Source: Aldrovandia affinis (lineage: Eukaryota; Chordata; Actinopteri; Notacanthiformes; Halosauridae). Taken from it: DNA of 64,000 bases. The stretch is from assembly GCA_029706075.1 (NCBI GenBank), contig JAINUG010000049.1, positions 3,052,418 through 3,116,417 on the forward strand, given 5' to 3'. The position numbers and the translations under genes are program-made. Of the stretch, positions 1-64,000 are shown in pieces. A model generated the notes under the pieces. It saw only the letters and a list, made by a program, of their open reading frames with translations. It did not search any database and was not told the origin of the DNA. Each line of letters starts with the position of its first letter. The stretch's first letter is position 1.

Positions 1-732
1 TTTTAGTGTTTGGGCTGAGTTATCTTTACGGTGAGTGACCCATTTTTGGGCCAATATTTCTGTTTACACAGAGAGTAATGTTGGTGGCCGTGCATGTGGC
101 GACACGCTTGTCACCATGTAAAAAGGGTAACTCTAAAAGAGCTGAGCCACTGTTACTTAACGCACACAAACAGAAACTGTAGTTCGTCTGCACAGCTCTA
201 CATGGTTTTTAAATTGCTAAAATTACAACCATGTAGGTCGCACCGGGGCAATTATTTGCGGTCGCTCAAGTGGTACCCACAAATTTAATTCCGAGGTCGC
301 ACCATTTAAATTTTGAGCCCTGCTGACAGGCAGGTGCGCACACGCACGCACGCACGCACGCACGTACATCCACACACACACACATACATACGTCACACAC
401 AAGCACACATACATCTCTCAGGCAAGCATGAGAGAAGTCCTTCCGTGCAGCAATATGTACGCCCCGTTGCTTAGCAACACTGTGAGGCCTAGGTGGCAGA
501 ACCCAAATGCTGGTGAGGAACACAAAATGGCTATTTCACATTCAGAAGCCAGCCTACAAGAGACCGTAGAGACCACTGAGACAGCCTGACAGACCATAAA
601 GAGATGAGCCTCAGGCAGACCAGAGACTACAAATGCCCATACACACACAAATACATAAACCTGTACAAATTAGTGGCCATAAACCAGGTGGCCATGACAT
701 GCACAGTACCACACACCCATGGAGTCTTACAG
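1..732. other. no gene seen; alternating purine/pyrimidine tract
   Basis: I recognise no coding or RNA gene. Positions about 333-412 hold a degenerate CA/CG-alternating tract (ACGC units followed by ACAC and ACAT units) of the kind common in fish intergenic DNA. Confidence 0.5.
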
Positions 733-966
733 GCATTACATCACAGAGTCTACTCATTACATCACAGAGTCTACACATAACATCACAGAGTCTACTCTTA
801 ACATCATGGATTCTACTCATTACATCACAGTCTACTCATGACATCACAGAGTCTACTCATGACATCACAGAGTCTACTCATGACATCACGGAGTCTACTC
901 ATGACATCACAGAGTCTACTCATGACATCAGTCTACTCATTACATCACAGAGTCTACTCGCTGCAT
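733..966. repeat. 21-bp minisatellite, about 11 copies
   Basis: A tandem repeat of about 21 bp with consensus close to TGACATCACAGAGTCTACTCA. Most copies are full length; two have lost several bases. Many copies contain TGACATCA, one base from a CRE/AP-1 type site, so the array would present several such sites in phase. No gene was recognised within several kilobases. The tandem structure is directly visible; any regulatory role is speculation. Confidence 0.9.
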
Positions 967-1528
967 CTGAGCTGCTGTGTGATCTGATCCCTGCGCTGCG
1001 ATATGGGTGGGTTCCGTTAGATCCTCTTCCTTAACAGCACCTGAATTAAAACCGCATCACGATAACGAGTCCCGTCATTCATCCCGAACTATAGCTGGTC
1101 CTCCCAACAGGAAGGCGTGGCCCTTAAACAGTCTCGTTAAGCATAACTAACCTCCGCAGACACACACGGGCTCACCACCCCTTTCAGCCCTGACCTCGAG
1201 TGGCAGTGCCACCTAACATCAAGTAGTGCACAGATCCCTTAAGTGCAGCTCAGATATGATTCTTAACAATCTGAAGTGTGCGCACTGTGAACGAACCTGA
1301 GACACAAGTTTAAAATTGCGCGGGTCAGGCTGGATGCCGCGGTGTCTTTACCAGCCGAGCCACTCGGCGGCAAGACAATTTCTCTCATGCTTCTCCATCA
1401 CGTTAGTCCTGAAAGGATGGCATAAACCGCCGCGCTCCTGCCACAGCTCATTAAATCCCTCGCCTTGCGCGGTGGCCCAGCGTGCACTTCCACATTGGCA
1501 CTCATCGATTCTCTCTCTATTTTTCTTA

Positions 1529-4344
<2,816 letters not shown>

Positions 4345-4580
4345 GTTTTTCGGATTTTTCCCTCGTTTTTCTCCCAATTTAGTGGCACGAACTCACCGCC
4401 CACCTCTGCAGGACAAGCCACTTCCCCGAGACCAGCAATGAACCGCTTCATCCAAGACGGAACTCGCCTATTATTTTGTCCACAGGGAAGTCCTCCGTGC
4501 TCCTCGGTGAGCTCACGCCGGCTCACCTTCCCCACCTCCCCCTGGGGCGAGCAGCCGCCCGTGGCCCGAACACTTCCCCT
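4345..4580 (-). mobile_element. SINE family A, partial inverted copy
   Basis: Read on the minus strand this matches the body and tail of the tRNA-derived SINE best preserved at 62942-63330: the GGGGGAGG segment, GAGCCGGCGTGAGCTCACC, and the tail TAAATTGGGAGAAAAACG. The tRNA-like head is missing or badly diverged. Immediately downstream, 4595-4680 on the plus strand resembles the head of a different tRNA-derived element (AGGTTTGGTTCCCCC as a B-box-like stretch). Confidence 0.65.
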
Positions 4581-5610
4581 TTCACAGTAAAACTCCTCCA
4601 TGCAGTTAAGGGGCTAGGCTTGGAACCTTGAGGTCGCAGGTTTGGTTCCCCCGAGTGAGGCGCTTGAAATACAGACTTTGAAGTGAACTGCTTCAGCAAA
4701 TATCCATCTTGGAACGTAAGCTGACGGATACAGGGGACTATAGGAATGATTGATAATAATACGAATAATAAAAAGAAGGTGAGTACATCAGACAGTACTA
4801 CATCAGCACTTTCTCACAAGGACACTGCCATTCCTATCCTTAATAAGCGATTAACGCAAGATAAATACATATTTGCAACAGGAAACCACGGTCGTTTCTG
4901 ACACATAGGGTCCCATGCTGCAGATTAGCATAAAAAACGTTCAGGCAGTTCGAAATTACCATCTTGCATAACACTGCATATCTGCTAAATGGAGTATTGC
5001 AGAGTTCTGTTCATTAGCGGTGCGCTAAGTGAGAGGGGAGCCTGGAGAGAACAATCACCTCTGGCCGACCAGCTTTTACGAGTTGCCATTTTAACAAAGA
5101 GCAGTATTAAGGAGCAGGTGAATTAGCCAAGCTTTGCTGCCTGAGCTGCTGGTAATCAGTAAAAATTAAATTAAGAGTCTTGAAATAAAGCCAGGAGGTC
5201 TGTAAGGAGCACATCTGATGTGGCTTTAGCTCGGACGCCTTCACCTGGTCTGCATTCTGCAAGGAGAGGGACCACAGAGTGACCAGTGACCGCAGGGTGG
5301 GTGCACACAAACCTTGTCCACACAGGCATCAGATGCCAAGGCTAAAACCTACGGGCAATCGTTTTACCAAGTCTCATTCAAGTACATGTGCGTTTTTCTC
5401 AGTTATATCTCAGAGAGACACAAAAGGCCGATGAACCAGCCACGTGCAGGTTTTTATAAAGTGCCTTTCAGCCATCGATTTCCTAAACACTTTAAATAAC
5501 CTAGATGCGGAGATCGTTCGTAAGCACACACATTATCAGCAGCTCAGGTCCTGTACAGACTTTAGTCCACATTTTCAGTAAGGTGATATATATAATATAT
5601 GCCATTTAAC

Positions 5611-5880
5611 AGGACTGCAGAGAGGTGCTAACCCTGTGTGTGACCAAAGTCCTGCTGTTGGAATGTGACTCCGACAAACCCTTCACCAAAAGGGTACCCC
5701 CTCTGTCTAGTTCCAAAGATAAGAGTCATTGAAAAAGCACATTCTGGATGCACGGTAAATATAGCGATTCTAAAACTCATTAGGTGTTCGCACAAATGTT
5801 CAATTCCAAAACGCGGTTTGAAAATTAGTAACTACCGAGACAATTTTCACACAACTTTTGCCAAAACTTTTTACCAGGAA
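5611..5880. repeat. duplicated 270-bp block, copy 1
   Basis: This block recurs almost unchanged at 7102-7347, about 1.49 kb away in the same orientation. Copy 2 lacks 24 bp that are present here (about 5813-5836) and has a handful of substitutions and single-base indels. Both copies start at AGAGAGGTGCTAACC and end at TACCAGGAA, with different sequence outside. I do not recognise the block as a known gene or transposon. One frame encodes a cysteine-containing stretch (LVPKIRVIEKAHSGC) in both copies, but the frame is entered differently in the two copies. Confidence 0.9.
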
Positions 5881-6064
5881 CCACGTGATAAAACGGGAAC
5901 ATCGAAAGGTGTCTCCATGTGCAATGCTCGCCAGCTAGATCACCCTGTTCCGCAACCTCAAGGTCCCTTCCCTGCATCGGTCGGCCCTCCCAGCCACATA
6001 CGGGTCTGTGCTGCCCACCCCAGCGGCGGAATGAACTTCCCACAGTGGTCAAAACAGCAGAATA

Positions 6065-6410
6065 ACAGGGCCTCGGATAGCGTAGCGATCTAAAGCACCT
6101 CGCTTTGCGTCCGAAGCAAATGCAAGCTGCCTATTGCAGTCGTGGTTCGAAACCCAACTGTGCCAGACCGGCCCTGGCCGAGAGCCCCGATCGGAGGCAG
6201 CGTTTGGCTGTCCACCCCAGGGGGAGGAGGGAGGGTGAGCCAGCACAAGCTCGCTGAGAAAAGCAGAGGGTGTCTCCTGAGAGTAGGTGGGCGAGTTCCG
6301 TCTCAGAGGAGGCGGATCATCGCCGGCCTCAGGGGAATTAGCTTGCCTCGTAGAGACGGGCGGCAAGTTTGTCGGGGTAGGAAAAATCTGAAGAAAAACA
6401 AAAAGAACAG
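6065..6410 (+). mobile_element. SINE family A copy
   Basis: A tRNA-like head (CGGATAGCGTAGCGATCTAA, then GTGGTTCGAAACCC as the B box) is followed by the family body (GAGCCCCGATCGG, TTTGGCTGTCCACCCC, GGGGGAGGAGGGAGGGTGAG) and an A-rich tail. It lies between the two copies of the duplicated block at 5611 and 7102. Reading frames across it are SINE artefacts. Confidence 0.85.
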
Positions 6411-7101
6411 CAGAATCGCTGGCCATCTTCAGACACAGACAGAAGACTCTCCCCTTCAGATTGCATCTTGGACCCACTCCCACCCTTAAGCTTTGCTGTT
6501 TATTACTATGTGCTAATTTAGGTTGTTTATTGGCATCTTTTATTTGTCCTTACTGTGGTATTTGGACGTCTCTATACGTATGTTTTTTAAGATTTGCCCT
6601 ATAGTTCTAGGTTTGACACAGCTAACCTGCAGCAGTGCTTTAGTGACGATGCGCACCCGCTTGCTGGTCTGGGGATGGTGTTGGGCCTAATCTGTGTCAC
6701 TGTGCTCATATTACTTTTGTGGATGCGTTTACGTTCTCCGCCATTGTAAGTCGCTCTGGATAAAGAGAAATTAATATGAGGCAATGTAATGCAATGCTCG
6801 ATAAGGAAACACGGTAGTGCTTGCCCACTAAAGGCTCCCCAGTGAAATCGAGCATTTCAGGAAAACAATGTTGTGACCTGCTTATCCGAGAATGGCTGGA
6901 TGGGGAACTAAACAGTCAACATTTCTATGACAAATTAGTGTGTGGGTACAATGACAAAATGGCATATTGCCTGAAAATATCAGCTAACCAGCACGCTTCA
7001 GCTTATCACGAAGTGCAAAGTCACGTCTCGCTTTCAGAGCTAAATGCAGCCCTGGCCCGGGTCCCATGGCTGTGGGCATGAAAGCTGTGTAAATTGCTTA
7101 A

Positions 7102-7347
7102 AAGGACCACAGAGAGGTGCTAACCCTGTGTGTGACCAAAGTCCTGCTGTTGGAATGTGACTCGACAAACCCTTCACCAAACGGGTCCCCCATCTGTCTA
7201 GTTCCAAAGATAAGAGTCATTGAAAAAGCACATTCTGGATGCACGGTTAATATAGCGATTCTAAAACTCATTAGGTGTTCGCACAAGTGTTCAATTCCAA
7301 AACGAGACCATTTTCACACAACTTTTGCCAAAACGTTTTACCAGGAA
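7102..7347. repeat. duplicated block, copy 2 with 24-bp deletion
   Basis: Second copy of the block at 5611-5880. Its 246 bp against 270 bp is accounted for by one 24-bp deletion between AAAACG and AGAC. The high similarity implies a recent duplication or two copies of a young, unclassified repeat. Confidence 0.9.
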
Positions 7348-8865
7348 GTAAGTTGTGGTCAGAGGTGTCTGACATTGGTTATCCTAATGTGTTGCCTTGA
7401 AGAAAAAGTGACAACAGCATAGCTGAAACCCTGGACGACATTCCAGACAGTCATCCACCCCATTTCTAAAAGCAGCAGTGCACAAGAATGGCTCCCGATA
7501 TCAGGGGAGAGGCCATTCGGGAGTGGGGTTTCAAAAACCAGGTGTGTGCTGTACACCCGGACTCCTACAGTTACGGTCTGTCTGGAATATCATATTTCTT
7601 TATTGCCAGCCGGGGGGTTAAATTACAGAATATCGGTATCTCCAATTCGACACTGTTGACAGGCATCTCCTCGTGCTTGCGATCGCGGTCAAAACGCTGC
7701 GCACCAGCACGTGTGACCAGTGACGTCACGAGGCATAGACGTCACAGGGGAGTACTAATTCATGAGGCACAGGAAAGTACTATTAAATTAATGAAATTGT
7801 AAAATGTTAATAGGTTGTGCTCCCTCGTGGCAGCATATATTCTGAAAATGAATCCACTTTCAAGCACACGTTTCAGCCAAAAAAAAAAAAAAAAAAAGTT
7901 GCTGATTATTAGATTAGACTCCAACATAAGGTTCTGAAATAACTACGCAGAATAAGCAGTGTTGCTGCACATTAGTTCACTACTTCCAATAACCTTGCAC
8001 TCTAAACCCAAAGGCAGTTTCCCCACGCAGTCATATCTCTTAATCAAAACATTCAGGCCAATCCTGTGTCAAGAACAATGACAGCGTGCAAATCCCACTT
8101 TGCCATGGGAACTTAAACACAGCCAAGGCCATTTTAGCCTAAAGAGTCCACGTCCCGTGGGAATCGCAGCACGGTCATTTCACTGGAACACATGCGCTCA
8201 TTTTATTCACAGACAATATTACATAACCTTTGGAAATATTTGTTTTCTCTCAAAACAGACATGCACTGTGTAACCTTAAATCTACGAGCCTGGACACATT
8301 TTAGGTAAAATAAACAGGGCGCGTAATAGGAAGGGCTAATATGACGTTGGAAATTAAAGTTGCCTATTATTGTACATTTCAAACCGGCGAGGGTAACTCT
8401 GCTGGAACTGGGGTCGTCCCGGTTTCGTCACTACAAAGAGCAGCACTGCTTGTCAAACTTTTGTTGCAATTATGTTTGTCAGTAAATTGCTAGCTAACAA
8501 GACATGGCTGTTGACGTATTTCTGTGTTTTCACATTAGGTTACACATTGCAGAAATATCGCCAGGCAGCGCTTCCTCATTGCTGAAACCAACAGCACATA
8601 AAGTTCGCTCTAGTTAACCTTTATAAAACTGATGGGGAAACGTCTGGCCATTCGGTCCTATTCGGTCCTACACCGTTTGTTTATAACTGAGCATTGGACA
8701 AACGGTGTCAAAAAGGGGGTACACATTTGATAGCCAAGTTATTACCGTTCCACAACTGAAAGTAACAAAGTTTACACAAGACCCATCTGTTGAACCACGT
8801 TATTGCCGGAAACTTTACGCAAACTCGGAGCAAACAAATTAACAGCCAATGCTCGAAAGGGGAAT
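7348..8865. other. no gene seen
   Basis: Contains a 20-base A run at about 7880. No recognisable exon, RNA or mobile element. If the candidate exon at 8895-9002 is real, this is part of its first intron. Confidence 0.4.
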
Positions 8866-8894
8866 TAATCAACAGTGGCTATGAATATACGTAC

Positions 8895-9002
8895 GAATTT
8901 CTTTTTCCCGTCCCCGTCGTCTAGATTTTTCTTCGATTTTTTCTCCTTTCCACTCTTCGACACCCCGGCAGCTGATGCCGAGTTCCCGGACTGCGGTTCC
9001 AT
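8895..9002 (-). CDS. candidate first coding exon, unidentified lysine-rich protein (partial)
   Basis: On the minus strand an ATG at 9002 opens 36 codons, rich in small residues and then strongly basic (MEPQSGNSAS at the start, KSGKEKKSKKN in the middle, KKKF at the end). The frame reaches a good donor (TTC|GTACGT, intron from 8894) in phase 0. Without splicing it would end at TAA near 8866, giving 46 residues. The surrounding 150 bp is richer in CpG than most of the window, as expected near a promoter. I do not recognise the protein family. The next exon would have to lie at lower coordinates, and none is evident before position 1. It could equally be a chance ORF. Confidence 0.35.
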
Positions 9003-12000
9003 TCTACCGCTGTAAATCCAACCGAGACACGGCAACAAACACTCAACCAGACGGAAAAAATAAACTTGGTGGTCCCCTGTCTTCTTAAAGCGCCTGTGAA
9101 ATGCTGAGAAATTATTTATCTTTTAATTCCTTACTGGGGCGGAACTCAGAAGCGAGACCCCGAGGCCTGAGTCCAGGCTGCCGGTCTGCACACTACTCTA
9201 GATCCCTTCTCCTCGGCTCCGGCTGAAAAAAGGGAAGGAAATTTAAAAATGAGCCCACAAATAAAGGAAGCCGATATCCTCGGTGTTTTCTCTTAGATTT
9301 GTTTTACAATCTCGGTGAAATCAGATGGCTTATTTCTACTCGCAGCTACATTAAAACATGTTCAAAGCTCGACGCTATCTTGCTGGTAATCCGCGCAAGT
9401 TTGATTACTCCTCAAACACGACACTGAGTGATTGTGAAATCGCTCTCGCTTGCTAGTACTCCAACAAGTTAATTGTTATGCTGTTCGCTTTGTCCATAGT
9501 CCAGTATTTCGTTCTTATTTTCATAACTGTGATCCGTTTAAGTTAGTTTCCATAATTGCCATGGGTCCCCGTGTTTACAGGTCTAGAGCAGGGCTTCCTG
9601 TGTCGGACAGGTTGGAGCGGGCGAGGGAGGGACCAGGCACTCTGCTACACCTGAAAGCAGGAAGCACCGAGCCGAACAGGGTGAAACAGGAAAAAGAGTG
9701 CGGTTGTAAGGCAGGACAGTTTGTTGCATTGTGCACATTTTTGTTGTTTTAGCACAAGCTGTACGCCAACGTGGGTTGTCTTGGTTCTACGATTATTTCA
9801 TAATGTTCATGTATTAAAAAATAAAATTTAAAAAAAAGTTAAAATATCTTGAATTAACTAGCTATCAAGCTTGCCGGCTCGCCACAATATATAGGCATCG
9901 TGTACATGGCCAGTTTTGGGCGAGGTTATTAAATAATCTTGACGACATTTGGGCGATTGTTAGAACTCCCTTTGTTTCGTTTACCAATTTCGTTACTCCC
10001 TTTGTTTCGTTGTATTTGGCGGAGTAGAGCTGGCGTACTCTTCCGGCAAGGTGGAATATTAAACTAACAAAGAGCTCCATCCAGCGGCAGTTTCAGGGAC
10101 AATGCGCACTGTATTGCTGTAGGCCTATCTACGGCCAGGTGCTGTGCGGTATGTTGCTTTTACGCTAATATTCATGCAATTATTTAAAAACACACAAAAA
10201 TACGAAAAAAGTATTCCCAATATCGTGGATTTGTGTAAGCAATATAATATTCTCAGTTCGAAACGATCATTTAGCCTATACAATCTGGACATCTCGGAAA
10301 CGAAATAATGTTAACCCATTATGCATCTGTTGCAAGGTGTGCGTAAGTGAAATAGAGCGTTATGATCTTTAATGTCTGGGGAATGAGTGTGAGAATGTGG
10401 TTGCTCAAAGTGGCTGCAAATAACCGACGGACTGAATCATTCTAGTAAACTATTTTGTAAACTGTTTTATCTACTGTTGCATGGTTGATTTGCTTTGTGT
10501 AGGCTATTTGTATTTTGCTTTACATGCATGCTGTATGTTCGGCTGACGTCCATTTCCATTTTTAATTTTACCCATTTATACAGCTAGATATTTTTGCTAA
10601 AGCAAGTAGTATTGATTCCTATGCTCAGCGACTCAACGGCACTTTCTTTAAAAGTCAAAGTTTCTTTCTCACTAGTGCAGCTCCTTGATCTTAACCACTA
10701 TGGTGCCATACTATCGCCCGTCGTGAAATGTTTGCCTATTCCGTAAATGCTTATTTACCATATGTCTTCATGTTTTCCCACAAATATGCTGACTAAAGCG
10801 ACCCCGGTTCTTCGGTCTGCGTCCCGGTCGTCACGATTTAGTGCTGTTAGCATCTTCATAACGCTCTATGTGATTTCGACAGCTTTCTCCCTCCCCCTCC
10901 ACACACGATCACATAATCCTTAGAAATATTTATGCTTCCGAGTCACCACTTACTTTGCCCACCACATCTCCGTTGTCCCCTATCTCACAGTGTCAGCTGT
11001 GCCTATAGCACCGGATTGGTCTTAATTTTCCACATAATTCTCAGCGGCAGTCGGTGCCTACTGTGGATAAACACACATTGCTGTCAGAGCCTAGAGCCAG
11101 CACAAGTATATGTATTCATAAAATTAGACTCAATGTTCAAACCCCCCTCCCGTCCCCCAAAGAAAAACTACTTTTACACCGCGGAGTTATGTCTCCGCGG
11201 AGACTTTAGCAAGCCTACATAGAATAACTGCATCGCACCGTGGATGTCTCTTGTTAGGTTCTGTCGCAATTATTATTCAGTCAATCATAAACAACAAGAT
11301 AATTTACAATGTTAGTGTATACTATAATTATAGCTAGTCCATGTTTGGATTTTTGAAAGCGCTCCTATTTTAGTCATAGATTAATCAGTGTACATCAGCG
11401 CTCCCTTTCATAATATAGGCTATACTATTAACTTCTCAATTTAATTATGTCCCCTTTTGAAAACCAGAGTGTGTCCCTTCACAGTAACGTGTGCTATTTT
11501 GAACGCGCATATTCATGGGGTTACATTACATAGGGCAACAGAATAGCCCAAATTCAGTGCATTACCAAAAAGGTGTACCGCGGGATTTGAACTTGTATAG
11601 TGTTAATTGAATGAGAATTAAGGCACCGATGGGATATTTTGATGAGAAAGCACAGATTGTTTTGTTGTTGTTACAGCTGAGAAATGAACTTGATGGCTGT
11701 CGAGACAGAGTTAAGGCCGTCAACGCTCATTTGAAAATAACAGAGATGGATGCATGTGGGAGAAAATGGCTGCAGACTGCAATCGCAGGTGTGTAATAGG
11801 CAAAAATAATACTCCTGTTGTGGTCTGTCACACTTGACTGGCTCAACAAAGAGGCAGCCATCAAAATTAATGATGCACAGGTATCACTAAGGTAACGGTA
11901 CAGCGGGTGACAGTGCGCCGTAGGTACTTTATTAACCCCCCTCCCTCTGCCCCCCGGTATATAAACTCATGCTGAGGATCATACTCTCTAATGGACCGGT

Positions 12001-12716
12001 GTCTACCCATCCATAAAGACAATATTTCGTTTGGACTTTTCAATCAAATGCTATTCCCGTTTGCTGGAATTTTTTCCATCTAGTCTCAAGCGATAAAAAG
12101 AGGAACACTTTTTTTTAATCAGATCTACTGCCTGTTATTCAAAATTACATTTCAAATCAAACTGAATGTGTCACTTTCGATTCAAAATGGTTTTCCATAA
12201 AATGGAAGCCTTGTCAATACTCTTACTGAGACAGCAAGGGGTAATAAGGGGGTGGCCTGTGGGTGCTCGTGTGTTTGCAAAAACAAACAATTGGCTTTCT
12301 TTCAGGTAACTCAAGGTAAGCAGGTAACTCATCTGTTTTAGAATGGATTCTTCCATAAAGGCACCAATTTTCTCTCTCCGTATATTGCAGACACCAAAGG
12401 GGATATTTCATTGTTTGAATGAAACGTCCGGATGGATAAACATACCTTCGGGATTTCATGACGGTGACAGTGCAATGAGAAAACACACAAAACTGCAAAG
12501 AAGTATATCCAACTGGGTAAATAAAACACATATTTAGATAGCAAAATAAATTCCATGAGTATTATTTATGAACAATCACATAATAACATTTAAGTTCATC
12601 TCAGAAAATACTGAATATGTTGCACGGCACCTTATACAAAATAAACACATTCCACACATTATGATGCTCGACGCTTCCATGGCCGGTTGTTCGGACGTCA
12701 CGGTCGGAACTCAGTT
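9003..12716. other. intergenic, no gene recognised
   Basis: This stretch lies between the candidate exon at 8895-9002 and smim32. I see no exon, RNA gene or mobile element that I can name. Short reading frames at 9450, 10932 and 11611 show no known motif. The proximal part (9003-9240) contains several CpGs and could be 5'UTR or promoter if the 8895 exon is real. Confidence 0.4.
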
Positions 12717-12721
12717 TCAGT

Positions 12722-13033
12722 TCACTTGTAGGAGCTCCTCGCCTCCCGCAAGGACCTGTCGTAAGGCATGGACGCGAAAAATGAGTTCTTGAGCTGACAG
12801 TTTATATAAAACACGATTATTAGCACCAGCAAAAACAACAGGAGAAAAATGACTATGTAGGTGACCAGATCCGGTTTGCTGAGTTCCCCCTCGCGCAGTC
12901 CCCTGCCAGTCGGTCTCAGCAGTGCCGCTGCGCTCGCGGGCCCGTGGGAGATATTTAGGGAGGGCGCGTGTGTCGGGGTCACCAGTTCGAGCCCAGAGGC
13001 GGCGGTGGAGTTCAGTATTATCTGCCTCAACAT
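12722..13033 (-). CDS. smim32: small integral membrane protein 32 (SMIM32)
   Basis: One exon encoding 103 residues. The N-terminal half (about residues 1-50) is a weakly conserved, serine/alanine/proline-containing segment with possible N-glycosylation sites (NST, NIS). KPDL then leads into one strongly hydrophobic membrane segment (about residues 58-76), followed by a short cytosolic or lumenal tail with CQLKNSFFASMPYDRSLREA. The KPDL..TY, CQL..S.FA..P.DRSLR.AR pattern is what I recall for vertebrate SMIM32; no alignment was run. I chose the ATG at 13033 because the upstream in-frame codons lack another ATG and the start MLRQIILNST resembles the family start. A possible splice acceptor (TGCTTTCAG) at 13062 suggests a 5'UTR intron. 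The protein's function is unknown to me. It shares strand and neighbourhood with trpc7, consistent with human SMIM32-TRPC7 synteny. Confidence 0.88.
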   Translation of the reverse strand: MLRQIILNSTAASGLELVTPTHAPSLNISHGPASAAALLRPTGRGLREGELSKPDLVTYIVIFLLLFLLVLIIVFYINCQLKNSFFASMPYDRSLREARSSYK

Positions 13034-13061
13034 TCCTCTTCGCGGTTTCTTCAATATTCAG

Positions 13062-14964
13062 CTGAAAGCACAACTCGAATGCGTTAGAATCACATGTAAG
13101 CCTACATTTGTATAAATGACCAACAGCGATGACAAAAAAGACCTCGCGGAACAGCCTACTGCAGCTATAATTGCCTAAAGCGAAAGCTATGACTTCAACG
13201 GCTCAATAATACGTTGAAAGTAGATATGCTGTAAACCCACATCGAATTAAATACATTGATACAGACTCGCATTTGTTAATCCATAAATGACCAGATCATA
13301 TGATATACTATGCCGTTACTCACTTCCAGAGCGGTGTAGACTGCACACCGCAGGTAAGGTTGAGTACGTGAATTCCTGTTTCTGCATTCCTCAAATTCTC
13401 ACCCTCCTCGGCACCCTCTCTGTTAAGGAAATGCGCACCTGCCGGCGGGGTGCGCTTTGACCTGCGATAAATCCGTAATACCTATAGGTTCAATAGCTAG
13501 AACAGAAGATTTTTATCCGTTTACCAGATATTAGCGCTTTTCCTCAGGAGTTCCCACGTTTACTTGTATATTAACAACGGGGTTTTTTCTATATGGGTCC
13601 ACAGTCAAAAAACTTCTGTAAATCTGTGTCCAATGATTTTTCTTCTGTTAAATTGAAGTTAAAAATGGTAAAGTTCGAACACTGCTTCGGAGTTAGCTCA
13701 CTTTAAACCTTCTACTCGAAGGAGTTGATGAAAATTGAGTGTTTCATTAGCCTCTCCTTGTAATTGGTTCCACAAATCCCAGCAGATTTTTTCTCAACGG
13801 TTTTGTGGTTCGCATTAAGCAATCAAAACATCTGTCCGAAATATTGTTATTTGCGACGGAGAATGAAATCCAGGTGTTCTTTCAAACTGATTTCAAGAAA
13901 CATTCCCTCATGCGCACATTCCCTGTTGAAACCAGGGTCGGCTATACTGTGGCTTGACCGCATTGTAACAAGTGCACGTCCTTTAAATGGAATGGAGCAG
14001 AAAAACGCACTCCAGTTCGCCCTGCTTTCCTTGTCTCCTCATTCTGTCGCGTTTTATATCCAGTGAAAGTCGATACAAACCCCCGTTGATTTTTTCCTCG
14101 ACCGTTCCCGAATAAAGAAATCGATGCAGCTCAGATTCTTAGAAAAAAATACGACACGCTCCAGGTTGCTGCCTGCCAAAACAGCTACAGACGGGTGGAG
14201 GTGGAAAATACATTCGGGAAGCTCGCACCGGGCTTCGCTGCGTGGAGAGTCATCGAACACAGACGTGTGAAAACATGTGACGCTTCTCGTTCGCCGCAAC
14301 TCTTCATTTAGAAAGAGGTGACTGGAACAGTTTCAGGACGGTGCAGAATGTCTCGGGGGTGTACAGGGAGAGGTGAATTTGAGTCCTGCGGTTAAAGGGG
14401 CGGCCTCGTCCGTAAACACGTCCGTGAGACCGACACTCACGAAGAAAACAGGCTCTGATTAAAAAACAACAACCCTGTGACTGAGTAACTCCACTGTCTC
14501 CAGTAGTTTTAAGACCCCCTCCCCCACCCCACAACCACAAATAAACCATTATGCACGCACACAGAAACAATACAAATAAACATACTATTTTATACTCTTA
14601 CTCTTACAAACACACACACACACACACACATACCTGACAGTATCAGAATTCAAGGCAAATTCAGGCTTTTCTGTCCTCCTTTCTTCCCTGTGGCTATCAG
14701 TGAACAGTGAACCCAAACACCAGGCAACACAGCAAAGGCCTTTTACTTGATTGTTTTATTGAAGCTTGGGTCTAAAGGGTAGAAAAGGGTTGTTTTTGAC
14801 ACAACGGCAAGACAAGATCTAAATTATGTCTGTTTAAAAACATGTCTGTGTGTAGCTAATGAAAGGTTAAAGATAAATTGAGCTGGAATCAGAATATCAG
14901 GCTACTTTGATACTTCCAAGATATCCCATGGTATGAGTCTTTATAGGGTTGTGTTGTGTTTGTG
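13062..14964. other. region upstream of smim32, no further gene seen
   Basis: This is the 5' flank of smim32 on its transcribed strand and probably includes its promoter and any 5'UTR exon. No TATA box or other element can be assigned with confidence. A short (CA)n run is at 14608-14630. Confidence 0.4.
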
Positions 14965-15043
14965 CTTCTGTGTGGCTCAGTAAGTATAGCATGGTGTTGA
15001 CAATGCTTAGGTTGTGGGTTTGTTTCCGATTGGGACCACATAC
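14965..15043 (+). mobile_element. SINE family B, 5' part (split by LTR)
   Basis: A tRNA-like head: TGTGTGGCTCAGTAAGTATA as the A-box side, GGTTGTGGGTTTG as the B-box side, ending GGGACCACATAC. It continues after the LTR at 16064. Intact relatives are at 41486-41632 and 51211-51360. Joining the two halves through the single CATAC restores the order of the intact copies, so this SINE was present before the LTR inserted. Confidence 0.9.
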
Positions 15044-16063
15044 TGTTACGTTCTGAGTGTCTGTTCGGTTTGTTTTTGTACTTTGTTTATTTATCATTCT
15101 TCGAGTACTGTTGTGTTCTGAGTGTCTGTTCTGTTTGTTTTTGTACTTTGTTTATTTATCATTCTTCGACTCATGTTTCTTTCACGTTCTGTTCCCCGTC
15201 TGTTATTGTTCCGGTTCTAGATCCACTCCTTGTCTTTGTCATTTGCACTTCGGGAAATGTTTCTTTTTTTCCATCTTCGTTGCTTATTATCTAGTTTTCT
15301 TCCTTCTTACTTTCTAGATTGCACTTTGTATATATTAGTTAGATGTATATAGTACTAACCAACTAATCTACTAACTTTATGGATTTAGATTAAGTTACTA
15401 ACACTACTAATCACTAATTATCTCACGCTTCTGACTATCGCTGTCTTTCTCGCTCATTATCCTATCTCTGTTAGCTTTTCACTTTTCCTTTCATACGCAC
15501 GCAGCTTCTCTCTTTGCGTTCCTCCCCTTCTAGCTATGCACGTGTCTGCCTGATCTCCCAAGTCGTTTATTGTCTATATGTTTGTATGTTTCCCAGTCCG
15601 TGTATTGCGTTTCCCCTCGTTATTCTATTAGCGAATCCCCTCGTTATTAGATTATCGATTCCCATTGTTTACACCTGTGTTCCTACCTCTCTCCTCCCAG
15701 TCACACCTGATTCCCATTGTGTTTCCTGTCTCTGCCTGTATATATGTTCAGTGTTTTCGTTTTCTCTTTGTCAATACGTTGATTCTTTATTCCCTGAGCC
15801 TACCCTTCTTACAGCCAGAGTTTATTGCATTCCTTCCGAGACACCCCTTCTGTTGACTACCCCGAGCCTGCCTAGCGATTCTGTTTTGTTTGCCTATCTG
15901 CCTACCTGTTATTGACCTTTTGGACTGCCTGTTTTTACTTCTCTCTGCCTCGCGTTTTTGTACCTTTGATATTCTGATTCCTGGTTTTGATCCCTGATTC
16001 CCAATAAACAACTCTTTTGCCTAAGTCCTGATCTGCGTCTGGGTCCTTGTCCGGTTCCTGACA
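15044..16063 (+). mobile_element. solo LTR of an LTR retrotransposon, 1020 bp
   Basis: The sequence begins TGTTACG and ends CCTGACA, the TG...CA ends typical of LTRs. It is flanked by a perfect 5-bp duplication, CATAC (15039-15043 and 16064-16068). Inside are a TATA-like stretch at about 15739 and a polyadenylation signal AATAAA at 16003, giving a plausible U3-R-U5 layout in plus orientation. The first part holds a tandem duplication of about 70 bp (15045-15175). No internal gag/pol sequence or second LTR is present, so this is a recombination remnant. It belongs with the LTR at 31388-32409: similar length, same TSD size, and a shared TATA region leading into TCAGTGTTTT. Confidence 0.9.
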
Positions 16064-16140
16064 CATACACTGAAAGATTTATGCATTCACTACTGTAAGT
16101 TGCTTTGGATAAAAGCGTCTGCTAAATGCCATATATTGTT
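16064..16140 (+). mobile_element. SINE family B, 3' part (split by LTR)
   Basis: Starts with the repeated CATAC and continues ACTGAAAGATTTATGCATTC, then GTAAGTTGCTTTGGATAAAA and GCGTCTGCTAAATG, the standard tail of this family. See the 5' part at 14965-15043. Confidence 0.9.
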
Positions 16141-19060
16141 TACTGGGTTTTGTAGCTTGACATCCTGCTGAAATGCACTATGTGTCTCTTTGACCAATCT
16201 AGGGTGGCTGGCAGCGATTTATCAATGATAATCATAAGACGAGATACCAATGAAATTGTATTATTGTGTTCACTATATGGATTCGAATTTTGATGTGAAT
16301 GTGTGCAATCGGAATTGTTTTCAAAGTCTAATGTGCCACACAGACACCAAATAAAATATGATATGCTAATGATAGGCTTTATCATCATTAGCATAGCACG
16401 GCCATATCACAGATGCAACAACAAACGGTGTGTTAAACTTAAAACCTTCAATAGCATTCATGAAAAATGTACTAGCTACCATAGCCCCAATTGATACCAC
16501 CCTTAACAACTTGAAAGCAGATATAATTTGAAGTTGAACTGAACATTCAAACAACAAGAGTTCAGTCAAGATGTGAACACCTTCCTGTTAGATTCAGTTC
16601 TGGGGATTGATGCTGACTCTAAATCTGAAATGGATAGATACAATACCTCTACAAAGAAAAAACAGAGGAAATACACTGAATAAATCAAAGCATACATAGT
16701 AATACATAATTCAACACAAAAGGGTAAAGCATATTTATCAGAAATCACATTTGTTCATATGTGTCTATCCATTACATTCCAATATCAGTTTATAATAGGG
16801 TTAATGATGCTTAAGTTTAACAGCCAAATATAATGAACTGTGATGTTGTTTTTTCGACAGCAAGACCCACTTGCTCTGGGTGAATAATCTTTTATTTTTC
16901 ATATTTTTCCTTTAAACAAAGCAGGCTTCATGCAGCTAATAATTTTGAGGATTTTGCCAGTGTAGTGAGAAATATTAATAAACATTGTGAATGATGGGAA
17001 CGTGTGAACCTTGTAACGGCGGAACAAAAAGTGTTCCATTTTCTACTGTTTTCCAGTTGCTTTCTATAATAAGATTGTAATATTTTGTTATGGGATCAAT
17101 AGGCATTTCTGACTCGTTATTTATTTTCTCTTAATAATAAGTGTAAAGCCCAGAATCACATTCTTTTACTGATAAACATTTGACACTGTATTGAATTCCA
17201 CTCAATAAAGCAGATAAATGTCCAATAGCCCAGCTCTGTAAATTGACATGCTATTTATTTTTCCTTAATTATCATGATTGCTATTCCCCTCAAGGCACCG
17301 TGTCAGGAGTAAATAAATTTGGTTCTACTGGCCTCTTTATTATTTTATTTGATGCACTTCAAAAGACCCAGTGGAAGGTAATAATGCCAGAATTAAAAAC
17401 AATACTTTTCGTTATGCCGTGACTTTTTAGTGACTTAACAAAGCACAATCAACATCACAAAAACAATACACATTCACCTTCAATTTAACTTTGAGAGCTT
17501 TAGTTTCCCACGATCAGGCACATTAATCGTGACCAAATTGAGTGCAACATATGTCCGACTCCATTCCATAAGGCGTGTCGTGCTCTGGTATGAATGCATT
17601 GCATTTTGCAATGGCCATTAATCGTGCCACAACAAAAATAAATAAAAAGAGCGAGAATGGTGTCCAATCATAGTCCTAGGGCAGGTAGCAGCCCCCACCC
17701 ATAGAGCGAGATTATTAAACAAGAAAATATAAAATCATTAAAGAATAATTAGACAAGAGATATATGTTATGTTACATTAAGCAAGAGGGGAACACAATGT
17801 CTGAGGATGCTGTGCTGTTTCTGAATTGAATGGTTTGTTGGAGAGGATTGGACAAATAGTAGCAGTTATTGGTGAGGAATTTCCCCAGAGATCAGTATTC
17901 TGCTTTAGAGGCTATTCAAGAACAGGTCTGCTGACCAGCCATAGACAATGTCCCAGTAACACTTCTCCATCACATTGTGAAATATGTTATGTAAACTGCT
18001 TACAAAAATATACTACAACAATTTGGGCTAAGTCTTAATCACAATTGTAAATCATTGGTCTTAAGCAATACATACTTTGGGAAAAGGACTTTGTAATTGT
18101 CGTGGGCCAGTACATTATAATTGCTTGCAAGAGATGCATTCTCTGTGAGCCTGTATTTTTGCCACAGGCTCAGTTCCGACCCACTTTCTGCTCCGTCAAT
18201 GTCCAAGTCATTCTCTTGGCAAACTCCAGCACATTTGTTAAATTCCAAATCCTCGCAATGACAATGGATGAGGACACAATGTTTTTGCGCAAGACAAACC
18301 CGACAAACCAAAACTTCCACTCCCTGTCCATTCGTTTTGTTCCACATGCCCTGACAACAGAATTTTGATTAAGCGAGTGGAATTCGCATTTGAATTCCAG
18401 CTCTGACAATTTTGACAGAGGCCAGAGAGGGCAATTTTAACAAAAGTAATGAGAGTAATAAAAGGAAAGTTTCTTCTGCTACACCCATTACTGTCTGTCC
18501 TTTTCATGGAAGTGGTGGATTTGCAGGCAAGTGAGTCTCCTCACCTGCGGTCCCACTTTGCATCAAGTGGCCCTAATACCTGTGTAGTTAGGCTGTACTT
18601 ACACATTGTTACATAGTACTTACTACCTTAAAACCTGTTTGCGGTTTCAATATTTATAAATGTGTAACAATTATGGTTTATGTAATTACACCTGTGTAAC
18701 AGAAAATATGTTAACAATTTTGTTTACATTGTGTAAGTACACATTTGAAATATAATTGTGTGACAAGAGTGTATCAACACTTGAAACTTCCCGCTCACGG
18801 TGTTGTTCAAAACATGGGTCAATGATCAATGGAGCACTGCCAATTTTTACATGGGTGGTTTATCTGTATCCACTTGAAGTCAACTCATACATAGTAGAAA
18901 GATTAATTTGGTACTGTTTATTCAAAATCAATGACTATGAATAAGTAGAAAGATTGTTTCAGATGTGTAGATGTTTCCCTCCTAGGAATAATTAGGAGAT
19001 GTGAGTCATTTTGTTTTTCATACACAAAAAGCATTCTGGTTTGAAAGTCCATGTTACCAA
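16141..19060. other. A+T-rich non-coding stretch, possible conserved elements
   Basis: No gene is recognised. Positions about 17040-17480 are dense in homeodomain-like TAAT cores, AATAAA/TTATTT motifs and GATTG/ATGATT strings without simple-sequence decay, the texture often seen in conserved developmental enhancers. This is an impression only. Positions from about 18545 (CACTTTGCATCAAGTGGCCC) look like the start of an unclassified interspersed repeat that may run to about 19400. Confidence 0.35.
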
Positions 19061-19064
19061 GTGT

Positions 19065-19395
19065 ACATGGTAAGTTCACAGGAACTGCCCACTAAAGTGT
19101 AAAACCTTAGTTTATATACCATATACCTAACATTACTGTAGGTATATGGTACGTACACAGAAACTGCCCACTTCATGTAAAGTGTAAAGTGTAAAGTGTA
19201 AAAACATCCTCACCTTTTTTATCAATACTGTACATACAAGGTAAGTACACAGGAAAGCCCACTAATTGTAAAGCGTAAAACCATTTGTCTAAGAACAGTG
19301 TATGTACAGGCAACTAAATGAAAATTGTGACACCCAGTAGGTAGTAGTCAGTAGACTTTTGTGTTACATTACTGTAGGTTCATGGTAAGTACGCT
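19065..19395. repeat. diverged tandem repeat, about three units
   Basis: A unit of roughly 110 bp containing CTGTA-GGT...GGTAAGTACACAGGAA, CTGCCCACT and GTGTAAAACC recurs about three times. A short (GTAAA)n stretch is at 19180-19203. It may be the internal part of a larger unclassified transposable element starting near 18545. Confidence 0.55.
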
Positions 19396-19619
19396 GTGGA
19401 AGCCGTCAGTCTCGGCAGCGGAATTGAGGCGATTAGCGGCCATGCCTACTGGCAGAGCAGCAAGTGCACACACCTTTATTGTATAATATAACCGTACCTG
19501 TGTGCATAAAACTGCTCTGCTGGAGAGTGAACCTGAAAAGTTGCAAACGTCTCTGTGTGTGTTAAATGTTTTGCCGAAAGGCTGTGTTTGATTTGCTGTG
19601 ACAGCGCTGTGTGACAACC

Positions 19620-19665
19620 TGTTTGTAAATGGCGCTATACAAAAATAAATAAAGATTGATTTAGT
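19620..19665 (+). repeat. LINE-like 3' tail
   Basis: GTAAATGGCGCTATACAAAA followed by ATAAATAAAGATTGATT is the short 3' end seen on many teleost LINEs and SINEs. A related tail (AAAGCACTTTGTAACTTTG, AATAAAGATTGATT) occurs at 44104-44145. Confidence 0.5.
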
Positions 19666-19740
19666 TTGTTGTTTTCATTTATTGTTTTGTGACCCGAACC
19701 CGTGAGGGTGACGGCTGAAGATTTTTACTTGTTTTATTTA

Positions 19741-19744
<4 letters not shown>

Positions 19745-19802
<58 letters not shown>
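19745..19802. repeat. (CT)n microsatellite
   Basis: A 58-bp uninterrupted CT run. Confidence 0.97.
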
Positions 19803-19806
<4 letters not shown>

Positions 19807-20870
19807 CCATGCCTGGGGAAGAGCATAATAAATATCTGGTTTCTGGACCGTTAACTCCATTCCCTGTGTCCTGCTGTTCTGTTCTACTCTGGGATGTGTC
19901 ATATGGTGTGTGATGCATGTGTATATAAACAATGTTCAGGGAAAAGTTAGTATCTGACTTTAACTCTCCTCTAATAAATTAGTTATAATCTCAAATAAAA
20001 ACAGAACAAGTAAAACATTAATAACAGGAACTAGAAACAGCAAACATTAATAGAGGCCAAGCATTTGCAGAGGCCAATAATTTAAGCCTAATAACTTTAA
20101 ATCTACAGGTTGCATTTAGTTATGGCAAGCTGATCTCATGGCTGAAACCGAAAAAACTCGAAAAACATGAATATAAAAAAAATACTGCTTTACTCTCAAA
20201 AGTTAGAAGCACAGAAAATCATGAATATAAAATGCAGCAAAAGTTTGTTATAAATCCATCTGTCCATTACTAAGCTTATTCCTGGTCAAGTCGCGGGGGA
20301 CAGCCTATCCCAGAAAGTTTGGTGCCAATATCTTTACACTCATACCTACGGGCAATTTAGTTAGCTATGTCTTTGGACTGTAATTCGATACCCGGAGGCT
20401 AGCCAGCATTGCAAGAGAAAGGCCCCGGCCTAGGATTAGCAGTGCTATCCACTACAGCTGAATCCACAATCTCATATTATCCCTCAAATGAAAGAAAATC
20501 ATGTTTACTAAATTCAAAACTGTTAACTGTGGTCTTGCCAAGCTTTTTAGCTAGCTAGAGACAATATGCATCTTCTGGCATTTAGGCTAAGAAGTTTGGT
20601 TGCCAGAATTGTAATTATACTGTAACTAGCTAGCTTCAGTGAATACAGATCAATTTACAATCTCACATTATCTCCTCAAATAAAATAAAAAAAAGTTTAC
20701 AAAACGCAATACTGTCTGTATTTCAGACAATTACTGGTATCTCCCCAAGTAAAAGTAGTTCAATAAAAAGCTTCAGTTGACAAACTTTTCCTGCTTGTTA
20801 GCAAGTGAAACTGTTAACAAGCAAGTTAATTAGTCATCTAATTCGTTGTCTTATTGGTATATTGTAATTG

Positions 20871-20905
<35 letters not shown>

Positions 20906-23900
20906 GGAGGGACGATGAGATTATAATAAATGAATAAATCCACACTTACGTGGCTTCCACAACAACGAATTAGTTGCCTATCAAGTAAATATCACTTTCA
21001 GTCAGTTGGTCATGTAGTGGTTTGACACCTAGCTAACGTTATATGCCTTCTTATCATCATGGCGATATCTGTCGGTCATTCAACGTCAGCTTTAAGAGGC
21101 AGTGAAATATTGAAAGAACCACTTACCTGTGAAAAGTTATCCCACGAGACTTGCTTCTATGGTTCCTCCTATTTGTACAGCTAAATGCTGCACAACTTTG
21201 TGACATTTTTACATAAGCTAATTCCTTTTCGTACCGTGTTCACAGCCAGGTTCAGGAAACTCAATAATTATGACATTTGGAAATCAAGTAACCTGCATGT
21301 TATGCAGACAATTCTCATGTTTATAACAAGCCAAATGTCACGACAATTGGTTGAGAATTAAACGAGTTACAAGTTGTTAGTATGTGGAAATGTTGCATAA
21401 TGTATCTTTAGCATAATATCACCTTTTGGTGTAAAAACTGTGGAAATTAAATCCCCCAAACTATGTGTTAAGTGAGAAGTTAAAGGTTTCTATTAAAAGC
21501 CGAAAAAGACAGGAAATTCAAATGAACATCAAAACCTTTAATTTCATATGGCCTATGCACTAACAAGGTTTTCCTGCACATCACTGTAGCCATGTTGGTC
21601 TACTTTATTTCAAACAACATGGGCGGGCAGGTTGCTTAGGATTCAAACCTTGTGCTTGCTTGTTAGCTAGTTAGCTTTGTATAACTGCAGTTTGTATAAA
21701 ATTTTTTCATTTTATAAAACAGTTTTTCTTTCTTTTGAGGGGACATGAGATTATGGCTTCATCTGTGACTGCTAAAGACAGATAGCTAGTTCCAGCTAGC
21801 TTGCTAGCTAAAGATGTTCACAACTTTGCTTGCTTCCTCTAACTTACCACAGGCACAAGCTGGGCCCTATAGCCTGTAAATTGCAGGAGCTAGCCAACTA
21901 TGACCAGGTGTCCGCAGAGGCGGGACACAATTGGTCTCACCAGGGGTGGGCGGTGTATAGGGCAGCCAGAATTACCACTAGATTTGTTTCCCCTACCAAC
22001 AACACACCCATAGGCTACCATTTGGCATTAGTTACAGGAACACTTGCTCTCCGATTGATGCCAGCTCTCCTTAAGTACTGTGGTGTGGTAAATAGCCACT
22101 GTGTTGGAGGAAAGAGCTTTGAGGGAACAGTGAAGTTAGAATAAAAATGCCCTTGTTTAAAGTTCAGCACTCTGAATATTGAACACAAGTGGTATTACGC
22201 GTTAAAACCCCCTAACTTATTCTACATGTAAAATATATTTATTTGATTTAATATAATAATCACTACACAGGATTAAATCTCAGAATTTGTTGATAGGCAG
22301 AACAAACTGGTGGATCAACCTTCATCAAAATATACAACTCCCAATTCAATTCAAATTAACAGCTGGTTTATTCAGTCTAACAGTTAGACAAAACATTCAA
22401 CATCCAATCTACAGACGTAGGTTCAACTACCTTAACAAATACAAAATCGGAACATCCAATATGTAGGGTTTAGTTCTGTCTCCTCACATATGGAACATTT
22501 ATCACTACCATTTCACAAGCTTGCTCGTACCACATCAAGCTCCGCTCTCATCTGGCTGCAAAAGTTCCAAAGTGGATATTCCGGCAAAAAAATATACTAA
22601 AAATACTAACATCTAAACATAAAATTGACATGTAACAGTCACAAAAGAGATGAAATGGAAGAAAATTATACCAAACCCAATTTGTCTCTCTCCAAGAACA
22701 AACACACGCAGGCAAGGTGTTGGCTGGCGCCAGATCTTCCAAGAGAGAAAACAGGACAGAGACTTGTAGAATTCTAAGATCGTGTCACCAGCAGGTCAGA
22801 CTTTAAGTGTTGAGCTGGGGGGGGGGTTGGCTCACTCCCTTCTTAGCCCATAATTGATGATTTGGGGGGAGTTCCAGCCAAAGCCAGGTTCAGACTCCCT
22901 TTTTATATTTTTGTTTTGGGTCGCTTACTACCACAAGATATCTTTTCAAGGTTGCCCTTGATATGATGTTGAGAATTGTGGCGATATCAAACATCACTAG
23001 GGTGTGGTGAAGCCAGCTTCATTTATATATTTATATCAAGGTGTTAGTTGAGCTGATATTTGAGGAGGCATAATATACTCAAGAGCATTGCTACCAAGTG
23101 AGGAGGCCAATCACACCATGTTGACCTCCATTTTAATCTGGCAGGCCATAATTCTTTTCTCCATGATCCATAATATTTAGCTCAACTGTAGGTATAAGCC
23201 TGAAGTTGTGGGGTGTGGCACTGGTTCACCAGCCCAAGTGCCCTGGCTTCACTCACAGAGCCATAAACCCGCCAAAGATGGCCCCACTCTGTCTGACTGC
23301 GCAAGATGGTTAAAATGCACCTCCCCGACAAGTGCATACACTTCCAACTGTAGTGTTTCCTTGTGTGGGTGAAGGTGGGACAGCAGGCTCAATAAGCAAA
23401 ATTTCCGTTTCCAAATTAGGGAGGGAAAAAAAGGGGAAATAATGTAATGAAATATGTGCATCCAGTCTCATTAGCAAAGCAAAGCTGTGAAGGAGTTGAA
23501 AATGTACTGTTTCTTTGCAGTACCACTTTTTAAATTGAGTCCTCCCTGAATTAACACAGATGATTGATGTACTAACCAGATGGTGAGCTTCATATTCTTA
23601 ACATTACAAGTACTGTTATTCTTGAAACTCAACGTGTTCTGACTTGCTGACACATGACTGCATATTCTTTAAGGGGCACAGATGAAGATATGTTCCATTG
23701 AAACAGACTGATTCTGTGGGAGGAACAGTGAAGGCTGGAGAGCTGATGAATCTTCCTTCACTCTTTGCTTTACTTAATGGGGCAGCCCTCAATATGCCTG
23801 GCATTATACTTCTGGCTCCAAAATTGAAGGGTGGTGCTTAGTGAAGCGAGGAGACAAGAAATTGCTGCACCGAGGACAATAAAAAAACGTTACAACTTTT

Positions 23901-24329
23901 TCTTTCCTTCTCTTGACTTGGATAATTGGATGCTGGATAAACAGGTTTATGTGCCTGATGCTGGAAGTCTACCGATAATGCAAATGCATAAATGGCAAAC
24001 CTTATCAGACATGGGTATTGTGCAGATTGTTTTTGAAAGCATAACATCAAGTCCACATAATGGTATTTTAAATTCCCTGACCTGTTCTTAAACGAGGGAC
24101 ATTGCTCGCTGAGCCATTATAATTTATTACTGACAATGAATGTTTTGTGCAAGCATCCCTCCTGAACCAAATATCAATGGATTGGTTATTAACCGGTAGT
24201 TTGGTGTAGTGGAATATGACTTGTAAACAGAAGGTAGCTGGTTTGGTTCAAGGGCAGGGCACTACCCAAAGAACCTTGAGCAAATGGCTACTATGTGAAA
24301 TTTAAGCTGTGCAGCCAAGTCTTTTTTAT
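19803..24329. other. non-coding stretch with old repeats
   Basis: No gene is recognised. Positions 20255-20460 hold a degenerate copy of an abundant fish repeat (TTCCTGGTCAAGTCGCGGGG, CATACCTACGGGCAATTTAG, GTCTTTGGACTGTAATTCGA). A (GT)15 run lies at 20875-20904. Reading frames near 21830 and 22548 match nothing I know. Confidence 0.4.
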
Positions 24330-24680
24330 TTTTATTTCCAATTATACCCTCTCTGTTTTTCATGTCAATGATCCCTTGCTCAAATGAGAACTGCCGTAGT
24401 CCCGAGACCGGTAGTGAGCGATACACCACCTCCTCCGATCCAGCACCCGCCTAAGCCAAAGCCTGTCACCGTAACACACAGGACCAATCATACAGTATAT
24501 GCAGAGAGCTCATTCAACTTTTTATCCCTTCCCTGGGGCGGACAGCCAATTGCCGCCCCCTAGTAGCACTCCCGGCCAGAGCCGAAACTGTCGCGACCTT
24601 GTGGAATCGAACGCCAGTCGCAGTGGGCAGCGCCGGACATTCTACTGCTCTACCATCCAGGAGGCCCCATAGCCAAGTAT
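24330..24680 (-). mobile_element. tRNA-derived SINE related to family A, inverted
   Basis: On the minus strand the head reads GGGGCCTCCTGGATGGTAGA then GCAGTAGAATG, with GGCGTTCGATTCCAC as the B box. It is followed by CTAGGGGGCGGCAATTGGCT, GTCCGCCCCAGGGAAGGG and a tail ending near ATAATTGGAAATAAAAATAA. The middle differs from the other family A copies, so this may be a sister subfamily. Confidence 0.7.
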
Positions 24681-24754
24681 TTTTGAATACTTTAATCATG
24701 ATAGCCAATAGACATAGTGGTGGGGAAAATTCTTGGTCTGCTATAGGGTCATTG

Positions 24755-24884
24755 CTAACCCTAACCCTAACCCTAACCCTATTTTTGCCCCAGATCTTGT
24801 GCATTTGCTGCTAAAGTGGTAAGTTTAAAAATGAACTGGCAACCCAAACCCTAACCCTAACCGTAACCCTAACTCTAACCCTAA
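24755..24884. repeat. interstitial telomere-like repeats (CCCTAA)n
   Basis: Two clusters of the vertebrate telomere hexamer are in the same orientation: 24755-24781 (four units) and 24843-24884 (about seven units, some with a substitution such as CCGTAA or CTCTAA). They are separated by about 60 bp of unique sequence. Telomerase fill-in at a repaired break, or a transposon carrying the hexamer, would both explain this. Confidence 0.9.
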
Positions 24885-25161
24885 GTGTAAAACAGCTGGT
24901 TGGACACTTTCCGTTGTTACTAGTGGGGACTCGCGAGAGTTGGGCAAAATAGGGAATAGCCATTATCCTCCTATAGTAGTAGGAAAATATGCGCGGGCTC
25001 ATGCATCGGTTTAGTGCATGCACTTCAGCTGCAACACTCCATGCATGGGTGGTTTAGTGTCAGTTAATTTATTTTGTAAGAGGGACAATTGGAAGTATGT
25101 ACTTTGCCTATTTTTTAGTTATTGAATATCTGTATCTTTGTTGCCTCACCACTGGCAGGGA

Positions 25162-25164
<3 letters not shown>

Positions 25165-25216
<52 letters not shown>
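25165..25216. repeat. (AAT)n microsatellite with LINE-like tail
   Basis: About 17 AAT units followed by AAGAATTGTATTTGTATAGT and GCTTTTCATTACAATGAATC, a common fish retroposon 3' end. A second (AAT)n run is at 26571-26608 and an (AAAT)n run at 25480-25502. Confidence 0.85.
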
Positions 25217-25217
<1 letters not shown>

Positions 25218-25502
25218 GTAAAGAATTGTATTTGTATAGTGCTTTTCATTACAATGAATCTCCAAGCGCTTAACACATGCAGTATAGATCACATGTGCAA
25301 TACAGAAAAAGATCATACAAAAGAGAAGAATCAAATGTGCAGAGTGAACATTAGGATTTATATTTAAGACTGCTTTGGTGGTGTATTTAACTTTATTTGT
25401 GTGTGTGTGTGTCTTTTTTGTTGTTGTTGTTAGCTTTATGTTCATTCTTTCCTGTTGTATTTGTTGTATTGCATTGTTAAAATAAATAAATAAATAAATA
25501 AA

Positions 25503-26570
25503 AGAGGGACAATTGGCAATTTCAAATGGTTTTGATAAAAGATTATAAATTTAACATTTAAAAAAAACAACATTTCTCTCCCTCACACCTGTGTTTCCCT
25601 CTCCCATGTACATATGTGCGGATAGGTCAGTCACCACGTTTGTTTGGACATGCTCTTGGTGCCAGATTACACGGATGACTGACAGTAGGCCGCCTGCATG
25701 GCAAAGCACACTTGATCCTGCAGGTAGGCCCCGAGAGCATTATAACACTGTGGTGAACAACATATTCAGGTATACCCAAAAAGGCACTAAAACATGGAAT
25801 GCAGATATAATAGTTAAAACAAGGGGTACATTGAAAGCAAAAGATAACTGATGTCACAAATAATGTTTTTTTGGTAAGTTTTAATCTTAGGCAATATTGG
25901 GCAAATGCTCATTTAATGTTTGCGCTGGGTCTCACTCCTGGTTGTACAGAATTCACTGCCATAATCATCTTCATCACCATCATCATCATCCTCACTATGT
26001 TTTTTCTCATCTTCTTTTTTAAATGATGATAAGGGCTCACATTTTGCTATATCGATGGCATTCACTGGATGTGGGAAGAGCCACAATTATTCTCCCTGAA
26101 ACACTGACAGCCACACTTCATACCGCAGATCTGTCACTACAATATACACTTTAATTTAATGCAACATTAGATAGACAAAGCAATTACGTGACAAAAGAAA
26201 GGCACATTTCCCTGTTAATGTGTAACAAAATATCCCCATTAATCAGCCCGCTGTATATTTCCCAGATGACATTTGCCACATAGCGGCATATTTCGGTTTC
26301 TACATTTTACATGAAAGCAATCGACATCTCACCCTGAGCGAATTAATTAGAAAATAGTTGCCACCTGTCAAATGAATATTTTTCTGACTGAGCCTTGGAT
26401 GCAGTTTAATGAGGAATCTTCTTTTGTACGAACGCTTTGCTGACACATCGCCATTAGTCAGGTTGTTAGAGTGCGTTCCACTTAGATAAATCAAAAGGGG
26501 AGAGACAGAGAGACAGAGAGAGATTCCCTCCCTGCAGAAGCTACAGCACACTCTGACTGCTATACGAGAG

Positions 26571-26608
<38 letters not shown>

Positions 26609-29600
26609 TGCTGGCGCTATATGAGAGCAATCATTTATACTAACTGCTGGACTTTATGTGTTAGAAACACAGGAGGTAGGCTATGTTATGGAAAAGTTCC
26701 GGGGTGGGGGTCCTGCAGTTAACCAGTTAATGTTCTCAAACTGCAGCTGAGCACAGAGTAGATCTGTGAACAGTCTGTTAGGGTTGTCTCGGCAATCAAA
26801 TACACAACGAAAGCCACCATGCAGACTCGGTTAAGTTTCCTCATTAAACTAGCGAATAGCTAGAAAACAGAAAGAGACGGCGTCCTTTTCCACCCGTTTT
26901 CCCGGCTTCTGACTTCAGCGTCACAAATTAGTGCTGCTGTCGACGGCGCTACACAGTGTTGAATTCTGTGCGAAATCCGGACGTTTACGAACTATAAATG
27001 GAGCATAAAACAAGTGCTCTGCCCGTGGATGAGATAATAAGCAGTATTATTGGGGAGACGTCACTATCTGGCATTGTCCTTAATGGTGACGCTGATTACC
27101 CCGCATTGGCCTATTAAAGCGGTTTTACATTTGTATTTTTAACTGCTCATTCCCCAAGGACTATTTCAATCCTGGGGCAAATTGCATTCTCCCTTTCAGC
27201 AGAGCAAAGCCATTTGCTCACGCCACATTTCACAATTAGCCAGTGAACTTAAGATTGACAATATAGCCAATGCTGTTAATATACAAATGCTTTAATATTG
27301 GCCTTGCAGCTTTGTTCACTTTAGCCAAGTCATAGCTGCTTTAGGGAGAACATTTCTTAAATGCCAGCTTTGAAAACATGTCCCCAGCTTTAATCTGAGA
27401 CAGTCTTTCCGATTTTTACAATCCTTTCAACTGTCAAAATACCAAATACCCAGCAATTCTGCTTTTATATCAGTGTGCGCATAAAGTGTGCATAAAGCGA
27501 TCACATTTGGTCATATGATCGCTTGATAAAATGGGCCCAGAATTTCTCTCCACCCCAACTATGCTCACAGATGGGGGAGGTGGATGAGCTATGCTCAGTT
27601 GGTTTCAGATGGGGAGGTGGATGAGCTAGTTTTGGTGATTAGTGACCGGGTGTTCATACATTTTTCGCGCATATAAACGAACTTCTCAGCTTCTTTTCGC
27701 GCAGCACCCCCGCCCCGTCGACAGATTTATTCGCGCAGCACCCCCCGGTCGAGAAAATGCGGCGCTCGCACCGGGTGCCGGGCCGGTCTGAGGGAAATGG
27801 AGATTTTTTTCTCCCAGTCCATTGGTTTTACACCCATGTGGGAGAACAAAGGGGTGGAGAACATTGCACAGGGGCTATACTGTAGGGTGGAGGACATTGC
27901 ACAGGGTGGACACTGTGTTATGGCAGGGGCATGGCTAGGGTCTGGCTATTGGGCTATAGCCCCAGACCATTTTGGGCAAATTTTGGATGACATTTTGTTT
28001 TAGTATATTGTTGATTGTGTATGATGCTGAGCATTACTGATACAACCATGAACAAAGTTGGTTGGTTTGGTAAAAATGTAACTTTCTAACAGTCTCAGGA
28101 GCAAGCAAAACTGGCAGTAGATTTGAGGGAAATTAAACATATGAGTAGCGAAAATAGAGAGGAGGGAAATGAGTGAGAGAGTAAGAGTGAGTATTCATTA
28201 TTGAAAATATGTGAAACCATTCACAATGTCAGTGTAGGCTTGTGGCAATCAATGGGAATATAAATCGGGATGACGATAACTCGCTGCACGATTGAATTGC
28301 ACTGCTAAAATAAGCAGGATAAGCTTTACTTAAAGGGCTATAATGATACTTACTACACAGTAAGTAAAATTATTGATTACTAGGTTGATGGAGGACACTG
28401 GAGGATGGAGGACACTGTACTTTGGAAGACACTATATATATATATATATGAGGAGCAGTGGAATTGGCGGGCTGCTGAGTGACATGGTGTCATGGGGAGT
28501 GGGGGTGACGGCTCACCATTACACAGGCAATCTATCCCAGGAATGCCTTGGGGCGCTTTGAAAGTGACTCCGTAGATGATGACAACAATGGAAGCCATGA
28601 TGACGATGTCAATGCCGATGAGTGATGGACTGTCCCGGGGGAGCCAGGGAGAAGAGGAAATCCATCAGCGATTTCGGATCATCCATTTGTGATTTCCCAG
28701 CATCCTTTGGTGCGCATAACCCCTCGAGGTGGGCTGTCCTGGGCGAGATTGATATTCACCAAGTCACTGAACCTGAGGGCTCCCATCAAGAGGAACTTTT
28801 CAGCAGTGCAGACATTACAGACACAGATAAACAGATATGTGTCTGAAACCTATTTACTGGCTGCAGTTATACTAAACTTATGAACACTTTTCTGTACACG
28901 TATTCCTGAAACACTTATTAGACGTGCAATCTTCTCCAGAAAGAAACTTGGCAAATTGATGCAAAAAACAATGCAAGTTTTTCAAACCGATGGTTTATTG
29001 GGTGAGCAATAATAGAACAAAGAACACACAGAAATGTTTCCAAAATAGATTTAATAATGGCAGAAACCTCTCCAGGATTGAAAGACTTTGGAAAGATGAG
29101 CAGAACGCTGTGGAACACCTACCCTCCCTGGCACCAAATTAAGTGAAGAGAAATCTGACACATTTGGGATTGTAATAAACAGCAGAAGTGAGAATAAAAC
29201 TACAGTGTTGGTTGCCAGCACGCACAAACTTGGTGTTATACAGGGGAAATATTTTTAATCCCAGGAGTCCCAGGATAAACTGTGCATGGGCCAGCTGCCA
29301 TCCCCTCCAAATCTGCTCAAATCAAGGCTGTCATCCAGAGTTGTCGCAAAACAAATCTGAAGAAAACTAAAGGCGTGTCTATACGCAACACTATACTCGC
29401 CCCCCGCAAAAAAAAAATTCACTAACCTTTTCCTTCCCGGTGTTACAGGTATGGTACGCAGATGCCTGCAATGATGTCTATTGCTGTATTCCTGCACTGA
29501 TCTCGTGCGCTAACTATGATTGTTCCTACCATGTATTAATGCACATCTTGTAAGTCGCTCTGGATAAGAGCGTCTGCTAAATGCTTAAAATGTAAATGTA

Positions 29601-31096
29601 AAATGTGTCTCCATGGGCAAACTTCAATTATAATCTTTCATTAGAGGAAAAGGGAGCACCTAACCTGGGTTCTGTGGTGGGGCTCTCACATTAAATATAT
29701 TTTCTAGGCTTCAATTCAACTTTATGTTCCCTTCGTGCCCCGCTAAAGGTCTAACTCATAATTGCATTCTGCCCACAAAGTTCAAGCTCTGACTGAAAGT
29801 TTGAGATATCTTCAAGACGGAATGAAAGCCGTGCCGTTTTTAATTGGTTCGGTAGTTTTACTTCTGCGTCTTTAAATCAGCTGTGCAATTCTAATGAAAA
29901 TAAATAAAAGTTAAAAACGGATTGATTGCGAGAGAAGTTAAAAATCCATCCTTGACAAAGGCAAAAATACATCATACAAGTTTTAATGTAGCCTACTTCT
30001 GCAATGTCACGCCGGGACGTTGGGCGCAGTTCTGAGGACGGTCTCAGATTTTCCACCCTGTACTCCTGTCAAGATTTACTTTCCATCCCAAGATCTTTAA
30101 TGGAACTCTGTTTGGGTGTGAAGTTAAAAATGAGCGCTGGTTGTAAATATTAGTGAGGTGCTGATTTTAAAGGACCCAGAATCACACTTTGAGCCCATCG
30201 CAGGCTGAAGATGAAACACAAACAGATGGAGAGTAGTAGCCTAATTCATTGTTACTGGTAAAAGATGTATGCGCGCACACACACATACAAACACAAAAAT
30301 ATAAACACAAATATAAACACTGGTGCACAGCGAACGGCTCGTGGAGACAGAAAGGACAGCCCCGAGAGAGCGGCACAGAGAGAGACAAGCCAAGAGAGGA
30401 CAGCAAAGAGACGCAGAGAGAACTGAACACAGAGGCAGAGAAAAGCGGGCAGTACAGAGGCAGAGGGAAGAACGTGACGATAAAATATCAAGCAAGAGGA
30501 GAGAGAAAAGCGGAGGCTTTTTATAATTATGTTAGGGGTGCGATGCTTGTGGTCGAGGTGACATGCACACTGGAGAAAGATTCAAAGTAATCACTGACAG
30601 AATGAAAGTTCGAAAGGGAATGGCAGAATGTAGGTGTGATGAGGACGTAACGCAGGTAGGGGGCTGAAATCTGTCATAATACTGGCACCAGGGAGCAGGA
30701 AAATCCTGGCAGCATCCGTTTGTTTGCGACAGTCATTTGGCCAACTCCACCGCAGCCTCCCGGGAGTTGTTCGTTCGGGCGATTGAACGTGGGTCGGGAT
30801 TTTGACGTGGTGCAGAAGGTACTTCGACAACAGTGACAAAGCTGAGAGTGATTATTGCTCCTGCTGTTTGAAGACGAGGTCTGCCGTTTTCTTTCCGTTT
30901 CCATTTTATTATTATATATATATTTTTTTATCATCCGACGAGATTGAGGCGAGTCGTGGCTCCTTCTGCCAATGTGCAAGGTTTTTAATTGCACTGCTAA
31001 AATAGAAAAATACTTATTTTTATAGCAGACACAAAGAGAAAGCCTTTGCCAAAATCAAACGTCTTGGAAAACACTTGCACAATGCCACCGAAAGAG
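25503..31096. other. non-coding stretch with possible conserved elements
   Basis: No gene is recognised. Two stretches (about 26070-26470 and 27020-27380) are free of simple repeats and rich in TAAT, CAATT, TTAATGTG and CACCTG-type motifs, the texture of conserved non-coding DNA. Positions 25925-26060 read, on the minus strand, as a short acidic frame (DDDDGDEDDYGSEF) that I could not tie to a gene. A retroposon tail is at 29549-29605. A short local duplication (CGCGCAGCACCCCC) lies at 27700-27745. Confidence 0.35.
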
Positions 31097-31387
31097 TAGG
31101 GGAGATCGGGGTATGTTACATCTGTTACTGTACTGGGCGCAATACATCACAATGGTATAAATGTCATACCAAATGAAAGGTGGAAGTCTTGGGCACATAT
31201 TTTGTATTAATTAAATATTCATATATTATTTCAGTATGGAGTTGTAGACAGTTAAATAGAGGGTGTGCACTTGTGACAATTTACCCCATCAGGTAACCCC
31301 AACAAATAAGAATACAACAAAATAATTGTGAATATAATTTTTTTAACTTTCAAATTCAAAACCAAGTACATTTAATTACAGAACTCA

Positions 31388-32409
31388 TGTCACGGTTTCA
31401 CGTATTCATGCCATGTTTTATGTTTCTTTCATGTCACGTTTCATTTCATGTCATGTCTTGATTCTGTTTTCATGTTACGTTTCTGTTCATAGTTAAGTCA
31501 TACACTTTTCCATGTTCTTTCCGCAGATCTTGCGTTCATGCTTTCCCTCTCTCTCTCGCTGTCACTTTCGTTTCCTTATTGTTTCCCCTCCTTGTCTGAT
31601 TTACTAATTGACTAATTTACTAATGATTAGATAGGTTTATTGTTTCTGCTAGCACGATTGGCAATTTAGTAACTCTAATTGCCAACGTGCTGGAGATGTA
31701 CTCATTACTAACTCACTAACCATGTGTATTCATGTTTCCTTTCCTTTCTAGTTCATGTCAATTTACTAATCTACTAATGCTAGGTCAGGATAGGATAATT
31801 ACTAACAACGACTAATTATCTTGTTACCTTGTTACGCTCTCCTCAGCTGTTTTCTGTTTCGCTCTGTTCTCAAGCTAAGTGTCTGCACCTGTCTACACCT
31901 GCATATAAGCTCAGTGTTTTTGTCACGTCTTTGCGAAATTGTTGCCTATATCTCTATAGCACCTTTGAGCATTACCCAAGTCTGATTTCTTTGTTACGAT
32001 CCAAGCCTGTTTTCTGACCATTGTTACTGCCTGCCGTTTTGTTACCACTGCCTGTTTAGACCACGAGTTTTTGCCTGCTGTCTTTTGTGCCTTTGCCCTT
32101 GGAGCAGACTTCGGTCTTGACTCTTGCACCGTCCCTGACTACGAGCCTGCCTACCGTCCTCCTGTACCTCTGCCCCGCTGACAGCTATTCTGGTTTATTT
32201 GGATTCTTTGCATGGTTTACCGAGTTCGAGACTGCCTTCTCCCTCGGTACTGTATTTTGGTTATTGGCTTGATTTTTCGGTTATCGGAATTTGCTTCTGT
32301 TTGACTACGTCTCCTGAACATTACTCTAATAAAGCCCTTGCGGGTCTTTATTTTACGTCATTGTCTCTGAGTCGTGCATTTCGGGTCCAACCCTCACGCA
32401 CCCGTCTCA
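31388..32409 (+). mobile_element. solo LTR, 1022 bp, inside the pogo element
   Basis: Begins TGTCACGG and ends CCGTCTCA, with a perfect 5-bp duplication ACTCA on both sides (31383-31387 and 32410-32414). It has a TATA-like stretch at about 31903 and AATAAA at 32328. Length, target-site size and internal layout match the solo LTR at 15044-16063, so both come from the same or sister families. Its position dates it after the pogo insertion. Confidence 0.88.
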
Positions 32410-32480
32410 ACTCATTCATTAAAGAGCAAAATGCTTAGTCTTAACAAAACAGACGTGGTGTAATGCACAACGAAACACTT

Positions 32481-34227
32481 CTAATCAGACTCATCTTCAG
32501 AGTCACAGTTCTGGCACAAATAAATTGCCTGGCCTGGGGTGCAAGCATCATGGGCCCACTTCTTGCATCTCACACACTGCACCCAAGTCTCTTTTGGCCG
32601 GCTGTTAGAAAATGGCTCCATGCAGACTAGGCAGAAGCACTCCTCTTCATCTGATGATGACTCATCTAATTTTCTTTTTACTCTTGCCTTTTTGTTCTCG
32701 GCAGATCCAGATTTTGCACATTGCTCCCCATCCTCCAGAAACAGCCTGTTTTTAGATTGTGATTTTTCCATTTGTAGTGCTTGCTTCACGGGTGTGTCTG
32801 TTAGAATTGCGGTTTTGCGCCGCTTTCTTCCATTATTAGTTTGTTTTCGGGGACCAGCTTTTGGAAATGGCCGGAGGTCCTCTGGAGTTGGTAGTCTGCT
32901 GCCAGCACTGGCATTGCTGGGTAAGGGTGAGCTGGCATGGGAACTGAACGAGTCTGTGTCTGTGCTTGTGCCTGGCAGGGCAGGGTTGGTACTGGGGCCT
33001 GGCAGGGCAGGGCGATCCGTAACATAGGATGGCGCAAAAAAAATACATCCCTGTTGTAAGGCTGCACCCCAGCTACCCTAAAGCCAGCCTGAATGTTCAA
33101 GGGGGTTGCCGCCACAGGATAAGCGATTGCCACAATCCCAGGAATGTCATAAATTGACATTGTTTTCCCAGGATTGTTCCTCATCCATGCATCACACGCT
33201 TTTTAGCGGCCTGTAGACAGACCTGTCTAAGGGTTGAAGCCGATGAGAGCAGTGGGGTGGGAATGACACCATAATTATGCCGTTTTCTTTGGCATAATTG
33301 AGTCCATCAATGGACATATGAGATTTGTGGTTGTCCAAAAGGAGTAAACATGGTTTCTCCTTTGAGCATTTTGTATGCTCAGTGAAATGTTTCAGGAAGT
33401 CAAAAAAGTGCACATCTTTCATCCACCCCGAGGGATTTGCCGATCCCCTGCTGCCAGGTGGTCCGCTGTTTAAAAATAGTCGCGGAAGTTGACACGGGAA
33501 ATATGAAATATGGAGGTATACTATTTCCTGTGGCTGACACAGCACAGGCCAGTGTGACAAGTGTCCCCCTTTCAGTGGAGGTCAGCGACCCTACTTGTTT
33601 GAATCCGTGTCTGGCCACTACTTTGTCAGGTTTATGGACCGTGGTCACCCCAGTTTCATCGTCATTCCATATGTCCCCTGGTCCAAATTGATGTCTGTCT
33701 AGCACATTTGCTAAATTGTCGAAGAAGGCATTGAGATTTTCTCGGTTGAAGCTACTAGCTCTGGCAAGGCTAGTTGCCTCAGGCTTTCTTAGCGACAGCA
33801 TTGGGTGCCGTTTTAAGAAGGCTGTAAACCACTCCGAGCTGGCCTTTTCTGTTTCTGCCCACATTGGTGTGAACTTCAGCTTGTGTGCCACAGCAAACTG
33901 GTAGGCAAGTCTTTTGATCTCACTTGGCGACAGACCAAAATAAATGTCAGCTGACCTAGCGATATAATGAACAAGCTGCATCTCCAAATCAGGTGGAAAT
34001 ACCCGCCATGGCTTTCTGTAGCCAACCACTGTTGTTGGCATGGCTGCCTGACTGACAATTTCTTCGCTGGTAACCTTTTCACAATACCGAGTATGGTAAT
34101 TTATATTAAAATCGTTTGCTGTGCTTCTGATTGATTTGTTCTCCAGCTTCACCTGTCTGACTGCCTTCAACATTATGTCAGGAGGTATGCTGCCATTCTC
34201 TGTCTTTCTTTTATAATTTCTCACCAT
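32481..34227 (-). pseudogene. pogo/jerky-type DDE transposase with C-terminal zinc-finger, frameshifted
   Basis: Reading from the likely start [12 protein letters not shown] at 34227: a Psq-like helix-turn-helix ([20 protein letters not shown]), a CENP-B-type HTH, then a DDE_1 catalytic core. The first acidic motif is IWNDDETG, the second is LLLLDNHKSH, and PPHCSHRLQPLD provides the third region. A C-terminal PHD-like cysteine/histidine cluster (CLVCMEPF, WVQCVRCKKWAHDAC, CQNCDSEDESD) ends at the TAG at 32481. The frame is broken near 33480 (at least two small indels), near 33190, in 32990-33050 and near 32800, so no functional protein can be made. The family cuts and pastes DNA at TA sites; the C-terminal finger may read chromatin or protein partners. 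Confidence 0.88.
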
Positions 34228-34718
34228 CATCTCACTTTCTTTTGTTCCTTTGTTTGTTTGTTCCTTTCTTACTTCCCTCAATGCTTCTTTCCTTCAAAAA
34301 CACATTTCAATTAGCCTCATGTGACAACTTGCCTCAAAGTCATTGAGACAACTTGCCCCAAATGGGCAATGTTTGTTAAATCTCAAGGCTAGTTCAACAT
34401 AGGACTGCAGCTAACATATCAAGAAACACCTTATTGTTTCCTTTATTCGGTACACAAATATAATTTTGAACATTTATACCTAACACAGTTTTATTACATA
34501 AAATGTAAGGTGCCATTTACTTACTTTTGAAGGAGACAAACACAAAACTTATGCTCACATGTAATTAAAGTGACCTTTGACCACCTGTGAAAAGGAATTT
34601 GAATCTGACCCTAGTTGCAACAAAGTAGCTATTTGATTTTTGAGATAGCGCCCCTGTGGTTGGAGGTATGAACAGTGTGACAACTTACCCGTGTGACAAC
34701 TTACCCCGCTCTCCCCTA

Positions 34719-36049
34719 CAGAGCTCCAGGCTTATCTGCAGCATTTCATTACAATTCAATTGTGAATAAATAAACGTTCAATACAATGCTTTATGTACAC
34801 TCTGTATCCAACTGCTTGTCCCCAACAAAAGGTTAATGTGGAATGTAGTACAATGTGAAAAAAGTTATTCCAGAACACATTCCAGAAGTAAATAAATGAG
34901 TGGGCCGATTATTTGCACAAATTACTTGGTTGTAATACACAGGGTTAGTAAAACGTATGAAAAGGACCTAGGCAAAAATAAAACCAAAGAAACAAACGGG
35001 CTCTCGCGATGAAAAACTCAAAGCACACAAAGAAGAGTTTGAAATCTCTATGACCGCCATCTTTAATCAGAGAGCAAGACATTAGGATTCAGAGGGATTC
35101 ACAATGATATAAACTCTAACTAAACCCCCCGTTTTATCCTCTTTTGATGTGTAAGAATGAATGAAAATATTGCAAGATACAAGTTTTTTTTAATATATTT
35201 TTTTCTTCCCAATACAAATGAAAAATACAACTTCTGAACTTCATAATATCTACCCTGCTGTTGCTGTGTGGAAAGTGGATTTTATGATCTTTTTGCAAAC
35301 AAATTTAAATATAATTTTCAAAGATGGTACATCCACAGGAAACCCTCAACAGCCTCAGACAGTATACACACAGTATCCATGTTTGTCTCAGATCTGGATC
35401 TAAAAGTGCAAAATCCTCTTTCATTGAGAGGAAATTGGACCAAGTTCGCCAGTTCATGGACACATTTGTCAAACGTCTGTGCTGAAATGTGGAGTCAATG
35501 TTTAAGAATCAGAACAGTTTGGCGGGGAGGAATACTGACCATTGACATTGTACAGGAGAGATGAGTGGCTCACAGCCACACTGATGACCAGGAACGGACA
35601 TGTTGAGAAAACTCAGGAGGGAGAGGAAGAGGTGGTCTCGGCACATGAGGTGAAGGTGGTTTAACGCGTGGGTGTGTTAATTAGATCGCCTGCCAGGAAA
35701 CGTATAGAAAAGCCATACACCCGTATGCAGGATACTAAATACTTAATACTTCTGAGCATTCAGTTCCTTATCCAACACAAAGCACAAAGCATAAAGTCCG
35801 CTCTCACAGTGTTTTTTTAACTTCGTCTTCTCTTTTGTCTGCTGGCCTCATCCTGCACTCACCCTCCCTTCGGTGAGCTGATGGCTCTGGCTGGGGGTGC
35901 GGGACGCAGGGCGGCAGAGAGTCGCAGGGGCCACTCTGAGGGGTCACTACCAGTGCCATCAGCAGGCAGGTCACTTGGTTTTAAAACTTGAAATGGTAAA
36001 TTCAATATTGGATTTGTACCAAATAATTGTTTTCTAGAAAAAAAATACG
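34719..36049. other. no gene seen
   Basis: Between the pogo element and the next SINE I recognise no exon, RNA or mobile element. Short reading frames at 35218-35564 match nothing I know. Confidence 0.4.
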
Positions 36050-36408
36050 GGGGCGTCCGATAGCATAGTGGTCTAATGCACCCGTATTGGCTGGTCCTTC
36101 ACAAGCGTGAGCTACCTATCACGGTCATGGGTCGAAAACCGACTGTACCAGACTGTTCCCTGGTGGGGAGCCCCGATCGGGGGCGCCGTTTGGCTGTCCA
36201 CCACAGGGGGAGGGGGGAGGGAGAGCTGGCATGAGCTCATCGAGGAGTGGTAGGGCGACCTCGTAAACAGGATTGGGCGAGTTCCGTCTCAGGAGGCTTG
36301 TCCCACAGAGGCGGGCGGTGAGTTCGTGGGGGAGGGTAAATCAAAAAATAAATGGGATATAATTGGCTAACAAATTGGGAGAAAAATGGGGAAAAAATCT
36401 GAAATATA
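36050..36408 (+). mobile_element. SINE family A copy with Tc1 in its tail
   Basis: A tRNA-like head (TCCGATAGCATAGTGGTCTA, GTCATGGGTCGAAAACC as the B box), body (GGGGAGCCCCGATCGGGGGC, TTTGGCTGTCCACCACAGGG) and tail (ATAATTGGCTAACAAATTGG, GAGAAAAATGGGG). The tail is cut by the deleted Tc1 element that starts at 36409. Confidence 0.88.
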
Positions 36409-36961
36409 CACTACCGTTCAAAAGTTTGGGGTCACCTTCCATCTGGACTATGGCTAATCGGGCACTCCTTCATTCTTCAGCAAGATAACGACCCAAAAAG
36501 CACCTTGAAGTTGTGCAAGAACTATCAGGTGAAGGAAGAATGTGAACAACAACTCAAACTAAAGACCTGGCCTGCCCAGTGTCCAGACCTCAATCCCATA
36601 GAACTTGTATGGGACAAACTGGAAAGGAAGAGTCAAAGCAAAACAACCCACAAGTTTCTCTGGGAATTGCTGCAGGATAGCTGGGAAAACATGTCGGGTG
36701 ATTTCCTGCTAAAACGTATTAACCGAATGGCCACTGTTTGTGAGGCTATTCTCACGCCAAAGGGTGACTATTTTGAGGAATCCAAGATTCAATTTTCAAT
36801 ATAATTTTCTTGAACATTTCTTTGATGTTCACTTTGTTCATTGTTACATGTGTTTTTTGTCATTTGAAAGTATTTACAGAAATGTATACGGTGTAAAGCA
36901 TTGTCAATTATGAGATAAAAATAGTTTCCAGCAGGTGACCCCAAACTTTTGAACGGTAGTG
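36409..36961 (+). mobile_element. deleted Tc1-like transposon, 553 bp
   Basis: Inverted ends CACTACCGTTCAAAAGTTTG (36409) and its complement (to 36961) are flanked by TA on both sides, the classic Tc1/mariner target. Inside is the C-terminal third of a transposase on the plus strand (36480-36803): CSARQ-like QQDNDPK is followed by WPAQCPDLNPIELVWDKLER, the third catalytic acidic region, and RINRMATVCEAI. The N-terminal two thirds are missing, so the element cannot move by itself but could be mobilised in trans through intact ends. Confidence 0.92.
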
Positions 36962-37054
36962 TATATATTTTTAAGATTCTTTTTTTATAGTGTTGCCTCA
37001 CGCACAAATCTTTTCCATTTACAAGCACTGTAAAAACAAAATGGCGGATGGCAC

Positions 37055-38348
37055 TGTCACGCCAAATTGTGTCCGGCTGCTCAGGAATTTGTCCGGGTGA
37101 CGTAATCGGAATTTTGGATTGTAGTTGCTATGCCAACATGACAAGCTTGCATTCCTGAGTGATGTGTCTGGGTGATGTCATTTAGCTATGAATAACCATT
37201 GCTTGCTCAACTGTAAAACTAGCTAGCTGGCTAGCTATGAACATAATATATGAATTATATAGCCAGCTAGCTACAAAGATAATAATATGCATTGTCTGTT
37301 CAGCTGTACAGTTACGTTAGCTGGCTAGCTATGAATATAATATATGGAAGTCATTACATTACAGCTAGGTGGCTAGCTACGAGTAAGCATTGCTTCCTCA
37401 GCTGTAAAACTAGCTAGCTGGCTAGCTATGAACATAATATATGAATTATATAGCCAGCTAGCTACAAAGATAATAATATGCATTGTTTGTTCAGCTGTAC
37501 AGCTAAGTTAGCTGGCTAGCTACGAATATAATATATGGAAGTCATTACATTACAGCTAGGTGGCTAGCTACAAATAAGCATTGCTTCCTCAGCTGTAAAA
37601 CTAGCTAGCTGGCTAGCTACGAACATAATATATGAATTATATTGCCAGCTAGCTACGAAGATAATAATATGCATTGTCTGTTCAGCTGTACAGTTAAGTT
37701 AGCTGGCTAGCTACGAATATAATATATGGAAGTCATTACATTACAGATAGGTGGTTAGCTACAAGTAAGCATTGCTTTCTCAGCTGTAAAACTAGCTAGC
37801 TGGCTAGCTACGAACATAATATATGAATTATATAGCCAGCTAGCTACGAAGATAATAATATGCATTGTCTGTTCAGCTGTACAGCTAAGTTAGCTGGCTA
37901 GCTACGAATATAATATATGGAAGTCATTACATTACAGCTAGGTGGCTAGCTACGAATAAGCATTGCTTGCTCAGCTGTGCAACTAGCTAGCTGGCTAGCA
38001 CTAGTGATGCTAGGTATTTCACTAGCCATCTAAGCAAGCGATCCATATATTATATTCATAGCTAGGCAGCTAACTTAGCTGTACATCTGAACAGACAATG
38101 CATATTATTATCTTCGTAGCTAGCTGGCTATATAATTAATATATTATGTTCATATATTATGTTCATAGCTAGCCAGCTAGCTAGTTTTACAGCTGAGCAA
38201 GCAATGGTTATTCGTAGCTAAATGACATCATCCGGACACATCACTCAGGAATGCGAGCTCATCATGGTGGCATAGCAACTACAGTCAAAAATTCTGATTA
38301 TGTCACCCGGACAAATTCCTGAGCAGCCGGACACAATTTGGCGTGACA
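37055..38348. mobile_element. foldback element with 191-bp internal tandem repeats
   Basis: The two ends are long inverted repeats: TGTCACGCCAAATTGTGTCC at 37055 and its complement ending at 38348. The inverted similarity runs inward for some 200 bp (GGAATTTGTCCGGGTGA, GATGTCATTTAGCTA, GCTTGCTCA). A 4-bp match GCAC abuts each end and may be the target duplication. The left-hand interior is a tandem array: CTGTAAAACTAGCTAGCTGG starts at 37211, 37402, 37593, 37784 and, changed, at 37975, always exactly 191 bp apart. After about 38020 the same motifs return in inverse orientation. There is no coding capacity, so it must depend on an outside transposase. The superfamily is not determined. Confidence 0.88.
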
Positions 38349-38824
38349 GCACCATTGGACAGAGAGTAGGGGCAGCAAAGGAACATTGAAATACAAAAAA
38401 TTTAACTAATGTGCCTTTGGATGGCAGGCCGTAGTCACTGTCAATCCTGCCTCATAGCAAAACAGACCCAACTGATTGGTTTGTTGTCGTCATCTGCACA
38501 GATTTCTCTAGTCAACCAATATAGAGATCAGGGTGAGGCTGATTAGTTTAGGCCTTGAAATCCCATCCCAAAGTCTTTGTTCACGATTTCTGTTCGCTTT
38601 TAAGTAAAAGATCCACCAGCTTCACTTGATGTACCCGTCTTGTAGTTCCGAAAAACATTAATTCATACCGTAAAATTGAAAACCCACTAGTTAAGAGTTA
38701 AAAAATAGGTAGTAATGCTGTTTTTCGGTACTATGGCAGTTGAATGAAATTCTATGAGAGCGAACAGAATTAATTGAAAGAAATCTTGCAGACCATTTTG
38801 ACTTGCCTACCATCAGACACGTCA

Positions 38825-39150
38825 AAGACCGACATATCGGTCTAACGCACCTGTATTTGATTGGTCCTGTACGAGTGCAAGCTGCCTATCAGGGACACAG
38901 TCTCAAACTGACTGGCCCTGGCCGTTAGCCCCGATCGGGGGCACCATTTGGCAGTCCACTCCTGTGGTAGGGGGGAGGGTGGTCGGCACAAACTCACTGT
39001 GAAGAACGTAAGGGTCGGTGAGTTCCATCAGAGATGGGCGGCAAGTTTGTAGGGGAGGGTTAATTGAAATAAATAGAAGGTATAATTGGCTTCCAAATTG
39101 GGGAGAAAACGGGGAAAATCAGAAACAAAATGTATATATAAAAACAAAAA
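38825..39150 (+). mobile_element. SINE family A copy, diverged
   Basis: Head CGACATATCGGTCTAACGCA, body TAGCCCCGATCGGGGGCACC and GGGGGGAGGGTGGTCGGCAC, tail ATAATTGGCTTCCAAATTGG. The B box is decayed (CAGTCTCAAACTG), so this copy is older than the one at 62942. It lies just 3' of the trpc7 coding end. Confidence 0.82.
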
Positions 39151-39695
39151 CTGACCGTCTCAACCCCCAACCCCAGGATGGTGGCTCTCTACATCGTCCT
39201 TTTGGGAACCTCCTGTCCCATGTTCATCTTCCCCATGCACGCCCATCACAGTGTTTGCTTTTAATAAAACCGTTTTTACAGTTTTTATGTACTTCTGCTG
39301 TTCTCATATTGGACACTTCTCTCCTTGTACAGAGCAACAATTTAACCATTGGCAAGAATTGTAGAGTACAATAATGCTAATGTTCCACCGGTGTCTGCAG
39401 CTCACACAACGGGAATAAATCGTACTGAAGGTTGTAATTTGACGGTTCCCGTAGAGGGTTTGGTCAGGATAATAAAAAGTGCTAAAACTTTGCAGTCCTT
39501 TAGAATCGAGCACTCTGACGAGTCTCTTGTGAAATGTTCAGCCATTACGTTTTCTCAGGAACAACATAATGTTTTCATTTTTCATTACGCCAGATCCAAA
39601 ATATTGGCCTTCTGTTTCCCCCCCTCTGAGAGTCTCTTTCCCTCCCTCCTCCTTCTCACTCTCTCCCTCTCTCTCCGTGGTGAGGTCATCCCCTC

Positions 39696-39835
39696 TCATG
39701 GTTTCTTCGTATTTTTCCCAAGGTTGTGGCCGAGCTGTTGTATGAGGTCAGCCAGCTCGCCCGTGGCCTGAGATTTCTCCTCCAGCAGCTCGTAGCGCAG
39801 GCTGGAGATGTCCTGTTTAATCTCCTTTAGCTCAC
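39696..39835 (-). CDS. trpc7: trpc7 last coding exon: CIRB end and coiled coil
   Basis: Follows the acceptor CTTGCAG at 39836. It completes a split glycine codon and encodes 45 further residues then TGA at 39696-39698. The sequence [20 protein letters not shown] is the conserved C-terminal coiled coil used for subunit assembly. [14 protein letters not shown] agrees with TRPC7 better than with TRPC3 or TRPC6. The tail after QQL is shorter than I recall for human TRPC7 (12 residues against about 22) and ends NTKKP. A possible polyadenylation signal on the transcribed strand is ATTAAA near 39259-39264; this is weak evidence. Confidence 0.93.
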
Positions 39836-39879
39836 CTGCAAGAGACATGCCCAGTCAGATACTCAGCAACACTTCCATA

Positions 39880-40105
39880 AACACACCTCAGCTACACCTT
39901 CAACACACACCTCAGCCACACCTCCGACAGGTCCAGAGTCAGTACAACTCCAACACACACCTCAGCTACACCTCCGACACATCCAAAGTCAGTACAACTC
40001 CAACACACACCTCAGCTACACCTTCCACATCCACCTCAGCAACACCACCAACACACCTCAGCTACACCTTCCACACACATCTAGAGTCAGCTACAATTCT
40101 AACAC
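39880..40105. repeat. intronic minisatellite (CACCTCAGCTACACCTCC)
   Basis: Tandem, imperfect units built of AACACACACCTCAGCTACAC and CTCCGACA...GTCAGTACAACTCC, with a period of roughly 50 bp, in the last trpc7 intron. Confidence 0.75.
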
Positions 40106-40584
40106 ATGTACATTTACACTACGGCATTTCCTAGTAGACCGTGTTAAATATGGTACAGAGTCCAAGTATCAAAGTGAGTGAATAAAGGATGAAGATAATC
40201 CAATTAAGAGTGGATACACACAGAACTGAGTTAGACACCCACCCACCACCACGACCACCACCCTCGGCTGAAGCTGGTGAGGCCTGCCCTATATCCTGTC
40301 TCAGGAACAATAGTCTTCTCTTTGTCTCTGTGCCATGTCTGATGGACATGCAAAGCTCTGTGCTGATGGCTGTACAGCGATGTCACTTCCTGTTTCCCTC
40401 CCACAGACCATCTCTCTCTGTCATTGAGGAGTGCTGCAGCGCAGTCACACACACACTGTGTCTCTCTCTCTCTCACACACACACACAAACTCTCACACAC
40501 AGACTCACTGTCCCACTAATAACATCAGTGTGCAACAACTCTGTTCTAACTCTGTTCCCTGTCATTTTGATCAAACAGTGGTCT

Positions 40585-40715
40585 GGCCAATCGAACACTT
40601 CACAACACTCATGTGCTCTAGACTAGCCAATCGAACACTTCACAACACTCATGTGCTCCACACCAACCAATCGAACACTTCACAACACTCATGTGCTCCA
40701 GACCAGACAAACCAA
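40585..40715. repeat. intronic minisatellite, period about 42 bp, three copies
   Basis: CCAATCGAACACTTCACAAC followed by ACTCATGTGCTC recurs three times with a fourth decayed start, in the last trpc7 intron. The period is close to that of the exon-junction array at 56986-57573, but the sequence is unrelated. Confidence 0.85.
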
Positions 40716-40817
40716 ACACTTATATTCACTTGTATTCATGTGAAGCACCATTGGCCCACACAACCAAAGAGCCACAGGTCGGACATCAGAGTAAAGAGTA
40801 AAGAGTTTGCTTGTTAC

Positions 40818-40893
40818 CTTCGTTGACTTCGTCGTTCTCTCTGTCGACCTGGGCCTTCAGAACGTAGCGCTTAATGAGTCGCTTCATTATTTT
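40818..40893 (-). CDS. trpc7: trpc7 exon: CIRB (calmodulin/IP3-receptor binding) region
   Basis: Acceptor GCGGTAG at 40894, donor G|GTAACA at 40817. It encodes 25 residues, [20 protein letters not shown] then DEVNE, plus the first base of a glycine codon. This basic helix is the family's calmodulin/IP3-receptor binding region and leads into the coiled coil of the next exon. It starts in phase 0, matching the phase-0 end of the 81-bp exon upstream. On the transcribed strand the acceptor is preceded by about 360 nt of nearly pure pyrimidine (complement of the GA-rich stretch 40899-41262). Confidence 0.94.
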
Positions 40894-40898
40894 CTACC

Positions 40899-41262
40899 GC
40901 AGAGGAGGAGAGAAGGGAGGGAGGAAAGGAGAGGAGAGAGGGAGGAGAGGAGATGAATAGAGGAAAGAGGAAGGAAAGGAGAGGGATAGCGAAGAGAGAG
41001 AGGAAAGGAGTGAAGGAGAGAGGGAGGAACGGAGAGGAACAGAGGAGAGAGGGAGGAAAGGAGAAGAGGGTAGGACAGAGGGAGGAAAGGAGAGGAATAG
41101 AGGAGAGAAGATGGAGAGAAAGTAAGAAGAGAAAAGACAAAGAGAAAGAGGAGACGGGGAGAGGGGAGAGGAGAGAAGACAGCGAGGATATGTCAGAAAT
41201 AAATGAGAGTGGGAGAGGGGAGAGGAGGGAAAGAAAGAGTGAGAGGAGAGAGGAAAATAGTG
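40899..41262. repeat. GA-rich tract (polypyrimidine on the trpc7 strand)
   Basis: About 360 bp of GAGAGGA/GGAGG/AAAGGA sequence, almost free of C and T, directly upstream of the trpc7 exon at 40818-40893. Read as pre-mRNA it is a very long polypyrimidine tract. It is also a candidate for triplex (H-DNA) formation. Confidence 0.9.
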
Positions 41263-41316
41263 TTAAGAGCCTGTAACATGCATGCTCTCCATTCTTTGCT
41301 CTGTAACTGCAAATAG

Positions 41317-41320
41317 CACA

Positions 41321-41352
<32 letters not shown>

Positions 41353-41369
41353 ACACACACACTCACACA

Positions 41370-41414
<45 letters not shown>
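41317..41414. repeat. (AC)n microsatellite
   Basis: An AC run with a few ACAT and ACTC interruptions, in the trpc7 intron. Confidence 0.95.
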
Positions 41415-41421
<7 letters not shown>

Positions 41422-41485
41422 CACTGCTTGTTAACAATCAGGGTTTTGCAGTCCCCTGTGAAGGTGGTGGCCCCTTTGTGGTTCT

Positions 41486-41632
41486 GTGTGGCTCAGTAGG
41501 TAGAACATGGTGCTAACAACGCTTAGGTTGTGGGTTAAATTCGCATTGGGACCACATATACTGAAAAATCTATGCATTCACTACTGTAAGTCGCTTTGGA
41601 TGAAAGCATCTACTAAATGGCATATGTTATTA
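41486..41632 (+). mobile_element. SINE family B copy
   Basis: Head CTGTGTGGCTCAGTAGGTAG, B-box side GGTTGTGGGTTAAATTC, GGGACCACATATACTGAAAA, and tail GTAAGTCGCTTTGGATGAAA...CTACTAAATGG. An intact relative of the SINE split at 14965/16064. It lies in a trpc7 intron, antisense to the gene. Confidence 0.92.
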
Positions 41633-41667
41633 TATTAATGTCTCACTCTCCAGCTGTGTGTATGAGT

Positions 41668-41668
<1 letters not shown>

Positions 41669-41703
<35 letters not shown>
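41669..41703. repeat. (GA)n microsatellite
   Basis: A short pure GA run in the trpc7 intron. Confidence 0.95.
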
Positions 41704-41706
<3 letters not shown>

Positions 41707-42557
41707 GGGCGAGCAGGAGGACTTGAATCAATTCTTTCACTGCTGGGACCTTGTCAGACTGCTAAAGGGCCCGTCTCTGTCAATGCGCACTTCAAGTGCT
41801 GAGGGAGGATCAATATTTCTGTCCCACCTACTGCACATAGCACACACACACACACACCCAACGCCTCTCACTCATTTACAAAAACAGGGCATCAATCATT
41901 ATGCATGATATTTCATAAAATGTCACTTTGATGATTGATTGGGTTGCTGGAAGATGCAATATACTTTCAGTATAATTATTTTCTAATACTGGCAAATGGA
42001 TGCATCTGCTGCCCCCTCATTTAAAACAAGCAGATGGAAAAGCAGAGCCTCTCCAGTGAGAGAATTTACTTCACATTTCAAAAACCCTTAAAATGTCACA
42101 CCTCAATGTTGTACCAATTCCTCACTCATCCGCTCATTCTTCTATCCATGCTTTTGTTGAATGGGTGACTGAACAGAGAGTGTGAAAATTAAATGTCAAA
42201 AAATCTCCTCATTATTGTAAAAATGGATGTTCCTTCCCTACTTCCACACATTGCCTTGGTTTCAAGAGTAAGCAACTTGCCCCTCACAAGACCTGCTTGA
42301 TTGGTCAGGGGTAACAGCCAATCACAAGGAGAGGCCTTGATCAGGGATTGCAGAGAACGTAGGAATTATGGACCTAATGGTGAAAGTGATTACTCTCTGT
42401 GTTCATATTGCCTTATCTCTGGGTGCAGTGACCGATCCTGGTGCCTGATCTGAATACTGGTGAATATCACACACAGGACCTGGTGTTTAACTAGCTGTTT
42501 ATTCTGTGAGAATACATGCCAGACCCTGGGCCAGTTTTCTGCACCTTGATGAGATGT

Positions 42558-42660
42558 GCACACACATGCACACACATACGCACACACACATGTATGCACG
42601 CACACACAAGTGTGCACGCACACACACACATACACACACGCACACACACGCATGCGCAAA

Positions 42661-42696
<36 letters not shown>

Positions 42697-42720
42697 TGCA
42701 CACACACACACACACACATG

Positions 42721-42754
<34 letters not shown>

Positions 42755-42755
42755 T

Positions 42756-42786
<31 letters not shown>

Positions 42787-42822
42787 TACACACACACACA
42801 CACACACGCACACACACACGCT
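42558..42822. repeat. AC-rich microsatellite beside a trpc7 donor site
   Basis: An AC/ACGC/ACAT array of about 265 bp. On the trpc7 strand it is a GT array that begins within about 6 nt of the donor of the 81-bp exon (42828-42908). Confidence 0.95.
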
Positions 42823-42827
42823 CCCAC

Positions 42828-42908
42828 CTGATAACGGGTTGGGTGTTTGATGGGTTTTTTCACTGTGAAGTCATCTCGCGCTCTGGGGTGGCTTCGGTAT
42901 CGATCTGG
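42828..42908 (-). CDS. trpc7: trpc7 81-bp exon (frame-neutral, possible cassette)
   Basis: Acceptor ATACCTCAG at 42909, donor CAG|GTGGGA at 42827. It encodes 27 residues starting [14 protein letters not shown] and ending KHPTRYQ. The PTRYQ end joins KIMKRL of the next exon exactly as in mammalian TRPC3 and TRPC7; the first 20 residues are poorly conserved. Both ends are phase 0 and the length is a multiple of three, so skipping keeps the frame. The equivalent exon of mammalian TRPC3 is, to my knowledge, alternatively skipped. It sits between a GT array just downstream and an AC array upstream on the transcribed strand. Confidence 0.85.
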
Positions 42909-43126
42909 CTGAGGTATGAGAACAACAAATGAAAATAACAAATTGGAAAATGAAGAAGATTAAAAAGATAAAGGATAATATGTGAGAAGATTGAATATAG
43001 AGACCCTGACAAGAGAAAAAGTCTGTGTACTAACTGCCTTTGTGTGAGAGTGAGAGTGGGTGTATGAGTGCATCTCAAATTTAAGTGTGTGTGGCTGTGT
43101 AAGTGCACAAGTACATGGGGGTATAT

Positions 43127-43176
43127 GCGTGTGTGTGTGTGTGTGTGTATTTGTGTGTTTGTGTGTGTATGTGTGT

Positions 43177-43219
<43 letters not shown>

Positions 43220-43337
43220 AGTGTGTGTGTGTGTGTGTATATGTATGCGTGTGTGTACACGTGTGTGTGTATGTGTGTATGTATGTGTGCATGTGTGTGT
43301 GAGTGTGTGTGTATGCATGAGTGTGTGTGTGTGTACT
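43127..43337. repeat. GT-rich microsatellite upstream of the 81-bp exon
   Basis: A GT/GTAT/GCGT array of about 210 bp. On the trpc7 strand it reads as AC and lies about 220 nt upstream of the exon at 42828-42908. It is complementary to the array at 42558-42822. Confidence 0.95.
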
Positions 43338-44175
43338 GTATATGTGTGTAATACACAGTTCCAGCTGAACACCAGGTGAGATACAGAGCCCATATGAATC
43401 ATTTAAGGACTGAGCCAATTCATCTTCTACAAAGCAAAGAGGAAAGACAGGCGTCATCCATCCTAGGCCTGTTTCCACGGGCGCCCGTCACCGTGACGAC
43501 TGGGAAACCCAGGACCGCATTCAGCAGCTGTCACTGCGCAGCACGAAGAGGCTTCCTCATGTGGGGCACTTTGAGTATACGCGCAACCATACTGTCCACC
43601 ACTAGGAGCGCAATCAATACTGCATCTGTCCCCAAACCTCCCAAATCACACAGAACACTGTCCCTATAACGAAAACGTTCTGAAAAAAGTTACAGTACTG
43701 TTAGAAATGCATGCATTTCATGGTCAATGACCTGGCGTGTGCACTCAGCTGTGGTGTGCAGTTTGGTTTTGGTCTTTGTATACTTGTTGCTCCCAGAACA
43801 GAAAAGCAGTTCCATAGATTTGGGGAGCATCCACACGGGTTGACGTTAAACAGGACATTGTGACGGTTGAAGGAGACTCAGACATGCCCAGGTGACCGGC
43901 TGCTGGAACTCCGGACCTGGCACCTTAAAAGAGCTCTTCATTGCCCATGAGGCAGTGCTGCACATCGGTGAGAATGTGAGATCATTTTCTGTATTGTATT
44001 CTCTTGCTTTTATCTTGCTTGTTTTATGTCTTGTTTTATGTTTACCGTTTATCCTTCTCCACCCCTCGTAGTAACTCGTATCGCTACTGCTCTTTCACCG
44101 TGTAAAGCACTTTGTAACTTTGTTTAGAATAAAGATTGATTAATCGATTGATTAATCGATGATAAGGTATCATTA

Positions 44176-44580
<405 letters not shown>

Positions 44581-44710
44581 TTACTTATAGCGTTTGGGTT
44601 TTGATAATTGGATCGTTTGTTCAGGCCACCCCTCCTTGGTGACTGATTAGTAATCTCATGTTCATTTCCACTTTAAAATGAGTTATTGGGTTGTTGAACA
44701 TTGGGCTCAC

Positions 44711-44906
44711 CTCAATCTCCTGGTAGGAATTATTAATCATGGCGATCAGCATGTTGAGGAGGACGACCACCATGGTGACGTTGTAGACTCCGTACAGGAC
44801 GTAGCCAATGTTCTCAATAAACTTGTGGTCATACTTCAGGACCACGGAGATGACCTCAGACAGACCAAAGATCGACCAGAACAGTGTCTTAAAGCTCTCC
44901 TCCACG
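44711..44906 (-). CDS. trpc7: trpc7 exon: pore helix, selectivity filter and S6
   Basis: Acceptor TTCCCCAG at 44907, donor GAG|GTGAGC at 44710. It is 196 nt: one base completing a threonine codon plus 65 codons. It encodes the pore helix and filter with the LFW motif ([15 protein letters not shown]), then [20 protein letters not shown] and the S6 gate region [20 protein letters not shown]. These are hallmarks of TRPC3/6/7 diacylglycerol-activated cation channels of the plasma membrane. No disrupted residue is seen. Confidence 0.97.
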
Positions 44907-46005
44907 CTGGGGAAAGACACACACACGCACATAAACAAATATGAAAAAACACCGAAGGGCATCAAAATGATATTTCCAAACTTATTGTAGTTTGTGTATA
45001 TAGTTACCACTCAAACATGGACATTGCACTTGTAACTACACATTTGATAAAGAACAAATACACAAATCGCTCTTTCTTTGTCCACATTCATGTCCATTTT
45101 GGACACTTGCGTGCTTGATGCACAAATATGGACTTCATTGTTTTGCATGGTGGGTGTATGACAAAGGAGTCACTGTTCCGCTTTCTAGCAAAAATGTGGA
45201 GCTGGACTGTTTTCGTGGCTTTCAAAAAAAGAGCGCATAATGAGGGCAGTGTGTGTGTGTGTGTGTGCGCGTGCATACAGAGTGTCTGTGTGTGTGAGGA
45301 TTCTGAGCACCGCTCATTGAGCGAGTTCATTTCCGCCCGGAGATGAAGGATTCAGAAATGAGCACTGATCTGGTTCCAGTGCCAGCATCGCGCATCCCCC
45401 CCTCCTCCATCACATAAACCACACGGATTTATTGCTTTCGAGGAGTTCCTCCCCGGGATGAAAGCATCTGGAATTTCCCCTCTGAAGAGATATTTGATAA
45501 ATGATAGATTGAAGCTTTGCGTTTGCCTTTAATCGGGTCTAAAGAACCGGTAGTAAGGAGCCGTCAGTACAATAAATCGGGTAACTGCGATCGGGGCGGT
45601 GGATCAGGTCCGAGTTCAGCGTCATAGTGATCTCTGATGATGATGATGTGATGGGTAGGCTGCACTGGTCCTTGAGTGTCAGAGACGTTTCTGGAATGGT
45701 CCATTCACGATCCCCTGCATTCAGTAAGCCTCATAATTCATCCAGTTATGTAGTCAGGGTGTTCGGATGGAGCGAAAACCAGAAACGTCTCTGTGCACTC
45801 CACTCCAGGGTTTCCTAGTGCTTATGTACAGTAAATTGTCCTACTCCCTATAGTGGTGTCTTCATTGTGTTCGCCCCTGAGGGGAGGCTCTGGGGGGGTT
45901 GAGCTGATGGGGCTTCTAAAAGTGGGAAATACAGATTATTCTATAAGGACTCAGCATAGAAGCACTCAACAGTACTGTGTTTGAGTCTAGACAATCTTAC
46001 CCCCC

Positions 46006-46589
<584 letters not shown>

Positions 46590-48934
46590 ACATCCTTACG
46601 CCTACTCATACATACACTCTTACACAAACACACAAACATTCTGACACACATAACCCTCTTACATGCATTCATTCAATAAGAAGTGGGTGAGAGAGAAGGC
46701 TGTATGACGAAAGCTAAGCTGCATTTTCAATCATTATAATTGTAGATTTGTCCTCTACCCACAATGCCCCCACACTTTCTCCTCCCATAATGCAATTAGG
46801 TTTGCTTGACAAAAGTGCATTTGATCGGCCACAATGTGCATGCTGCATTCTCAATTGCTTAAACACAATTCTCGAAACAGCATCCACATTCTCACCACAC
46901 AACAGCAACGCGTTTCCCCCAAAACACTACATCGTTTATGATTGCTTTCATACACAATGCTAATGTAAAACAGATTTTTTTCAAACAGTAAACAAAAATC
47001 TCTACAATTTTACACAAAAATCTATTAAATAAGTTGAATGCTATTTCTGCCAAATTAATTTATTCATGGGCCCCTTGCACTAAACACTCAATCAAATTAA
47101 TTCAACAATCAATACATCAGCACACTTGAACATGAGGTTATAGTGAGTTTGGTGTTGAGAATAGCCCGTTGCCATTTTTAGAAGCCCTGTACAATACATT
47201 GATATCTGCTTATGGAAAAGTGCTGGTTAGGGCTGACTTGCCCAATTATTTTGTAGTTTGAGATAATGTCAGATTTCACTGCTCCGCTCTCGTCAGGGAA
47301 TGGTTCGCTGCCCACCCTCCTTTCCCCTTCCTCAGCCAGATAGTGGAGGTCTTCCCAGCCTGGGGGCTGGAGGGTCTTTGACCACCGGCCTCGAGACCAA
47401 ACGGCTCCGCCGGGTGCCATGAACACTAGCTGTGTGGACATCGTGGCAGAATGACGCAGGGGATGCTTGCGGCATGCCAAGAGGTTTTTTTCAACAATAT
47501 GTGACCTAATAGAGCGGATGACCAATGAGAAAATGTCATTTATCTTGAATATTTGTTTTTATCTTGAGTATTTTCTTTTATACCTCTCCCACCTGCCTTT
47601 GTTGACTTATTGTATGTGTAAACGTGTATAAATATGCAGATATCCACTGTTTATTTAGTTTTTTTGTTGGTACATTTCTGTGATTCTGACATCACAATTT
47701 TTTGTGACGGACTGAATTTATGTATACAGCACATAATTACAGTAATCTATAAGGTTAGGTAACATGCACTCTGGGTTGACTGTGTCTTATTGATGCTAAT
47801 ACTTAAATAGTCATTTGAGTGCCTTTGTTTACGCACTGATAAAGAAAGCTTTCCATTATGTGACAACGGTTTACTGTTCGACAGAAACATTTTGTTGGTC
47901 TTCGAGCATTTTGCAGTACGGTTTTGTTAAAGACATTATACTGTTGTGGGGTTTGCACTTACTATTTTGAGAATGTTATCAACATTATCTACATCTAGCT
48001 TCAAGATTTGCGTTTAAGCAATTGAGGAAAAACAGCCACGTGTACAGGTACACACAGCACGTAGACACACCCCGTGAGGGTATTTGAGGCACGCGGAGAC
48101 GGTTTCAGTTGAGGGTATTCTTGCAGCAGTGCAGGCACACCTACACGTGCAGCTGTGTGCAGAACACATCACGCAGGGGCCTGTTCGGACACACCCACGC
48201 ACACACATCACCGCTCTACAGGACGGACCAATCCATGGCGGGATTTGACCAACCGAATGCCGACTCGACGGTTCCCTTTACGTACAAGTGAGAGGTCACA
48301 GGTCCAGAACCTGGTCGTGAGCAAAGGTCTCAGTTGTGAGGAATGAAGGAGGCGGTGGGGGAGAGACGACATGCAGTCACTAGACAAGACACCACCCCCC
48401 CATCCCCGTCCCACCCCCACACCGGGTGACTCACCTCCTCTCTCCCAGCTTTCGGTCGAAATGCAATCACAGTCGGACAAATTAATCTCCCCTCCCTCTC
48501 GCGCAATAAAGTCAAACACGGAGCCTTTTATATCTGCAGCACGCCGCGCTCGGAGCCGTATCACCTGAAATACGAATCTGCGCTGAGCTGGGGCCACGTC
48601 TCCCACAAAGGAAGACACCTCTCTTTCGGCCCAGAGTTCAGGAACCTGTCCACAGCCCTCCACAGAAAAATCCCCTCCCCCCTCAGACTAATTTTTAATA
48701 CGGAGTGACAAATGTGTTAAGGACGAGCAGTGGGTTTGACGGGTTCCTTCAGCCACCTCCTCATGGTAATTAATCATGGTTGCTGCTGCGTAGGCCGCTC
48801 AAAAGCAGCTTAGGCTCACGGGCCGGGAGTGACAACTCAATTTGTACGCAGCGTTTGCGGGGGGTTTCACCAGTTCCGTTGATGGCTTCACCGGGAAGAT
48901 TTATTTTGGAAACTTAGCCTGTTTGCACTTAAAC

Positions 48935-48935
<1 letters not shown>

Positions 48936-48994
<59 letters not shown>
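48936..48994. repeat. (CT)n microsatellite
   Basis: A pure CT run of about 59 bp in the long trpc7 intron. Confidence 0.97.
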
Positions 48995-48995
<1 letters not shown>

Positions 48996-51210
48996 GCCTT
49001 GGGTTTAGGGCTTTTGGCATGTACGTATGTGTTTTGGGTCTAACCTAATGAATGGGGGAAAAAAGAACAAGTCCTCCCTGTCAGAGTGCTAAAAATACAC
49101 TGTGGGCATGAATGCCATTAAGGAACGCACCTGACTGAGAAAACCTGGATGAGTACAGTCAGATCGGCCCACAAAAGATGTCTCGTCAAACATTTTATGT
49201 TTGTAGGACATAATATCTCTAACCAACCCCAACCCTAAGCTCCCCTAAACCTAAAAAATATAATATTTCTATTCACAACTACCATTAAGCATACATAACC
49301 GCAATATCACTGCTGTCTTTACCACGGCTTGCCATAGACTAGTGCCAAGAGTACATTTACATTACATTATATTATTACATTACAGGCATTTGGCAGACGC
49401 TCTTATGCAGAGCGACATACAACAAAGTGTTAACCGTAGTCAAGAACAGTTTAGCTGAAAGCCACCCTAGCGGGAAGTACAGTTCCAGGTGCTAGGAGCA
49501 ACCACATAGTTAAACTAGGACCCTGTAGGTAAATCTGTAGCCACAATTCAAAGGTAGCAATAAAGCAATCAGTGCGGAAAATAATGCCTAAGCCTAATAG
49601 AATACATAAACAAGTAGACATGTGTAATACTAAGCAGCTACGTCCCTAAGTTAACAAAAACTGGACTACAGGGAGAGGTGCACCCTGAAGAGGTGATATA
49701 TTTATTTTTATATTTTATATTTATATTTTACATTTATATTTTACAGTTTAGGCATTTAGCAGATGCTCTTATCCAGAGCGACTTACGCAAAGTGTAAGTG
49801 GTAAGATTGATCATGGTTAGTGCAAGAGATCAGTTTAGTAACATTGCAATAGACATCATTGTTGGCAGCTGCATCATGTGACATTTGTGGACAGCCTTGC
49901 TTGGTTGAGGTTGGCGTAGAGGAGAGATCTGCCTCTGGTGTCCGCAGGCAGCACCTGTTCATCCTGGCTCCGCCTCACTGGAGACCCACCAGTGGTACAC
50001 ACAGATAGGCCATACCCCCCAGGGCCAAACACACTCCTCCTGATTGTCACACAGAGATGGCCGAACTTCCTGAAATCTGTTTATATCCTTCTCTGGGTCC
50101 ATTTATATCTCTGGGGCTGTGCTGGGAGCCCACGCCTCCATTTTGCGGCTGAGGAACCAGGTTTTTTATTCTCTCTCTCTGGGAGTAGCGCCTCTCTCTC
50201 CGCTCTGTCAGCGCTGTTGTGCCCCCGACAGTCAGGAGCGGCTCACAGTGTTCCCGACAAAGCTGCCAGCACCTCTCCCCAAACTTTTACGGAGGCAGCG
50301 AAAGAGAAGCAGAGGACACTAAGCCCCTGCATCCCGTCAGCTGAAACAGAAATAACCCGTGTCACACCAACGCCGGTGGCATTACCGCAAGACAGCGGGA
50401 AGCGTCAGCAACGGACCTCGTGGTGCTTAATGACCAGGAAATAGTGCCGCGCTCTCCTTCCCGCTCTCCTGTCCTCCACTTTTATCAATCTCTTTTATCT
50501 TTCCACCTTTCTCTCCCATTCACTCTGTCCTTTTTCGCCCCTCTTTCCCATTTCCCACTTTCCCCTCACTTAATTTCTCCCTGTCTCTAATTCCAATCCT
50601 CTCTCCGTTACTCCCCCCTTCTCCATTTCTCTTCCTCTCTCCCTCTTCTCTCTCCCTCGGTTAATGAAGGTGTGTGGGGAGGGCTGTTCCTGCTGCAGGT
50701 GATGCCCATTACTGGCCTGTCATCCTGAGCCACCCTTCTCTCTGTCTCTTCCCTCCTGGGAGATCGTTATCACCCTCTCTCCGCCCCACCGTCAGACCCA
50801 GTGCACAGAGTTCAGGGCCCTGGCACACCTGCACACACAGCCAAGCCAGTCATCTTCCCTCCTCCTTGACTACAGGGCAGACACATAGCAACCAGAGGAA
50901 AATCCCAGCCTTTCTAAGCACCACACTGACCCCTGCAGGCAGCCTTGAATACTCCTCTAGATTCAGCCACCAGAGGATTCACACAGACTGTGCGCATTTG
51001 TGGGGCACACCGGTGACCATAATCGCATCACTTGAGTCACCCATTAGCTGCGTTGTTTTAGATGTCAATCAGTTGGCAGTTGATTGGCAATCAGGAGTCA
51101 ATAAAACCCTCAGGACCATAGAACTCGAGCAATAGAAGTGGGCATCACTGGTTGACCCTAAATTGCACCTAGAATTGATCTCCACTGTGAAACGCATAGG
51201 TTATGCGATT

Positions 51211-51360
51211 CTGTGTGGCTCAGTAGGTAGAACATGGCACTGACAATGCTTAGGTTGTGGGTTCGATTCCCATTGGGACCACATATACTGAAAAATGTAT
51301 GCATTCACTACTGTAAGTGGCTTTGGATAAAAGCGTCTGCTAAATGGCATATGTTATATT
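51211..51360 (+). mobile_element. SINE family B copy, best preserved
   Basis: Head TCTGTGTGGCTCAGTAGGTA (A box side), GTTGTGGGTTCGATTCCC (B box), GGGACCACATATACTGAAAA, tail GTAAGTGGCTTTGGATAAAA and GCGTCTGCTAAATGG, ending in a TTATTA run. The near-perfect B box GGTTCGATTCC supports a tRNA origin and a fairly young copy. Confidence 0.94.
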
Positions 51361-52112
51361 ATTATTATTACGGCATGCGCTGTGCCTTTGAATGATACCG
51401 AGAGAAGAGTTAGAGAAGAATCCTTAGCAGATATTAAGAGGGTTTAATAATATGAACAAGTTGCTTCAGGGTTTGTTAAATAGAACCCAGGGTTTTCTAA
51501 TGAACAAACCCCTGAGGCAAATTGTTTTCAGAAACACGATTTAAATGATCCCTTATTTAAGTAAGGGGTAATGTATTGAGGATAAGATGGTTGTTGAAGA
51601 TGACAGCACGACCAGGTGAAGTGATCCTGACATGAAGCAGAGGGGTCTTGTCACTCTGAAGTGCTGTTATTTCCCAACAATCCACCTGTCCGCAGTACAT
51701 CATCCTGCTTATACCATGGCCAAAGGAATTAATACACAACGGTGAGTTATGTTAATAAATACATTTATTCACAAAATTAGACAGCATCTCCTGAGGTAGG
51801 ACAGCTGCAAAATAATAGTGCGCCAAGGTGTTGCTGATTGCGAGCCGGACAACTTCCACTGAATTAAGAGCACTTTCATTGTCGGGGGCCTGATGTTAAG
51901 TTCAATGGTGGGCGCCTTGATATTTATACATGAGACAAATGTGACATCCCTGAGACCCAGATAACATGTCCGATATGCAGAGTTAATGAAGCCCCCTGTG
52001 ACACCCACCAATTAGAATCGCGTATTTAACCAAACCAAGGTGTCATAAGTCTTCCTGGACTCATCTGTATTTCCCATTTAGAGCTAAAAAGCATCTGTAT
52101 GCAAATATGCAG

Positions 52113-52350
<238 letters not shown>

Positions 52351-52805
52351 CTGAGAAATACTTAATCCCATCTCTCCAATTGATAAGAATAACTGTAAAA
52401 TTTTGGGATTAGGATTTTGGCAATGTCTCATTTGACATTCCCCACCTTTAAAATCCACACAATCCACAGATATGCTAAGGAAAGGAGACTAGGGGACTAT
52501 CTGTGTCCACCTCAGCTATCGAGAAGCAGGGAGCAACGGTTTTACAACCGTGATCTCTGTCACCATCATCATCACTACATGCAGAATTTCATACATTGAA
52601 GCACATAAGGGCAAACACTTTGTAGAGCGTTATCTCTGGGAAAACTATATTGTCCTTTTGAAGAGCCTTGATAAAGGTTTATGATTCTCCAACGTGGAGC
52701 AGACAGTGCCTGAGGAAATGCAGCGATGTCAGAGTTCAGAGGTATTCCCTTCTCTACTCAAACACCAACACCCCAACACAGGCCTGTAAACAGAAACAGA
52801 CTCTG

Positions 52806-52902
52806 ATACAACACAGCACAACACAGCACAGCACAACACAGCACAGCACAGCACAGCACAACACAGCACAGCACAGCACAGCACAGCACAGCACAGCACA
52901 TA
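52806..52902. repeat. pentanucleotide array ACAGC/ACAAC
   Basis: About 19 pentamers mixing ACAGC and ACAAC, with runs of ACAGC growing toward the right. It lies in the long trpc7 intron. Confidence 0.95.
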
Positions 52903-53849
52903 TTCACACAGTGGCCACATCTCCATGTCTCACGTGCGCACCGCGCTGGCATGCTGAATAAAGCAAGTCACATCCCCACAGCCTCACGTCTGTCTGTCTG
53001 TCAACCGTGCATCTACCAAACAAACCCTAGTATCATTTAAGAGTCAAAATGATCACTTTTACCATTAATAGTAATTACTATCTGGCCTACGGTCCTGATA
53101 CTACACAAATAACTACACTTGAAACACATAAACTCTGAACACACAGAGCTATTTTGGGATAATCAAATTATTGGAAAGAAAATGTAATACAAGAATATGA
53201 CTGCAAAAAAAAAAATACAGACCAAATGCTCATCATGTGACCATCAGAGCAATAATTCTGTTTTAAGTGTGACACGGAGGAAAAGGGGGTTTCGATTTCT
53301 GTCAGCCTGGCGATGTGAAACCAAGCGAATCGCCTGGCTCTGCTCCGCTTCTCCTCCAAATGAAGACAGACTGTGGGAATTCAATCTGCCCACCCTCGGT
53401 GGAGACGCCACAAGGGAAAATCCAATCACGCTTCGGCACAACTCTGTGAGGAGAATGAGTTATGGCCCAACTTTGGACAAGTTAAGCACTCTTTTTTTTT
53501 TTTCTACTAGCCTCGGGCATGACCACAGGACTCCTAAAAACAGGCAGGACAGGAGGAGAAAGCCACCTGCTTTTTGAATCTAAACCTCAAATCTGTTGAA
53601 AGAATGTGCCAGGACAGCTCTCCAATCTTGAAAACGGGTCAGGTGTGGAACCCAGGTTACAATGGGACTATACTGTATTGACTGAGACATTCACATGGTG
53701 AAGCCAAGGTTGTATTGGATTGTCTGAATGCATATGCTTTGGATAAAAGCGTCTGCTGAATGATTGTATTCTATTGTATTGTATTGTGCTATGTAGACCG
53801 AGACAATGGTGGTGAATTTGGGGTTATACTGTGTAGATTGAGAGACTCA

Positions 53850-56416
<2,567 letters not shown>

Positions 56417-56545
56417 CCCCGGGTAGCACACTCCGCCGGGGGTGCAAGCTGCCTACTGTAGTCGCAGTTTGAAACCAGAATGCGTCAGTCCGACTCTGGC
56501 GGGGAGCCACAATCGGGGGCGTCTTTTCGGCTGTCCGGTGATTCG
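56417..56545 (+). mobile_element. SINE family A, truncated
   Basis: GTGCAAGCTGCCTACTGTAG, GTCGCAGTTTGAAACC (B-box-like), GGGGAGCCACAATCGGGGGC and GGCTGTCCGGTGAT match the first part of the family A SINE. The rest of the body and tail are absent. Confidence 0.75.
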
Positions 56546-56779
56546 GTGATTCAGCTAGACTCTGCTGGACTTTTGGAATATTTAAAATTTGAAAAGAGAT
56601 TGAAAATTAACCCCCTGAAAACGAGCCCCCAAACCACCTAACATGATGTGTGCTCTAAAATCCCACTGATTCACAACTCCTCACCTTAATGATCAATGTA
56701 CATGTGACTCGTCTCAAACGTACATCGGATTAGTGACACACTACACAGGCATGACCGCTGCATGAGCAGCTCTACTGAC

Positions 56780-57013
56780 CGTAGGTGAAGTAGGCCACGT
56801 CTGCAGGCAGGGAGGCGTTGGTGAGGTCATTGTTGGACACGTGCAGGTCCACGTACAGCTGAGCCTTGGAGGCCTTGAGGAAGGCCATGAAGCGGGCGGT
56901 GAAGGACGCAACGAAGATGGACAGCATGCCAAAGTCCAGAATGTTCCACAGGTGCATCAGGTACTCCCGTGGTCCATCGGCCCAGATCTCTTTACACTCT
57001 GACCAGATCATCC
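56780..57013 (-). CDS. trpc7: trpc7 exon: end of S2, S3 and S3-S4 region (shortest form)
   Basis: The conserved exon is 234 nt with donor TACG|GTCAGT at 56779. The acceptor closest to it is CTCTCAG at 57014. It completes the glycine codon of KWVLG and encodes [40 protein letters not shown] (S3) and, further on, [19 protein letters not shown] joins the preceding exon as in mammalian TRPC7. The exon's first 30 nt, together with the intron end, are repeated 13 more times upstream (see 56986-57573). The acceptor may therefore lie at any of 14 positions up to 57560, which would give exons of 234 to 780 nt, all in frame. Confidence 0.93.
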
Positions 57014-57573
57014 CTGAGAGAGACAGGATCTCTTTACACTCTGGCAAGATCATCCCTGAGAGAGACAGGATCTCTTTACACTCTGACAAGATCATCCCTG
57101 AGAGAGACAGGATCTCTTTACACTCTGACAAGATCATCCCTGAGAGAGACAGGATCTCTTTACACTCTGACCAGATCATCCCTGAGAGAGACAGGATCTC
57201 TTTACACTCTGACCAGATCATCCCTGAGAGAGACAGGATCTCTTTACACTCTGACAAGATCATCCCTGAGAGAGACAGGATCTCTTTACACTCTGACCAG
57301 ATCATCTCTGAGAGATAAAGGATCTCTTTACACTCTGACCAGATCATCCCTGAGAGAGACAGGATCTCTTTACACTCTGACCAGATCATCCCTGACAGAG
57401 ACAGGATCTCTTTACACTCTGACCAGATCATCCCTGAGAGAGACTGGATCTCTTTACACTCTGACAAGATAATTCCTGAAAGAAACAAGATCTCTTTACA
57501 CTCTGACCAGATCATCTCTGAGAGATAAAGGATCTCTTTACACTCTGACCTGATCATCCCTGAAATACAAAGG
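56986..57573 (-). repeat. trpc7: 42-bp minisatellite spanning the trpc7 splice acceptor, 14 copies
   Basis: Fourteen units start exactly 42 bp apart (plus-strand ATCTCTTTACACTCTGA at 56986, 57028, 57070 and so on to 57532). On the transcribed strand each unit holds a pyrimidine tract plus AG (mostly CTGTCTCTCTCAG) followed by GGATGATCTGGTCAGAGTGT and AAAGAGAT, the start of the exon. The AG is kept in all 14 units (57014-57015 up to 57560-57561). The entire array has no stop in the gene frame and would encode 14-residue units of the form [14 protein letters not shown]. Variants include [19 protein letters not shown] and LYLSE. The most distal acceptor (TTTGTATTTCAG) is the only one attached to ordinary intron sequence and may be the ancestral site. 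Confidence 0.97.
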
Positions 57574-59160
57574 ATACACAAACACACATACACACACAAG
57601 GCCGTATCCAGGAGTTGAGAATTGGTACAAAAAAAAAAAAAAAAATGTAAATGTAGACCTAGTCCCTCTAGGGAGAAATGTCAAAGAGAAATATTTTATG
57701 TAATCAGTCTACCCTTATAGGTAATTCACTACAAGTGTAGTAGACTGTCATGATTTTATGAATGGCCACTGGTAATGTACACTAAAATGTAGCTAGCTTT
57801 GTGCCAATCACCACTGTTAATGTATGTTATGTTAGCTAACATTAGCCTAAATGAGTCTATCAGCCATTAGCCACTGTAGTCTGACTAAGAAGTGATTTGT
57901 GTAACAGTCAGCTAGACAGAGACAGCTACATTTGGCGAGCAACTACACAAAACTACACACAAAGTAGCTATCGATAGATGATCTCTGTAATCTGGTTATA
58001 ATACAAGCAGTCAACTTTTTTATAATGTGAGAGATCTCTACACCTACATCATGCTTCACTTGGCTTCAGATCAGCAGTCTGAGCTACAACTCTTGCTGTG
58101 CATTAAAGCTGTCCCAAGCGTCACCACGTCATCAGGACGGTTCCACTTCACCACCACACACACACAGAAGTAATGACGATGGCGGTGATCAGGCGAGCAA
58201 GTGGTAATCTTGGCTTTGTACAAAATCTTTCCTATGCCGTATTGAAGTCATTTTATGTACAGTAGTTCACCATTTTTATTCAGTATTACACTGAATCAGT
58301 ATGAAAAATTATTACAACAGACAAATACAGAGGTCATGACTTCGGTGTCCTCAATTGTAGATACGGCCATGTGAACACATATGTCAAACAACCTGTTACA
58401 AGAACACACACGCATGCACACACTTGCACACACAAACACACACAGACATACAAACAAGTCTTGCTAATGCTTTGGAACAGTGGAAAATAGCAAACACACC
58501 TCACATTCACATAATGGGAGGATAGTGAGAAAAGGCATGGTGTGGAAAGAGAGCGAATCAGCTCAACTATTCAGTATTCCCGCTGTGGGTCTTTTTTTTC
58601 CATCTCAGCGGATGGTTGGTGAAATAAAACCTGTCAGTGTTTCTCTCCAGACTTCAGCGGCATTATTTCAACAGTAGAATCTGTCTGACCCGAGAGACAG
58701 CCACTCTATCAACACTCTGTGTGTTCTCTGCCAAATGCATCGCACTTACTCTGAACGCACTGGGAGAGGATGGGAGACCCAAATTCACTCAATACCCACC
58801 ATTACTCACAATGCACTGACTGAGCGCGCAGGTCCAATCTTACAAAATACCCATCGTTACCCACAATGCACTGACTGAGCTCACAAATCCAAGCTTATGC
58901 AAGAACATTTTAGTATTTTTATCTTATCTTTCTCTTATCTTTTTTTTTGTGAGGTGGCTTCTACGAGTGTTCCACCTCAGATTCAGCAAATGCTCATAAC
59001 TTCAGAAAACTGTCGTAAATGACAACGTAAACATGCTGAATGCCAGGTCTTCTTAAATGAGTGCGCGTTCATGTGATTTGCGAATTAGCATAATTAACGC
59101 CCCAATAATGCTATATAAGGTTAAGCGTCCCGCCCCATTTTCATAGGAAAGTAATTCATA
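57574..59160 (-). other. trpc7: trpc7 intron segment
   Basis: Intron between the S1-S2 and S2-S3 exons. It contains an A run at 57630-57645 and short CA-rich stretches at 58160-58170 and 58400-58445. No gene is recognised. Confidence 0.6.
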
Positions 59161-59163
59161 ACA

Positions 59164-59445
59164 ATGGCACCGAAAAAAAAACCAAGAAGAAAAACTTTAT
59201 GAGCTCGGAGATTGAGGTACTACTATCTGAAATAAGTAACCGAAAGCACATACTATTTAAGAGCGTCAACAGTGGAATTAAGGGACCTGTTAAAACCAAG
59301 GAGTGGGAAAAAAATACTTGTGCAGTTAACGCAGTGTCATCTGTTGCCCGTAGCACATAAATGTAAAAAAAATGGTGTGATATGATATTGGAGTCAAAGA
59401 AACGTCTCGCGAAAGCAAGACGATCCATGACTGCAACAGGAGGGG
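59164..59445 (+). pseudogene. PIF/Harbinger Myb/SANT-like protein fragment
   Basis: An upstream ATG at 59164 opens a basic stretch (MAPKKKPRRK) but shifts out of frame. A frame from ATG 59199 to TAA 59360 encodes 53 residues: MSSEIEVLLSEISNRKHILF then KSVNSGIKGPVKTKEWEKNT and CAVNAVSSVARST. This is the trihelix/Myb-like domain of the second protein of Harbinger elements (known role: helping the transposase bind DNA and enter the nucleus). Downstream residues continue in other frames, so the gene is broken. A TATA-like TATATAAGG at 59110 may be its old promoter. Element ends were not delimited. It lies in a trpc7 intron, antisense to the gene. Confidence 0.75.
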
Positions 59446-60121
59446 GTCAGGAGCTGAGTCTCTGTTACACACACCGACGAGTGAATATGAGATGCTTATA
59501 TCGATATTGTAGTATTATACCATAGCCACAATTGAAACGAATGATAATATATTAATGAATTATGAATGATATTATCCTACAATTTGAAAAGAAAACAGTC
59601 AAACATAGGCCTACAATTGTCAAACAGGATACTCTCAAAATGATTATACATTATGAATTCTATCATTTATCGTGTAATTTCTATATTCAAACTCAACAGT
59701 TCTTCTAAGTAACGAAATAGACACAATCCATTAGTCAAAAACAAAGTTGTTTTGCTTTGGAGAACGGCAGGCAAATTGTACGTATGACTCGTACGACAGC
59801 TCTGGACCACTCGTAAATCTTGTTCGTACCTATGAGAAAATTCTAAATACAAGAAAATTGGTGAATGCGGAAAATTCTCGTAAATCACTCGCAGAGTGAC
59901 TTATGAACAAATTTGTGCGTAAAAGCGGTTGGCCCATTGTGCATCTGGCCCATTGTGACTGAGAATGCACTCAGTTCATTTGGTGCAGAATGCATTTGAG
60001 TTCACAAACTCAAGCTTACCAAATACCCAGAAATCACAGTGTTAAATTACAAACCCAATTTACCCCATACCCATTATTACGCACAATTCATAGAGAGGGA
60101 GAAGACACAGACGGTACTCAC

Positions 60122-60338
60122 CCAGCACCCACTTCATAATGAGCATCTCAGTCCAGGAGAACTGCGTGGTCTTCACCCGGAAGATCTGGCGGGGGTGGTC
60201 AGTGATGGTCTCGTTGGGCAGGTTCTTGACTCCCTCAAAGCGGTCAGAGGCATTCACCACGAGGAGACCCAGGAAGATGGTGAAGGACACAGCGTGGGCC
60301 ACAAACTTCATGAAGGGACTGCGGAGAATCTGACCCAC
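60122..60338 (-). CDS. trpc7: trpc7 exon: pre-S1, S1, extracellular loop and S2
   Basis: Acceptor CACCTGCAG at 60339, donor G|GTGAGT at 60121. It is 217 nt (72 codons plus one base). It encodes [40 protein letters not shown] (S1 and start of loop), [20 protein letters not shown] and [13 protein letters not shown] (S2). PNET holds an N-glycosylation sequon, as in TRPC3/6/7. [17 protein letters not shown] is closest to TRPC7. It is the most 5' exon inside the window; the N-terminal ankyrin and linker exons (about 45% of the protein) are expected beyond 64000. Confidence 0.96.
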
Positions 60339-60342
60339 CTGC

Positions 60343-60450
60343 AGGTGTAAACACAATGCATTTACCCAGTCACAGGTGCAAACACAATACATTTACCCAG
60401 TCACAGGTGCAAACACAATACATTTACCCAGTTAGAGGTGAAAACAGTAC
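60343..60450. repeat. 31-bp tandem repeat abutting a trpc7 acceptor
   Basis: CACAGGTGCAAACACAATAC...TTTACCCAGT recurs three times with the unit nearest the exon diverged. On the transcribed strand these units carry TTGTGTTTGCACCTG, the pyrimidine tract that ends in the acceptor CACCTGCAG at 60339. Confidence 0.85.
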
Positions 60451-62190
60451 CAGCTGATCTAGCTACTGGTGCATACAGAACCATCTGACCCAGTTACCGA
60501 AACAACCAGGACCAGTTAATCTAGCTAGAGGTGCACATAGTACCATCTGACCCAGTTACAGGTGCGCACAGAACCATTTGGCCCCGTTACATGAGGAAGA
60601 ACTCAAGCGACTCAGCCACAGAAGCAAACAGATGCATCTAAACAGCCATGCCTAGAGTATATTCCATACAGCAAGTATAATGCATCCTATAAACTCAAAA
60701 AAATGACATTTAAAAAATGACCTGCACTAGATCACAAGGCTTATTCAGTCTAATAAACGCACATTCACAAAAGCATATTCCACTAATTATGTTAGTCATT
60801 ACTCGTTTTCGTATGCTCCTGAAAATGATAGCAATAAAGTATTTTTTTAGTCCAGAACTAATGGACTGCTCTCATAATTATATATTCTTATGCTCTAAAA
60901 TCTGACGATATACGCTTGGCACAGTACATTAAACGACTTGCTTTTCCCTGGGTTTAGTTTGCTCTGTTTTAGAGCTGGTAATAATGTTGGGTTTAAGGGC
61001 CGTCAGCATCTAGATGCGATTCAGTCAATCGGCCTCAGCTGGCTGGCAGTGACGGAGGACGAGAGGAGTCTAATCGCTCCCGCTCTCCCGTGTCGCATCC
61101 GTCGAGGGAAATGCGCGCGCGCCTCCTCGTCTGCTCCATTACCCGTGGAAATGGCACCACCTTCTCCAGAGAGCGCAGCCACGTAGCTGCAGAATCGGAA
61201 ATCGGCAACGGGAAAAAACCTATTTAAATTTCAACAGCCTCGACAAAACCCCCGTATTCCATTACTCACCGATTACTGTGACGGAACAGACGGCTGCTCC
61301 ACCTGACAACAAGTCACGCGCAACGGCAAGTCACGCGCAAAGGCAGCATGGCGGCTCCGGCTTTCGGCACTGCCTCTAAGGCGTTGGCTAAGGAACTGTA
61401 ACCAGGGTCCTGAGAGCGAATCCAGGGTTTGGCACTTTGGCGCTAATGTTTGAGTTTCTGAAAATGAGATTCCAGCTGTCCTCCAAATGAATGATAAAGT
61501 GTCATTAAAAGACGGTACACATTACCCAGAGTGACTGCATGGGGAAATCACGCTCCCAGTTAAGAAACTTCACATATGTCACAAATCACAGTTAGAACTA
61601 GAACTTAACTAAAAAAATAAAAAAAGATGATAATGCAAGTCATTATTCCCTAAGCAAACCAGCTGAAGAGAAAGGCCTTTTTCCCCCAGCGAATATGCCT
61701 GACTGCAGGGCGGTGCACAGCTCTTGCCCCTGCCTGGAGAACTAGAATACAACATCATAGAATCAACTTTATTTATACCCACTGGGAAAAATATACTGTT
61801 ACCAGCAGCACTGCAGCATTCATGACAATAAGACACACCACAAATGGAACAATATGTGGTCTGATGTAGGCTTCCAATGGAATTGAAAAATTCTAACATG
61901 CCACGATGATAAAGCCCTCAAAACATAACGAATGCATGACAGACAGGATAATTGTGATACAGGAGAACAGGAAGCGTCGCTCCTGGGGCTCTGCAGCCCT
62001 GATTGCGGGAGTCTGATGTCACAGGCTGATTGTGCCAAACTGAGACACAACTCAGAGAGGATTAAATCTCCCAGCACCCTTCAGTATCTCTGCACAGCCA
62101 TTCGCTGAAACTCATCTGCAGGTCATCAGACCGGCATCGGAAAGGGAGCCCAAATACGAATGTCCTTCAAAAATCCCATGCACAAATACA
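60451..62190 (-). other. trpc7: trpc7 intron segment, no gene seen
   Basis: Upstream of the first trpc7 exon visible here. No exon with TRPC similarity is apparent. A CpG-rich patch at 61070-61360 (GCGCGCGCC, CACGCGCAA repeated) could be a regulatory region or alternative promoter; this is weak. Confidence 0.5.
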
Positions 62191-62320
62191 AACACACACA
62201 CACACACACACGCGCACACACACACACACACACATAAAAGCATGCATATGCAGACACACATATACAGGGATCAAGGAACTTGTGGACTGGTGGGGCAGTG
62301 TAGTTCCATGCTCACAGTGC

Positions 62321-62384
<64 letters not shown>
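62191..62384. repeat. (AC)n microsatellites
   Basis: Two AC runs (62191-62236 with CGCG interruption, and 62321-62384) separated by unique sequence. Confidence 0.95.
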
Positions 62385-62388
<4 letters not shown>

Positions 62389-62941
62389 TATACACAACTT
62401 GCAGACACAGACATACACACAATAACCACCTGAGAGGCCCCAGTGATTGGCCCATTCCTGTCGGTGAGCGCTAATTGGCTCATCCCTGTTGCCAAGCCCT
62501 CATTGGCTCACTCCTGCTGAAAGCGATTGTCCCACAAAGCCTCTTCCTTCCTCTGGCTCTGTACACATATTTCTTCAGACATCTTTAGCGGCAACACTCT
62601 TTTTCTGTCCCTAATTACAGGAATCAATGAAGCAATTCTTCAATTAATCCAACCCTCCTCTCGCTGGGGGCCAGATAAGACTTCAGCCGTAATGATTCCT
62701 TTGTTTGTTCAGCCGTGTTGGAGCTGGGGGCGGGGTTTAATCATACAACATTTAGAGGACACACCCAGCACTGTGTCTCCAGCAACAGGATGGAGATTTA
62801 GTAATGATGGAGCACAAGGCTGCTGCATGTTTCCTATCACACCAAAGATGTGATCTATAACAGTATGCCTCTATGTTCCTGCAGGCAAAGAGTCTACCCT
62901 GGAACACAGAGCAGAGTGAATATCTTAGAAATATAATGCTG

Positions 62942-63330
62942 GGGCCTCCGATAGCGTAGCGGTCTAACACACCCGTATTGGCTGGTTCTTTACAAGTGTG
63001 AGTTGCCTATCATGGTTGCGGTTCGAAACCTGACTGTGCCAGACTGGCCTTGGTGAGGAGCCCCGATCGGGGGCGGCATTTGGCTGTCCGCCCCGGGGGG
63101 AGGGTGAGCCGGCACAAACTCGCTGAGAAGCACGTCTCCAGAACATGGGTGGGTGAATTCCGTCTCGAAGGAAGAGTTTCTTGCCCTCTGAGAATTAACT
63201 TGCATTGTAGAGACAAGTTCATGTGGGGAGGGCAAATAAAAATAAATAGAGGGTATAATTGGCCACTAAATTGGGAGAAAAACAGAGAAAAAATCAGGAA
63301 CAAATTAAAAAAGGAAATAAATAAATAATA
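62942..63330 (+). mobile_element. SINE family A, best preserved copy
   Basis: A full-length copy of about 390 bp. The tRNA-like head has an A-box side (CGATAGCGTAGCGGTCTAAC) and a B box (GCGGTTCGAAACC). The body contains GAGCCCCGATCGGGGGCGGC and GGGGGGAGGGTGAGCCGGCA. The tail is ATAATTGGCCACTAAATTGG, GAGAAAAACAG and an A/TAAA-rich end. The intact B box and full length make this the reference for the family in this window (other copies at 4345, 6065, 36050, 38825 and 56417). It lies 5' of the visible trpc7 exons, antisense to the gene. Confidence 0.9.
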
Positions 63331-63589
63331 ATGCTGTGTATTTATGCGTCAGTCAGACACACCTCCATAAATGCACAGCAGAATGTGTGTGGTAGCAGGT
63401 ACAGCTTCACGTGGCTGATAGAGGGTTCAGGAGGCAGGTATAAACGCAGGTACAGGTACAGGTAGGTTTCATCATTAAATAATCCAGTTCAGCCATAAAT
63501 GGTTGAAATGATTTTGCAGCTAATGGCATATGATTCAGTGAAAACACTGAATTCTTCTTGGATACCTACTGAGTTTTATATCTTCTAAA

Positions 63590-63985
63590 AATAACATAAG
63601 GACATAAGGTGAACACACGTCATATGATGAATATGATGAACTTTTGGTGAAGCATTTCTATCCTGATGGGAGTGGTCTCTTCAAGAATTAAAACACCCCC
63701 ATCCACAGGGCACAAGTGGTGGTTTGAAGAGTATGACAACGATGTAGACCTATGCCATGGCTGTCTCAGTCACCAGATCACCCAATTGAACACTTATGAA
63801 AGATTCTGGAGCGGCACCTGAAACAATGTTTTCCACCACCATCAACAAAACACAGAATGATGGAATTTATTGTGGAAGAATGGTGTTGCATGCCTCCAGT
63901 AAAGTTTCAGACACTTGTAGAATATATGTCAAGGTGCATTGAAGCTGTTCTGGTGGCTTGTAGGGGCCCAACGCTCTACTAAGAC
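63590..63985 (+). pseudogene. Tc1-like transposase C-terminal fragment, degraded
   Basis: Conceptual translation in shifting frames gives GSGLFKN, NTPIHRAQVV, MPWLSQSPDHPIEHL, ILERHLKQCFPPPSTKH, FIVEEWCCMPPVKFQTLVEY and RCIEAVLVACRGPTLY. This is the order of the C-terminal catalytic half of fish Tc1 transposases (SPDLNPIEHLW, EEW...P......SM..R). Stops and frameshifts interrupt it. No inverted end was found before the window ends. Confidence 0.8.
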
Positions 63986-64000
63986 ACTTTATGTTGGTTT

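Follow-up and report, generated by a model that had tools for sequence, protein, structure and literature searches.

When a complete 3′ splice site is present many times over at the start of one exon, which copy is joined to the exon upstream? The question is raised by trpc7 of the fish Aldrovandia affinis, in a 64,000-nt stretch of contig JAINUG010000049.1 (hereafter the window; coordinates count from its first base), where 14 near-identical acceptors within one intron provide a natural test of whether the choice falls on the first AG past the branch site or is made by the downstream exon. As each acceptor keeps the reading frame, every splicing outcome can be read.

A minisatellite across the acceptor of trpc7 exon B

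A 42-bp unit made up of 14 nt of intron and 28 nt of exon is repeated 14 times across the 3′ splice site of trpc7 exon B (56986..57573, minus strand), with the consensus CCTGTCTCTCTCAG + GGATGATCTGGTCAGAGTGTAAAGAGAT. TRF called this array at 56985-57563 as a 42-bp unit in 13.8 copies with 94% matches, 0% indels and a score of 1018, and on the minus strand 14 intact CAGs stand in register 42 nt apart, from the G at 57560 down to that at 57014. It is a boundary-spanning repeat with an acceptor-side unit (3′ intron end plus 5′ exon part) and an AG in 14 of 14 copies. Pairwise identity among the units averages 92.9% (range 81-100%). They differ from the consensus at 24 of 588 sites. The intron side accounts for 13 of these (in 196 sites) and the exon side for 11 (in 392), a split for which Fisher's test gives P 0.04 with units that are not independent; counted as variable columns (6/14 intron side, 6/28 exon side), P is 0.17. 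Three changes are common to units 2 and 7, and a G to T change is common to units 3, 8, 11, 12 and 13, as in a minisatellite with turnover. At the edges, unit 1 has five differences from the consensus and unit 14 has none.

The host gene was identified by a protein search, which led to fish TRPC7, and by alignment of Anguilla rostrata TRPC7 along the minus strand. Among the matches listed, the top one was a sturgeon model with duplicated exons (P0001), followed by Anguilla rostrata as the closest normal TRPC7. The high score of P0001 came from the duplicated exon stretch in its own model, and the array was rejected as its source. Using the Anguilla protein, tblastn placed a first piece from 85441 (the alignment start) and further exon starts at 77754, 60338, 57013, 54115, 44906, 44427, 42908, 40893 and 39835. 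These ten coding pieces match without stops, seven of them at 92-100% identity and the remaining three at 84, 82 and 79% (the 84 and 79% alignments overrun the exon end), with the last exon 97.8% identical; a working channel is therefore apparently under constraint. One exon, of approximately residues 313-366, was not found by tblastn and may lie inside 5 kb of N at 64001-69000. Pfam assigned exon B to Ion_trans and found no domain in exon A. Exon B also matches the TRPC3 and TRPC6 structures; in TRPC channels it corresponds to the S2-S3 region.

Exon A (60122..60338, minus strand) ends in ...MLIMKWVL plus the first base of a Gly codon and is followed by a GTGAGT donor from 60121. The frame is consistent across the junction, exon A reading ...KWVL G/GTGAGT and exon B starting GG ATG ATC TGG. 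A preliminary description of this DNA had named the gene trpc7, placed the donor at 60121 and proposed that a minisatellite of exact 42-bp period had captured the intron-exon junction, with some 14 nt of intron, some 28 nt of exon and an AG in each of 14 units; the indel-free TRF call, the register of intact CAGs, the exon A boundary and the protein matches bear out all of these points.

Both ends of the array carry ATC (gtgtATC/CTTTG... and ...GAGATC/TGGGCC), and these three shared bases weakly suggest how it may have begun. A short duplication of 42 nt over the junction, by slippage or end joining on the shared ATC, could have been followed by repeat expansion and turnover via unequal exchange, giving a minisatellite across the boundary like the 'mirages' of amphioxus. 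No boundary-spanning array was found at the same junction of seven paralogue exons, so the array probably arose at the trpc7 locus; in one of the seven (L018) a short array lies within the intron, some 10 nt before the boundary. Exon B was not found in the trpc7 paralogue on contig C1930, where a long open frame was rejected as the product of an N run. A DNA search of the 1.22-Gb genome, which skipped simple repeats, returned the array locus at 100% and otherwise only two weak matches (67-68%), both on contig C413. The C413 sequence was rejected as a second copy because it is a purine-rich array beside what appears by eye to be the acceptor of another gene, without exon sequence. This array (L002, approximately 481-1990) is about 1.5 kb long, abuts an apparent minus-strand acceptor of an unnamed gene and is confined to the intron.

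Boundary repeats at exon A and in other genes

The preceding exon also has an acceptor-spanning array, an older one (60328..60591, minus strand) with 31-bp units of 20 nt of intron and 11 nt of exon. Over its eight upstream registers, 57 of 88 exon-part bases match at period 31, against 17-28 at 24 other periods (20 to 44). The AG is kept in two of the eight upstream copies, and every one of the eight has a frameshift, a stop or both. Two upstream copies have CTGGGTCAGAT, an 11-mer that occurs nowhere else in the window on either strand; exon A itself now reads GTGGGTCAGAT. The copies thus carry CTG (Leu) where exon A now has GTG; of 104 listed proteins with a fitting pattern, 95 have Leu ahead of GQI, eight Ile, one Phe and none Val, so that the copies seem to retain the older exon base. 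None of the upstream registers (0/8) can yield a product that is both in frame and free of stops, so productive splicing at exon A should use the proximal acceptor, and it is mainly because exon A carried a boundary array while this acceptor stayed productive that we favour proximal use at exon B. The two arrays look like two ages of the same process, one decayed (2/8 upstream AGs) and one fresh (14/14), and having them in neighbouring exons bears on the ageing of such arrays and on the origin of new intron ends.

The preliminary description could name no precedent for an array of acceptors. This has to be corrected, as amphioxus mirages are tandem copies of intron-exon boundaries and donor-side versions occur in human genes. 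Mirages are described as minisatellite-like tandem duplications over intron-exon boundaries, with units of 10-72 bp in Adh3; in BflGb6 the 3′ intron end and 5′ exon part are duplicated, two haplotypes having 6 and 3 units, and RT-PCR by the authors suggested that regular splicing was undisturbed (PMC3087553). Further amphioxus cases are PGBD5, Adh and TnC (PMC3902484). As far as these accounts go, mirages (Adh3, TnC, BflGb6, BflGb9, PGBD5) resemble the trpc7 array in being boundary-spanning tandem copies, many with splice signals; the trpc7 array differs in its fish host, its 42-bp units, its 14 copies (6 and 3 in BflGb6), its full set of AGs and its in-frame, open units. The mirage reports seen concern cephalochordates, so the fish host is a difference of range and not of structure, and boundary minisatellites are extended from amphioxus to a fish.

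In human ABCA7 the donor GT of exon 18 is also the start of a 25-bp repeat. Retention of a single unit amounts to 2 +/- 1%, and longer repeats lead to more skipping of exon 19 (PMC5954066). This intron 18 VNTR is like the trpc7 array in that a short tandem unit lies at a splice site and use of a later copy means retention of whole units; it is unlike it in lying on the donor side, with an out-of-frame unit, approximately 12 to 427 copies and, in the account used here, no exon sequence described in the unit. The minisatellite of IFI6 (6-16) is described as supplying multiple splice donor sites (Turri 1995), and like that of trpc7 it gives several splice sites per transcript, but donors rather than acceptors. 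The trpc7 unit carries an acceptor AG and its tract and so falls outside the donor-side class. NAGNAG acceptors likewise offer a frame-preserving choice among nearby AGs; these AGs are 3 nt apart and have one common tract, whereas in trpc7 each of the 14 AGs has its own tract and the spacing is 42 nt, which sets the array outside that class. Intron gain via tandem duplication of proto-splice sites (PMC2891723) also copies splice signals by tandem duplication, but starts within an exon and makes a new intron, whereas the trpc7 array multiplies an existing boundary.

We recognised no vertebrate acceptor-side array in the literature searched, a search made mostly at listing level and thin on subscription journals, and hence no proof of absence. 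Against these searches, the fish host, the 14 intact acceptors, the full preservation of frame and two further boundary duplications in trpc7 are new. The preliminary description thus stands on the gene, the captured junction, the 14 AGs and the split of predictions discussed below, and falls on the matter of precedent; it contained neither the in-frame length of the unit nor the exon A array.

Reading frame, splice signals and acceptor choice

The unit of 42 nt corresponds to 14 codons, with a stop in none of the 14 copies, and a 302-residue open frame runs from the intron through the array into exon B. Because 42 is a multiple of three and the copies are free of stops, all 14 acceptors keep frame, adding 0 to 13 blocks of 14 residues. 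Use of the proximal acceptor (copy 14, AG at 57014..57015, minus strand) yields the normal TRPC7 exon of 234 nt (56780..57013, ...FTY), and use of the distal acceptor (copy 1, AG at 57560..57561) an open exon of 780 nt (56780..57559) with 13 extra blocks. Splicing to upstream copies would insert the blocks after WVL, a point that we take, from TRPC structures, to lie in helix S2 near its cytoplasmic end.

An insert at the exon A/B junction occurs in none of the 120 listed proteins of TRPC7 or TRPC7-like type, out of 1,846 that passed E. In 111 of them a WVL-type triplet is followed directly by GMIW, in eight the pattern began earlier (with the duplicated stretch in P0001) and the junction itself is intact, and one (P0112) reads CVLGMIW. 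The W of GMIW is present in 120 of 120 and has been lost in 6 of the 14 array units, to R in one and to L in five. In a protein search drawn from the array region, none of the 8,000 candidates scored reached E<=1e-3. We found no evidence of purifying selection on the repeated peptide, since five of the six distinct exon-side changes alter the amino acid and 84% are expected to do so without protein constraint, and none of selection on the AGs, all 14 of which survive in 56% of neutral simulations (12 changes). Retention of 14 AGs without a stop has a neutral P of 0.21; adding the absence of indels gives 0.03-0.06 if indels make up 10-15% of changes, a ratio taken as general background. Intactness of AGs, frame and indel-free length is therefore somewhat above neutral expectation, a weak hint that the array may be translated.

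Splice signals were scored with general acceptor, donor and branch-site weights rather than with those of a dedicated tool. On this scale the 14 array acceptors score 8.2 to 12.1 and four other trpc7 acceptors 8.4 to 12.5, and all 14 array AGs rank in the top 2% of 4,106 minus-strand AGs. An AG-free zone of 97 nt precedes copy 1 only, with 8-14 nt before copies 2-14. Candidate ancestral branch sites lie at 57616..57648 (minus strand): catttAcat (A at 57648) and ttctcAact (A at 57616), separated by a T run, are 89 and 57 nt from copy 1 with no intervening AG. Ahead of copy 1 the top candidate scores 3.2 and is separated from it by no AG; ahead of 57014 the top candidate is ggatgAtct, which lies 37 nt away and scores 2.6 with four AGs between. 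All seven other trpc7 acceptors in the window have an AG-free branch-site candidate, that of exon E scoring only 2.5.

The usual choice of acceptor is the first AG (PMC1431707, PMC7317903); an AG lying no more than 12-15 nt from the branch site may be skipped, and when AGs are close together the base before each one influences the choice (PMC1431707). Given these exceptions, ggatgAtct may serve as a weak branch site. Since the distal AG alone has a long AG-free branch-site region, pure scanning would therefore give a 182-residue insert, and the signals by themselves favour the distal AG, contrary to our preferred reading. The split of predictions in the preliminary description, by which scanning leads to the distal AG and exon-proximal choice to the normal protein, is supported. 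An RNA hairpin joining the distal branch site to the proximal AG was considered and rejected, as 100 of 100 shuffles fold at least equally well (z = +3.1).

Our preferred reading, to which we give a probability of about 0.55, is that the main mRNA is spliced from donor 60121 to the proximal AG of the boundary-spanning minisatellite, at 57014. The 13 upstream copies would then leave with the intron and normal TRPC7 would be made. The exonic GGATGATCT of each copy lies 37 nt ahead of the following exon start and may serve as a weak branch site, so each copy could be an acceptor that is complete, if weak. Exon definition, working from the downstream donor, would favour an exon of 234 nt over one of 780 nt. 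Were upstream acceptors used at a low level, blocks of 14 residues would be added in frame. This reading is supported by exon A as a natural control, by the stop-free, apparently constrained coding pieces, by exon-side changes that alter amino acids about as often as expected without constraint, by the insert-free listed TRPC7 proteins, by the loss of W from six units, by the published mirages and by the low unit retention in ABCA7. Evidence against it comes from the AG-free zone and better branch site at the distal AG, from the first-AG rule and from the intact, open array. Boundary repeats can also disturb splicing, since repeat length in ABCA7 raises exon skipping and IFI6 is said to use its repeat donors.

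If the ancestral branch site and T-rich tract still worked, 57560 would be used and most TRPC7 would have 182 extra residues near the cytoplasmic end of S2, with the channel altered or the allele a tolerated or harmful variant. The long AG-free zone found before copy 1 only, the better branch-site candidates there, the first-AG rule, the entirely open, in-frame array and the weak excess of intactness all speak for such scanning, but we consider it unlikely: the insert is absent from all 120 listed TRPC7-type proteins, the exon A array is unreadable from its upstream copies, mirages elsewhere are reported with normal splicing, and an internal exon of 780 nt, unusually long for vertebrates, would be needed. 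The similar scores, even spacing and frame-keeping of the 14 acceptors would equally suit the use of several in parallel, giving graded TRPC7 isoforms in steps of 14 residues that vary with allele length, and IFI6 repeat units are said to act as alternative donors that give three mRNAs. This we regard as distinctly doubtful, given that not even one extra block occurs in any of the 120 listed proteins and that no protein was returned by the array-region search.

It is also conceivable that the array is shorter or single-copy in raw reads or in most animals. Minisatellites vary in length, and one BflGb6 mirage was apparently misassembled in the amphioxus draft; assembly error is nevertheless unlikely for a 588-bp array inside a 5.86-Mb contig whose units carry distinct, ordered variants, and we hold an artefact or a private allele to be very improbable. 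Beyond the preferred use of the proximal AG for the main mRNA, we tentatively suggest, with low confidence, that the locus could be a length-variable, frame-preserving acceptor ladder, in which splicing and allele length would together set the number of 14-residue blocks at the inner end of S2, an acceptor-side counterpart of the IFI6 and ABCA7 repeats.

Other boundaries in trpc7 and in sampled exons

The donor boundary of exon C (53826..53875, minus strand; 25 nt of exon and 25 nt of intron) has a diverged second copy at 53670..53718 (minus strand), in which 41 of 50 aligned columns are identical and the GT is kept; the score of 52 compares with a mean of 15 and a maximum of 23 in 500 shuffles. 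The stretch between the two copies is, judging by its motif, presumably part of a SINE tail. Three successive trpc7 exons have boundary duplications.

Exons elsewhere in the genome were sampled in two sets. The TRPC-relative sample comprised 26 exon rows, made up of seven exon B paralogue loci (eight matches, one being the window itself) and 19 of 30 loci from 54 matches, with four first coding exons, five further trpc7 exons and two repeated loci excluded; trpc7 exon 2 itself is among the 26 rows, as L035. Twenty of the 26 acceptors score at least 5 and none of these 20 has a junction copy, nor does any of the 26 donors, which were placed by score only. A junction match at L031 was rejected as a false acceptor inside a pyrimidine array. 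The phosphatase sample consisted of 20 exon regions, hand-picked near one profile position out of 153 matches, in which 13 acceptors score at least 5. Two of the 20 regions gave matches, L071 with an acceptor score of 12.3 and L053 with one below 0; both are simple runs of TC or TG, and no other junction copy was found in this sample; L071, a plain TC run, is the only strict-test match at a credible acceptor among the sampled exons. As far as this small sample goes, the strict test being negative at credible acceptors bar L071, boundary duplication is not supported as a general habit of the genome. Applied to trpc7 itself, the strict test recovers two boundaries, the acceptor of exon B and the donor of exon C, and misses the array at exon A, which has decayed; similarly decayed cases elsewhere could escape it.

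Of the eight trpc7 acceptors in the window, four have a tandem array with a period of at least 10 within 30 nt, compared with 13% of positions (P 0.013, post hoc), and three have one within 10 nt (P 0.06). The same count gives 3 of 26 TRPC-relative rows (L018, L046 and L031, the last with its false acceptor) and 0 of 20 phosphatase regions. A polypyrimidine array (minus strand) at 40901-41132 stands directly before the exon G acceptor, a TAG, and a 24/50-bp array at 39862-40106 ends about 25 nt before the exon H acceptor. On the donor side, a CA/GT repeat at 42557-42819 starts directly after the exon F donor. Elsewhere in the window are a satellite-like array of 4.3 copies of 191 bp at 37183-37999, a frame at 36403-36804 that by eye resembles a piece of a Tc1-type transposase, and long minus-strand frames at 32481-34293 that, also by eye, resemble a pogo/Tigger-type transposase.
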